A DNA stretch of 48,950 nucleotides, from positions 1 through 48,950 of the forward strand of contig JASHQH010000311.1 in assembly GCA_030037635.1 (NCBI GenBank). Reading direction: 5' to 3'. This document shows, piece by piece, positions 1 through 48,950 of this stretch (within the stretch, counting starts at the first letter, position 1; the number at the start of each line of letters is the position of its first letter). The notes below the pieces were generated by a model. That model saw only the letters and a program-made list of their open reading frames with translations, had not been told where the DNA came from and did not search any database. The position numbers and the translations under genes were made by a program. The stretch comes from Acidobacteriaceae bacterium. GTDB lineage: Bacteria; Acidobacteriota; Terriglobia; Terriglobales; Acidobacteriaceae.

Positions 1-1878
1 CTCGACTTTTTAGGCAATCTGGAACGCACCAACATGTGCGGCGAGCTGCGCGCGGTGAATGCCGGCCAGCAGGTGGTTCTGATGGGATGGGTGAACCGGC
101 GCCGCGACCATGGGAACCTGATCTTCCTCGACCTCAGGGACCGCTCGGGCATTGCGCAGATCGTTCTGGACAAGGAGCTTACGCCGGAGGGCCACGCCAA
201 GGGCGAGCATGTGCGTCCGGAGTTCGTGGTTGCCGCGGTGGGCAAAGTGCGGCTGCGCGCACCCGACGCCATCAACCCCAAGATGGAGACCGGCGAGATC
301 GAGATTGAGGCCACCGAGCTGCGCGTGCTCAACGATGCGCGGCTGGCGCCGTTTTCGCCGGCCGAAGAGGCCATCCAGAACGAGGAAGTGCGCCTGAAAT
401 ATCGCTACCTCGACCTGCGCCGCACCGAAATGCAGCGCAATTTCCGGCTGCGCCACCAGATCACTCTCGCCATCCGTGAGAGCTTGAGCAAGCAGGGCTT
501 CCTTGAGATCGAGACGCCCATTTTAACCAAGTCCACGCCCGAAGGCGCGCGCGATTTCCTCGTTCCCAGCCGCGTGCATCCAGGCGAGTTTTATGCCCTC
601 CCGCAGTCGCCGCAGATCTTCAAGCAGATTCTGATGATCTCCGGCTTCGACCGCTACTTCCAGATCGCCCGCTGTTTTCGCGACGAGGACCTCCGCGCCG
701 ATCGCCAGCTTGAATTCACGCAGGTCGACCTGGAGATGAGCTTCCCCCGCCAGGAGATGGTCTTCGCCGTGGTCGAGCAGTTCATGAAGGCGGCCTTTGC
801 CTCGGCCGGCATCGAGCTTCCCATCCCGTTTCCGCGCATTTCCTACGACGAATCCATGCGCCGCTACGGCAGCGACAAGCCGGATCTGCGCCTGCCCGGC
901 TTGACTGACGTGCACTCGGCGTTTACCGGAGACGCGCTGGCCACAATGCAAATCGATCCGGCGCTGCCCATCGTGGCGCTGCGCATTCCCAAAGTGGGCG
1001 AGCTCAGCCGCAAGGAGCGCGAGGAGAACCACCCGCTCTTCGATCAAAAAAAGGGCGCGAAGTTCGTTGACGACTTCAAGCGGCTGGCAAAGAGCTTTCC
1101 TGAAGCCGCGGCCAAGGTGCGTGAATTGACGCGCGCAGACGAAGCTGACTTTGTCATCGTGGTTGCCGGCGATCCCGCGCATTCCATCAAGGCCAGTGAC
1201 ACCAAGTTTCCCGGGCGGCTTTCCGAGCGCGAGATCAACGTTTACGCGGCGGCCGGCAACTTTCGCGCCGAGCTGGCCAAGAAATACGCCGAGCGGCATG
1301 GCGCGTTTCGCATCACCGACCAGGTGGTCCAGGACGCACAGGCGTGGCGCTCGCCTCAGCCTCTCATCGACGGCTGCTACGCGTTCCACCCCATGTGGCT
1401 CACCGATTTCCCCATGTTTGAGTACGACCTCGCGCAAGCCAAGTGGGTGCCCGCGCACCATCCCTTCACTGCGCCCATCGAGGCCGATATGGCGAACCTG
1501 GTCACCGATCCGGCCAGCGTGCGTGCTAATTGCTACGACCTGGCCATGAATGGGCTCGAACTCGGCTCGGGATCTATCCGCATTCACCGCAAGGATGTGC
1601 AACAGGTGATTTTCCGTGCTCTGGGCATCAGCGACGATGAGGCGCGCGCGCGCTTCGGCTTCTTTCTCGACGCGCTGGAATACGGCACGCCGCCGCACGG
1701 CGGCATTGCCCTGGGCCTCGACCGCATCGTCATGCTTCTGGCCGGCGCGGCTAACCTGCGCGAGGTGATTACCTTCCCCAAAACCGCCAAGGCTATCGAC
1801 CTGATGGCCGAAGCGCCCACGGCGGTGACCGGGGAGCAATTAAAGGAGCTGCACATCCGCGTGGCGCTGAAGAGCTGA
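1..1878 (+). CDS. aspS: Aspartyl-tRNA synthetase, 5' end cut by window edge
   Basis: Class II aminoacyl-tRNA synthetase that charges tRNA-Asp with aspartate in the cytoplasm. The frame is open from base 1, and the residues before the first ATG (LERTNMCGELR) match the usual AspRS N-terminus, so the ATG at 34 is internal and the true start lies outside the window. Visible parts are the OB-fold anticodon-binding domain (VVLMGWVNRRRDHG, then FLDLRDRSGIAQIV), class II motif 2 (FRDEDLRADRQLEFTQ), a GAD-type insertion in the middle, and motif 3 (GIALGLDRIVMLLAG) near the C-terminus. About 625 codons are seen, close to the full bacterial length of around 590-620. The gene converges on the Uma2-family gene with a 37-base gap. 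Identity is certain; only the start is missing. Confidence 0.97.
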   Translation, partial: LDFLGNLERTNMCGELRAVNAGQQVVLMGWVNRRRDHGNLIFLDLRDRSGIAQIVLDKELTPEGHAKGEHVRPEFVVAAVGKVRLRAPDAINPKMETGEIEIEATELRVLNDARLAPFSPAEEAIQNEEVRLKYRYLDLRRTEMQRNFRLRHQITLAIRESLSKQGFLEIETPILTKSTPEGARDFLVPSRVHPGEFYALPQSPQIFKQILMISGFDRYFQIARCFRDEDLRADRQLEFTQVDLEMSFPRQEMVFAVVEQFMKAAFASAGIELPIPFPRISYDESMRRYGSDKPDLRLPGLTDVHSAFTGDALATMQIDPALPIVALRIPKVGELSRKEREENHPLFDQKKGAKFVDDFKRLAKSFPEAAAKVRELTRADEADFVIVVAGDPAHSIKASDTKFPGRLSEREINVYAAAGNFRAELAKKYAERHGAFRITDQVVQDAQAWRSPQPLIDGCYAFHPMWLTDFPMFEYDLAQAKWVPAHHPFTAPIEADMANLVTDPASVRANCYDLAMNGLELGSGSIRIHRKDVQQVIFRALGISDDEARARFGFFLDALEYGTPPHGGIALGLDRIVMLLAGAANLREVITFPKTAKAIDLMAEAPTAVTGEQLKELHIRVALKS

Positions 1879-1915
1879 GGATAATGTGGCTCGAATCAGT
1901 GAACAGGTGGTTAAC

Positions 1916-2449
1916 TTAGGCTCGATCGAGCTCCGCAAACAGCTCGCCCGGCACAACGCGGATCGGCGTTCCCGGCACGGTCAGTTCGTCGGACTGCGCC
2001 AGGTGCAGGCCGTCGTGGTCGGCGGTCCATGCCCTGCGGGTGTCGGGATCGAAGATCCAGATATTCTCGATGCCGAAAGTGAGGTAATCGTCGATGCGGT
2101 CCTGGAACCGGCTCAATCTGTCCTCCGGCGAGAGAATCTCAATAGCCAGGAGCGGCGGATGGGTGAGGATGCGTTCTTTGGGGGCGTCCGAGCGAAGGAC
2201 GGAGACATCAGGCACCCGGAAGCGCGTGGGGCTCACCTGGGTCCGAACTGCAACGAGGGCCCGCATGTGCCAGGCTTCACGGTGGTTCATAAACAAGACA
2301 GCCAAAAGTGTTTGTAGATACGCGTGATCGTGCTCGCCCACGTTCCGTTCCTCGATGCGCCCGTCCACGTAGTCGCAGTCGGGCCGGTAGCTGGTATGGA
2401 GATACTCCTCCACCGTCACGAGAGGCTCATCGATGGGCAACGTGGCCAT
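1916..2449 (-). CDS. Uma2-family (DUF820) putative endonuclease-like protein
   Basis: Belongs to the Uma2/DUF820 family, which has a PD-(D/E)XK nuclease-like fold and unknown cellular role; members are multiplied in cyanobacteria, Acidobacteriota and other environmental bacteria. Family landmarks are the N-terminal TVEEYLHT segment, the YVDGRIEER motif, RVPDVSVLR with the conserved PD, LLAIEILSPEDR containing the E-I-L-S-P core, and the C-terminal GIENIWIFDPDTRRA block. The frame runs further upstream to 2584, but the 45 residues there are basic and unlike the family, while the ATG at 2449 (MATLPIDEP) gives the usual length of 177 residues, so that start is preferred. It stands alone between aspS and a secreted protein, with no partner gene. 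The family is clear; the function is not. Confidence 0.85.
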   Translation of the reverse strand: MATLPIDEPLVTVEEYLHTSYRPDCDYVDGRIEERNVGEHDHAYLQTLLAVLFMNHREAWHMRALVAVRTQVSPTRFRVPDVSVLRSDAPKERILTHPPLLAIEILSPEDRLSRFQDRIDDYLTFGIENIWIFDPDTRRAWTADHDGLHLAQSDELTVPGTPIRVVPGELFAELDRA

Positions 2450-2651
2450 GGCAAGTATTATGCGCTGAAACAGGCGGCGAATCCAACCAGCGGCCTTCCG
2501 GGCCTTCGAGCCCGGAGCGGTGGCCCGGCGGATTCTGGCCCGCACCTGCGAAAAGTCATAAAGAACCCGTAAACGCTTGCCCATCTATAGGCTTCTCTTA
2601 TTTCTCGTTCATGCCTCGTTCACGCCACGCGCTCCAAACTTCTAAATGAAG

Positions 2652-2658
2652 AAGGAGG
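2652..2658 (+). promoter_or_regulatory. Ribosome binding site deciding the start of the small secreted protein
   Basis: An AAGGAGG sequence lies 5 bases before the ATG at 2664. It falls inside the reading frame if the earlier ATG at 2646 is used, so it argues for the downstream start. Confidence 0.7.
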
Positions 2659-2663
2659 CTGCC

Positions 2664-3041
2664 ATGCGACTCAAGCTGGCCTTGACGTTTGCCGTCCTCG
2701 CTTGTGCAGTGGCTTCGGGCAGCTCGCGCGCAGCGGCGCCCCCGGCGCAAAATCTGAGCCACGCCCAGCTCAAAAAGATGGTGCAGAACGCGCATTCGGC
2801 GGAGGATTACCTTACGCTGGCGTCGTATTTCCGTTGGCGTCAGCAGCAGTTTGAGCAACAGGCGCACGATGAGCTCCTGTTCTGGGCGCAGCGCAGCATG
2901 AATGTTTCGCTTGAAGCAGCGAAGTATCCGCGGCCCGTTGACTCCTCCAGGAACCGCTACGAGTACTTCGTCTATGAAGCGCAGAAGATGAGTGCGCAGG
3001 CTGAGCACTACCAAAGCCTTTCGGAAAGCACCAACCGCTAA
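2664..3041 (+). CDS. Small secreted protein of unknown function
   Basis: Product of 125 residues with a clear Sec signal peptide: MRLKLALTFAVLACAVASG is a basic start followed by a hydrophobic core, with likely cleavage after the SSRAAA segment. The mature part is about 100 residues, mostly predicted helical and rich in Gln, Glu, Ala and aromatic residues (LTLASYFRWRQQQFEQQAHD; YEYFVYEAQKMSAQAEHYQ), giving an amphipathic helical-hairpin appearance. No cysteine is left after cleavage and no catalytic motif is visible. The start at 2664 is chosen because a consensus ribosome binding site sits just before it. I do not recognise a named family; similar short periplasmic helical proteins are common in Acidobacteriota. 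It is flanked by unrelated genes and is probably transcribed alone. Confidence 0.75.
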   Translation: MRLKLALTFAVLACAVASGSSRAAAPPAQNLSHAQLKKMVQNAHSAEDYLTLASYFRWRQQQFEQQAHDELLFWAQRSMNVSLEAAKYPRPVDSSRNRYEYFVYEAQKMSAQAEHYQSLSESTNR

Positions 3042-3198
3042 CCTCCGCCCCGGCCCTGACACAGAGTCCTTAAGCAATCCTTGCGCCGGCCCCTGCCGGC
3101 GCACTCATCCTGCGTGCCTTCCGAGCATTCATTCCCAATAGATTCTTTGCAACATATTTATGTTTCGCTGATGCCTCGCTGGCTACCCTTTGGCTACA

Positions 3199-3228
3199 AG
3201 CACTTACGGCAATTCCAGAGTAAGTGCT
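3199..3228. repeat. 9-bp perfect inverted repeat upstream of the sensor kinase gene
   Basis: AGCACTTAC at 3199-3207 and GTAAGTGCT at 3220-3228 are exact reverse complements separated by 12 bases. It lies about 160 bases upstream of the preferred start of the sensor kinase, in a 347-base stretch (3042-3388) that holds no other clear gene. It may be an operator or an RNA hairpin; no T-tract follows, so it is not a typical terminator. Confidence 0.5.
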
Positions 3229-3388
3229 AGCGCCTTCGCCAATCTCTTCGGGGATCGCAGAATCGCTGAGTCTTCACCCGTCGCGACAGGCTCTGCCGTC
3301 GGCTGCCCCCGAACTGGGTCGCAGCGGCTTGTGGTTTCAGGGAATCGTATCTCCGGGATTCGCTGTCGGGCCGGAAAGCCCACACCTT

Positions 3389-4858
3389 ATGGATGTCGCC
3401 AACATTCTTGGAGAACGCAAGCATCCCACCGCGGCGCGGTTCATCGGGGAAACCCTGATCGCGTGCTGGGTGATCGCTCTGCTCACATTCACGGGATTCG
3501 TCCTGCACTTCAATCCTGCGCCACTGGGATTTTTGTTTCTTCTCGTGGTGGTTTGCGAGGCAATCCTTTGCGGCTTCTGGCAGGCTTCCATCGTTTCGCT
3601 GCTGGCGTGCGCATGTCTTGACTACTTCTTCTACCCGCCCCTCTTTCATTTCAGCGTCGCCAATCCTGAGGATTGGGTGGCGCTGGGCGCGTTTCAAGTG
3701 AGCGCGCTCGTGGTAAGCCGTCTCTCCACGATCCACCAGACCACCTGGCGTGAGGCGAAGCTGCAACGCACATCAATGGAACAGCTTTATGAGTTGAGCC
3801 GCAGCACCCTGCTCATCAATTTGCATCAGCCGCCCGGACCGCAACTGGCGCAACTGATTCTGCGCATTTTTGGCGCCCAGGCCGTGGCCATCTTCGATGC
3901 CAACTCCGGAGCGTGCTCTGCCGCCGGCGCCTGGGCAGAGGACGAGCAACAGCTTGCCAGGGAATGTTACCTCGCGCAGGCTGAAGATCATGATCGCCTC
4001 ACGCGAACCTCGCGCAAGCTCCTCCACGCTGGCGGCAAATGCATCGGCGCAATGGCCGTCCGGGGCAATCTCGAAGTACTGGTTGCGGACGCGCTGGCCT
4101 CGCTCACCGCCATCACTCTCGACCGCTGCGTCTCCTTCGAAAAGGAGAGCCAGGTGGAAGCGGCACATCAAAGCGAGCGGCTGCGGGCAGCAGTGCTCGA
4201 CTCTCTAGCGCACGCTGCCAAAACACCGCTGACCGCGATTCAAGCCGCGGCCGATGGATTGAGCGAAGTGGGCAGGCTCAGCCCGGCGCAGCAGCAACTC
4301 CAGGCGCTTATCCGGAACGAGGCGGAGGAATTAAGCCAGTTGAGCACGCGGCTGCTGCAAACCGCCCAGCTTGAAACCGAGGACCTGGCCGTCGCCAGGG
4401 ATGAGATTGTCGTCGCAGACCTGATTCAATCTGTACTTAAAGAGCAGTCCGAACGCATGTCAGGCCATCCCGTTGAGATCGCGGCGCCCGATGCCGGCCT
4501 CACGCTGCGTGGCGATCGCGACCTGCTCTCCATGGCGCTGACGCAGTTTCTTGACAACGCGGCCAAGTACTCCTTTGCCGGAACCGCAGTGAAGGTTTCA
4601 GCCTGGGAGAGCCACGCGCAGGTGCTGCTTTCGGTGCACAATTTTGGCCCCGCCATTCCCATTTCCGACCGCGAGCGCATCTTCCAGCGCTTTTACCGCA
4701 GCGAGAACACGCGCCATCTGGCGGCCGGAACCGGCATCGGCCTTTCCACCGTCATGATGGCGGCCGAAGCGCACCGGGGTCATGTTTGGGTGATTAGTAA
4801 TTCCGAGGAAGGAACTACGTTTTATCTGTCTCTTCCCCAGTCGGGAGGCGCAGGGTAA
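3389..4858 (+). CDS. KdpD-like sensor histidine kinase (DUF4118-GAF-like-HisKA-HATPase)
   Basis: Inner-membrane sensor kinase that should phosphorylate the response regulator encoded next to it. From the ATG at 3389 it has 489 residues: a four-helix DUF4118 membrane region at about 20-115, as in the C-terminal half of KdpD; a GAF-like middle at about 135-255; a HisKA segment with the phosphoacceptor His at about residue 275 (SLAHAAKTPLTAI); and an HATPase with N-box DNAAKYS near 389 and G-box GTGIGLS near 448. The N-terminal KdpD and universal-stress domains of true KdpD are absent. The frame is open back to a GTG at 3224, but that extension does not look like protein of this family, so the later ATG is preferred. 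The stop codon touches the GTG start of the regulator. No kdpFABC genes are in the window, so a role in potassium control is not shown. Confidence 0.88.
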   Translation: MDVANILGERKHPTAARFIGETLIACWVIALLTFTGFVLHFNPAPLGFLFLLVVVCEAILCGFWQASIVSLLACACLDYFFYPPLFHFSVANPEDWVALGAFQVSALVVSRLSTIHQTTWREAKLQRTSMEQLYELSRSTLLINLHQPPGPQLAQLILRIFGAQAVAIFDANSGACSAAGAWAEDEQQLARECYLAQAEDHDRLTRTSRKLLHAGGKCIGAMAVRGNLEVLVADALASLTAITLDRCVSFEKESQVEAAHQSERLRAAVLDSLAHAAKTPLTAIQAAADGLSEVGRLSPAQQQLQALIRNEAEELSQLSTRLLQTAQLETEDLAVARDEIVVADLIQSVLKEQSERMSGHPVEIAAPDAGLTLRGDRDLLSMALTQFLDNAAKYSFAGTAVKVSAWESHAQVLLSVHNFGPAIPISDRERIFQRFYRSENTRHLAAGTGIGLSTVMMAAEAHRGHVWVISNSEEGTTFYLSLPQSGGAG

Positions 4859-5602
4859 GTGAAAGACCAAACCTCAGGCAACCTGCTTATTGTGGATGAC
4901 GAGCGCTCCATCCGGCTTTCGCTGCGCGCGATTCTCAGCAATTTCGGCTACGAGATTGTTGAGGCCGCGCGCGGCGAAGAGGCGCTGGCCCTGGTGCGCA
5001 GCGAGAGCTTCGACGCTGTCCTTCTCGATATCAACATGCCGGGCGTGGGCGGCGTTGAAGTATGCAGGCAGATGCGCAGGGCCGCGCCGCGTTTACCAAT
5101 CGTCATGCTTACCGTGCTTGGCGAAGAAGACCGCAAAGTGGAAGCGCTCGATGCCGGCGCTGACGACTACATTACCAAGCCGTTTCAGTTGCGCGAACTC
5201 ACGGCACGGCTGCGCGCGGCCATGCGCCGCAATCGCGTCTTCGAGGCCGACCAGTCCGCCATCCACATCGGCGATGTACTGCTCGACCCCGAACGCCACG
5301 TAGTCGAAAAGCGCGGCCGCCGTGTTCACCTCACCCCGCGGCAGTTCGAGTTACTGCATTTCCTCATGGCGAATGCGGGAAGGCCAATCCCTCATGCCAG
5401 GATCCTGCGCTCGGTGTGGGGCCCCGAGTATGGCGGCGAGTTGGAATACCTGCGCACCTTCATCCGCCAGATCCGCATCAAGATCGAGGACGATCCCGCC
5501 CATCCGGAATACCTCGTCACCGACTCTCACATCGGTTATCGCTTTAACGAAGAAGTGGAGGCTGCCGAACCACCCGGCGAGCCAAACCCCCCGGGTGAAT
5601 GA
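4859..5602 (+). CDS. KdpE-like OmpR-family response regulator
   Basis: DNA-binding response regulator paired with the preceding kinase. The receiver domain (about residues 8-120) has the acidic pair D13-D14, the phosphoacceptor D57 in DAVLLDINMPG, T85, and K107 in DDYITKPF. The winged-helix Trans_reg_C domain (about 135-235) includes LTPRQFELLHFLMANAG, RSVWGPEYGGELEYLR and YLVTDSHIGYRF, which resemble KdpE closely. A short acidic, Pro-rich tail follows. Translation starts at a GTG that directly follows the kinase TAA with no spacer, so the two are surely co-translated. At 247 residues it has normal family length. The regulon is unknown; the name KdpE is not used because no kdp transporter genes are seen. 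Confidence 0.9.
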   Translation: MKDQTSGNLLIVDDERSIRLSLRAILSNFGYEIVEAARGEEALALVRSESFDAVLLDINMPGVGGVEVCRQMRRAAPRLPIVMLTVLGEEDRKVEALDAGADDYITKPFQLRELTARLRAAMRRNRVFEADQSAIHIGDVLLDPERHVVEKRGRRVHLTPRQFELLHFLMANAGRPIPHARILRSVWGPEYGGELEYLRTFIRQIRIKIEDDPAHPEYLVTDSHIGYRFNEEVEAAEPPGEPNPPGE

Positions 5603-5652
5603 GCACCGCTCCCCTACTTCCGGAGTGACCCGCTACCGCCAGCCGTTGCGCA

Positions 5653-5682
5653 TTGGGCGTCGCACCGCGTCTGTGATATATT
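5653..5682 (+). promoter_or_regulatory. Possible promoter of tRNA-Lys
   Basis: TTGGGC at 5653-5658 and TATATT at 5677-5682 are separated by 18 bases; the -10 matches the sigma-70 consensus at 5 of 6 positions but the -35 at only 3. A start near 5689 would give a leader of about 70 bases before the tRNA. Confidence 0.35.
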
Positions 5683-5757
5683 TTTCAAGGTGCGAGAGGT
5701 ATTTCTTCTCGGCTGACGCCTGCGCCAGATCGTCTCGCGCAGCGTTACAACCCTCAA

Positions 5758-5833
5758 GGACGCGTAGCTCAACTGGCAGAGCATTCGGCTCTTAACCGAC
5801 AGGTTGAAGGTTCGATTCCTTCCGCGTCCACCA
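5758..5833 (+). tRNA. tRNA-Lys (anticodon CTT)
   Basis: The cloverleaf can be folded by eye: acceptor stem GGACGCG/CGCGTCC, D-arm GCTC/GAGC, anticodon loop CTCTTAA with anticodon CTT at 5791-5793, a 5-base variable loop, and T-arm GAAGG-TTCGATT-CCTTC. The terminal CCA is encoded. The lowest pair of the anticodon stem (T opposite C) is mismatched. The 24 bases from the T-loop to just beyond the CCA are repeated twice more immediately downstream (see tandem repeat). Confidence 0.95.
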
Positions 5834-6054
5834 GTTTCCCCCTCGACATTTCGGCTCGAAGGTCCTTCGCTGCGCTCAGGATTTCGCCTGCGGGCTCAGA
5901 CGCCCGCAAAGTGGCTCAAGTTCGATTCCTTCCGCGTCCACCAGTTTCCCCCTCGACATTTCGGCTCGAAGGTCCTTCACTGCGCTCAGGATTTCGCCTG
6001 CGGGCTCAGACGCCCGCAAAGCGGCTCAAGTTCGATTCCTTCCGCGGCCACCAG
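5811..6054 (+). repeat. 110-bp tandem repeat containing the tRNA-Lys 3' end
   Basis: Two nearly identical 110-base units (5811-5920 and 5921-6030) and a partial third (6031-6054). Each begins with the T-loop and 3' acceptor part of tRNA-Lys (TTCGATTCCTTCCGCGTCCA, then CCAG), so the first copy is part of the real tRNA and the others are 3' fragments. Each full unit also carries a weak hairpin around TCCTTCGCTGCGCTCAGGA and a perfect 7-bp hairpin TGCGGGC/GCCCGCA (5889-5908 and 5999-6018). Differences between copies are few: a G/A change in the first hairpin, T/C in GTGGCTC versus GCGGCTC, and a T-to-G change in the acceptor part of the last copy that would break pairing. No integrase gene is nearby. 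The short frames translated across this array are not genes. Confidence 0.9.
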
Positions 6055-6188
6055 CCTTCGCCCGCTCGGCTGCGGCTCGGCAAGCCTCCTCAAGACGTGC
6101 AGTCGCGCCCTGGCTTCCAGCGGCGGCGGACATTCCTGTGACAAAATTGCGATAGCCGTTCAAGGCCGTTTTATCGGCAAGCAATTGC

Positions 6189-7091
6189 ATGAGTGAACAG
6201 GGTCAAATTCGCATCGGAATGTCTGGCTGGCGCTACGATGAATGGCGCGGAACCTTCTACCCTGAGGGTCTCGCCCAGCGGCGCGAGCTTGAATTCGCCT
6301 CGCGGCAGCTCAAATCCATCGAGCTGAACGGCACCTTCTACTCGCTGCAAAAGCCGCCAAGCTACCTGCAATGGACAAAAGAAACGCCCGACGATTTTGT
6401 TTTCTCGGTGAAGGGCACGCAATTCATTACCCACGTCAGGAAGCTCGAAAACGTGGCCACTCCTCTGGCCAATTTTCTGGCCCAGGGACTGCTGCGGCTG
6501 GGTCGCAAACTGGGGCCGATCCTCTGGCAATTCCCGCCGCCCTTCAAGTTCAATGCGCAGCTTCTGCAGGATTTTTTCGATCTGCTGCCGCGGACTCACA
6601 AGCAGGCGGCACTCTACGCGCGCCAGCGCGATGAATGGATGGCAGAGCGCTCATGGCTCGAAGTCGAAGAGGACTTGCCTCTTCGCTACGCCATTGAAGC
6701 GCGCAATAAGAGCTTCGCAGTGCCCGAATACATCTCTCTGCTGCGCAAGAACCAGATCGCCGTGGTTGTTGCCGACACCGTGAAATGGCCGCGCATGATG
6801 GATATTACAGCCGACGACTTTGTTTACTGCCGCCTCCATGGCAACGAAGAGCAGTATCCCAATGGCTATGACGCCGAGGGTATCGATACCTGGGCGCATC
6901 GGGTTCTGGCCTGGTCGCGCGGTGAGGAAGCGACCGACGGCCTGAGGGTGCACCCTGAGCCTGCGCCGAAGCAGGCTGCTCGCGATGTATTCGTCTATTT
7001 TGACGACGACGTCAAAGTGCGTGCGCCTCACGACGCGCTGAGCCTGACGAATCGAATTGCCGAGCTCTCCGGCTCGCTTAGGCCTTCCTGA
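6189..7091 (+). CDS. DUF72 family protein
   Basis: Member of the DUF72 (YecE-like) family, a TIM-barrel-like fold of unknown function found in bacteria and archaea. Landmarks in order are RIGMSGWRYDEWRGTFYP at the N-terminus, the FASRQLKSIELNGTFYSL block, FVFSVKGTQFITH, the GPILWQFPPPFKFN segment, the RYAIEARNKSF motif (E-x-R-x-x-S), and DFVYCRLHGNEEQY. At 300 residues it is slightly longer than the usual 240-290 because of a C-terminal tail. The ATG at 6189 has only a weak ribosome binding site, but the family N-terminus begins just after it. It precedes the AmmeMemoRadiSam pair by about 200 bases on the same strand; a functional link is not shown. Confidence 0.92.
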   Translation: MSEQGQIRIGMSGWRYDEWRGTFYPEGLAQRRELEFASRQLKSIELNGTFYSLQKPPSYLQWTKETPDDFVFSVKGTQFITHVRKLENVATPLANFLAQGLLRLGRKLGPILWQFPPPFKFNAQLLQDFFDLLPRTHKQAALYARQRDEWMAERSWLEVEEDLPLRYAIEARNKSFAVPEYISLLRKNQIAVVVADTVKWPRMMDITADDFVYCRLHGNEEQYPNGYDAEGIDTWAHRVLAWSRGEEATDGLRVHPEPAPKQAARDVFVYFDDDVKVRAPHDALSLTNRIAELSGSLRPS

Positions 7092-7288
7092 CGCCGCTCC
7101 GGGTGCGCCACATCACTGCCAAATCCCTCTTCCCGGAGTTAGACCACAAGTCATGGTGGTGCGTCCGCGGCTGCTGCGATAAACATTGCAGTTGACCTCT
7201 CTGATGCCAGCAGCTTCACTTGAATCGCCCAGGCAGCTCTTTCTCCCGGCAGCTTCCGCGTCGCATCGCCACACGCTGGACTTTGCGG

Positions 7289-8383
7289 ATGATCAACCCA
7301 AACCCAACTGAACCGCGAGACTTCGTGGCGCGACGCCTCGACGGAGCCGTAGAGAGTGATGCGCAATTCACCTTCGAGGCCAGGTTCTATGAGAAAATGC
7401 CCAACCGCAAGATCCGTTGCAAGCTCTGCCCGCGCCAATGCATCGTGGACGACAAGGAGCGCGGTTATTGCGGCGTGCGCGAAAATCGCGGCGGAACCTG
7501 CTACACCCTCGTCCACTCGCGCGTTTGCGCGGCGCACATTGATCCCATTGAGAAGAAGCCGCTCTTCCATTACCTGCCCGGCACCACGGCGTTCTCAATC
7601 GCTACCGCCGGCTGCAACGTGAACTGCAGGTTCTGCCAGAACTATGACGTCTCGCAGTCGCGGCCTGAAGAGATACCCGCCGACTACATTTCCCCGCATC
7701 ACGCAGCCGAGGTCGCGCTCCAGTACAACTGCCCCACCATCGCCTTCACTTACGGCGAGCCGGTGGTCTTTGCCGAGTACGTGATGGACACCGCCGACGC
7801 CGCTCACGCCGCCGGCGTAAGCAGCATCGTGGTCTCGAACGGATATATCGAGCACGACTCGCTTACGCAGGCCTACGGCAAAGTGGATGCGGTCAAGATT
7901 GACCTCAAGGCCTTCAGAGAAAGTTATTACGCCAAGGTCGTCGTCGGCCAGTTGAAGCCGGTTCTCGAATCGCTCGTGACGCTGCGCAAAATGGACAAGT
8001 GGACCGAGATCGTCTACCTCGTGGTGCCCACGCTCAACGACGATGACGCCGGGTTCCGCGGCCTCGCCGCCTGGATCAAGACCAATCTCGGCGCCGATGT
8101 CCCCCTGCACTTCACGCAGTTTCATCCCGGCTATCTGCTCAAGAATCTGCCCATCACGCCCGTCCCCACTTTGGAGCGCGCCAAGGCCATCGCCGATGCC
8201 GAGGGCCTGCACTACGTCTATATCGGCAACGTGCCCGGCCATCCCGCGCAGAACACCTGGTGCCCGCACTGCCGCAAATTGCTGGTGGAGCGCGTGGGCT
8301 TTGCGGCCAGCCAGATGCTCATCCGCAAAGACTCCACTTGCCCCTGGTGCCGGCACGCCATCCCCGGAATCTGGCACGCTTGA
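7289..8383 (+). CDS. amrS: AmmeMemoRadiSam system radical SAM enzyme
   Basis: Radical SAM protein of the PflA-like subgroup that co-occurs with MEMO and AMMECR1 proteins; its substrate is unknown. Counting from the ATG at 7289 (364 residues), an N-terminal Cys cluster CKLCPRQC at 44-51 and YCGVREN at about 60 precede the Fe-S motif CNVNCRFC with Cys at 109, 113 and 116, which binds the [4Fe-4S] cluster. Further landmarks are FTYGEPVVF, VSNGYI, KVDAVKIDLKAF and the C-terminal paired CxxC units WCPHCRK and CPWCRH, which may bind zinc or a second cluster. The frame is open back to a TTG at 7220; the ATG is preferred because the 23 extra residues are not family-like. The next gene, 23 bases downstream, encodes the other two parts of the system in one chain. 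Confidence 0.93.
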   Translation: MINPNPTEPRDFVARRLDGAVESDAQFTFEARFYEKMPNRKIRCKLCPRQCIVDDKERGYCGVRENRGGTCYTLVHSRVCAAHIDPIEKKPLFHYLPGTTAFSIATAGCNVNCRFCQNYDVSQSRPEEIPADYISPHHAAEVALQYNCPTIAFTYGEPVVFAEYVMDTADAAHAAGVSSIVVSNGYIEHDSLTQAYGKVDAVKIDLKAFRESYYAKVVVGQLKPVLESLVTLRKMDKWTEIVYLVVPTLNDDDAGFRGLAAWIKTNLGADVPLHFTQFHPGYLLKNLPITPVPTLERAKAIADAEGLHYVYIGNVPGHPAQNTWCPHCRKLLVERVGFAASQMLIRKDSTCPWCRHAIPGIWHA

Positions 8384-8406
8384 AGCAGCACAGGAGGTTA
8401 TGACCC

Positions 8407-9939
8407 ATGAAGATCGCAAGGAGATCCGCCATGGCATGGATGATGACGCAATGCATTGCCCTCCTGATCACCGCGCCCGTTTTGCGTGTTCGCGCATCAT
8501 CGGGCCCGGCCGTCGCTGAGAAAGTCCGGCCGGCTGCCGTCGCCGGCGCATTCTATCCCGCCGATCCCAAAGAACTATCGAAAATGATCGATAACCTGCT
8601 CGCGCAGGCCGCGCCTCCGCCCGTCGATGGCCAGATTCTGGCGGCCGTCGCGCCGCACGCCGGTTATCCATATTCCGGCCCCGTGGCCGCCTGGACTTAC
8701 GCCGCACTCAAAGGCCACAAGTACGCCCGCGTTGTCGTCATCGCGCCCTCGCATTACGTGGGCTTTGGTTTTACCTCTGTTTACGACGGCGATGCGTATA
8801 CCACCCCGCTCGGGCAGATCCTTGTCGATAAAGAGTTCGCGCGTCGCCTGGCGAAGATGAGCCCCACCATTGCGCTCTCTGATAAAGGCCACCAATTTAC
8901 TGCCGATGCTCCCGAGCACTCCATTGAGGTCGAGCTGCCGTGGCTGCAAAAGGTCCTCGGCGACTTTGAGTTGGTGCCCGTTGTCATGGGCGACCAAAGT
9001 TACCAGAGCAGCCGCGCTCTTGGCGTGGCGCTTGCCAAATTGCTCCATAATCAGCACGACACGCTGGTTCTGGCCAGCTCTGATCTTTCGCACTATCACA
9101 CCTACGACGAAGCCGAGACCATCGACCACAGGACTCTGCACGCGCTTCAGGCGTGGGACTACCTGAGCATGTCAAGCAACTTCGAGTCGCGCGTATGGGA
9201 GGCGTGCGGCGGAGCGCCGATTATAGCTGCCATGATCTACGCCGAGCGCATGGGCGCAAGCCGGGCCGAAGTGCTCCGCTACGCCAACTCCGGCGACGTG
9301 ACCAGCGACCATTCTCGCGTGGTGGGCTACAGCGCCGATCTTTTCATCAAATCGGCGCAGGCTGCAGATCCGCCGGCGCCGTTTTCGCTCACCGATCAGG
9401 AAGAAACCGAACTGCTTGCAGTAGCGCGGAAGTCGGTCGAATCCATCATTGAAAACAAGAATCCCTACGCGCCGCAGCCCAGCACGAGCGAAACTCTGAA
9501 CCGCGAACACGGCGCTTTCGTCACGCTGAGCGAAGGCGGCGAACTACGCGGCTGCGTCGGCTACACCACGCCCATCAGGCCGCTCTACATGACGGTGCGC
9601 GACACCGCCACGCTGGCCGCCTTGCGCGACCCGCGCTTTCCGCCCGTCACGGTGTCTGAGCTGCCGCGGCTTTCCTACGAGATCTCCGTGCTCTCGCCGC
9701 TGCGGCGCGTGACCAACGTCGAGCAGATCAAGGTGGGACGCGACGGCCTGCTCATCAAGAACGCCGACAGCGAGGGGCTGCTGCTGCCGCAGGTTCCCGT
9801 CGAGCAGAAATGGGATCGCCAGACCTTTCTTGAAGAGACCTGCCGCAAGGCCGGCATGGACCCCAACTGCTGGAAGGATGAGAACACTGACATCTTCAGC
9901 TTTACAGCGGTTGTGTTCAACGAGAAAGGCAGGGAATAG
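8407..9939 (+). CDS. MEMO-AMMECR1 fusion protein of the AmmeMemoRadiSam system, with signal-like N-terminus
   Basis: One 510-residue chain joins the B (MEMO) and A (AMMECR1) proteins of the system. The MEMO part (about 42-318) keeps the metal-site residues known from human MEMO1: H84 in VAPHAGYPYSG, H116 in APSHY, D226 and H229 in SSDLSHYHTYDEA, and C267 in WEACGGAP. The AMMECR1 part (about 330-505) has HGAFVTL, the signature LRGCVGY at 380-386, and RDPRFPPVTVSELPRLSYEI. The first 30 residues (basic MKIARR, then WMMTQCIALLITAPVL, then RVRASS) look like a Sec signal peptide or membrane anchor, which is unexpected for a system whose radical SAM partner should be cytoplasmic. The start is supported by AGGAGG about 10 bases upstream. 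It follows amrS closely and is likely co-transcribed. The joint function of the system is not established. Confidence 0.92.
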   Translation: MKIARRSAMAWMMTQCIALLITAPVLRVRASSGPAVAEKVRPAAVAGAFYPADPKELSKMIDNLLAQAAPPPVDGQILAAVAPHAGYPYSGPVAAWTYAALKGHKYARVVVIAPSHYVGFGFTSVYDGDAYTTPLGQILVDKEFARRLAKMSPTIALSDKGHQFTADAPEHSIEVELPWLQKVLGDFELVPVVMGDQSYQSSRALGVALAKLLHNQHDTLVLASSDLSHYHTYDEAETIDHRTLHALQAWDYLSMSSNFESRVWEACGGAPIIAAMIYAERMGASRAEVLRYANSGDVTSDHSRVVGYSADLFIKSAQAADPPAPFSLTDQEETELLAVARKSVESIIENKNPYAPQPSTSETLNREHGAFVTLSEGGELRGCVGYTTPIRPLYMTVRDTATLAALRDPRFPPVTVSELPRLSYEISVLSPLRRVTNVEQIKVGRDGLLIKNADSEGLLLPQVPVEQKWDRQTFLEETCRKAGMDPNCWKDENTDIFSFTAVVFNEKGRE

Positions 9940-10009
9940 CCGTCAGGCATCGCCGGCGCTGCGCCTCAAACTGCTGATTATGAATGAGAAGCGGTATGTG
10001 GGCTGATGG

Positions 10010-10083
10010 TGCGCCCGGAGAGATTCGAACTCCCGACCTAATGCTCCGGAGGCATTCGCTCTATCCAGCTGAGCTACGGGCGC
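10010..10083 (-). tRNA. tRNA-Arg (anticodon CCG)
   Basis: On the minus strand the acceptor stem GCGCCCG/CGGGCGC, D-arm GCTC/GAGC, anticodon stem AATGC/GCATT with loop CTCCGGA (anticodon CCG, plus-strand bases 10047-10049) and T-arm with TTCGAAT fold as a complete cloverleaf. The discriminator is A and CCA is not encoded. It lies between the MEMO-AMMECR1 gene and the ribosomal block, on the opposite strand. Confidence 0.95.
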
Positions 10084-10494
10084 ACTTTTTCAGCATAGCG
10101 CATTTTGTTGCTGCGGCTTCGGCGGCCAACCCGAGAAACCACGGCGTCTTTCGTTGACTCTGGGCTGTTTTTCGGCTATTCTAAAGGCCTTGCGCGGTAT
10201 TGCGCCTGAGGTCTGTGTGTGCTCACGCGGACCGGTCTGGTGGAGGCCCTGAACGAGCTCCGCCGGAACAGGCGGCGGGCGAAACAGGGATTCAAGTCCA
10301 GCCCAGCAAAGGCCCCTCGGTGGGTCAACCACGCAGCTTCTCACCCGAACAGGTTTGTTTGGCAGTGGGCAGATTTTCGAGGGCCCGTGCGTTTTTGGCG
10401 CGGGCGAGAATGGATTGCGCGGGCGCGCGCTTTCTCATCCTGAATGCAAACTGCCTTAGGATGCGGACCCAAGGTTTTTGAGGACTGAAAAGAG
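10084..10494. other. Intergenic region upstream of rplM, long leader
   Basis: This 411-base stretch holds no convincing gene. Short frames on both strands have Arg/Ala/Pro-rich composition typical of GC-rich noncoding sequence. It contains a good promoter candidate at 10154-10182, implying a leader of about 300 bases before rplM, which could host regulation, but no known ribosomal leader structure was recognised by eye. Confidence 0.5.
10154..10182 (+). promoter_or_regulatory. Predicted sigma-70 promoter of the rplM-rpsI operon
   Basis: TTGACT at 10154-10159 (5 of 6 consensus) and TATTCT at 10177-10182 (4 of 6) are separated by exactly 17 bases. Transcription would begin near 10189. Confidence 0.55.
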
Positions 10495-10920
10495 ATGTCG
10501 ACGTATGTTCCCAGCGGCAAGGAAATCAGCCGCAAGTGGTATGTGGTAGACGCCAACGGCCAGACGCTGGGCCGGCTGGCCACCAAGGCCGCCAGCGTGC
10601 TGAGCGGCAAGCGGAATCCCCGGTACACGCCGTTTCTCGATATGGGCGATCACGTGATCGTCATCAATGCTGAGAAGGTCAGGCTGACCGGGCTGAAGGA
10701 CCAGAAAAAAATGTACCGGCGCTACACCGGCTTTCCCGGCGGGTTGCGCGAGGAGTCTTTTACGCGGCTCATGAACCGCAGGCCGGAGAAGGTGCTGGAA
10801 GAGGCCATCAAGGGCATGTTGCCCAAGACCAAGCTGGGCCGTTCGATGGGCATGAAGTTGAAGGTGTACCGCGGCGACAAACACCCCCACGGGGCGCAGA
10901 TGCCGGTGGAATTGAAGTAA
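10495..10920 (+). CDS. rplM: 50S ribosomal protein L13
   Basis: Ribosomal protein L13 of the large subunit, an early-binding protein contacting 23S rRNA. The 141 residues match the usual length of 140-150. Landmarks are [20 protein letters not shown] at the N-terminus, [17 protein letters not shown], the [14 protein letters not shown] motif, and [20 protein letters not shown] before a short tail. Translation starts at an ATG preceded by GAGGA. It is followed by rpsI, its standard partner, but the 134-base gap is filled by an imperfect inverted repeat rather than the short spacer often seen. Confidence 0.98.
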
Positions 10921-10923
10921 TGC

Positions 10924-11047
10924 AGCTACGAGCTGTCAGCTATGAGCTTTCAGCTACCTCCTGCTGGGACGGGCATTCGAGACTATGCAAAAGCTCGACT
11001 GCGTAATGAACAAGCTGGCAGCTGAGAGCTGACAGCTGAAAGCTAAG
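10924..11047. repeat. AGCT-rich imperfect inverted repeat between rplM and rpsI
   Basis: The left arm at about 10927-10956 reads as repeated units of the type GAGCTGTCAGCTATGAGCT, spaced about 7-8 bases. The right arm at about 11020-11046 (CAGCTGAGAGCTGACAGCT) is its imperfect reverse complement. The two arms could form a long stem with mismatches around a loop of about 60 bases, ending just before the rpsI ribosome binding site AGAGG. A related arrangement follows rpsI. Confidence 0.6.
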
Positions 11048-11054
11048 AGGAAAA

Positions 11055-11450
11055 ATGGCAGATCAGGTTCAGTATTACGGCACAGGCAGGCGCAAGGCGG
11101 CGATTGCCCGCGTTTTTCTGCGTCCCGGCACGGGCGAGTGGAAGGTAAACGGCAAGAAGTTCGAGGAGCACTTTGTAACCGAGCAGCAGCGCGTATCCGC
11201 CAAACGCACGCTGGCGGTGGCAGAGTTGGCCGCGAGCTTTGACGTTGTGACCACAGTGACCGGTGGCGGCGTGGCCGCACAGGCCGACGCGGTGAAGATG
11301 GGCGTGGCCAGGGCGCTGCTGGTTTTCAATCCCGAATTGCGCAAAACCCTCAAGACTGAAGGATTGCTGACGCGGGATGCGCGCGTGAAGGAACGCAAGA
11401 AGTACGGCCAGAAGGGCGCAAGGAAGCGGTTCCAGTTCAGCAAACGCTAG
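11055..11450 (+). CDS. rpsI: 30S ribosomal protein S9
   Basis: Small-subunit protein S9, whose C-terminal tail reaches the P-site tRNA. The 131 residues show the S9 landmarks: QYYGTGRRKAAIARVFLRPG at the N-terminus, TVTGGGVAAQADAVKMGVAR in the middle, LLTRDARVKERKKYGQKGAR and the invariant basic end RKRFQFSKR. The ATG follows AAGAGGAAAA, an acceptable ribosome binding site. It sits in the order rplM-rpsI-rpsB-tsf, common in many bacteria, and is flanked on both sides by AGCT-rich inverted repeats. Confidence 0.98.
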   Translation: MADQVQYYGTGRRKAAIARVFLRPGTGEWKVNGKKFEEHFVTEQQRVSAKRTLAVAELAASFDVVTTVTGGGVAAQADAVKMGVARALLVFNPELRKTLKTEGLLTRDARVKERKKYGQKGARKRFQFSKR

Positions 11451-11456
11451 CGCGTT

Positions 11457-11586
11457 TGCTGGCTATTAGCTCTTGGCTTTTCGCTATCAGCTTTTTTCTC
11501 GGCACAGCGGGCTGCATCGAGTTCCTGATGCGGCAGTACAGGCACGGAAAAAGCTAATGGCTAACAGCTGACGGCTGGTTTTAAAA
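11457..11586. repeat. AGCT-rich imperfect inverted repeat between rpsI and rpsB
   Basis: The left arm near 11459-11497 (CTATTAGCTCTTGGCTTTTC, then GCTATCAGCTTTTTT) and the right arm near 11548-11582 (AAAAAGCTAATGGCTAACAG, then CTGACGGCTGG) are partly reverse complementary and have the same short AGCT-containing units as the repeat before rpsI. The left arm ends in six T residues, so a terminator role is possible. Confidence 0.5.
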
Positions 11587-11643
11587 ATCTCCCCGCAGGG
11601 GGAATCAATTCCGGCCCTGAGAATCGCCGGAATGCAGTCCACA

Positions 11644-11650
11644 AAGGAGG
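11644..11650 (+). promoter_or_regulatory. Ribosome binding site supporting the TTG start of rpsB
   Basis: AAGGAGG lies 4 bases before the TTG at 11655. Use of the in-frame ATG at 11670 would remove the conserved MATIT residues that begin most S2 proteins. Confidence 0.7.
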
Positions 11651-11654
11651 ACCA

Positions 11655-12527
11655 TTGGCCACCATCACCATGAAGGAGCTGCTCGAAGCGGGAGTCCACT
11701 TCGGGCATCAGACCAAGCGCTGGAATCCGAAGATGAAGGAATATATCTTCGGCGAGCGCAACGGTATTTACATCATCGACCTGCAAAAGACGCTCAAGCT
11801 GTTCAAAGATGCGTCGAAATTTGTTACCGACCTGTGCGCCGGCGGCAAGACCATTCTCTTCGTGGGCACCAAGCGCCAGGCCCAGGATGCCATTGCCGAA
11901 GAGGCCACACGCGCAGGCATGCCGTACGTGAACCAGCGCTGGTTGGGCGGCCTGCTCACCAACTGGGTCACGGTGCAGAAGTCGGTGAAGCGCCTTCAGG
12001 AACTGGATGAGATGGCCGTGGACGGCCGCTACGACCTGCTGACCAAGAAGGAAGTCATACGCCTGGAGCGTGAGCGCAAGCACTTGCAGGCCAACTTGGC
12101 CGGCATCAAGAGCATGAAGCGCCTGCCCGACGCGATCTTTGTGGTGGACTCGAACAACGAAGTGATTGCCGTGAAGGAAGCGCGCAAGCTGGGCATTCCC
12201 GTCGTCGCGGTCGTCGACACCAACTGCGATCCCACCATGGTGGATTACGTAATTCCCGGCAACGACGATGCGCTCCGCGCCATTCGCCTGTTTACCTCGA
12301 AGGTTGCCGATTCGGCAGCCGAGGGCGTGAGCCTGCTGGGCGACAAGGCGTTTCAGGAAGAGACTCCCGAGCCGGAGGTTGCCGCCGAAGGCCCCGAGAT
12401 TTCTGCAGAGGCCTCGACGGGCGAAGACGTGGACATGGAAGCGGCGCTGGGAACCAGTTTTCGCAAAGCGCCCGCCGCAGTTGCGGCCTTGCTTGACGAA
12501 GATGAAGCGGCCGAGGGCGGCGTCTAA
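11655..12527 (+). CDS. rpsB: 30S ribosomal protein S2
   Basis: Small-subunit protein S2, which binds between head and body of the 30S particle and is needed to recruit S1. The N-terminus [20 protein letters not shown] is textbook S2, followed by [33 protein letters not shown], the conserved [14 protein letters not shown], and [20 protein letters not shown] and [12 protein letters not shown]. At 290 residues it exceeds the typical 230-260 through an acidic Glu/Ala-rich C-terminal tail of about 50 residues. The start codon is TTG, supported by a consensus ribosome binding site. A hairpin terminator separates it from tsf. Confidence 0.97.
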
Positions 12528-12562
12528 CGGGATTTGCGCAAATCAGGGCGCAAGCTGGGGAT

Positions 12563-12597
12563 AGCGTGGCCGCTTCGACACGCCGCCACGCTTTTCT
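12563..12597 (+). terminator. Hairpin terminator or attenuator between rpsB and tsf
   Basis: AGCGTGGC at 12563-12570 pairs perfectly with GCCACGCT at 12585-12592 around a 14-base loop, followed by TTTTCTT. This resembles an intrinsic terminator and would reduce or stop read-through from rpsB into tsf. Confidence 0.65.
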
Positions 12598-12689
12598 TAT
12601 GCCGGAAACAATCCCGGCGTAGAGTTTGATATTCAATTCAAATCCGCGGTTTCTTCGCGTGGCCGCATGCGGCCGGAGATAAAAGAGAG

Positions 12690-13343
12690 ATGAGTACTGT
12701 GAGCGAAAAGATTGATGCCAAGCAGGTGAAAGAGCTGCGCGAAAAATCGGGCGCCCCCATGGGCGACTGCCTGAAGGCTCTGCAGGAGAGCAAGGGCGAC
12801 ATGGAGGCGGCGTTTGTGGTGCTGCGCAAGCGCGGCATGGCCTCGGCGCAGAAGAAAGCTTCGCGCGTTACAAATGAAGGCGCGGTCGGTTCCTATGTTC
12901 ACGCCGGCGGCAAGATCGCCGTGCTGCTCGAGCTGAACTGCGAGAGCGATTTTGTGGCCCGCACCGCCGACTTTCAGGAGCTGCTGAAAGACATCGCCAT
13001 GCACATCGCCGCCAGCGATCCGCGTTACATCAAGCCTGAAGACGTGACCGCCGATGACCTGGAGCGTGAGAAGGAGATCTATCGCGCACAGGCCGCCGCC
13101 ACGGGCAAGCCCGCGCCGGTGATTGAGAAAATCGTCGACGGCAAGATGGCCAAGTTTTACGAGGAGGTTTGCCTGCTGGAGCAGCCTTTCATCAAGGATC
13201 AGGCCATCAGCGTGAAGGAACTGATCGCGCAGAAGGTGGGCAAGTTGGGCGAGAACATCACCGTGCGGCGCTTTGCGCGCTTCAAGGTGGGCGCGCCAGA
13301 CTGGACGGTCGCCCAGACCAAGGCTGTTGAAGCCGCGGAATAA
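12690..13343 (+). CDS. tsf: Elongation factor Ts
   Basis: Guanine-nucleotide exchange factor that regenerates EF-Tu-GTP in the cytoplasm. Landmarks are the N-terminal UBA-like domain (KQVKELREKSGAPMGDCLKA, then ALQESKGDMEAA), the EF-Tu-contacting motif ESDFVAR and the core VGSYVHAGGKIAVLLELNC. At 217 residues it is the short form, lacking part of the C-terminal region of the 283-residue E. coli protein, as in several other phyla. The ATG at 12690 follows AGAGAG. It lies downstream of rpsB as in most bacteria, but a hairpin lies in between. Confidence 0.97.
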   Translation: MSTVSEKIDAKQVKELREKSGAPMGDCLKALQESKGDMEAAFVVLRKRGMASAQKKASRVTNEGAVGSYVHAGGKIAVLLELNCESDFVARTADFQELLKDIAMHIAASDPRYIKPEDVTADDLEREKEIYRAQAAATGKPAPVIEKIVDGKMAKFYEEVCLLEQPFIKDQAISVKELIAQKVGKLGENITVRRFARFKVGAPDWTVAQTKAVEAAE

Positions 13344-13370
13344 GGAGCGAAGAAAAACCTCAAACAGAAG

Positions 13371-13397
13371 GCCCAGGGTTAACTCTCTGGGCTTTTT
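13371..13397 (+). terminator. Intrinsic terminator after tsf
   Basis: GCCCAG at 13371-13376 pairs with CTGGGC at 13387-13392 around a 10-base loop, followed directly by TTTTT. It closes the ribosomal protein block 28 bases after the tsf stop. Confidence 0.85.
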
Positions 13398-13511
13398 CGC
13401 GCCTGCGGGCATAATCCAGCCGGATCTTTGCTCCTTGGTTGGGTCTCCCCACCGCTTCCGCATGCGACGTTCGTCCAACCAAAGATCGAGAAACTCATCA
13501 TACGAGCGATG

Positions 13512-13553
13512 CTTGTGGACTCATGGCTGCGCCCTGCATCCTTTGTCCACAAG
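13512..13553 (+). promoter_or_regulatory. Inverted repeat ending at the start of the next gene
   Basis: CTTGTGGAC at 13512-13520 and GTCCACAAG at 13545-13553 are exact reverse complements around a 24-base loop. The right arm ends 2 bases before the preferred ATG at 13556, where a ribosome binding site would be, so the hairpin could hide the initiation region. Confidence 0.45.
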
Positions 13554-13555
13554 AT

Positions 13556-14437
13556 ATGACAAGGCTTCCCCTTGCACTGCTCATCCCGCTCTGTTACGCC
13601 GGCGTGTACGCGCAAACCGCACCCGTCACCGACGCTGACCAGAATTTCTACGCGCGTTTCAGCACGCGCACCAGCGCCATCCAATCGCAACAGCCCAGCT
13701 GGCCGCCTCCATTGGTCACCACCTATACGGGGCTTTTTCAGGTGGTGCGGTTTGACCTGATTCATCAAATCACTCCCACCCTGGGCCAGACATGGAACCT
13801 GGGCAACAGCAAGTGCATGGCTATTATTCCGTGGGATCGTACGGAAATCGACGTGAACCTGCCTCCCTACCTGGTCCACGAAGCTCCTCCGGGATCGACT
13901 GCCCCAGCACCGGCCAACGGAGCGGGAGACATGTCGTTCCTGGGAAAATTCCGCGTCATCAGTGCCAATGACCAGCATGGCGCATACGTGGTGAGTATTT
14001 TCGCGCTGGCCACGCTGCCTACGGGGAGCTATAAGAACGGCTCAACCGATGCCAGCGTGGCGCCAAGCCTTGCCGTGGGCAAAGGCTTTGGGCCGTTGGC
14101 GATTCAGACAACGGCAGGTACAACGCTATACATGCATAAGCCCGCAACGACGACGACCGGCAATCCGATCAGTTGGAACCTTGCAACCCAATACAAGGTG
14201 GCAAAGTACTTCTGGCCGGAGCTTGAGAGCAACGCGACCTACTACAAGGGCGGCGCTGATCACGGCAAGTCGCAGGAGTTCCTCACACCCGGCGTCCTGA
14301 TCGGAAAGTTGAAATTGCATCCCGAGGACGCGCACTCGCGCGCGGGCCTGACTTTCGGCGGCGGGATGCAGATTGCGGCCAGTACCTTCCACACCTATAA
14401 CCATTCATTGGTCCTTACAGCGCGCTGGATCTACTAG
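13556..14437 (+). CDS. Putative outer-membrane beta-barrel protein
   Basis: A 293-residue exported protein. From the ATG at 13556 a signal peptide is visible (MTRLPLALLIPLCYAGVYA, cleavage before QTAPV). The mature part has alternating polar/hydrophobic strands rich in Gly, Thr and aromatics (FGPLAIQTTAGTTLYMH; SWNLATQYKVAKYFWPELE; GLTFGGGMQIAAS) and ends with LTARWIY, aromatic as expected for an outer-membrane barrel. These features resemble transporters of the phenol-degradation MetA-like group, but I cannot assign a family with certainty. The frame is open to an ATG at 13439; the later start is chosen for the signal peptide, although no good ribosome binding site is seen, only an inverted repeat. 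It converges with the porin gene and shares its terminator hairpin. Confidence 0.65.
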   Translation: MTRLPLALLIPLCYAGVYAQTAPVTDADQNFYARFSTRTSAIQSQQPSWPPPLVTTYTGLFQVVRFDLIHQITPTLGQTWNLGNSKCMAIIPWDRTEIDVNLPPYLVHEAPPGSTAPAPANGAGDMSFLGKFRVISANDQHGAYVVSIFALATLPTGSYKNGSTDASVAPSLAVGKGFGPLAIQTTAGTTLYMHKPATTTTGNPISWNLATQYKVAKYFWPELESNATYYKGGADHGKSQEFLTPGVLIGKLKLHPEDAHSRAGLTFGGGMQIAASTFHTYNHSLVLTARWIY

Positions 14438-14449
14438 GCGGCGGAATAA

Positions 14450-14480
14450 AGCAGGGCAGCCCGCAATAGGCTGCCCTGCT
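14450..14480. terminator. Strong hairpin between convergent genes, probable bidirectional terminator
   Basis: AGCAGGGCAGCC at 14450-14461 pairs perfectly (12 bp) with GGCTGCCCTGCT at 14469-14480 around a 7-base loop. On the minus strand it is followed by TTTATT, giving a reasonable intrinsic terminator for the porin gene; on the plus strand by TGTGGT, a weaker one. Confidence 0.8.
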
Positions 14481-14549
14481 TGTGGTGGCGCCTGCCGTCC
14501 TTGCGGCGATCACCGCCGAAAGGATGGGGCGCGAGGCTGAATCGCTGCC

Positions 14550-16448
14550 CTACGGCAGGTAGTACCGGAACGACGTGAAGATCATGTTGTCGTCGCCGTG
14601 CGCCCCGCCGCCGGGGTTGTACCCGCCAGCTGCGGCATTGGCAGGGCTGCCGGGGTTTCCGGACCACAGATCGCGGCGAATCAGACTGTACTGGATGCCT
14701 TGGCGCAGGCGGCCGTGTGGACCGGTGATCACGTTCCACCAGTAGCCGGCCGTAAATTCCTGCACGTCCTTGTTGTTGCCTTTGCAACCGTACGTCGAGT
14801 TGCCCGGGGTGATCGGATCGGTAGTCGGGTTCGAAGAAGTGGAAGCGGGCTCGATGCCGCAGCCCGACATATCGGCGCTGTAGTTGCCGTACCCGACCTG
14901 GGTTGTGCCGTTGAGCGTCCAATCGCGGGCAACGTAATCGCCGCCATAGTTGAAGTACATCATGAATTTGGGCGTGGGATTCAGCTCTAGCGTGCTGAGA
15001 GCCGAGAACGCGTGGACGGGCGAGATGACGCCGTCGGGACGGAGGGTTACGTCGGTGATGGTCGATGAGCCGTACCGGCCGATACCCTGGCCCCAAAGGC
15101 CCTTCAGACCGATTGTGACCTTGTTGCCGCTCACAAGGGGGCCGCGGAAACCGCCGCCGATACCGGCGCCCACTGCAGTGCTGTTGTAGGGCGTGGTCGA
15201 CGCCGATGCCACTTCGCATCCCGATGAGGTAGAGGTCGCGGTCAAGCAGGGATAGATGCGGTCGCGGAAGTTGCGCTCGATGCCAAACACTTCCCAGTGG
15301 CCCCAGCCGGGCTCGAGAGCCATCTTCACGATGAAGTCGGGGGTGTAGTTAAAGGAGTAGTTTGCCAGGTTCGATCCGCTCGCGCTTTCGCCGGCGTTGA
15401 ACAAGCCGCCGGAAGTTCCGGCTGAGCCGAGGAGGACGTTGCTCGGCAGGTTGTTGCCGCCGGGGTTAAGAGTCTCAGCGTTCTCAACCGCGGCGCCCAG
15501 GAAGAAGGACTTGCCAAAATCCTTCGAGAGCCGGAAGCCATATTGGCGCGTCCACACAAAGCCGGGTTCGTACTGTGCATCGATGGTCGCCGGTAGAATC
15601 TCGGTGCCGCGCGTCAGGCCCTGTGTGGTTTCGGTGGCCAAAGACCATCCTTGCCCGCCGGAAATGTCCCAGCCGCCAGTGGTCTTGGCGTCGGCCCACA
15701 ACTGGCGTTGGCGCAGAACGTAACTGTTCGACTGGTTGCTGTTTGAGGTAACCCCGGCTCCCAGCCAGTCCATCTCATAATAGCCAGTGAGCGTTACGCT
15801 GGGAAGCTTCCCAGTGGCCCTGAAAGCGAGACGCGACTGACGGCCCGTGCCATAAAACTCACTCAGGTTGTATGCCTCGGAGTTTTGGAGCGGGACGCCT
15901 GTGAACGGCGTGTTGACGTCGCCGCCCGTGGCCGCTGTGCGGTTCGAAGTTTCAGCCGCGATGAAGCTGCCTGTGAAGGATAAGGTCGTTCCTTTGAAAT
16001 AGATCGCGTCCGGGTTCGTGATCTGCTTCTTGATGTTTGTCGTTTCGGTTGAGACCGTGTCGGCCAGCGAGGCCTGGTTGGTTTTGAGATCGCTCACGGT
16101 GCTCTGCAGCGTGGTTACGGCGGCTGCGTTCTCAGTGAATGCCTGCTGTTGCGCCGTGGCGTCCGCTTCTGCTTTAGCAGCGGCAGCCTGCGCATCGGCC
16201 GCGGCCTGCTGCGCCTGGCGCAGTTGCTCATCCTTGTTCGCCAAGTCGCTCTTCAGTTGGTCGATCTGGCCCTGCATCTCGGTGCGCAGTTCCTGAATCT
16301 GCTCCTGCACCGTGGGACCCGCCGGTTCGGCCATTTTCTTAGCCGGCGCGTGCTTCTTGGCCGGCGTGGTACTGCTGGTTTGTGCGTAGGAGATGACAAG
16401 ACTGGCTGTCAATAGTGCCGCGGCAGCCATGTGGACTCTAAATCGCAT
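14550..16448 (-). CDS. DcaP-like outer-membrane porin with N-terminal coiled coil
   Basis: A 632-residue envelope protein. The start at 16448 gives a clear signal peptide (MRFRVHMAAAALLTASLVIS, ending YAQT) and has AGAGG upstream; the frame runs 19 residues further without family support. After a Lys/Pro/Ala linker, residues about 45-140 form a long Ala/Gln/Glu coiled coil (EQIQELRTEMQGQIDQLKSD; QQAAADAQAAAAKAEADATA), as in trimeric porins of the DcaP type. The rest is barrel-like: GTTLSFTGSFIAAETSN, SRLAFRATGKLPSVTLTGYY, and the C-terminus MIFTSFRYYLP. It would sit in the outer membrane with the coiled coil in the periplasm, likely passing small organic solutes; the substrate cannot be told. 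It is single and converges with the preceding barrel gene. Confidence 0.8.
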   Translation of the reverse strand: MRFRVHMAAAALLTASLVISYAQTSSTTPAKKHAPAKKMAEPAGPTVQEQIQELRTEMQGQIDQLKSDLANKDEQLRQAQQAAADAQAAAAKAEADATAQQQAFTENAAAVTTLQSTVSDLKTNQASLADTVSTETTNIKKQITNPDAIYFKGTTLSFTGSFIAAETSNRTAATGGDVNTPFTGVPLQNSEAYNLSEFYGTGRQSRLAFRATGKLPSVTLTGYYEMDWLGAGVTSNSNQSNSYVLRQRQLWADAKTTGGWDISGGQGWSLATETTQGLTRGTEILPATIDAQYEPGFVWTRQYGFRLSKDFGKSFFLGAAVENAETLNPGGNNLPSNVLLGSAGTSGGLFNAGESASGSNLANYSFNYTPDFIVKMALEPGWGHWEVFGIERNFRDRIYPCLTATSTSSGCEVASASTTPYNSTAVGAGIGGGFRGPLVSGNKVTIGLKGLWGQGIGRYGSSTITDVTLRPDGVISPVHAFSALSTLELNPTPKFMMYFNYGGDYVARDWTLNGTTQVGYGNYSADMSGCGIEPASTSSNPTTDPITPGNSTYGCKGNNKDVQEFTAGYWWNVITGPHGRLRQGIQYSLIRRDLWSGNPGSPANAAAGGYNPGGGAHGDDNMIFTSFRYYLP

Positions 16449-16783
16449 TTGGGCCTCTCTTTTCCTTTGGAGTCGGGTTGGAGTGGTAGCAGCGTTCGCG
16501 TGCACAATGAACGCAATTCACTTCTGCATTCCGGACATAACCATGAGGGAGGAAATCTGCGGTATCAAATTCGGCGCGGAAACCTATGAAAGTGCCGACG
16601 CAGGGATTTGGCGCCGCGCAAAACCCCTCTTCCTGTTTCGCATCCCAGCCTCGCAGAGCCAGATTAAGATTTGACGAATTTACCTAGAATTCACGGTTGC
16701 AGTTATCCATCGCCCCGTCGCGAAGGCGGGGAACGAAGAATTCATGCACTATTCACAATCCGGCGCGCTGAGACCCGGGTTCT
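16449..16783. other. Intergenic region upstream of the porin gene
   Basis: This 335-base stretch separates the porin start from the end of the PIG-L gene, both on the minus strand. It should contain the porin promoter, but no convincing -35/-10 pair was found. A small hairpin CCCCG/CGGGG lies near 16713-16731 downstream of the PIG-L stop, without a T-tract. Confidence 0.4.
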
Positions 16784-19705
16784 TCAGCGCTGCGGAGGCT
16801 GCGATGCGGCTGATCCGCTGTCGTGCGCGGTGCCGGCGCTGAGCAGGTTGGCAAGCAATCGGTACGCGCCCGGCACCAGCTCAGGAAACTGCCGGTAGAG
16901 CGCGTAGGCGACATAGATATAGGTGCCCTTGCCGCGGTGCGCGATCAAGAGGCCGCCCTGTTGTGGATCCTGGCCCGGATCGGCGGTTTCAGTGAGCGTG
17001 GTGTAGCCGGGATCCCAACGGTCAAGAAAGCCGTGGCCGCGCTCCTCAAACCATCCGTCGAAATCGGCAGATGTAATCTTGTTGGGCCAGGTGAAAAGCG
17101 GGTTGGAGGGATCGAGCAGCTTTACCGGCGCCTGCTCATTGACCACGCGTTCGGCCATTCGGCTCAAGGTGACAGCAAGCGGCGCCGGAAACGTTGCACT
17201 CTGATATTGCACAATCAACGAGCCACCGCGCTCCACGTAGTCGTTGAGCCGCGCCTGCACCTGTGCCAGCGCCGGCCGCGCCGAGTAGGCGCGAATGCCG
17301 ACCACAATTACGTTCCACTGCGAAAGATCGGCGGATTTAAGCTCGTCGTCGCTGATCAGATGCGAGGTGACGCCCAGCGCCTCGATGGCTTCAGGCACCA
17401 GGTCGCCGGTTCCCATCACGTAGCCCACACGCAAGCCGGATGCAACCTTGACCGCGACCTTGCGCGTGCGCAGCTCGGCAGGCTCGTACTGATTCGTCGG
17501 CCGCAGACCCGGATAGGCGACGTTTCGCCAGCCCGTGGCGTAGGTGGATTCTCCCGCTTGCGCTACCGCCTCGATCGTGTAGGCGCGCGCTTCAACGTCG
17601 CCCGAGGGAGAAACCGAAAACAGCAGCGGCTGGCTGTCGCCCGCACCGTTCATATGGAACTTCTGCTCGGTGGGCTCCGAGCGCCAGCCCGGCGGCAACT
17701 TTAGAGTGACCGTACCTTCTGCGGCGCGCTCTGTGTGAACAGTTACACTCACCGGCAGCGGCGACCCATCAAGCGGCACTATGCGCGCCTCGGGTTCAAC
17801 GCGTACGCCGACGGACGGCGTCACCACCAGCGGCTCATACACGCCGCCCACGCCGTTCACGTGAGCCAGCGTCTGCACCACCATGCCGACACGAATTGGC
17901 ACCCCGTCGAACGTGAACTCAGCCCACGCCTTGAGAGGATAGGGCGCAAACGAACGCTCGCGCCACGCCGGATTGGAGACATCGTAGTACGCCTGCTCGG
18001 TCGTCGGCCGTGTGAAGTACGGTTCCGTGGGCGGGGCGTTATCGGGCACATGCACGTGAAAGATGCGATCACTCACCGGCCCTTCACCGGGCGCCGATCC
18101 GCTGCCGTCCTCCGTTTTCCATTGAGGGCCATCCTGGCTCTCAAGCCAAACGCGGTTGAGGACTACAGCTGTCGGCGGGAACGCCGTGTGTACGCGCACA
18201 CCGAACTCCTCGCCGGGCCAGACGCTGCGTGCCGTTTCATCCGCCGATCCGCCGCGCCCTCCGTAACCCTCCCCGCCGTTGCTGCCCGTCTCGAATGCCA
18301 TCATGTCGAGACCGAGCATGTCTTTCAGTGCCTCCTGAAACTGCTCGATCTTGGCGCCCAGCTCAAATTCGAGATCGTCTTTTGCTTTCGCGCTCAGTTC
18401 GCTGGCCTTCACTTGCCCGTACACATCAAGGGTCTCGCGGTAGATCGGCACCAGCTTGTAAGCGCTCGGGATGTCGCATTCATTCGCGCCCGACACGCCG
18501 CATCGATTACGGCAATCGCGCTCGTAAGAGTCAAGATCGCCCTGGATCCTGGTGAGCGCGCCGGTCAGCCATGCCGGCGCATTCCCACCGGCGAGGCGCG
18601 CCAGCCCCGGGATGCTTGTGTCGATCCGGACCTTTGAGTTGTCAAAGAGATTTCCAGCAGACAGTCTGCCGCTGGTGTCTTGGGGTGCGGCCGCCTCTGG
18701 CGCCACCGCCCACAAGTGATAACTTGTCTCCTCCGGCTCGCTCAGCGCCGGATTGGCGCCGCCGTTTTGCGACAGCTGCTTGCCCCAGCCCTCGCGCGCG
18801 ATCTGCACATAGGTGCGCCCCAATGTCGGATCCCACGCACCCGTTTGCATGCTTACATCGGCCGGAAGCGAGCCTTCGATCCATTCGCCCGTCACATAAT
18901 TGTGGAACTTTGCCGGCGCCCATTTGCCTGTCGCGTAGTCGAGCATCTGCCCATTCGTGATCGGTGCGAACGGTTCGCGCGAATAAACCGCCAGCGGCTG
19001 CCACGGCTCTAAGCCATCCTTTAACTGATCGGGAAAGACCTTCGGGTCGCCCGCCGCCTTGAACGCTTCCTGCGCGATCTCGCCTGAAACCTGGTGTTGC
19101 CCGTGGCCATCGCTCACCCCGCCCACGAAGGTGGAAATGATGACTTGCGGCCGCACCTTCCGCACCGCTAGCACGGCGTCGTAGAGCACGCGGTCGTGCC
19201 CCCATTTTTCAAATGACTCCTCCTGCGTCTTCGAGAAGCCAAAGTCCGCCTCCGTGCCCCAAAGTTGCTCAGCGCCGTAGTATTCATCAGCCTTCAGCAG
19301 TTCGGCGGTGCGGATCAGTCCCAGCGCATCGTAGCTCTCGGCCGACATGGCGTTCTGTCCGCCTTCGCCGCGCGTGAGTGTAAGCGAGGTAACCTGCACC
19401 CCCAGCCCGCGCGAAAGATACGTCATTAACGAGCCATCCTCGTCGTCGGGATGCGCCACGATCACCAGCACGCTGGCCGTGGTCTTCAGGCGCTTCAGCG
19501 TCTGTTCCAGATCCGCAGCGCCGCGGTCCTCGGCAAGCGGCAACGCATTGGCCGTCGGCTCGGGCAAAGGAACCTCGGCCAGCTCGCTCTGGGGCGACTG
19601 CGGCTGCTGCGCACGAAGGCCTGCAAAGCTGGAGTTGGCCAGCAAGCAAGCCAGAGCCGCAGTCGGAACTATATGGCGGAATTTGCGGGGAATAAGGCTC
19701 ATCAT
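16784..19705 (-). CDS. Large exported PIG-L family deacetylase with C-terminal GATase-like domain
   Basis: From the ATG at 19705 the product has 973 residues. A signal peptide (IVPTAALACLLANSSFAGLR, cleavage near AQQ) precedes a PIG-L/LmbE domain, with zinc motif AHPDDE at 84-89 and a second metal-site segment GHGQHQVSG; such enzymes remove acetyl groups from N-acetyl sugars or related amides. The middle has beta-sandwich stretches (VRVHTAFPPTAVVLNRVWLE; GTVTLKLPPGWRSEPTEQKF) like the NEW3 domain often attached to glycosidases. The C-terminal 200 residues (VGYVMGTGDLVPEAIEALGV; WNVIVVGIRAYSARPAL; GGSLIVQYQ) resemble a class I glutamine amidotransferase-like fold without an obvious catalytic Cys. 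It is downstream of scpA on the same strand with a 94-base gap. Substrate unknown; action on extracytoplasmic glycans is inferred. Confidence 0.85.
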   Translation of the reverse strand: MMSLIPRKFRHIVPTAALACLLANSSFAGLRAQQPQSPQSELAEVPLPEPTANALPLAEDRGAADLEQTLKRLKTTASVLVIVAHPDDEDGSLMTYLSRGLGVQVTSLTLTRGEGGQNAMSAESYDALGLIRTAELLKADEYYGAEQLWGTEADFGFSKTQEESFEKWGHDRVLYDAVLAVRKVRPQVIISTFVGGVSDGHGQHQVSGEIAQEAFKAAGDPKVFPDQLKDGLEPWQPLAVYSREPFAPITNGQMLDYATGKWAPAKFHNYVTGEWIEGSLPADVSMQTGAWDPTLGRTYVQIAREGWGKQLSQNGGANPALSEPEETSYHLWAVAPEAAAPQDTSGRLSAGNLFDNSKVRIDTSIPGLARLAGGNAPAWLTGALTRIQGDLDSYERDCRNRCGVSGANECDIPSAYKLVPIYRETLDVYGQVKASELSAKAKDDLEFELGAKIEQFQEALKDMLGLDMMAFETGSNGGEGYGGRGGSADETARSVWPGEEFGVRVHTAFPPTAVVLNRVWLESQDGPQWKTEDGSGSAPGEGPVSDRIFHVHVPDNAPPTEPYFTRPTTEQAYYDVSNPAWRERSFAPYPLKAWAEFTFDGVPIRVGMVVQTLAHVNGVGGVYEPLVVTPSVGVRVEPEARIVPLDGSPLPVSVTVHTERAAEGTVTLKLPPGWRSEPTEQKFHMNGAGDSQPLLFSVSPSGDVEARAYTIEAVAQAGESTYATGWRNVAYPGLRPTNQYEPAELRTRKVAVKVASGLRVGYVMGTGDLVPEAIEALGVTSHLISDDELKSADLSQWNVIVVGIRAYSARPALAQVQARLNDYVERGGSLIVQYQSATFPAPLAVTLSRMAERVVNEQAPVKLLDPSNPLFTWPNKITSADFDGWFEERGHGFLDRWDPGYTTLTETADPGQDPQQGGLLIAHRGKGTYIYVAYALYRQFPELVPGAYRLLANLLSAGTAHDSGSAASQPPQR

Positions 19706-19799
19706 CGTCAGTTTACAAGCTGAGGAACAACCAAATACGCAGGCGCGTAAATCCGCAGTCGCCTCCGCGACCCGGCAAGGACGCCGGGCGCAACTTGCC

Positions 19800-20777
19800 T
19801 TATCGCCAGTCGTCACGCGCTTCGGCCAGGCCCTGGTTCATCGCCGCCTCGAAACCGGTGTGCTTCTTGATGAAGATTTCGCTGAATTGCCGGTCCTGCC
19901 GCAGCAGAATGGCCTGCAGGCGCACCAGCTCAAGCAGGGCCAGAAACAGGGCGATCAGCGCTCGCTCTGAACGCGTGTGGCTGAGCAGGCGGCGCAGCGC
20001 CACCGGCTTATCTTCGAGCGTCAACCGCCGCGCCAGGAACTGGATCATCTGGCTCACCGTGACCGTGTCCTCTTCCAAATTCAGGATGGGCCGGTTGCGG
20101 GCGCGCTCCAGCACGTCACGGAAGATCCGCACCAGGTCGGTAGTGTCGGCGGCGATTTCCGGCTCGGCCCCGGCATCCTCGCGGAATTCGCGCACTCCGG
20201 GATTGGTCCACGTGGCCGCCTCCAGCATCTGCTTCTCGTGCAGCATCTGCGCGGCGTTCTTGAAGCGCTCGTGTTCCAGCAGCCGCTCCACCAGCTCGCG
20301 CCGCGGATCCTCGGCAGCCTCTTCGGGCCCTGCGGGTGCGCGCGGCAGCAGCATCTTGCTTTTGATGTGGATCAGCAGCGCCGCCGTGTAGATGAACTCC
20401 CCGGCCACGTCCATGTCGCTGGCTCGCAGCCGGTCCACGTAGGCCAAAAACTGCGCTGTGATTTTAGCGATGGGAATGTCGTAGATGTCAATGTCCTGCT
20501 TCCGGATCAGGTCGAGCAGAAGATCGAGCGGCCCGTCGTACACCTGGCTCACGATCACTGAGAAAGGCGATTGCTCAGCGTCTTCGCCGCGCGCCTTCAG
20601 TGCGGCTGCCACTTTTTCCGCCGTGCTGGGCTCCGCGGGGCGTTGAGCTTCGAACGGCAGCCGCGGAGCTGATTCGCGGTCTGGTGCGGGTGGGGTGGGT
20701 GGCGCGCTCTCAGCCTGCTTCGCAGCGTCGTCTGCAGCGGCTTCGGGATGTGGGGAAGTTTCCTTCAATGCATTCAC
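19800..20777 (-). CDS. scpA: Segregation and condensation protein A
   Basis: Kleisin subunit of the bacterial SMC condensin, bridging the SMC heads with ScpB. Landmarks are the N-terminal YDGPLDLLLDLIRKQDIDIY motif, the IPIAKITAQFLAYVDRL helix, the AGEFIYTAALLIHIKSKMLL segment, and the C-terminal winged-helix with SERALIALFLALLELVRLQA. The protein is 325 residues, longer than usual (about 250), because of an N-terminal Pro/Ala/Glu-rich tail of about 70 residues before the kleisin motif. It begins 9 bases after the trpS stop, so it is in the same operon. scpB, often next, is not in the window; the downstream gene is the PIG-L enzyme. Confidence 0.95.
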   Translation of the reverse strand: MNALKETSPHPEAAADDAAKQAESAPPTPPAPDRESAPRLPFEAQRPAEPSTAEKVAAALKARGEDAEQSPFSVIVSQVYDGPLDLLLDLIRKQDIDIYDIPIAKITAQFLAYVDRLRASDMDVAGEFIYTAALLIHIKSKMLLPRAPAGPEEAAEDPRRELVERLLEHERFKNAAQMLHEKQMLEAATWTNPGVREFREDAGAEPEIAADTTDLVRIFRDVLERARNRPILNLEEDTVTVSQMIQFLARRLTLEDKPVALRRLLSHTRSERALIALFLALLELVRLQAILLRQDRQFSEIFIKKHTGFEAAMNQGLAEARDDWR

Positions 20778-20786
20778 TTCTTCCAG

Positions 20787-21851
20787 CTACTCGCGCCCGC
20801 CGCAGGTAACCTGCTCCGCAGCATCGGGCGCGGTGCTCAATGTCATTTTCATGGCTTCGCGCACTTCCACCATGGTCTGCTCGGCACGGGCCCGGGCGCG
20901 CCGCGACCCTTCGTCCAGAACTTCCATCGCCTGCCCTTCCGTGATAGAGGCCCGCCGCTCCTGGATCGGCTCGAGCACCTTCACCAGCGCGTCCGCTGCC
21001 CAACTCTTGCACTCGATGCACCCGATGCCCGCCGACCGGCACCCTTCGTACACCTTGGCCATGGTTTCCGCTGTTGAGAACACCTTATGCAGGTCGCCCA
21101 CCGGGCACTTGTCGGGATCGCCGGGATCGCTGCGCCGGATCCGCGCCGGGTCGGTCACCATGGTCTTGAGCTTCTGCCGCACCACGGCCTCGGGATCGCT
21201 GATCAGAATCGTGTTCCCGTAGCTCTTCGACATCTTGCGCCCGTCGGTGCCGGGCAGTTTGGGCGAAGGCGTGAGCAGCACCTTCGGCTCAGGCAGCACC
21301 TCACGGCCATCAAGCTTGTAAAACTGGTTGAACCGCCGCGCCACCTCGCGCGTCAGCTCCACGTGCGCCTGCTGGTCCTGCCCCACGGGCACAAAATCTG
21401 CCTGGTAGATGAGAATGTCAGCGGCCATCAGCACCGGGTAGCCCAGAAATCCGTAGGTCGTCAGGTCTTTGTCGGCGAGATTCTCGAGCATCTCCTTGTA
21501 GCTGGGCACGCGCTCCAGCCAGCCCAGCGGCGTGCTCATGCCCAGCAGCAAGGCCAGTTCGGCGTGCACCTTCACCCGGCTTTGCAGAAACAGCACGCTC
21601 TTTCGGGGATCAAGCCCAGCGGCCAGGTAATCGAATAGTACCTCCTTCGTGTTCGGCGCAATCTGCGACGGGTCGGCATAGTCCGTCGTCAGCGCGTGCC
21701 AGTCGGCGATAAAAAAGTAGCATTCGTACTTGTCCTGCAGCTTGACCCAGTTGGCCAGCGCGCCCATGTAGTTGCCCAGATGCAGCTTTCCCGTGGGGCG
21801 CATGCCGCTCAGCACCCGCGGGCGCGGCGATTTCATGGTGGATTCGGACAT
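20787..21851 (-). CDS. trpS: Tryptophanyl-tRNA synthetase
   Basis: Class I synthetase that charges tRNA-Trp. The nucleotide-binding HIGH-like motif is seen in LSGMRPTGKLHLGNYMGAL and the KMSKS loop in DGRKMSKSYGN. Other family blocks are FFIADWHALTTDY, SVLFLQSRVKVHAEL, YPVLMAADILIYQADFVPVG and QDQQAHVELTREVARRFN. The frame is open to an ATG at 21923; the ATG at 21851 is preferred because AAGGA lies about 11 bases upstream and the extra 24 residues are not family-like, leaving 354 residues. This choice is moderate only. It lies between the M50 protease gene and scpA in a minus-strand operon. Confidence 0.95.
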   Translation of the reverse strand: MSESTMKSPRPRVLSGMRPTGKLHLGNYMGALANWVKLQDKYECYFFIADWHALTTDYADPSQIAPNTKEVLFDYLAAGLDPRKSVLFLQSRVKVHAELALLLGMSTPLGWLERVPSYKEMLENLADKDLTTYGFLGYPVLMAADILIYQADFVPVGQDQQAHVELTREVARRFNQFYKLDGREVLPEPKVLLTPSPKLPGTDGRKMSKSYGNTILISDPEAVVRQKLKTMVTDPARIRRSDPGDPDKCPVGDLHKVFSTAETMAKVYEGCRSAGIGCIECKSWAADALVKVLEPIQERRASITEGQAMEVLDEGSRRARARAEQTMVEVREAMKMTLSTAPDAAEQVTCGGRE

Positions 21852-21961
21852 GAAGCGGTTCAATTCCTTCACGGCGCCCGAACGGACGCCCAAAATCCGG
21901 CCAAAATCACCGGAATCACTCATTCCATTGTAGCGGGAGCGGCGTTGGAAAGCGGCCCGGA

Positions 21962-22672
21962 TCAGAGGCGCATGAGCAGAGAAAAAATCAGCACCAGCGC
22001 GGGCACCAGCAGCAGCCTCAGCACGTAGCCGCCCACGAAGATCATCAACAGGTAGCTCGCCCAGCCGCCGATGCGGTCGTAGACCTGCACAGCGTTATAG
22101 GGCAGCATGTTGCGCACTACGCGGCTGCCATCGAGCGGTGGGATGGGAAGCAGGTTAAAGAAAAACAAAGAGAGATTGATGAGAATCGCCAGGCTCAGGA
22201 GCAGCGCCACCGGATGTGCCTGAGCGGGATTGGCAATGCCCAGCGCAACGGCAAACGACAGCCGCACCAGGTCGCCGCCGTTGGGCATGGCAACGGCCAT
22301 CCCGATGAGTCCCAAAAGGGCCAGCAAAACAAGCACCAGGTTCGACGCCGGGCCGGCCAGCGTGGTCAGGTTGTCGTCGCGCAGAATCTTGCTGAAGTTG
22401 CGCGTGATCACGGGCGTGGGCTTGGCCCAGCCGATCAGCATAAAAGGAAGCCGGAAACCGAGGAGCGGCCCGAAAATGACCAAGGCGGGAAACAGCAGGG
22501 TCCCAATGGGGTCGATGTGGACCATGGGATTGAGCGTCACGCGTCCCTGCAGCCGAGCCGTCTGGTCACCCAGCCGTGAAGCCGTCCACGCATGCGCGCA
22601 CTCATGAAAACTGAGCGAAAACAGGAGAATCACAAACTCAAAAACGGCGATGAGAAAGGCGCTGGATTGCAA
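21962..22672 (-). CDS. Site-2 protease family (M50) membrane metalloprotease
   Basis: Integral membrane protein of 236 residues in the M50 family with the zinc motif HECAH at residues 23-27 inside the first membrane helix and the second metal-site motif NLLPIPPLDGS near residue 175. Further helices are VLVLLALLGLIGMAVAM, HPVALLLSLAILINLSLFFF and a hydrophobic C-terminus. It lacks PDZ and CBS domains, matching the small group (YwhC-like) often found beside trpS and scpA. Such enzymes cut membrane-embedded substrates, but the target of this one is unknown. It lies 67 bases after the DUF503 gene on the same strand. Confidence 0.92.
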   Translation of the reverse strand: MQSSAFLIAVFEFVILLFSLSFHECAHAWTASRLGDQTARLQGRVTLNPMVHIDPIGTLLFPALVIFGPLLGFRLPFMLIGWAKPTPVITRNFSKILRDDNLTTLAGPASNLVLVLLALLGLIGMAVAMPNGGDLVRLSFAVALGIANPAQAHPVALLLSLAILINLSLFFFNLLPIPPLDGSRVVRNMLPYNAVQVYDRIGGWASYLLMIFVGGYVLRLLLVPALVLIFSLLMRL

Positions 22673-22739
22673 ACGATCTCTCCGAGGCTCAAGAGTTTAG
22701 CGTAGCACGGCGGGATCGTGCGAAATCTCGGGGAGGGCC

Positions 22740-23036
22740 CTAGCTCTCGACGTATTCCCAGAAGGAATCGGCCAGGTCGGCGCCGAGCTCGGTGGTCATG
22801 CGCCGCGCCGCGCGCTCCGCTTCTTCCATCAAACCGTGCAGGTAGTCGCGCGAGCGCGAGATGGCCGCCACACCGATCGTCGCCGACTGCCACGTCACGG
22901 CTTCGTCCAGCTCCGCCACCGAGACGTTGAAGCTCTGCCGCAACTGGTCTTTGAGCGAGCGAACCACCTGCCGGCGGTCTTTGAGCGACTGGGCGTGCTC
23001 GATGCGGATCTCGAGGGTAAGCTGCGCCACGGGCAT
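22740..23036 (-). CDS. DUF503 family protein
   Basis: A 98-residue protein of the DUF503 (YlxP-like) family. Landmarks are the N-terminal strand VAQLTLEIRIEHAQSLKDRR, the RQVVRSLKDQLRQSFNVSVAE segment seen in all members (here split by one helix), ITVGVAAI-like TIGVAAISRSRDYL, and a short helical end. YlxP of Bacillus lies by the rbfA/infB genes and is suspected of a role in ribosome maturation, but the function is not established. Here it heads a minus-strand run with an M50 protease, trpS and scpA. No promoter was recognised in the 110 bases upstream. Confidence 0.88.
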   Translation of the reverse strand: MPVAQLTLEIRIEHAQSLKDRRQVVRSLKDQLRQSFNVSVAELDEAVTWQSATIGVAAISRSRDYLHGLMEEAERAARRMTTELGADLADSFWEYVES

Positions 23037-23146
23037 ACGAATGAGGATTTGTCACCGACAGTGTAAGACCAGTTCGCGCGGATGGAGCAAGTTTTTTCCT
23101 GCGCTGCGATCGAGCGGCCCAGTCCCGGCGTAAAAGAAATTTCTGC

Positions 23147-24418
23147 TTAGATTGATCTTTCCGGGCTCAGCCTTACCAGGCGGTCATAAACCCACAGCAG
23201 CCCGGCCGTCGCCACTCCCACTCCCGATACCGCCCACCAGATCAGTCCAGGCTGATGCAGAACTTCACCAAAGTGATGAATCAGGAAACCGCCAAACCAT
23301 CCCCCCACCAGCGACCCAATTCCAATGGGCAGAAACGCGAAGCCCATAAAGGTTCCCTGCTGCCCTGACGGCGCAAGACGCGAAATGTATTCGTAATAGC
23401 GCGGCTGCTGCGTGATTTCGCCTATGGCCACCACGATGAGCGTTGCCACGGCCATGATGACGCTGGGATGCAGAATGAGCAGGATCCAGGCCAGGCCCGA
23501 GATCAGTGTGCCCAGTGTGATCGCCCGAAACGAAGGCATTTTCTGCGTGAGAATGCTCACCGCCATCTGCAGAGCGATCACCGTAAGCGAGTCCCACATG
23601 AGCAGCATTTCAGTATTGCTCTTTGCATTCACGTACTCGTGGATATAAAGAGGAAGAATGATGAATTCCTGCCAGAATGCGACGTAATAACCCGAAAAAA
23701 TAATCAAAAACAGCATGAAGCGCCAGTTCGACGTGACGGTTAGAAGGTTCCTGGCAACCTGGCCCAGGCTTTCGGTTTGCGCCTCATCTGAGCGGCGGGG
23801 CTCTTTGAACAGGAACAATACGGCGAAGAACATGACAAAAACGCTCAGTGCCGCCATGTCGAACACCTTCTCCACGCTCAGATGCTGGTGCACCCACCCG
23901 GCCAGAAAAGGTCCCGCTGCCCCGCCAATGTTGACCACCGTGTAGTAGATCGAGTAGCCGATGGAGCGCACGTTCTCGTTGGAAGCGCGGGCCGTGGTGC
24001 CAACCACGGAGGGCTTCACCAGCGAGATACCAAGGGCTGGAAGCATCAGGATCAGCGTCACCAGCACAACCAGGGGCATGGCATCGCGAACTGGAGCCAG
24101 CCACGGCGAGCCAATGGAGCCCAGCAGGAAGTATGAGGTGGCCAAAATCAGGTAAGCCAGCGACAGCGCCCGGCGAAAGCCCATCCGGTCTGCCAGCGCT
24201 CCGCCGAACGCGGCCAGAAACCACACCAGCCCGCCAAATAGTCCTGCCAGGCTGCTGGCCCGTTCGACGCCAAAGTTCAGGCTCTCGTGCAGATATCGGG
24301 GCAGCGAGGCAAACGCTGCGTAGTACGACAGCCGCTCGAAGAGCTCGCTGATGTTCGCAACCCAGAACGGGCGCTCAAATCCGGTGCGAATTTCGTTGAA
24401 ACGTTTGGAAAAGGTCAA
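23147..24418 (-). CDS. MFS transporter, POT/PTR-like
   Basis: Inner-membrane transporter of 423 residues with about 12 hydrophobic helices. The N-terminal NISELFERLSYYAAFASLPR is very like the E-x-F-E-R-x-x-Y-Y signature of proton-dependent oligopeptide (POT) transporters, as is GYSIYYTVVNIGGAAGPFLAGW; the loop ADRMGFRRAL is the MFS motif A. The middle loop carries EPRRSDEAQTESLG. The substrate cannot be told. Translation starts at a TTG that overlaps the stop codon of the DUF5615 gene by 4 bases (TTGA), so it is apparently translated together with the toxin-like gene, an unusual pairing. A later start is possible but would remove the conserved first helix. Confidence 0.9.
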   Translation of the reverse strand: MTFSKRFNEIRTGFERPFWVANISELFERLSYYAAFASLPRYLHESLNFGVERASSLAGLFGGLVWFLAAFGGALADRMGFRRALSLAYLILATSYFLLGSIGSPWLAPVRDAMPLVVLVTLILMLPALGISLVKPSVVGTTARASNENVRSIGYSIYYTVVNIGGAAGPFLAGWVHQHLSVEKVFDMAALSVFVMFFAVLFLFKEPRRSDEAQTESLGQVARNLLTVTSNWRFMLFLIIFSGYYVAFWQEFIILPLYIHEYVNAKSNTEMLLMWDSLTVIALQMAVSILTQKMPSFRAITLGTLISGLAWILLILHPSVIMAVATLIVVAIGEITQQPRYYEYISRLAPSGQQGTFMGFAFLPIGIGSLVGGWFGGFLIHHFGEVLHQPGLIWWAVSGVGVATAGLLWVYDRLVRLSPERSI

Positions 24419-24789
24419 GGCTTGATTTCCCTCACCAGAAATTCACCCGGCGCGGTTACTTCGATAATTTTGTTGAGCAGGAAATCTCGATTTCCGGCCG
24501 CAGCGACGAATCGAACGACAGGTTCGAGGCGTTCCCACTGCTCATCTCGCGTCAGACCGCTTTCGCGCAAAATAATCAATCCCGGATGGACATCGATCTG
24601 CGCAAGTGTCAAGAAATGGCGTGCATTTGCGGTAACCACCACAAAATCGTTCGCGATGGCATAGGTCCAAACGGCCTTGTCTGTCGCGCCTGCCAATCCA
24701 ACATGAGGAACGGGCTGCGCGAAAAGCCCCATCTCTGCAAGTGCTCGAATAAGGATTGGTGAGATGTGCTCATCGAGCAGCAGCCGCAT
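24415..24789 (-). CDS. DUF5615 family PIN-like toxin candidate
   Basis: A 124-residue protein with the start LLLDEHISPILIRALAEMG, and ANDFVVVTANARHFLTL in the middle, which carry the acidic positions of the PIN-like DUF5615 fold. Such proteins are paired with DUF433 proteins and are predicted to be RNase-type toxins, but activity has rarely been tested. The ATG overlaps the stop codon of the DUF433 gene by one base (TGATG), and its own stop overlaps the TTG of the MFS gene, giving a chain of three coupled genes. Family and pairing are clear; a real toxin role is inference. Confidence 0.85.
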   Translation of the reverse strand: MRLLLDEHISPILIRALAEMGLFAQPVPHVGLAGATDKAVWTYAIANDFVVVTANARHFLTLAQIDVHPGLIILRESGLTRDEQWERLEPVVRFVAAAGNRDFLLNKIIEVTAPGEFLVREIKP

Positions 24790-25037
24790 CAGGCTGCCTT
24801 GATCGACTTGCGAATTTCGAGGGATTTGCGCGGCCGCCGAGGTTTCCGGGTCTCGCGCACAAATCTGCGGGCGTAGTCAAAATCTGCTTTTGTCAGCGCC
24901 GGAAAGTCTTTGCGCAATTCGGCGCTGGGGACCCCTTTGCGAATCAGACCAGCGACGTGATCGAGGGGAATGCGCGTACCCCGGAATACCGGGGTCCCGC
25001 TCAAAATCTCGGGATCAGTTACGACTCTCCGCTTCAT
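24789..25037 (-). CDS. DUF433 family antitoxin candidate
   Basis: An 82-residue protein with the DUF433 core ILSGTPVFRGTRIPLDHVAG followed by a short helix pair (IRKGVPSAELRKDFPALTKA), a winged-helix-like unit usually linked to DUF5615 or PIN toxins. The start at 25037 (MKRRVVTDP) is chosen because the 20 residues encoded upstream are hydrophobic and not part of the family. The basic C-terminus (RKPRRPRKSLEIRKSIKAA) may bind DNA or RNA. It overlaps the DUF5615 start. It follows the GH127 gene by 66 bases on the same strand, so transcription may be shared. Confidence 0.82.
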   Translation of the reverse strand: MKRRVVTDPEILSGTPVFRGTRIPLDHVAGLIRKGVPSAELRKDFPALTKADFDYARRFVRETRKPRRPRKSLEIRKSIKAA

Positions 25038-25103
25038 GGCTATCAAAATAGCATAATTCAAGACCAGAAGGGATGTTACGGCCACTGCCGGGCACAAGCA
25101 ACG

Positions 25104-26945
25104 TCAAGCGTCCGCGACCTTCAGATACGCCGTGTACCCCTCGTCCTGAATATCGAGGAATGGCTTCATGCGCAGCGCGCTTTCGCCGGATCCGGCAACC
25201 CACGCGTGCGTATGGGGGCCCATATGTTGGGCGCTAAGCAGCATCGCCCGCGTCACCGCCCCCAGTGCCTGGTCGCCGTTGCGCAGCGCCATCAGCACCA
25301 GCGGCCCGGTGACCACCGCCACCACATTGGGGTGCTGCGCATCCACCGGCTCGAGACGCGTCGCAAAGGGCAGCTCCAGTTCGATGCGGTCGCCGTTCTT
25401 CCACTCTCGGCGCACTTCAGCGAACGACCCCGCATCCAGCTTGCGCGAATCGCGCAGCCCGTTCACTGCCAGCGATGCGCCCTGCGCCCACGCCGGAATG
25501 CGCAGGTAAATCGAGAATTCAGCCGGCGATGACGCCGTCACATCGAGCCGCACGCTGCTCTCATAGGGGTAATCGGTGGTTTGCCGCAGCGTCACCTGCG
25601 CGCCGCCCGCGTTTGAGCGCAGCGTCGACGGCAGATACAAATTCACATACACCCCTCGCTGGCTCCGGAAGTAGGCGCTGATGCGGTAATCGGCCGCGAT
25701 TTGCGGAAGCGTTCCCGAGCAGCACGGCCATTTGTCGGGATGATAGAACTTGGCCGCCTTGAATGTGTAATCGGAGTAGTAGAAGGTGCGCCCGTCGGGC
25801 TGCAAATGCTTGGCGCCCAGCACGGTGTTGTAGAGCACCTGCTCCATGCTGTCGCCGTAGGCCGGGTCCGCCGTGATGCGCAACAAATATCGCGCCAGCT
25901 TGAAGTGTGCGTAGCTGCCGCACGGCGTCTCAAAGCTGGAGTGATCCTTCTCCAGGCTCGCGCCCAGCGCGCCGCTGCCCGGCTCCACGAAGTGCTCGCT
26001 GGGGCCCCAGCCGCCGGTGGCGTAACTCTGCTCCTGCAAAAAGCCAAATCCGTTTTTCGCCGCGCGCAGATACCTGTCGTCGTCCATGGCCAGATACGCC
26101 ATTGCTGCCGAGCCCAGCGCGTTCACGTGGCTGTACGCATGACGTCCCGGCAGCGCATTTTCGCCCCGCGAGAGGGGATCGAAATACTCGTGAAACAGAA
26201 ATCGCCTGGCCAGATCGTAGTAGTGCCGGTCTCCCGTCCGCTGCCACGCCAGAAAGAAATTCTCCGGCATGGTATACGTCTCGTCCCACACATGACGCGT
26301 GTAGTCCTCGCCGGCGATCACCGGTGTCTCCTGGTGGGGCATCGCCTTGGGAGGCAGATACGGCATCACAATTTCGGTGGCGCGCGTCAGCACGTCGAGC
26401 GCCGTGGGATGATGTGCAAAGACGTGCGCATCAGTCAACCCAATGGAAAGCTTGTCGTAGATGTAGCCGGGCCAACGGTAATTCTGGTAGAACTTGCCGA
26501 ACGGCTCCAGCGTCCCCGCGTAGCCGCGAATCATGCCGTCGATTTTGGCGTAGGTGGCGCGGTCGCGCGTTACCGAGTACATGCGCGCCAGCGCCGAAAT
26601 CCACTGGCCGAAAGTGCACGCCGGCGCAAACCCATCGGTCGAATACCATCCACCCAGCTCGTCGCCCGGCGTGGGCAGCCCTTCGCGAAAGCGGAACGGC
26701 CGCAGCAGCCCGTCTATGCTCAGGTTCAGCAGCACTTCACGCGTTTCGTCAAACTGGCTTTGCGCAGGGCTGGGCGCCAGATCAACCTGCGCATAACTTG
26801 CCGTGTCCAGCAGCGTGGGCCGGAATGCCGGCCGCTGGGGCGTCGTGGCGCCGGTCGCCTTTGCTGCGCGCAGCCCGCACGCCGCCGCTGCCGTCGTGCC
26901 CCATCGCAACACTTCGCGCCGGCTGATGCCGCCCGAACGTCTCAT
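25104..26945 (-). CDS. Tat-exported GH127 family glycoside hydrolase (beta-L-arabinofuranosidase-like)
   Basis: Glycoside hydrolase of the GH127 (formerly DUF1680) family, whose characterised member removes beta-L-arabinofuranose from plant glycoproteins. From the ATG at 26945 it has 613 residues and begins with a Tat signal (SRREVLRWG followed by an Ala-rich core). The (alpha/alpha)6 domain contains GGWYSTDGFAPACTFGQWIS, WPGYIYDKLSIGL and HAYSHVNALGSAAMAYLAM. The zinc and catalytic residues known from the family are present: E339 and C342 in FETPCGS, and the pair C408-C409 in KWPCCSGTLP. A C-terminal beta-sandwich follows. The frame runs 66 residues further upstream, rejected because the Tat motif gives a natural start. 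Periplasmic or extracellular action is inferred. Sugar specificity of this subgroup is not certain. Confidence 0.88.
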   Translation of the reverse strand: MRRSGGISRREVLRWGTTAAAACGLRAAKATGATTPQRPAFRPTLLDTASYAQVDLAPSPAQSQFDETREVLLNLSIDGLLRPFRFREGLPTPGDELGGWYSTDGFAPACTFGQWISALARMYSVTRDRATYAKIDGMIRGYAGTLEPFGKFYQNYRWPGYIYDKLSIGLTDAHVFAHHPTALDVLTRATEIVMPYLPPKAMPHQETPVIAGEDYTRHVWDETYTMPENFFLAWQRTGDRHYYDLARRFLFHEYFDPLSRGENALPGRHAYSHVNALGSAAMAYLAMDDDRYLRAAKNGFGFLQEQSYATGGWGPSEHFVEPGSGALGASLEKDHSSFETPCGSYAHFKLARYLLRITADPAYGDSMEQVLYNTVLGAKHLQPDGRTFYYSDYTFKAAKFYHPDKWPCCSGTLPQIAADYRISAYFRSQRGVYVNLYLPSTLRSNAGGAQVTLRQTTDYPYESSVRLDVTASSPAEFSIYLRIPAWAQGASLAVNGLRDSRKLDAGSFAEVRREWKNGDRIELELPFATRLEPVDAQHPNVVAVVTGPLVLMALRNGDQALGAVTRAMLLSAQHMGPHTHAWVAGSGESALRMKPFLDIQDEGYTAYLKVADA

Positions 26946-27429
26946 GGTCCAGATTGTATTCCCGGCACGCGCCTCTTCTCGGTCAGGCGCACTTTCGTCA
27001 CTGCCGCCCCGCCGAAGGTAACCTTCACACGCAAGATTCTTCTCCCTTTGCGGGTTTCCAAGCGCCGTCTCCGTTTGCCCGGTATCTTCTCCGGCAACCG
27101 GCGCATCAAAAATTAGACAAGCGGTGGTTGACGCGGTACTCAAGCCGCGCTACTCTCGCAATACAGAATTTGGTCAACCTTTCCATTTCGCGGTCGCGCC
27201 GGGCAGCCCATCGATTGGACACGACTCGGCCTCGCGCGCGGCGCCTCCTTCAAAAACCATTCGTTTTCCTGCTTAAGCATGGGCGTCTTGACCGCCATAG
27301 CCATGTGGCCTTCGCCTTGATTGCGCCGGCCGTCGATAACACTCTTACATCCGCCCCGGCCGAGGGACTCTACTTCCGCCGCCGGCGTTATACAAACGCA
27401 ACTTGCCGTCCCGGAGGACGTAAAACCCT
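26946..27429. other. Divergent intergenic region between GH127 and phoH genes
   Basis: This 484-base stretch lies between divergently transcribed genes and must hold their promoters. I see no convincing gene, RNA or consensus promoter pair in it. The open frames on both strands are Arg/Pro-rich and lack family features. A GGAGG at about 27414 may serve the phoH start. Confidence 0.5.
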
Positions 27430-28473
27430 TTGAAGATCGCCCTGGAAATTACACCCAACCTTGAGCCCCTTTTTGGGACCCGCGATGAAAACCTGAGGCT
27501 GATTGAAGACTCGCTCGGCGTGCGCATCGATCTGCGCTCCGACGCTGTCCACGTTGAGGGTTCCGAAGACGGCGTGGTGCGCGTCCGCCGCATCTTTGAG
27601 GACTACGAGATTCTCCGCCGCCAGGGTATCCATCCCCACAATGGCGAATTGAACGGCATGCTGCGCCTGGTGGTGGCCGACAGCGCCGCCAGCCTGCGCT
27701 CCGTGGCCGAAGCCAGCAAACAACGCTCCGCCGGCATCAAACGCATCGTGCAACCACGCTCGCTCAACCAGCGCCGTTATATCGAAGCCATCGAGCAGAA
27801 CGACATGGTGTTCAGCGTCGGTCCCGCGGGCACCGGCAAAACCTATCTCGCCGTGGCCCTGGCCGTGGCTGCCATCAATGCCAAGCGCGTCAGCCGCATC
27901 GTGCTGGTGCGGCCCGCGGTTGAGGCCGGCGAACGCCTGGGCTTTCTACCCGGCACCCTGCAGGAAAAAATCGACCCCTATCTGCGCCCTCTCTACGACG
28001 CGCTCTTTGACATGCTCGACATCGATAGAGTCGACAAGATGCTCGATCGCAACGTGATCGAGGTTGCACCGCTGGCCTTTATGCGGGGCCGCACGCTCAA
28101 CGACGCCTTCATCATTCTCGACGAGGCCCAGAACACAACCGTCGAGCAGATGAAAATGTTCCTCACGCGCATGGGTAACAACTCCAAGGCCGTCATCACG
28201 GGCGACATTACGCAGATCGACCTGCCCAACCCGCGCAAGTCGGGCCTGCTCGACGCCATCAACGTGCTCAACGGCGTGGAGGGGATCGCTTTCTGCCACT
28301 TTGAAGAGTCCGACGTGGTGCGCCACCCCCTCATCCAGCGCATTGTTCGCGCCTATGAGTCGGGTCAGCCGCGCCAGCAGGAGCTGCCGCTCGAGGGCTC
28401 GATTTCCGTCGAAGTCCCCGCTCTGGAAGACCGCACCGAGGGCCAGCCCAAGCAGACGGTAAAGCCGCAGTAA
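27430..28473 (+). CDS. phoH: PhoH family ATPase
   Basis: Cytoplasmic P-loop ATPase of the PhoH (YbeZ) family, which works with the YbeY endoribonuclease in RNA metabolism. The 347 residues have an N-terminal segment (ITPNLEPLFGTRDENLRLIE) typical of the family, Walker A GPAGTGKT at 131-138, RPAVEAGERLGFLPGTLQEK, the Walker B region DAFIILDEAQN, and the TQIDLP and GIAFCHFEESDVVRHPLIQR blocks. Translation starts at a TTG with GGAGG about 11 bases upstream; no in-frame ATG precedes the conserved N-terminus. It is the first gene of the run phoH-ybeY-corC-era, a widely conserved order. Confidence 0.95.
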   Translation: MKIALEITPNLEPLFGTRDENLRLIEDSLGVRIDLRSDAVHVEGSEDGVVRVRRIFEDYEILRRQGIHPHNGELNGMLRLVVADSAASLRSVAEASKQRSAGIKRIVQPRSLNQRRYIEAIEQNDMVFSVGPAGTGKTYLAVALAVAAINAKRVSRIVLVRPAVEAGERLGFLPGTLQEKIDPYLRPLYDALFDMLDIDRVDKMLDRNVIEVAPLAFMRGRTLNDAFIILDEAQNTTVEQMKMFLTRMGNNSKAVITGDITQIDLPNPRKSGLLDAINVLNGVEGIAFCHFEESDVVRHPLIQRIVRAYESGQPRQQELPLEGSISVEVPALEDRTEGQPKQTVKPQ

Positions 28474-28629
28474 AACAGGAATTAGAGACCAGCGGTTCTC
28501 AATTGGAAAGCCCCTGCCTCTCCCCTCCTGCAAAACCCCGCCTGGTGGAAAAGGGCGGCCTGCCTGCTTCGCGTATCATCTTCCTAGACCCGAGGCCGTG
28601 AATCAGCTTGAGGCGCGGCCCCGCGCGCA

Positions 28630-29256
28630 ATGATCCTCCTCGACCCAGATCTGGAGCCTGACTCATCACCGCCCAGGACAAGACCTCTCCTCGGTGGCCC
28701 CACTTCCATGCCGCGCCGCAAAACGGTTTTGCCGGCGAATCTCTGGCGCCGCGCCCCACTTCCGTGGGCCCAACGTCTGCCCACGCCGCAGACACTCGTC
28801 CGGTTCCTGGCCGGGGCGCGCAAAGAAGTGGGCCTTCGCGGCCAGGTGACCGTGCTGCTCACCACCGATGCCGCAATCCGCGACCTCAACCGGCGCTTCC
28901 GCGGAAAAGATAAACCCACCGACGTCCTCTCCTTCTCTGCCGCGAGTCTCATCCAAAGCCGGAAAAAGAGCCAGGAGAAAGCCGCCGGCGACCTGGCCAT
29001 CAGCGTCGACACTGCGCGCCGCCAGGCGGCCGAGCAGGACCACGCGCTCACCTGCGAGTTGAAGATCCTCATGCTCCATGGCCTGCTGCATCTTGCCGGG
29101 TACGACCACACCCGCGACGCCGGCCGGATGGAACGCCGCGAGCGCGTCCTCCGCAAGCGGCTGGGATTGCCCTTGGGCCTGATTGAGCGGGCCCGAAGCA
29201 AGCCAGTCCGCCGCCGCGGACAAGCCGGCACCTCAGCGCGGAGTCCCAGGCCATGA
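28630..29256 (+). CDS. ybeY: Endoribonuclease YbeY (rRNA maturation)
   Basis: Zinc-dependent endoribonuclease needed for 16S rRNA 3'-end maturation and 70S quality control. The metal motif is HGLLHLAGYDH, matching H-G-x-L-H-L-x-G-Y-D-H; the preceding RRFRGKDKPTDVLSFS block is the other family hallmark. It has 208 residues, longer than the usual 150-170, with about 45 extra residues before the core and a basic C-terminal tail (ARSKPVRRRGQAGTSARSP). The ATG at 28630 (MILLDPDLEP) is preferred but lacks a clear ribosome binding site; an ATG at 28708 is possible. The last four bases overlap the start of the corC-like gene (ATGA). Confidence 0.93.
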   Translation: MILLDPDLEPDSSPPRTRPLLGGPTSMPRRKTVLPANLWRRAPLPWAQRLPTPQTLVRFLAGARKEVGLRGQVTVLLTTDAAIRDLNRRFRGKDKPTDVLSFSAASLIQSRKKSQEKAAGDLAISVDTARRQAAEQDHALTCELKILMLHGLLHLAGYDHTRDAGRMERRERVLRKRLGLPLGLIERARSKPVRRRGQAGTSARSPRP

Positions 29257-30572
29257 CGCCGCTCCAGGTCACGCTTCTCGCCGTCCTCCTGGTGGTGGCC
29301 ACCATCGCCTCCTACATCCATCGCATTTATTCTGAGTTTGGCAAGATTCTGAGCCGCGATGTGCAGGAGAATCTCGATGCATGGGAAGAGCGCATTGAAC
29401 CCCATCTCGGCCTGAGCCGCGAGCACGCCGGCCTTTGCGCAGCGGTCCTGCAGCAACTTGCGCTGGGCCTCATCGCCCTCGAGTTCGGCGCCATTCTCTT
29501 CGACCGCGCCCCGCACCAGGGCCCGCCCACGCTGGTTGAAATCGCCCAGGCCATCTTCGCCGTCATCCTGGTCATGGTTGTGTGCAATCAGCTCGTCCCT
29601 TCGCTGCTCTTCCACCGCACGCGCGGACTGTGGGCCACGCCGCTTCTCTGGCCAATCTCATTGCTGCTCTGGATGGTTACACCTATCACGGTCTTTATCC
29701 GCTTTTTCTCGTCTCTGGCCGCACTGGCCGAGGCGCCTGCCGGCCCTGAAGAAGAAGCTGCGGCTCCCGATGTCGAAGCCCTCATCGAAGCCGGCGAGGA
29801 GGAAGGCATCCTGGAGCAGAGTGACCGCGAGCTGGTGCGCTCGGCGGTCGAGTTTGGCGACAAGCTGGTGCGCGAGGTCATGACGCCGCGCCCTGAGGTT
29901 TTTGCCGTTCCCGAGTCGATTACCCTCGAGCGCTTTCTGGAGTTGCTGAAAAAACACAATTACTCGCGCGTTCCGGTCTACTCCGGCACGCTCGACAACA
30001 TTAAAGGGCTGGCCTTCGCGCACGACCTGCTGCAGATCAGCGACGAAGAAGCGCGCACGCATACCATCGCCAACATCCTGCGCCCCGCCGCTTATGTTCC
30101 CGAAACCAAGCGCGGTTACGAATTGCTGCGTGAAATGCAGCGCGAAAATCAGCACATGCGCGTCGTGATTGACGAGTACGGCGCAGTGGCTGGCCTGGTC
30201 ACCATCGAAGACCTGTTGGAGGAGATTGTCGGCAACATCCGCGACGAGCACGAAGGCGACGGGCTTGCAGAAGAGCCCATGCGCGAACCTTCAGGCTCAT
30301 GGCTCGTTCCAGGCGGCTTTCCCGCCGACCACCTCGAAGACCTGGTTGGCGAACCGCCGGAGCCGGGTGAACGCTACGAAGCCACCACGCTGGGCGGGCT
30401 GGTGAGCGAGATCGCGGGGCGCATTCCCAAGGCCGGCGAAGTGGTCACTCTGGAGCCGCTCGGCCTCCGCGTCGAGATCGTGGCGTCCACGGGCCGCCGC
30501 ATTGAACGTCTGCGCCTGTTCCCGCCCACGGCGCGCCTGCCCTTCCCGCGGGATGAGGCGCGCGCGTCGTAG
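29253..30572 (+). CDS. CorC/HlyC family protein with CNNM membrane domain and CBS pair
   Basis: Inner-membrane protein of 439 residues. The N-terminal CNNM region has about four helices (LLAVLLVVATIASYIHRIY; LVEIAQAIFAVILVMVVCNQ; LLWPISLLLWMVTPITVFIR). After an acidic linker comes a CBS pair (VREVMTPRPEVFAVPESITL; YSRVPVYSGTLDNIKGL; MRVVIDEYGAVAGLVTIEDL, then LEEIVG) and a C-terminal CorC_HlyC domain (GSWLVPGGFPADHLEDLVG; GLVSEIAGRIPKAGEVV). Relatives are linked to magnesium or cobalt efflux and, in E. coli as YbeX, to ribosome metabolism. It is encoded between ybeY and era, overlapping ybeY by 4 bases. The older annotation hemolysin is misleading. Confidence 0.93.
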   Translation: MTPLQVTLLAVLLVVATIASYIHRIYSEFGKILSRDVQENLDAWEERIEPHLGLSREHAGLCAAVLQQLALGLIALEFGAILFDRAPHQGPPTLVEIAQAIFAVILVMVVCNQLVPSLLFHRTRGLWATPLLWPISLLLWMVTPITVFIRFFSSLAALAEAPAGPEEEAAAPDVEALIEAGEEEGILEQSDRELVRSAVEFGDKLVREVMTPRPEVFAVPESITLERFLELLKKHNYSRVPVYSGTLDNIKGLAFAHDLLQISDEEARTHTIANILRPAAYVPETKRGYELLREMQRENQHMRVVIDEYGAVAGLVTIEDLLEEIVGNIRDEHEGDGLAEEPMREPSGSWLVPGGFPADHLEDLVGEPPEPGERYEATTLGGLVSEIAGRIPKAGEVVTLEPLGLRVEIVASTGRRIERLRLFPPTARLPFPRDEARAS

Positions 30573-30757
30573 AGGGCGTTCAGGCTCCCGATCGGCTCTG
30601 CTCGCGAATGCTTTTGATTTCCGCCGTCGGAATGTGCAGAAACTCCAGGAATTCCTGGTGCTCTTCCGGCGCCGAAGGTTCGAACTCCGCGTGCAAGTTT
30701 GTGCCCTGTTCTCTGTTGCCTGCGCCTATTCCTATTACACTCAGTCAGGAGCCGCGC

Positions 30758-31840
30758 GTGAAATCCGGATTCGTCGCCATCCTCGGCCGGCCCAACGTGG
30801 GCAAGAGCACCCTGCTTAATGCCCTCACCGGCGAAAAGGTGGCCATTGTCACGGCCAAGCCGCAGACCACGCGCAACCGCATCATCGGCGTACTCGAAGT
30901 ACCCGCGCGCAAAGGCCGGCAACCGGCGGCGCAGATCGTCTTCGTCGACACACCCGGCGTACACCAACCTGGCTCCGAACTCGACCGCCGCATGTTGCAC
31001 GAGATCCACGAGGCTCTCGAGTCGCGCGACCTGGTGCTGGTGCTGGTGGACGCCACGCGCAGAATCGGTCTTGCCGAAACCGCCAGCCTAACGCCGGGTG
31101 CCGCGGGTCCCTCGCAGTCGGGGACCCGGGAGGCCAAGCGCGCTCTCGCGCCAAACTTCCGCTCCAGGCACGCAAGCCCGATCTCAAGCTCTGAAAATGA
31201 GTTCCTCTTTTCCCTCATCCGCAAGCTCGACTGCCCGGTCTTTCTGGTGCTCACCAAAATCGATCTCGTGCGCAAGGACCAGCTTCTTCCGCTCATTGAT
31301 TCGCTCTCGCGCCAATACCACTTTGCGCAAATCATCCCTCTCAGCGCCCGAAGGGGCGACGGCCTCGACCTGCTCGTACGCAAAATCGTTGAAGTGCTTC
31401 CCGAGGGCGAGCGCTACTACCCCAAGGATCAATACACCGATCAGCCTCTGCGCTTCATGGTCGCTGAGCTCATCCGCGAAAGCATTCTCATTGAGACCGG
31501 CGAGGAGGTTCCCTATGCCTCGGCGGTGGTGATTGAGCGCTTTGAAGAACCTCCGCCCTCGTCTGCAACCAGAAAAATAACCCGAATCGCCGCCGCGATT
31601 TACTGCGAGCGTGAAGGCCAGAAAGCGATCCTGATCGGCAAGGGCGGATCGAAGCTGAAGGCCATCGGCACTGGTGCGCGCCGCAAAATCGAGTCCCTGC
31701 TTGGTACGCAGGTCTATCTCGAGCTGCACGTCATCGTGGAACCGGGCTGGCGCGAGTCGCGGGCCTTCGTCGAATCGCTCGACTGGCGCAAGCAGCTGGA
31801 CCGGTTGACTGAAAAGCGCGCAGACGAAGCAGAAACTTAG
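30758..31840 (+). CDS. era: GTPase Era with unusual insertion in the G domain
   Basis: Essential GTPase that assists 30S assembly by binding the 3' end of 16S rRNA. The start is a GTG at 30758 (MKSGFVAIL) with AGGA about 8 bases upstream; the open frame to 30608 is not Era-like. G1 is GRPNVGKS at 10-17, G2 lies in KPQTTRNRIIG, G3 is VDTPGVH, G4 is TKID, and the C-terminal KH domain contains EGQKAILIGKGGSKLKAIG. At 360 residues it is about 60 longer than the usual 300. Most of the excess is an insertion of about 40 residues between G3 and G4 (about 31076-31195), Ser/Gly/Arg/Pro-rich and built around a palindromic DNA element. It converges with the alginate-lyase gene, their stops overlapping by 3 bases. 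Confidence 0.95.
   Translation: MKSGFVAILGRPNVGKSTLLNALTGEKVAIVTAKPQTTRNRIIGVLEVPARKGRQPAAQIVFVDTPGVHQPGSELDRRMLHEIHEALESRDLVLVLVDATRRIGLAETASLTPGAAGPSQSGTREAKRALAPNFRSRHASPISSSENEFLFSLIRKLDCPVFLVLTKIDLVRKDQLLPLIDSLSRQYHFAQIIPLSARRGDGLDLLVRKIVEVLPEGERYYPKDQYTDQPLRFMVAELIRESILIETGEEVPYASAVVIERFEEPPPSSATRKITRIAAAIYCEREGQKAILIGKGGSKLKAIGTGARRKIESLLGTQVYLELHVIVEPGWRESRAFVESLDWRKQLDRLTEKRADEAET
31104..31128. repeat. Palindromic element inside era
   Basis: CGGGTCCC at 31104-31111 and GGGACCCG at 31121-31128 are perfect 8-bp inverted arms around TCGCAGTCG. The element is in frame within the era insertion. Its layout (GGTCC, TCGC, then GGACC) recalls the hairpin in the tRNA-Lys tandem repeat, suggesting a dispersed repeat family. 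Confidence 0.6.
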
Positions 31841-33102
31841 CGCATAGCCGGCAACGCATCGCGCAGCAGCAACGTTTCAACGCCTTCCCTCGTGGTACTT
31901 AGCTGTTGCGCCAGAGCTCCGTATTTTCGGCCTCCCGAGCCGCCATAGGCAGCCGCTGCCCGCCACAGCGTGGGCACGAGCGCGTCTGCATGGAATCCTC
32001 CGATCTGCTGGTAGTCCCATTTCTTCTCGCCGGCCGCGTAGGGCGCCAGAAAGTCGATCGCGGCGCGGATCGAGCGGTGGTCTGCGGTCTCGAAATGCCA
32101 AAGGTCCACCCCCGCTTCGCCGCCGATTGTCGCCAGCTTGCACAGCCCGTCGAGGTTGCCGTTGCTGTAGCCCCACGCATTGGTGCGCGCCAGCTCCAGG
32201 GGCTGCCGCCCGTCGGGCTCAATCTGCACGGCGATGCGCCGCGTCTTCACGCGCTCCAGCGTCTTGCGGGCCAGATCGCTGTCGCCAACGAAAAGAGCGA
32301 TGTCAACAACCTGCAGATCGTACCAGGTGCCGTGATTGTTTTTGGCGGCATCTTCGGCTTTGCCTTTCTCGCTGGTGCGCATCCAGTTCAGATACTTCCT
32401 CAGCCACTCGGTGATCCCTTCCTGATCCGCCGCGCTCCAGGCCTTCGATCCGGCGAGCAGGCCCACCGCATCCGTCACATCCACCAGCACGCGCGATTCA
32501 ATGATGCCGATACCGCGGCCGGTATTGATGCCGGGAATTCCCTGACCGAATTCCAGGTTCGGATTCATTCTTGTTGCCGGATTCAAAAACCACGTTCGCA
32601 GCAGCAGCGCCGCTCGATCTGCATACTCCGGCTTCCCCGTAAAGTAGTAAGCCAGGGCCAGCGCGCGGGCATCCTCGCTCATGCGCGTCCACTCGTCGTG
32701 GTCGGTGATCTTCTTGATCTCAGGATTGCGCTCGCCGTCGTGACGAATGTAGGGCAGACCGTTCGGCTTGCCGGGATCGGGCCAGAAATAAGGCGCCTGG
32801 CTCATATAGTCGTGCTTGTCGCCGCTCGGCGGCGTCACCGATTTGTCCATCACCGAGAACGGGCCCTCCGTCATCGCGCGGTCCGCCTCGGCAATGGCCG
32901 CCTCCACAACCACCAACCTGCGGTTGTCCTTCGGTCCAGCCGTGACGATGCCTTCGAGTTCGCTTGGATTGAGAAGGAATACGCGCGGAGGAAGCGCGCG
33001 TTTTGCGGCCGGCGGCGATTGCGGCGCCGTGCCCGCGAGCACAGGGAAATGAAGAACAAGAAGTACAGAAAAAATTGCTGCCCCTTTGAATTGCATCAAC
33101 AT
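31837..33102 (-). CDS. Alginate-lyase-like exported protein
   Basis: A 421-residue protein of the alginate lyase superfamily (PF05426 type, as in PL5 and related polysaccharide lyases). A signal peptide follows the start (FKGAAIFSVLLVLHFPVLAG). Landmarks are DYMSQAPYFWPDPGKPNGLP, YIRHDGERNPE, the EFGQGIPGINTGRGIGIIES helix and NNHGTWYDLQ, which contains the Asn-Asn-His of the active-site region in the family. These enzymes cut uronic-acid polysaccharides by beta-elimination; whether the substrate here is alginate, glucuronan or another uronate is unknown. The start at 33102 is supported by AGGAG upstream. It lies 93 bases after the GH2 gene on the same strand, so the two are probably co-transcribed. 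Confidence 0.87.
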   Translation of the reverse strand: MLMQFKGAAIFSVLLVLHFPVLAGTAPQSPPAAKRALPPRVFLLNPSELEGIVTAGPKDNRRLVVVEAAIAEADRAMTEGPFSVMDKSVTPPSGDKHDYMSQAPYFWPDPGKPNGLPYIRHDGERNPEIKKITDHDEWTRMSEDARALALAYYFTGKPEYADRAALLLRTWFLNPATRMNPNLEFGQGIPGINTGRGIGIIESRVLVDVTDAVGLLAGSKAWSAADQEGITEWLRKYLNWMRTSEKGKAEDAAKNNHGTWYDLQVVDIALFVGDSDLARKTLERVKTRRIAVQIEPDGRQPLELARTNAWGYSNGNLDGLCKLATIGGEAGVDLWHFETADHRSIRAAIDFLAPYAAGEKKWDYQQIGGFHADALVPTLWRAAAAYGGSGGRKYGALAQQLSTTREGVETLLLRDALPAMR

Positions 33103-33195
33103 CCAATAGCTCCTGTTTGCCAGACTCGACCAAAGAGCTGCGAATCTGCGATTTCGTTCTACGCGATGCCACAACCGCAACAAAAACTCGGCGGG

Positions 33196-35700
33196 CTAAG
33201 CCGGAATCGTCACAAACGCCGGTGCAATACCCTCGCTGGTGACGCCGGCCATCAACGGCCCGCCGTTGCAGCGGATGGAAATCCGGGCGCGGCCGTTGTA
33301 GAGCTGCACCACGCGCGAGCCCGTGGACGTTCCCTGGTTGTCGATGAGGCAGCCTTTGCCCGCCAGCGAAAATCGAACGGCGTTCCTCGCATCCAGGCAA
33401 AGTACGCCGTCGGCGTCGCACAGCGTGGCCTCGATGGTCGCGGCGCCCGCGTCACGCGCAATTTCGGCCAGCTTGAACCGCGCCGGACGGCCCCATTCTC
33501 GCGTCTGGTATTCGAGCTCGATTTCGTCGCTCACCGTCACTCCCTCGCGATTCGCCGTCACGCGCAGATGATTTTTTCCCGGCGCGAAGTTGACCATCCA
33601 GCGCAGGCCCGCCGCGGGAAAATCCTGGCTGTTGCGCCTGCGCTCCCCGGCCGACTTGCCGTTGACGAAAAGCTCGGCCGTGGGGCAGTTGGAATAGACC
33701 TTCACCATGCGGGCTTGCCCTGCTGCGCCCCAGCGCACCGGCCAGGTGTGGCCGTAGATGTGCGCCATCGGCTCCTCGCTCCAGTACGACTGGAAAACAA
33801 AGTAGCCCTCTTTCCTGGTCATATCGCGCTCGATCACGCCCTTTTGATTGATGCGGGGCACTGGATTCTCCACACGTAGAGGTGTGGTGAAATCCTTGAA
33901 GGCCCATTGCGCCGATCCTGCCAGCCAGGGAAGTGTTTCCTGCACCTTCAAATACCAATCGAACAGATTGCAGGCGTAGGTCTCGGACCAGTCGCCCACC
34001 CGCGAGATGGCCGTCCTGGCCCCGTTTTCGAGAGAGTCACGGGTGTTTTCAGCCAGGTCCGCTCCCAGTGGGGCGCCGGCCCCGTCCACGTCAAGCCCTT
34101 CGGCGTGCCGCCGCGCGTGGTTGTCAGCCCCCCACTCCATGTGGATGAAGTGCTTCACCCGCCCGCGCTGTTTTTCGAGCGCTTCTTCGTATTCGGTGTA
34201 CGCGCCGCTATACCAGCCCGCCCATATCGACGGCGAGTACACGTCGGGGATGTCGCGCGCAAAATCGCAGCGACGCAGCGACGTCGATCGCGAGGGATCC
34301 ATCGTGTGCGCCAGTTCGTTCAGCTCCTGCATAAAGGCGCGAATGGCGTCCTGGTCCAGCGCCGGAAATTCGTCCGGCCAGTCGTCTTCGTTGCCCAGCC
34401 CCCACATCAGCACGCAGGGATGATTGAAGTGCTGATCGATCATGTTGGCCAGCATCGCGCGCGTCTGGTCCTTCCACTTGTCATCGCCCACGCCTGAACG
34501 GCACCACGGCGTCTCTTCCCACACCAGCAGGCCCAGCTCGTCGCACAAATCGAGCACCTGGCGCGTTTGCTGATAATGCGCCAGCCGAACGAAGTTCGCG
34601 CCCATGGCTTTAATCAGCTCCATCTCGGTGCGGACCAGGGCGTCGGGCTGGGCGGCGGCAAAGCCCGCGTGGTCCATGTGGCGCTGCGTCCCTTTCAGCA
34701 GCAGCCGCTCGCCATTCAGCTTGAACGGTCCGTGATCGGCAAACTCCGTGTGCCGGATGCCGAACCGCTCTTGAACAGCGCTCGGGCCGTAGCGCGTTGT
34801 CACCCTCACGCTACACCTGTAAAGGTGCGGATCAGCGGGCGACCACAGGGCAGGCGTTGCAATATTGAACGTCGCGATCTCCCTCTCGCCATCCCAGGCG
34901 CTCAGCGTCTTTTCGGCATGGCCGGCCGACCGGCCCGCCGCATCGGCAATCTCCACCGTGACCGCAGTGTCGCCATGGAATTTGACCGGGTTATAAAGCC
35001 GCGCCCTCACTTTCACCGTGGCCGCAGAGCCGGGCGCGAATTCAGGGGCAATGTGCACCGCCTCCAAAGAAACCGCCGGCACAAAGGCGAGATGAACGTG
35101 CCGGTAAAGCCCGCCGTAGAGGCTGAAATCGCTCAAATCCGAGGGCGGCCGCTCCAGATTCTCTGAGTTATCGCAGAGCACGGCGATGGGAACTCCGTCC
35201 CTGCCTGGGTTGGGCGTCGCGCCCGCAACCGCCTCAGTAATGTCGAGGACAAATTCGTCATATCCGCCTGTGTGCGAGCCGGCGAGCTGATTGGCGACAT
35301 ACACATGCGAGGTTTGGCCGGCCCCCTCAAAGTAAAGCAGAGTGCGCCCATCTCTAAGTGGATTGGCGATGGAAATGCGTGTCCGATACCAGCCGTGCCC
35401 GCGGTAATAGGGCGTGTCGGGATCGCATGCGTCGTAGTGATTGAAGCAGTGCGGCAGCGAAACCTTCTCCCAGACGGCAATCTCATCTCCGCGCCAAACT
35501 TCCCACGGACCATCCAACGCGCCGCGGTAATACTCCCAGCCGGAGTCGAGCCGCTCTGAAGCCGAGCACGCCTCGGCATTGGCCAGCACCGGCTGCACAA
35601 TGGACGCGCGCAGAACCGCGCTGCTCTGCGCTGCGGCCGTCGCGGCGGCCAGCGACTTCAAAAAGCTGCGGCGCGAAAAATGGCTGTATGAGTCCCGCAT
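33196..35700 (-). CDS. Tat-exported glycoside hydrolase family 2 protein (beta-galactosidase-like)
   Basis: An 834-residue GH2 enzyme. The start is a Tat signal (FSRRSFLKSLAAATAAA). The N-terminal sugar-binding sandwich contains HGWYRTRISIANPLRDG and GYDEFVLDITEAVAG; an Ig-like module follows; the TIM barrel carries GERLLLKGTQRHMDHAG and AMGANFVRLAHYQQ. The probable acid/base is E438 in WGLGNEDD and the nucleophile E522 in HMEWGAD. A C-terminal beta domain (SNCPTAELFVNGKSAGE; DADGVLCLDARNAVRFS) is like that of GH2 enzymes acting on branched glycans. Substrate may be beta-galactosides or beta-glucuronides; sequence alone does not say. It heads a unit with the alginate-lyase-like gene and sits next to the TonB-dependent receptor. 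Confidence 0.9.
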   Translation of the reverse strand: MRDSYSHFSRRSFLKSLAAATAAAQSSAVLRASIVQPVLANAEACSASERLDSGWEYYRGALDGPWEVWRGDEIAVWEKVSLPHCFNHYDACDPDTPYYRGHGWYRTRISIANPLRDGRTLLYFEGAGQTSHVYVANQLAGSHTGGYDEFVLDITEAVAGATPNPGRDGVPIAVLCDNSENLERPPSDLSDFSLYGGLYRHVHLAFVPAVSLEAVHIAPEFAPGSAATVKVRARLYNPVKFHGDTAVTVEIADAAGRSAGHAEKTLSAWDGEREIATFNIATPALWSPADPHLYRCSVRVTTRYGPSAVQERFGIRHTEFADHGPFKLNGERLLLKGTQRHMDHAGFAAAQPDALVRTEMELIKAMGANFVRLAHYQQTRQVLDLCDELGLLVWEETPWCRSGVGDDKWKDQTRAMLANMIDQHFNHPCVLMWGLGNEDDWPDEFPALDQDAIRAFMQELNELAHTMDPSRSTSLRRCDFARDIPDVYSPSIWAGWYSGAYTEYEEALEKQRGRVKHFIHMEWGADNHARRHAEGLDVDGAGAPLGADLAENTRDSLENGARTAISRVGDWSETYACNLFDWYLKVQETLPWLAGSAQWAFKDFTTPLRVENPVPRINQKGVIERDMTRKEGYFVFQSYWSEEPMAHIYGHTWPVRWGAAGQARMVKVYSNCPTAELFVNGKSAGERRRNSQDFPAAGLRWMVNFAPGKNHLRVTANREGVTVSDEIELEYQTREWGRPARFKLAEIARDAGAATIEATLCDADGVLCLDARNAVRFSLAGKGCLIDNQGTSTGSRVVQLYNGRARISIRCNGGPLMAGVTSEGIAPAFVTIPA

Positions 35701-35880
35701 AAGTTCCCGGTTCCCCTACCGTGTGGCAATTTCCGGGTTGATGTGCCTTGTATGAACGCTATAGCGATTCCTCAGTTACTGCACCCTGAAATCACTCACG
35801 GGCATGCGACGTCTTTCCCTGCGGCCTCATCCACTGCATGAGCCGGCAATCGGAGTCTCGCGCTTCCGCGCGTACCCGCG

Positions 35881-38800
35881 TCAAAAGCTCACCCGAAGAG
35901 TGAGCTGAATCTGACGTGGAACGTTGAAGGAAGAAGAGGAACAACCGACACCGCCGGCGCTGTAGCACACGGTGCCGTCAGTGGTGCTGGGGTCAGGAAG
36001 ATTCTGGTGGTTAAAAATGTTGAAGGCATCCACGTTCAGGCGCAGGTTAACGCGCTCCGTGATCGGGAACAGCTTGAACAGCGAAGCATCCGTGTTCCAG
36101 TTCCACGGCCCATCCAGAACCGTGTGGCCGAAGGGATTGGTCACGTCGATGCCACTCTCCGAGGAGCCGTTGTCGTTGTCCGCAGGCACATCGCCGTAGC
36201 CGACCTCAGTGTTATTGGCCTGCCCGCTGACGTTGCTCATCAGGACGTCGTTATCGCCGTAATATTTGTCTACCACCGTCTTGCCGTTGGACGGCGCGCT
36301 GCACGACGTGTCCAGCGGCGTTTGGAAAGGCGTCCAGCTCGACGGCAGATTGTTGACCACATTGGCCAATCCCGCCGCACAGGTATTGCCGCTGATCGCC
36401 GTCGGTGCAATGTAACCGTTCCACCACTCGTAGCTCTTCACGCAAATGCCGCTGCGGCAGTCGGAGATGGGCGCGCCTTTTTTGTAGATGTGAAGCGACG
36501 CGGCCGCTGCTCCGGAAGCCGCAGTCGGGCCCCAGTTCGTGTTGATGGGATAGAAATTCTGATTCGCGACGGCTCCGGCAGCAGAGATTTGCCAGCCCCC
36601 AACCACTTCATTCATAGGCTTGTTGACGCCTGCCAGCCAGTGCTTGCCGCGCCCCAGGGGCAGGTCGTAGAGGGCGTTGAATTGCAGATGCTGTGGCGGC
36701 GAGTTGCTGTCGACGATGTAGTTCTCCCAGCGATTAAGTGCCTTGTAGTAGCCCCAGACAGGCGTGCCGGCGGGCGGAGGAGGAGGGAGATTGATGGTGC
36801 TGGGCGGGGCGAAAGCAACGGAATCGACCGCCGACACCGTAGGCGTTTGACTGCCGGCGTTTACGTAGCCGCCGACGAAGCTGTTCCCGTAGTTTACGTA
36901 GGGATCTACATAATCGCCGCCTTCACCGCCGTAGTCGCCGCCGGTGCGCAGGTTCTTCGACCAGACATACATCATCTGCCACGCAACACCGCTGTGATAG
37001 AGCTTCTGATAGGTGGCCTGGAGCGCGTTGTAGTTTGACCAGCCCGTCTTTTGAATCTGCTTGCTGCCGTCGCTGTAGACCAGGTTGTCATACGGCCCCT
37101 CGCCGGTGTTGGTGTTGGTCGGTCCGATCGCACTCGAGCTTGGCGTCACCGCGTCCTGTTGCATCTCCCAGCTGTACGTGGAGGGGTGGTTGTTGTAGTA
37201 CCAGTAGTTGCCCAGGTTGGTTCCGTGCGTGTAGACGTAGCTCACCCGCAGCACCGATCCCCATTTGATCGGCTGTTCAATTGTGAAGTCGGCCTGATCG
37301 ACAAATGTCGGCGGGTAGTCGGGGTCGATGTTGGTGATGCCAATGCCGGGTGCGATCGCCGTACTCGATGCGGAATTTACGGCGTTCGCGCTGTTGACGC
37401 CCATCAGCGGAAAGCCGGCGCCGGTGGACGCATTGGTCGTGTTGTAGTTGAAGCTCGGGGAGTTGTTGGGTGCGGAGAGCAGGTTGTAATTGGCGTGGGG
37501 CGTGTACTGAGTGCTCGTATAGTTCTCCGTAAAACCCACGTTGAGGGGGTCGTTCTCGTCCTCTTCACGGTAGCTCTCGCGAACCGGAATGGGGTAAACG
37601 TAGCGGCCGTAACCTCCGCGCAGCACGGTTCCCCACTGGGGGTGGGGCTGCCAGGCAAGTCCCACGCGCGGCACGAAATTGAGGTAATAGCTCTTCACCA
37701 GCATTTGGGGCAGCCCTGCTTCTTGTGGGGTTTCAAACACCACGCCGTTATTCTCCATGTTGGTGATGATGCCCGCCGTCGTCAGGCCTTCGGCTTCCAG
37801 TTGCGACAGTGAACCGGAAGTGACGATGGCGTCGTTCTTGATGTCGAAGCCCATCATTGCGCCCTGGCCCTGCCACGCGGCCGGATGCGACTCCCAGCGC
37901 AGCCCCAGGTTAATGGTCAGGTTGTTGCGCGCGTGCCAGTTGTCCTGGATATAGGCGTCCGTTTCCATATCGTGGAGGTGCTGGTAGGGGGTCTGCAGGT
38001 ATGGCTCGTATTCGAAAGCGGCGCCCAGGAACTCGTCGGCGTTGGCATTCCCCGTGTTGGTTGTGGCATTGGCGGCGCTGGTGGTGGTGTAGCTCGAAGG
38101 ATTCAGCAAACCCGTTGCCAGGCCATCGAATTCCATGCTGTCGTGGCTCCGGTCGGGCAGCGAGCCCAGGTGCTCGAAGAGGTAGCGTCCCCCGAAGAGC
38201 AACTGATGCTTGCCCAATGTCTTGGTCAGATTTTCGTCCGCCGTGTAGTTGGTGTAGGTCACGCTGTAGTTGAACAAGGTGCCATCGAAGGGCTGGAAAA
38301 TGTCGGCCACGTTGCCCTGCGTCGTCGAGCTGCCCTCAACAATCGGAAATCCCGTTTCGCCGAAGTTATTGGGCAAGCCCAGCTCCGACTCATAATCCTT
38401 GTTTCCTATCGGGCCAGCCCAGGTAACTTCGCCAAACCAGGTCATCGCGTAAACCGTCTCCGAGTAAAAGGTTGGCGAGAATACATGCGTGTAACCGATT
38501 GCGGCCGCATCCACGTTGGCATCGCTGTACTCGGCGCCGCTCACCCACTTGGGAATGTTGGCGCTGGGAACAGCCGTGCCGTTGGCGGTCAAGCCGGATG
38601 TGGTGGCCGGCAGGGTGTACGCCTGGGTCGGATCGTTGCGTGCCGCCAGGTTGGTGTCGGGATTGTGCGTGAACCGCAGGTAGGCGCGGTTGCTCTCGTT
38701 GAAGGTCTGGTCCATGCGGAAAGTCTCCTGCGGCTGGACTGTCAGCTCAAAATCCTGTGCGTCCAGGTTCGCGCCGACCATGGGGTTCACGCTGGCCAGA

Positions 38801-40032
38801 GCCGGAGTGGGCAGAGGCGTCATCGCCATGAAGGTCTTGTACAGCGCATTTTCCTGCGCCGTCGGGATACAGTTGGTCTCGCTCGCGCAGTTGGGGTTAT
38901 TCGTTCCCATGTTGTTTTCGCTGGTGTATGTCGACCGAGTGGTTGCCGATCCGGTGCCGGTGGTGGAGTAGGGGTCGTAGAGCGTCTGCAGCACATTGGA
39001 GCTGTTCGTCAGCCCGCTGAAGTCGCCATTCCGCATCGCCGCTGTCGGTGTGGGCTGATCGTCAAAAGGCGCCTGCGCCAGCGAATACCGCTCATAGGCA
39101 AAGAAAAAGAAAGATTTATCTTTGCCGTGGTAGAGGTGCGGAATCACGATCGGGCCCCCGACAGACGCGCCGGCTTCGTTGCGGATATACTCCGGAGCCG
39201 AGTAATTACTGGGGTTGCTGCGTGAGCGCGCCACCCCGAAATCGTTGTTGCGCGCAGTCCAGAACGCTGAGCCGTGCAGCGAGTTGGTGCCGGACTTGGT
39301 ACTCAGGATTGCAGTGGTGGGTGCGGCATACTGCGCCCCGCCCACCTCGTCCTCGACGCGGACTTCCTGGATCGAATCCGGGTCCACCATCTGTGACTGC
39401 GCCTTGTGCGTCCCTCCGAACTCACGGTCGGTGATGGTGGCGCCGTCCACTTCAAAGTCTGTCGCTGGCACTTCCTGCCCGTTGGCGCAGGTCGGAATGC
39501 TTGACTCCGGGCAATTCTCAAGCCCCGGTGTGACTTCCGAAACCAGTTGCCCAATATCGCGGCCGTTCATCGGCAGCTCATTGATTCGGGCGTTTTCAAG
39601 CGTGGACGTGATCGCCCCGTTATCGGTTGTTTCCAGCTGAACAGTATTGCCCGAAACCGTAACTTGCTGGGTCACCTGGCCGGCGGTCAGCGATGCGTTG
39701 ACAACAGCATCCTGCGCCACCAGCAGTTCGATGGTTTGCGTCGCCGTCTTCATGCCCGGCGCGGAGACAGAGACCAGGTAGGTTCCCGTGAACAATTCCG
39801 GCACCTCGTAAAAGCCCACGTTGTTCGTTTTTGTGTCGATGGCCACGCCGGTGGCCTGGTTCACCACGTGGACCGACGCGCCCGGAATTACCGCGCCCGT
39901 GGGGTCGGTCACTGTGCCCTGAATGGAGCCCGCGCCGCTTTGCGCGTACGAGCCGGAGCTGCACAAAATTATTCCCAGTGCGGCGGCCGCGGCGAGGAAA
40001 GTGCGAATCGAATGACTGTCTGCGTGTGTCAT
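35881..40032 (-). CDS. Oar-like TonB-dependent receptor with carboxypeptidase-regulatory-like domain
   Basis: Outer-membrane receptor of 1383 residues. From the ATG at 40032 it has a signal peptide (FLAAAAALGIILCSSGSYAQ), a carboxypeptidase-regulatory-like domain (GTVTDPTGAVIPGASVHVVN; GFYEVPELFTGTYLVSVSAP), a plug domain (INELPMNGRDIGQLVSEVTP) and a very long beta-barrel, ending in QIQLTLRVSF with the terminal Phe of outer-membrane proteins. Genomes of Acidobacteriota carry dozens of such proteins, thought to import oligosaccharides. No SusD partner is present. The frame also starts with a TTG at 40053, but AGGAGG lies inside those first codons, so the later ATG is preferred although the spacing of 12 bases is long. 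Neighbouring lyase and GH2 genes suggest a glycan substrate. Confidence 0.93.
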   Translation of the reverse strand: MTHADSHSIRTFLAAAAALGIILCSSGSYAQSGAGSIQGTVTDPTGAVIPGASVHVVNQATGVAIDTKTNNVGFYEVPELFTGTYLVSVSAPGMKTATQTIELLVAQDAVVNASLTAGQVTQQVTVSGNTVQLETTDNGAITSTLENARINELPMNGRDIGQLVSEVTPGLENCPESSIPTCANGQEVPATDFEVDGATITDREFGGTHKAQSQMVDPDSIQEVRVEDEVGGAQYAAPTTAILSTKSGTNSLHGSAFWTARNNDFGVARSRSNPSNYSAPEYIRNEAGASVGGPIVIPHLYHGKDKSFFFFAYERYSLAQAPFDDQPTPTAAMRNGDFSGLTNSSNVLQTLYDPYSTTGTGSATTRSTYTSENNMGTNNPNCASETNCIPTAQENALYKTFMAMTPLPTPALASVNPMVGANLDAQDFELTVQPQETFRMDQTFNESNRAYLRFTHNPDTNLAARNDPTQAYTLPATTSGLTANGTAVPSANIPKWVSGAEYSDANVDAAAIGYTHVFSPTFYSETVYAMTWFGEVTWAGPIGNKDYESELGLPNNFGETGFPIVEGSSTTQGNVADIFQPFDGTLFNYSVTYTNYTADENLTKTLGKHQLLFGGRYLFEHLGSLPDRSHDSMEFDGLATGLLNPSSYTTTSAANATTNTGNANADEFLGAAFEYEPYLQTPYQHLHDMETDAYIQDNWHARNNLTINLGLRWESHPAAWQGQGAMMGFDIKNDAIVTSGSLSQLEAEGLTTAGIITNMENNGVVFETPQEAGLPQMLVKSYYLNFVPRVGLAWQPHPQWGTVLRGGYGRYVYPIPVRESYREEDENDPLNVGFTENYTSTQYTPHANYNLLSAPNNSPSFNYNTTNASTGAGFPLMGVNSANAVNSASSTAIAPGIGITNIDPDYPPTFVDQADFTIEQPIKWGSVLRVSYVYTHGTNLGNYWYYNNHPSTYSWEMQQDAVTPSSSAIGPTNTNTGEGPYDNLVYSDGSKQIQKTGWSNYNALQATYQKLYHSGVAWQMMYVWSKNLRTGGDYGGEGGDYVDPYVNYGNSFVGGYVNAGSQTPTVSAVDSVAFAPPSTINLPPPPPAGTPVWGYYKALNRWENYIVDSNSPPQHLQFNALYDLPLGRGKHWLAGVNKPMNEVVGGWQISAAGAVANQNFYPINTNWGPTAASGAAAASLHIYKKGAPISDCRSGICVKSYEWWNGYIAPTAISGNTCAAGLANVVNNLPSSWTPFQTPLDTSCSAPSNGKTVVDKYYGDNDVLMSNVSGQANNTEVGYGDVPADNDNGSSESGIDVTNPFGHTVLDGPWNWNTDASLFKLFPITERVNLRLNVDAFNIFNHQNLPDPSTTDGTVCYSAGGVGCSSSSFNVPRQIQLTLRVSF

Positions 40033-40453
40033 GTGTGCGTTTTTCCTCCTCAAGCCTGTCGTGGTTGTTCTGGTTTGTCTTGCTTTCGTTTGGACACCGG
40101 CGACTTTCCCGCAAGGCGCGGACTTGCCAGCGGCGAAGCGCCGAAGAACTTCACTTTCTGTGAGGGTCGTCCAAGGGAAGCACCACGATTGAACTTGTGG
40201 ACTCCATTTCAGTGCACCGCAATGCTCCGCTATTCGAGCATTTCTATCCGCCGACCATTTACCTCAAACGGGTATGCGGCTGGCAAGTGACTCACCGTTT
40301 GGCCCCGCGATAAGGCGCTATAAGCTTCAGAAAACAAAGAAGCTATATCCGCACGTTGCGAAAGTGTCAAACGTCTCGCCGGAGTCGATCAGCGGCTCGA
40401 TTTCAAGGGGGAATCGAGAGAAGGGCGGACGGTACAGGAAAACCGGGCGGGCT
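40033..40453. other. Intergenic region upstream of the TonB-dependent receptor
   Basis: This 421-base stretch lies between the end of sufT and the start of the receptor, both on the minus strand. No gene is visible. A short inverted repeat (AGCTTC at 40323-40328, GAAGCT at 40339-40344) is present, without a T-tract. The receptor promoter should be here, but no clear -35/-10 pair was found. Confidence 0.4.
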
Positions 40454-40861
40454 TCAGCGGAGGATTTTGAAAGCTTGGGGGCCGGTGGGCGCGGAGCCGT
40501 AATCGGAATCGAAGCCAAGCTGCAGCTTGGCCGCCTCCGACATCATGCCCGGATTCCAGGGCGGATCGAACACCACCTCGACCTTGACCTCACGCACCTC
40601 GGGTAGTGCAGCGAGCTTGCGCTCCACTTCCGCCTTGATCACGTCCGACATGCTGCATCCCGGCGCGGTCAGCGACATGCGCACATCGATGCGCCTGCCG
40701 CCCTCGATCTCCGTGGCTGCGGCCGAGTAGACGAGTCCCAGATTGACGATGTCGACGGGGATTTCGGGGTCGCGGACCGTCTTCAGTTGCTGCCAGATCA
40801 TTTCCTCGCGGAACGGCCCGGTGGCCGGCGTACTGGCCGGATTGGAGCGGAATGTCCCCAT
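40454..40861 (-). CDS. sufT: SufT-like DUF59 Fe-S assembly factor
   Basis: A 135-residue protein of the DUF59/MIP18 family found at the end of many suf operons, where it helps in maturation of Fe-S proteins. The core is VRDPEIPVDIVNLGLVY at about 29-45 and LTAPGCSMSD with C69, the Cys conserved in the family, followed by VREVKVEVVFDPPWNPGMMS. An N-terminal tail of about 15 residues precedes the first helix. It begins 4 bases after the sufU stop and is therefore the last gene of the suf unit. The gene symbol follows the usual practice for this position; biochemical function in this organism is not shown. Confidence 0.9.
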   Translation of the reverse strand: MGTFRSNPASTPATGPFREEMIWQQLKTVRDPEIPVDIVNLGLVYSAAATEIEGGRRIDVRMSLTAPGCSMSDVIKAEVERKLAALPEVREVKVEVVFDPPWNPGMMSEAAKLQLGFDSDYGSAPTGPQAFKILR

Positions 40862-40865
40862 GGCG

Positions 40866-41318
40866 CTATTCGGTCGAAACCGTTTCGTGCTTGTCTTCGA
40901 GCGCTGATTGCAGCGTGTGCCACGCCAGAGTCGCGCACTTCACGCGCGCCGGAAACTTCGAAACCCCGCCGAAGACAGCCATCTTTCCCAGATCGGAGGC
41001 TTGTACTGCTTGTGCTTTGCCCGTCACCAGGTTATGAAATTGTTCGAAGAGTTTCGTCGCCTCGGCCTTGCTCTTGCCTTTTACCATCTGCGTCATCATC
41101 GACGCGGAAGCGCGTGAGATCGCGCAGCCCGAACCCTGAAATCCGATCTCCTTGATGGCGTCGCCATCCAGATCGACATACACCGTGCAGCGGTCGCCGC
41201 ACAGCGGGTTGTATCCCTCAGCCTGCCGGTTGGCCGTTTCCGGCTTGCGAAAGTTGCGCGGCGCCTTGCTGTGTTCCAGGATGATTTCCTGATATAACTC
41301 GCCCAGATCCCCGCTCAC
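40866..41318 (-). CDS. sufU: Fe-S cluster assembly protein SufU
   Basis: Zinc-dependent sulfurtransferase that accepts persulfide sulfur from SufS and passes it to the SufBCD scaffold. The 150 residues show the ligand set of SufU: C40 and D42 in NPLCGDR, C65 in GSGCAISRAS, and C128 in RVKCATLAW, plus the N-terminal LYQEIILEHSKAPRN typical of the family. The insertion between C65 and C128 that separates SufU from IscU-type scaffolds is present (GKSKAEATKLFEQFHNLVTG). It overlaps the end of sufS by 4 bases. Presence of SufU rather than SufE points to the Gram-positive-type SUF arrangement, also seen in Acidobacteriota. Confidence 0.96.
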   Translation of the reverse strand: MSGDLGELYQEIILEHSKAPRNFRKPETANRQAEGYNPLCGDRCTVYVDLDGDAIKEIGFQGSGCAISRASASMMTQMVKGKSKAEATKLFEQFHNLVTGKAQAVQASDLGKMAVFGGVSKFPARVKCATLAWHTLQSALEDKHETVSTE

Positions 41319-42571
41319 GCAAACACCTCGCGCGCCACGCGAATACCCTCGACCAATGCGTCGATCTCTTCGCGCGTGTTGTAAATCGCCAACGAGGCTC
41401 GCGCCGTGGCGTCAATGCCGAAGCGGTCCATTACCGGCTGCGCGCAATGATGGCCGGTCCGGATGGCAATCCCTTCGCGGTCCAGTACCGTTCCCAAGTC
41501 GTGCGGATGCACGCCCTCAAGAATAAACGACACCACGCCGGCCCGCTCTCTCGCCGTTCCGATCAGGCGCACGCCCGGCAGCGATCCCACGGCATCGGTC
41601 GCATAGGCCAGCAAATCTTGTTCGTGCGCAGCTATGCGCTCCATGCCGAGGTCGTTGATATAGTTCAGCGCCGCGCCCAATCCGATCGCGCCGGCAATGT
41701 CGGGCGTACCCGCCTCGAACTTGTACGGCACCACATTGTATGTCGTCTTTGCGAAGGTCACCGAGCTGATCATGTCGCCGCCGCCCTGGTACGGCGGCAT
41801 CTCCGCAAGCAGCTCCTCTTTGCCGTACAGCACGCCAATCCCCGTGGGTCCGTAAACCTTGTGCCCTGAGAAGGCGTAAAAGTCGCAACCCAGGGCCTGC
41901 ACGTCCACCGGCATATGCGGTACGGCCTGCGCGCCATCCACCAGCACCGGGACATCGTGGGCATGAGCCATCTGAATCATTTTGCGCAACGGGTTCACTG
42001 TGCCCAGCGCGTTGGAAACATGGGCCACCGCAACCATGCGCGTGCGCGGCGAGATCAGCTTTTCGAAGGCCTCGAGCTCCAGCTCACCGGCGTTGTTGAT
42101 GGGCGCCACGCGCAGATGAGCTCCCTTTTCCTCGCACAGAATCTGCCAGGGAACAATGTTGGAGTGGTGCTCCATCGCCGTGATAAGCACCTCGTCGCCG
42201 GCCCCTACGTTGGCGCGCCCGTACGTTGCCGCCACCAGGTTGATCGCCTCCGTTGCGCCGCGCGTAAAAATAATTTCGCTCGCATCTGAAGCCTGAATAA
42301 AACACCGCACCGTCTCGCGTGCTTCGTCGTGGGCCTCAGTGGCGCGTACGCTCAGGGTGTGGACACCGCGGTGGATGTTGGCATTGTCGTGCTCGTAATA
42401 ACGCACCATGGCGTCAATCACGGCGCGCGGCTTTTGCGAAGTGGCCGCATTGTCCAGGTAGACCAGTTTCTTGCCGTGAATGGTCTGGTCGAGAATGGGG
42501 AAATCGCGCCGGATCCGCTCCACGTCCAGCGCCGCTTGACCCAAGCCGCTCCGATGTACCGCGGTGCTCAT
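41315..42571 (-). CDS. sufS: Cysteine desulfurase SufS
   Basis: PLP enzyme that takes sulfur from cysteine to make the persulfide used in cluster building. The 418-residue product starts at the ATG at 42571, which has GGAGG about 8 bases upstream and overlaps the sufD stop (ATGA). Landmarks are YLDNAATSQKP, the PLP-contacting TRGATEAINLVA and EHHSNIVPWQ, the lysine in FSGHKVYGPTG that forms the Schiff base, and the catalytic Cys in RTGHHCAQP near the C-terminus. It is a group II desulfurase of normal length. The upstream extension of the frame, to 42727, lies within sufD and is not used. Confidence 0.97.
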   Translation of the reverse strand: MSTAVHRSGLGQAALDVERIRRDFPILDQTIHGKKLVYLDNAATSQKPRAVIDAMVRYYEHDNANIHRGVHTLSVRATEAHDEARETVRCFIQASDASEIIFTRGATEAINLVAATYGRANVGAGDEVLITAMEHHSNIVPWQILCEEKGAHLRVAPINNAGELELEAFEKLISPRTRMVAVAHVSNALGTVNPLRKMIQMAHAHDVPVLVDGAQAVPHMPVDVQALGCDFYAFSGHKVYGPTGIGVLYGKEELLAEMPPYQGGGDMISSVTFAKTTYNVVPYKFEAGTPDIAGAIGLGAALNYINDLGMERIAAHEQDLLAYATDAVGSLPGVRLIGTARERAGVVSFILEGVHPHDLGTVLDREGIAIRTGHHCAQPVMDRFGIDATARASLAIYNTREEIDALVEGIRVAREVFA

Positions 42572-44016
42572 CCCACTTCCTCCCAGTTCTGTGTTTCCTC
42601 TTCCGCCGCGTTTGACCCTCCGCCCGCCGCAGCGTGGGCCGTGCTCTGCGCCAGCTCGTGCAGCCGATTCTTGATCAGCGTCTCCACCATCTCTCGCGCC
42701 GCGCCCTCGTGCATCCGGTTGAGGCATTCCGCTGCGAAGGCATAAAGCAGCAGGTTGCGGGCATCGGCCTTGCTGAGCCCCCGCGAACGCAGGTAAAAGA
42801 GCGATTCCTCTTCAATCTGGCCGATGGTGGCTCCGTGCGTGCACTTCACGTCGTCGGCATAGATCTCCAGCTGCGGCTTGGTGTCGATGCGCGCATCGTC
42901 TGAGAGCAGCAGGTTCCGATTGGTCTGCTTGGCGTCCGTCTTTTGCGCGTCCTTGTGCACGATGATCCGGCCATGAAAGACGCCGCGCGCATGGTCCGCC
43001 AGAATTCCGTTGTAAAACTGCCGGCTGTTGCACTGCGGGCTCGCGTGCTCCACAAGCATGTAGTTGTCCAGGTGCTGGCGGCCCTCGCCTGCAAACAGTC
43101 CGTTGATCAGGCACTCGGCTCCCTCGCCCGCCAGCACGGGATGCACATTGTTGCGCACCAGCGCGCCGCCCAGCAGAACCGAATGCGACGCCACATTGGC
43201 GCTGCGCGCCTGCTCCGTCCGCAGCGTGGAAACATTGAACGACGCCAGATTCTCGCGCTCCACCAGGAAATGCGAAAACACCGCGCCTTCACCGGCTACC
43301 AGCTCGGTCACGGCGTTCGAGAAGCCCGCTTCATTGCCCACAGAGACGTAGTCTTCCACCACCGTGCACAGGCTCGCCTCCTCGGCGATGATGACCGTAC
43401 GCGGATGGGTCATGATGGCCGCGCCGGCGCCGGCCGAAACGTAAAGCAGATGAACGGGCCTCGTAATCTGCGCCCCGCGCCGGATGCGCACATAGGCGCC
43501 ATCGTCCCACAGCGCCGTGTTCAGCGCCACAAATACGTCGCGGTTGGCGTCGGCATAGCGGCCCAGGTGCTGCTCAATTCCCCCCGGAGCGCATTCATCC
43601 AGCCCGCAGTCGATGGCTCGCCGCAGCGCGCACACTTCCAGCCCCTGGGGAAGCTTCTCCGCATCGGATAATTCCGGCACGAAATAGCCGTTCACAAACA
43701 CCAGTTGGCAAGCCGCGCCCGCCACGCGATATGGCTTGATATCCCGCTCTGAAACAGTCGCCTCGTCCTTCGCAACCCGGCGGAACGGCGTCCGCGCCAG
43801 CGCGGCCAGGTTGGTGAATCGCCAATCCTCATCGTGCGTGGTCGGAAATCCCTTCGCGCTGAAGCGCGCCCAACCATCCTCGCGCAGTTGGCGCAGCCAC
43901 ACCGGCTCGTGCTCCTGCCCTTCGGCAAGCACCTCGTTGTACGCGTCAAAATAATTCCGCTGGGCCACCGTCGCCATGCGTCTTTCGCTCCCGATTTCGT
44001 TTGCTGCAGTGCTCAT
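42568..44016 (-). CDS. sufD: Fe-S cluster assembly protein SufD
   Basis: Scaffold subunit of the SufBC2D complex. The 482 residues include the N-terminal helical part (DAYNEVLAEGQEHEPVWLRQ) and the beta-helix core common to SufB and SufD: YVRIRRGAQITRPVHLLYVS, PRTVIIAEEASLCTVVEDYV, ASFNVSTLRTEQARSANVAS, NRNLLLSDDARIDTKPQLEI and the conserved DDVKCTHGATIGQIEEESLF, then YLRSRGLSKADARNLLLYAF. The His in CTHGAT near the C-terminus is the residue tied to cluster assembly in the family. The ATG overlaps the sufC stop by 4 bases. Normal length and complete. Confidence 0.96.
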   Translation of the reverse strand: MSTAANEIGSERRMATVAQRNYFDAYNEVLAEGQEHEPVWLRQLREDGWARFSAKGFPTTHDEDWRFTNLAALARTPFRRVAKDEATVSERDIKPYRVAGAACQLVFVNGYFVPELSDAEKLPQGLEVCALRRAIDCGLDECAPGGIEQHLGRYADANRDVFVALNTALWDDGAYVRIRRGAQITRPVHLLYVSAGAGAAIMTHPRTVIIAEEASLCTVVEDYVSVGNEAGFSNAVTELVAGEGAVFSHFLVERENLASFNVSTLRTEQARSANVASHSVLLGGALVRNNVHPVLAGEGAECLINGLFAGEGRQHLDNYMLVEHASPQCNSRQFYNGILADHARGVFHGRIIVHKDAQKTDAKQTNRNLLLSDDARIDTKPQLEIYADDVKCTHGATIGQIEEESLFYLRSRGLSKADARNLLLYAFAAECLNRMHEGAAREMVETLIKNRLHELAQSTAHAAAGGGSNAAEEETQNWEEVG

Positions 44017-44780
44017 GCCGGCAACACCTGCTCGTTCTCTTCCGCCCAGCCGTAGCCCTTCGCTTCCAGTTCCAGCGCCAGTTCGGGTCCGCCCGAGCGC
44101 GCGATCTTTCCGTCGACAAGAACATGCACAAAGTCCGGAGCAATGTAATTCAGCAGCCTCTGGTAGTGCGTGATCACCAGGAACCCGCGCTTGGGGCTGC
44201 GCATCGCATTCACCCCGTTGGCCACAATTCGCAGCGCGTCGATGTCCAGCCCGGAGTCGGTCTCGTCGAGAATGGCCAGCTTCGGCTCCAGCATCGCCAT
44301 CTGCAGAATCTCGTTGCGCTTCTTTTCGCCGCCTGAAAAGCCTTCGTTCACTGACCGGTTCATCAGCTGCTCGTCCATTTCAAGCAGCTTCATGCGCTCC
44401 TTGTACAGAGGCAGAAAATCCATTGCATCCAGCTCGTCCTCGCCGTGATATTTGCGGACGGCATTCATCGCCGAGCGCAGAAAATACGCATTGCTGATTC
44501 CCGGAATCTCTACCGGGTACTGGAACGCCAGGAACAAGCCCTCGCAGGCCGCCTCTTCGGGATCCATCTCCAGCAGGTCCTTGCCGTCAAACAAAACCCG
44601 CCCCTGTGTCACCTCGTAGGTCTCGCGCCGCGCCAGCACCGCGGCCAGTGTGCTCTTGCCCGACCCGTTCGGGCCCATGATGGAATGCACTTCGCCGGCA
44701 TTCACAGTCAAATCCAGGCCCTTCAGAATTTCGTGCCCATTCACCGATGCATGCAGATTCTGGATTTCTAACAACGCCAT
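44013..44780 (-). CDS. sufC: Fe-S cluster assembly ATPase SufC
   Basis: ABC-type ATPase of the SufBC2D scaffold that drives conformational change on SufB-SufD. The 255 residues contain Walker A GPNGSGKST at 36-44, the Q-loop region LFLAFQYPVEIPGISNAYFL, the signature GFSGGEKKRNEI, Walker B LAILDETDSGLDIDALR, and the H-loop VITHYQRLL. Length is typical (about 250). It begins 86 bases after sufB, the longest gap in the operon, without an obvious terminator between. Certain assignment. Confidence 0.98.
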   Translation of the reverse strand: MALLEIQNLHASVNGHEILKGLDLTVNAGEVHSIMGPNGSGKSTLAAVLARRETYEVTQGRVLFDGKDLLEMDPEEAACEGLFLAFQYPVEIPGISNAYFLRSAMNAVRKYHGEDELDAMDFLPLYKERMKLLEMDEQLMNRSVNEGFSGGEKKRNEILQMAMLEPKLAILDETDSGLDIDALRIVANGVNAMRSPKRGFLVITHYQRLLNYIAPDFVHVLVDGKIARSGGPELALELEAKGYGWAEENEQVLPA

Positions 44781-44866
44781 TCGTGTTTCTCTCTCCTTCT
44801 CCTTAAATCCGTGTCATCCTGCCTCAGCAGCTTCCGGGGCCGAAGACCTGCTCCCTGTTCCTGCTT

Positions 44867-46324
<1,458 letters not shown>

Positions 46325-46446
46325 GAATCCTCCGCGGGAACTTGCCTTCAGAGCGCCCCGGCCCACGCCCGCTTGCATGCCCATTGGCTTCTCAAACTCC
46401 AGCCGGCGGACGGGCCCTTAAAACGCAGATTCCAATCCAATCCCGC

Positions 46447-46473
46447 AATATAGGACTTTTTTAGTCCTATATT
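46447..46473. promoter_or_regulatory. Predicted Rrf2/IscR-type operator of the suf operon
   Basis: AATATAGGACT at 46447-46457 and AGTCCTATATT at 46463-46473 are perfect 11-bp inverted arms around TTTTT. The core GACT-N5-AGTC, flanked at three bases by ATA and TAT, matches the layout of the E. coli IscR type-1 site. It is in the 289-base gap upstream of sufB and no Rrf2-family gene lies in the window, so the regulator would be encoded elsewhere. Confidence 0.72.
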
Positions 46474-46613
46474 ATCTCCAGTGTACCCCTGAAGCACTTC
46501 CTTCGCAAGCGCCAAGCGTTCCCACTGCGGATTCAGTCCTCGCCCGCAGTGAAACCCCGCAGGATTAGCACAAACCACACACTTTGTTTGGGATAGACAG
46601 AGGACGTGGGAGC

Positions 46614-47150
46614 TTAGTGGAACTCGTTGCGCTGGTGCGGCCCGGGCTCGCGCACGTGGCTGGCCTCAAAGCTCACAATCTTCCACGCGCCCTGGGCGTC
46701 GCGAACGTACACGTGGGTGTATCGGTAGTCGCCCGACACCTGACCTTCAGGGTTGGTGGCCTGTACCGTGGCCATCGAGGTCACCACGGCAGTCGTCCCG
46801 TAGAAGCGGACTCTCCTGTCCGTGATCGTGAGCGTGGTGAAATGGACGCGGCCGGAGCGGAGATTGTCCAGTTCGTCCTCGCGGGACCGCAGCGTCCCCG
46901 CGGCCGTGATGCCGATGTAATCGTCGGCCAGAAGCGTGTTCATCACCTTGGCGTCGGAACTCAGGACCGCGCTACGCCACTCATCCTCAAGCGTATCAAT
47001 CTCATGGCGGCTCTCGTGCTTCTGAGCCAGGCCGATGGCGGCGCAAAGCGGACCCGTGCAGGCTGCCAGCGCGAGCGCCGCTGCCATCGTCCGGCCGGGA
47101 TGCAGACGGTGGCGTGTTGTCCTCAATAGGGCGTTCGGGGAACCCGGCAT
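46614..47150 (-). CDS. Exported DUF4440 / NTF2-like protein
   Basis: A 178-residue protein with an N-terminal signal-like stretch (RTMAAALALAACTGPLCAAI, ending GLAQK) preceded by a basic region; an ATG at 47087 just before the hydrophobic part is an alternative start. The rest is an NTF2-like DUF4440 domain: IDTLEDEWRSAVLSSDAKVM, LLADDYIGITAAGTLRSRED, the VRFYGTTAVVTSMATVQATN strand and YRYTHVYVRDAQGAWKIVSF. Such domains bind small hydrophobic ligands or act as small enzymes or scaffolds; none can be named here. It stands alone between the suf operator region and purA. Confidence 0.82.
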   Translation of the reverse strand: MPGSPNALLRTTRHRLHPGRTMAAALALAACTGPLCAAIGLAQKHESRHEIDTLEDEWRSAVLSSDAKVMNTLLADDYIGITAAGTLRSREDELDNLRSGRVHFTTLTITDRRVRFYGTTAVVTSMATVQATNPEGQVSGDYRYTHVYVRDAQGAWKIVSFEASHVREPGPHQRNEFH

Positions 47151-47350
47151 ACGCGTCCACGGTATGCCTTGAGCATGGTGCCGGTCAAATAGAATTCGTA
47201 TAAAGACCGCACCATAGTTTCCTTAGGCGGGCGCGCCGGTCACGTTCCCATTCCGCCCCAGCCATCCCCGCGCCGGCCAGGCGGAAACAGCCGCCCCAAG
47301 ACCCGATTCCCGGCCCCGCCAGGCCCTCCCCCATCGAGAATTATGGGATC

Positions 47351-48691
47351 CTAGACCGCAGAAACCTGTGCCATCTCCGACCTCATGCCGTCCAGCGCGC
47401 GCGCAAACTCCGGGAGCACGATCGTCTGATCGCGGTCGGGGCCCGTCGAGATCATGCCGATGCGCGCCCCGCTCTCGCGTTCCTGAAAGGCGAGGTACTC
47501 GCGCGCTGCCTGCGGAAGCTTCTCGAACTCGGTGATTCCCTCTGTCGGCTGGCGCCAACCCTTCAGCCGCGTATAGCGCGGCTTGATCGCCTCCAACCCT
47601 TGCACGTCCGCAGGAATCTCGTCGGTGATTTTGCCGCCCGCTTCGTATCCAATGCAAACGGGAATTTCTTCGAGCGGATCGAGGACGTCAAGCTTGGTCA
47701 CCACCAGCCATTCCGTGCCGTTCACCCGGTTCGAATAGCGAAGTAGCGGAATATCGAGCCAGCCGCAGCGGCGTGGCCTTCCCGTCACCGCGCCGAACTC
47801 GTTGCCGCGCGTGCGCAGCACCTCGCCCGACGCATCGTGAATCTCCGTCGGGAACGGCCCCTCGCCCACTCGCGTCACGTAGGCCTTGGTCACCGCAATC
47901 ACTGTGCCGATGGCTGTGGGTCCCACGCCGGTTCCCGTCACAGCACCGCCCGCCGTCGCTGAAGAGGACGTCACGTACGGGTACGTCCCGTGGTCGATAT
48001 CGAGCATCGTTCCCTGCGCGCCCTCGAACATCACGCTGCCGCCCCTGGCCAGGATCCCGTTCAGCAGCCGCGCCGTATCCGCGACGAAGGGCCGCACCTT
48101 CTCCGCTGCCGCCGCATAATCCTCATACATCTTCCGCGGGTCGAGCGGATCGGTGCCAAACAGCGCATGCGCCACGGCGTTCTTCTCGGCGCACGCTGCC
48201 TCGATGTGCGTCTTCAGCAGCGTCGGATTCAACAGATCTACCATGCGCAGTCCGCTGCGCGCCATCTTGTCTTCGTAAGCTGGCCCGATGCCCTTGCTGG
48301 TGGTGCCGATTTTCTGGCGTCCCGGCGCCGTCTCCGCCGCCAGCTCGATCATGCGGTGGTAGGGCAGAATCACCTGCGCGCGGTTGGAGATAAAGAGCCG
48401 CCCGTCTACCGAGGCGCCCATCGCGCGCACCCTGGCCAGCTCGTCGAGAAAATAGATGGGGTCAAAGACCACGCCGTTTCCGATCACGCATATGCAGCCG
48501 GGACGCGGCAGCCCGCAGGGAATCAACTGCAGCACAAAGCGCTGCCCGCCAATGATGACCGTGTGTCCGGCGTTGTGCCCGCCCGAGTAGCGCGCCACGG
48601 CCGAAAATCGCTCGCTGAGCACGTCCACAATCTTCCCCTTGCCCTCGTCACCCCACTGGGCGCCTACCACCACAGCTGTTTTTGCTCGCAT
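47351..48691 (-). CDS. purA: Adenylosuccinate synthetase
   Basis: GTP-dependent enzyme that joins IMP and aspartate in the first step from IMP to AMP. From the ATG at 48691 (446 residues, with AGGTGG just upstream) the protein starts MRAKTAVVVGAQWGDEGKGK, whose Asp and Gly-rich loop are the GTP and IMP site. Other blocks are YSGGHNAGHTVIIGGQRFVL, GTTSKGIGPAYEDKMARSGL, FEGAQGTMLDIDHGTYPYVT, TRVGEGPFPTEI and TGRPRRCGWLDIPLLRYSNR. Length is normal. The frame runs 23 residues further upstream without family support. No terminator with a T-tract was seen downstream. Confidence 0.97.
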   Translation of the reverse strand: MRAKTAVVVGAQWGDEGKGKIVDVLSERFSAVARYSGGHNAGHTVIIGGQRFVLQLIPCGLPRPGCICVIGNGVVFDPIYFLDELARVRAMGASVDGRLFISNRAQVILPYHRMIELAAETAPGRQKIGTTSKGIGPAYEDKMARSGLRMVDLLNPTLLKTHIEAACAEKNAVAHALFGTDPLDPRKMYEDYAAAAEKVRPFVADTARLLNGILARGGSVMFEGAQGTMLDIDHGTYPYVTSSSATAGGAVTGTGVGPTAIGTVIAVTKAYVTRVGEGPFPTEIHDASGEVLRTRGNEFGAVTGRPRRCGWLDIPLLRYSNRVNGTEWLVVTKLDVLDPLEEIPVCIGYEAGGKITDEIPADVQGLEAIKPRYTRLKGWRQPTEGITEFEKLPQAAREYLAFQERESGARIGMISTGPDRDQTIVLPEFARALDGMRSEMAQVSAV

Positions 48692-48915
48692 GGCCACCTG
48701 ATTCCACACAAATACCCGCCACACGGATGCTTGAACGCCCCCATGCGTGCGGGATATCAATGCAATGCGGGCAGGAGCCCCGCAACCACCTCGATTCTAA
48801 CCCTTCAATGCTTCGCAGGTCCCCGCCCATCCCCTTCTCTGTTAACCAATGTGGCTGCCGATCCGTTCTATGTGCAGACGCGTACGAGTCACATCCCAAC
48901 GCGAGGATCATCAAA

Positions 48916-48950
48916 ATGAACGGCCACAGACGCTTCCTGCATTTCGTTGT
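48916..48950 (+). CDS. Possible start of a plus-strand gene, cut by the window end
   Basis: An ATG at 48916 preceded by GAGGA at about 8 bases opens a frame of eleven complete codons (MNGHRRFLHFV) to the window edge. The ribosome binding site and divergence from purA make a gene start plausible. Nothing can be said about function. The other open frame across this region is antisense to purA and is not real. Confidence 0.3.
   Translation, partial: MNGHRRFLHFV

Follow-up and report, generated by a model that had tools for sequence, protein, structure and literature searches.

To our knowledge, MEMO, AMMECR1, and the radical SAM enzyme AmrS are widely conserved, and their function is not settled. 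In the literature searched, no paper was found on the joint function of the three proteins, on a Tat-exported radical SAM enzyme, or on DUF362 together with radical SAM. An exported AmmeMemoRadiSam variant was likewise not found in that literature, which did not extend to Burroughs et al. 2019 (J Biol Chem 294:10211), a paper that may describe secreted forms. The name of the system appears a single time in each of five papers. Excerpts of PMC6393860, PMC10924467, and PMC7694686 contain nothing on export of the AMMECR1-MEMO-AmrS system. "Memo-Ammecr1 systems" are named in an excerpt of PMC7159879, and the AMMECR1 domain is listed as an anaerobe marker (3.38 vs 50.66) in an excerpt of PMC13386939.

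The window analyzed here is a stretch of 48,950 nucleotides from an Acidobacteriaceae genome (G000). On its forward strand, an open reading frame with an ATG start (8407..9939) encodes a MEMO-AMMECR1 fusion of 510 amino acids that is matched by both Pfam (Memo, residues 43–309, E 1e-63; AMMECR1, residues 338–504, E 5.4e-55) and NCBIfam. The protein exceeds the curated cut-offs of AmmeMemoRadiSam protein B (TIGR04336; 269.5 bits vs 26) and protein A (TIGR04335; 183.4 bits vs 99), which bears out the preliminary description of both domains in one frame; its remark that the fusion sets a 1:1 domain ratio is true but trivial. The MEMO domain spans residues 41–310 (8527..9336, forward strand; TIGR04336, with fold matches to the MEMO1 structures 3bcz, 7kq8, and 7l5c), and the AMMECR1 domain spans residues 335–504 (9409..9918, forward strand; TIGR04335, with a fold match to 1vaj). 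The five residues named earlier, H84, H116, D226, H229, and C267, are present at those positions and are presumably the MEMO metal ligands (putative metal binding). All five are invariant in 23/23 aligned fusions, and in a wider alignment of 70 fusions, H84, D226, and H229 are invariant and H116 and C267 are kept in at least 90%. The LRGCVGY motif is also present as described, beginning at residue 380. An assembly accident was rejected as the origin of the fusion, given that MEMO-AMMECR1 fusions are found in many genomes and phyla.

The N-terminus ahead of the MEMO domain is signal-like. Residues 1–30 (8407..8496, forward strand) resemble a signal peptide by eye, by a hydropathy rule, and by comparison with the N-termini of relatives, with an MKIARR start (n-region KIARR), a hydrophobic core, and VRA before SS. 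The basic-hydrophobic segment ending in VRASS that was described previously is confirmed: the first eight residues have a net charge of +3 and are followed by a hydropathy peak and then VRASS. The best 18-residue mean hydropathy of the N-terminus is 1.71 vs a maximum of 1.24 in residues 39–510, and the best 12-residue mean is 2.13 vs 1.89. Such an N-terminus occurs in 3 of the 17 open reading frames of the window that are backed by a Shine-Dalgarno sequence, the fusion included. The hydrophobic core is moderate, and shuffled versions of residues 1–38 reach the 12-residue peak in 935/5000 cases, so the hydrophobicity is due to composition and not to a special order. In the AlphaFold model of the fusion (70-row alignment, mean pLDDT 93.3), residues 1–30 have low confidence (block means 47, 55, and 49), with a helix at residues 8–18. 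A lipobox ending in Cys was not found in the window fusion; among 109 signal-bearing fusions, a wider PROSITE-like pattern matched 15 and a strict pattern matched two. Based on these features, the segment is probably a signal for export or anchoring.

Annotation of the start codon bears directly on this prediction. Separate MEMO genes mostly begin close to the domain, as would be expected if the start of the fusion were misplaced and translation really began at about residue 38; the product would then be an ordinary MEMO-AMMECR1 protein of the cytoplasm. This explanation is very improbable and was rejected, since the Shine-Dalgarno sequence, the conserved start position, and the codon content are all against it: AGGAGG (8392..8397, forward strand) lies 9 bases before the ATG at 8407, the position of the first start is kept in many relatives of the window's genus, and codons 27 to 40 contain no in-frame ATG, GTG, or TTG. 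Of the 23 loci compared, the window's own counted, 12 have AGGAGG or AGGAG ahead of the corresponding start. A second in-frame ATG at 8431 has its own Shine-Dalgarno-like AAGGAG, and some relatives have only the first ATG. In L005, the ATG that matches 8431 is the first listed start, which would give a signal without the basic n-region.

Signal-like N-termini were scored by a rule that requires, before the domain start, either a 12-residue stretch with a mean hydropathy of at least 1.8 or an RR/KR motif with a stretch of at least 1.2 downstream of it; start codons were picked by a simple score of start type and Shine-Dalgarno match. By this rule, 71 of the 82 distinct Acidobacteriota fusions among the matches listed are signal-like, 10 are not, and one has no start, and because the rule was fixed after a first look at the N-termini, these counts are a description rather than a blind test. 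The export or anchoring of the fusion predicted in the preliminary description is in agreement with these homologs and withstands the refuting condition set there, under which most homologs would lack the N-terminal extension. Among control genes from fusion-bearing genomes (20 stretches hand-picked from the matches listed), 0/14 separate AMMECR1 and 1/7 separate MEMO genes are signal-like. One separate MEMO gene with a signal-like N-terminus (L250) is found in a genome with three AmrS matches (G118). The rule found no RR/KR motif in 58 of the 71 signal-like fusions; these fusions look Sec-type and would leave the cell unfolded, not as folded partners. Signal-less fusions (10/82) include those of L034, L035, L096, L102, and L117, which adjoin a Tat-like AmrS.

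For the radical SAM partner, many Acidobacteriota hold two sets, namely a plain set (AmrS without an extension, separate MEMO and AMMECR1) and the fusion set. One or both domains were matched in 188 of the 297 genomes of the phylum surveyed. Among 80 genomes with a fusion-spanning match that were searched for AmrS, 79 have at least one and 67 at least two. An AmrS gene on the same strand lies close to the fusion in 42 of 81 fusions, both the fusions and the AmrS rows being chosen by hand among the matches listed. The linked AmrS compared here come from 40 of these 42 loci (the window's own and that of G136 were left out), and the unlinked AmrS from 40 of 107 listed stretches of the same genomes. 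A Tat-like N-terminus by the hydropathy/motif rule was scored in 37/40 linked vs 2/40 unlinked AmrS (Fisher 1.5e-16). The NCBI Tat model TIGR01409, which is independent of the hydropathy rule, points in the same direction with lower sensitivity (8/40 linked vs 2/40 unlinked N-termini at E 0.05), and the NapA model matches 2/40 linked N-termini. Within the window's genus, AmrS is Tat-like by eye in 13 of 16 judgeable loci. These patterns suggest that the linked radical SAM partner is usually extracytoplasmic, like the fusion, a surprising location for an enzyme of this type. TatC was found in 8/8 genomes searched (vs 11/14 control genomes), including the window's genome, and cytochrome c assembly genes were found in 15/15 (14 genomes with a CxxCH locus plus the window's) vs 9/14 control genomes; such genes are common in controls and thus permit export but give no support for it. 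Two other arrangements were also observed. In G325, an AMMECR1-like domain precedes AmrS in one frame of 621 residues (L061 and L143, the same gene), which is a different fusion of the same parts. In L105, a frame of 754 residues lies between the fusion and AmrS and looks by eye like a membrane protein with a spermidine-synthase-like part.

Two types of putative helper accompany the linked AmrS. A DUF362 gene adjoins AmrS in many loci; PF04015 was confirmed in 3/3 examined and also matches the AmrS-linked places of G034 and G018. An RR motif is present at the DUF362 start in 15/17 genes of one locus set and 11/14 of another. DUF362 was found in the fetched stretch for 47/90 signal-bearing vs 3/56 signal-less AmrS rows, in stretches of varying length. 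This count left out L004, L005, L006, L015, and L020 (contig ends or no linked gene), scored the short loci L034 and L035 as lacking DUF362 although longer stretches around these genes (L092 and L093) include it, and contains two genes twice (L102 and L208; L106 and L212); the three signal-less rows with DUF362 (L069, L087, and L171) include visible RR motifs. An excerpt of PMC11770544 places DUF362 and the lactate racemase family in a single Pfam clan. The second type is a CxxCH (heme-c-like) motif between the Tat core and the enzyme, which is present in 14/40 linked AmrS and marks one AmrS clade. A c-type cytochrome model matches 3/40 linked N-termini and a decaheme model 1/40. The motif matters because heme c attachment takes place outside the cytoplasm. 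Signal-bearing rows with CxxCH have DUF362 in 0/17 cases, vs 47/73 of the other signal-bearing rows, and since the CxxCH clade is one lineage in which two rows are one gene, these cases are not independent.

The window itself departs from this pattern. Its amrS gene (7289..8383, forward strand; the start is uncertain, either ATG 7289 or the listed TTG 7220) exceeds the TIGR04337 cut-off (371 bits vs 220) and ends with TGA at 8381–8383, leaving the gap of 23 bases to the fusion ATG that was noted earlier. Across 21 AmrS that belong to the fusion set, the window's included, the radical-SAM CxxxCxxC cysteines and two more cysteine groups do not vary. No Tat segment was seen in the window AmrS, no Tat model is among the 25 families listed for it, and no CxxCH was found in its N-terminal segment (row L001). 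A residual Tat segment was rejected, as similarity to relatives ends near 7355. In the nearest relative (L269, genome G034), the order is the tRNA-Lys region, DUF362, Tat-type amrS, and the fusion. Compared with this locus, the window matches in the left border at 5671–5833, which contains tRNA-Lys (5758–5833), and blastn similarity resumes at 7355, near the start of the AmrS domain. The segment between (5834..7354, no strand assigned) takes the place of the DUF362 gene and the Tat-coding stretch of amrS in L269 and contains a DUF72 gene (6189–7091, forward strand) with no tblastn match in the stretches of 11 relatives. A chimeric contig is a less likely cause of the DUF362 absence, since both flanks, with the tRNA-Lys region to the left and amrS to the right, align with L269 and keep its order. 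Further upstream in the window (3224–5602) lie a sensor kinase with DUF4118 and an OmpR-type regulator, which we take to be a Kdp-like pair.

Across the loci compared, DUF362 and a Tat-type AmrS are either both present (14 loci, 13 from the window's genus and the named L224) or both absent (4 loci, including the window). The 20 fetched loci of the genus comprise 13 with both, three with neither, and four unjudged (L271 and L282 at contig ends; L272 and L285 without AmrS in the stretch), to which the window and L224 were added. The four loci with neither are spread over at least two branches in the AmrS tree. The simplest and most likely reading is that, in the window lineage, a single replacement removed the neighboring DUF362 and the AmrS Tat signal together. 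The window arrangement, with an exported-looking fusion and a cytoplasmic-looking AmrS, is then best regarded as an exception and a derived state. The earlier proposal of a cytoplasmic radical SAM partner is consistent with the window AmrS sequence and fails for the system, in which linked AmrS are Tat-like in 37/40 loci and in 13/16 by eye within the genus. Such a split topology is thus compatible with the window sequence, yet appears to be derived. The idea that the chain is acted on before export is not the natural reading either, because the linked AmrS is usually Tat-like and both parts seem destined for the outside.

A relocated DUF362 gene is disfavored. The window's genome has six PF04015 matches, one of which scores 293 bits with the profile of AmrS-linked copies; the linked copies of L269, L274, and L275 score 378 to 402 bits with the same profile. 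This high-scoring copy is 48% identical to that of L269, vs 64 to 66% among the linked copies of L269, L274, and L275, and by score and identity, without a tree, it reads as a paralog. This copy (L299, contig 329 of G000) adjoins a second PF04015 gene, and similar pairs are present in G034, G018, G019, and G024. Given that this paralog persists elsewhere in the genome, the function of DUF362 may have been retained. The window's genome, 91% complete in 352 contigs, yielded one fusion and one AmrS; at this completeness, a plain set may have escaped detection.

Selection on the two genes bears on whether the system still works in this lineage. The dN/dS values of AmrS are 0.12 and 0.13 for the window against L002 and L003 and 0.07 between L002 and L003; by triangle arithmetic, the branch values are about 0.2 for the window, 0.06 for L002, and 0.08 for L003. 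The higher window value is what would be expected if the system were decaying after the loss of the neighboring DUF362 and the AmrS signal. Such decay is rather improbable, as the AmrS value remains well under 1, the reading frame is uninterrupted, and the cysteines are intact; the window AmrS appears to be still under purifying selection. For the fusion, five comparisons with the window gave dN/dS of 0.21 to 0.63 in the first 38 residues and 0.08 to 0.17 in the domains. The faster evolution of the N-terminus is as relaxed constraint would give and may fit a second explanation, in which the N-terminus is an uncleaved anchor or relic and the protein stays in the cytoplasm or faces it, working with a cytoplasmic AmrS. 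The signal-less window AmrS, the 935 shuffles that equal the hydropathy peak, and the weak fusion cores of the genus relatives L014 and L015, whose AmrS also lack a signal, agree with an anchor or relic. This explanation is likewise rather improbable, because dN/dS of the first 38 residues is below 1 in all five comparisons and L013 and L021 keep strong fusion cores though their AmrS have no signal.

The distribution of signals beyond the genus suggests that the fusion set is old. In a tree of 148 AmrS rows, 91 signal-bearing rows fall within one group of 106 (SH-aLRT 85) and none among the other 42, and the signal label requires at least 12 changes vs about 45 in shuffles; this is a quick tree in which related rows are not independent. 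The clustering of the label makes the fusion set look like an old branch with several losses. Among other phyla, a scan of named genomes covered the best 80 of at least 590 loci encoding a relative. In these, the signal states of fusion and AmrS agree in 28 of 35 pairs of one locus (p 0.015; both signals in 23, neither in five, the fusion only in three, AmrS only in four). The table omits pairs without a callable start (e.g., L175, L229, and L238), includes five opposite-strand pairs, and scores the AmrS of L171 and L215 as having no signal despite a visible RR/KR motif. L223 (Gammaproteobacteria) and L248 (Burkholderiales) have neither signal. RR-type AmrS signals were found in Acidobacteriota, Planctomycetota, KSB1, delta-proteobacterial, and Chloroflexi loci, KR-type signals in Bacteroidota loci and one Aminicenantes, and mostly plain hydrophobic signals in five Omnitrophota loci, all among the same best 80 of at least 590. 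Many fusions in this set are signal-less, and many of these also have no linked AmrS, so a fusion as such is no proof of export. Overall, the predicted signals of fusion and AmrS co-vary while the enzyme remains intact.

Taken together, these findings make it likely, with some reservation, that the window fusion belongs to an exported AMMECR1-MEMO-radical SAM branch that underwent lineage-specific loss. In its usual form, this branch would combine a fusion whose signal is Sec-like, or at times lipoprotein-like, with an AmrS whose signal is Tat-like, accompanied by either DUF362, mostly with RR at its start and often beside AmrS, or CxxCH within AmrS in one clade, and it would coexist with a plain cytoplasmic set in many genomes. 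The fusion would be threaded out by Sec and fold outside, and the activase-like AmrS, folded with its clusters, would leave by Tat, such that both reach the outside and meet there. The target of AmrS might then be the fusion, or else a ligand that sits between the metal site of MEMO and the LRGC loop of AMMECR1, and DUF362 or the CxxCH segment may serve AmrS, perhaps in electron supply. In the window lineage, replacement between tRNA-Lys and the AmrS domain would have removed DUF362 and the AmrS Tat signal at once, and AmrS would have to act either ahead of export or on a different target. The main obstacle is the supply of SAM and electrons outside the cytoplasm, since both SAM and low-potential electrons are regarded as confined to the cell interior. 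This obstacle favors an explanation in which the radical chemistry takes place in the cytoplasm, on the partner or on AmrS itself, and the Tat-type AmrS is exported afterwards to act outside as a binding or metal protein; Tat indeed transports folded proteins loaded with cofactors. Such an order of events is somewhat unlikely, considering that 58 of the 71 signal-like fusions have no RR/KR motif and that the cluster cysteines of AmrS remain invariant.

A broader version of the exported-branch reading, put forward tentatively and with less than even confidence, is that of an ancient extracytoplasmic branch spanning several phyla, whose radical SAM enzyme, still intact, is active outside and is helped by covalent heme c in one clade or DUF362 in another. 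If the exported branch is real, radical SAM chemistry would extend beyond the cytoplasm, and SAM or a SAM-like donor would have to be available outside; how a radical enzyme that depends on SAM obtains its supply there would then become a question. The system would also become testable by secretion genetics, and far fewer substrates would come into question if the whole branch, served by a DUF362 or heme-type helper of its own, acts outside the cytoplasm. The exported branch itself would be a more interesting result than the split-topology idea, and the window lineage may serve as a natural experiment in which the enzyme signal and the neighboring DUF362 are missing and the signal-like start of the fusion is kept.

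Comparison with known systems places the parts on familiar ground. As in AmmeMemoRadiSam (TIGR04335, TIGR04336, and TIGR04337), all three families are above cut-off, two of them fused here; the differences are the signal-like N-terminus of the window fusion (separate MEMO and AMMECR1 genes are signal-like in 1/7 and 0/14 cases) and the Tat-like signal carried by the AmrS of the window's relatives. The MEMO part shares the fold of human MEMO1 (PDB 3bcz; 7kq8, iron-bound; 7l5c, copper-bound) and its sequence over residues 41–247 (E about 8e-19), whereas the window protein is bacterial, fused, and signal-like at its N-terminus. Residues of about 326–507 resemble the AMMECR1 structures 1vaj, 1zq7, and 1wsc in fold and sequence, although those are separate archaeal proteins. 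For AmrS, the model of the L213 protein (mean pLDDT 89.5) has pyruvate formate-lyase activating enzyme (3cb8) as its best fold match (TM 0.82 over the target, 16% identity), and this nearest fold may suggest action on a peptide or protein. However, AmrS differs in having additional cysteine segments at both termini and an export-like signal in this branch, and the window AmrS is below the NCBIfam equivalog cut-off for that enzyme (65 bits vs 232). Like Tat-exported iron-sulfur/molybdenum proteins (e.g., NapA), the linked AmrS has an RR motif at its start, with 8/40 matching TIGR01409. The domains themselves are known, and no Tat-exported radical SAM enzyme turned up in the literature searched.
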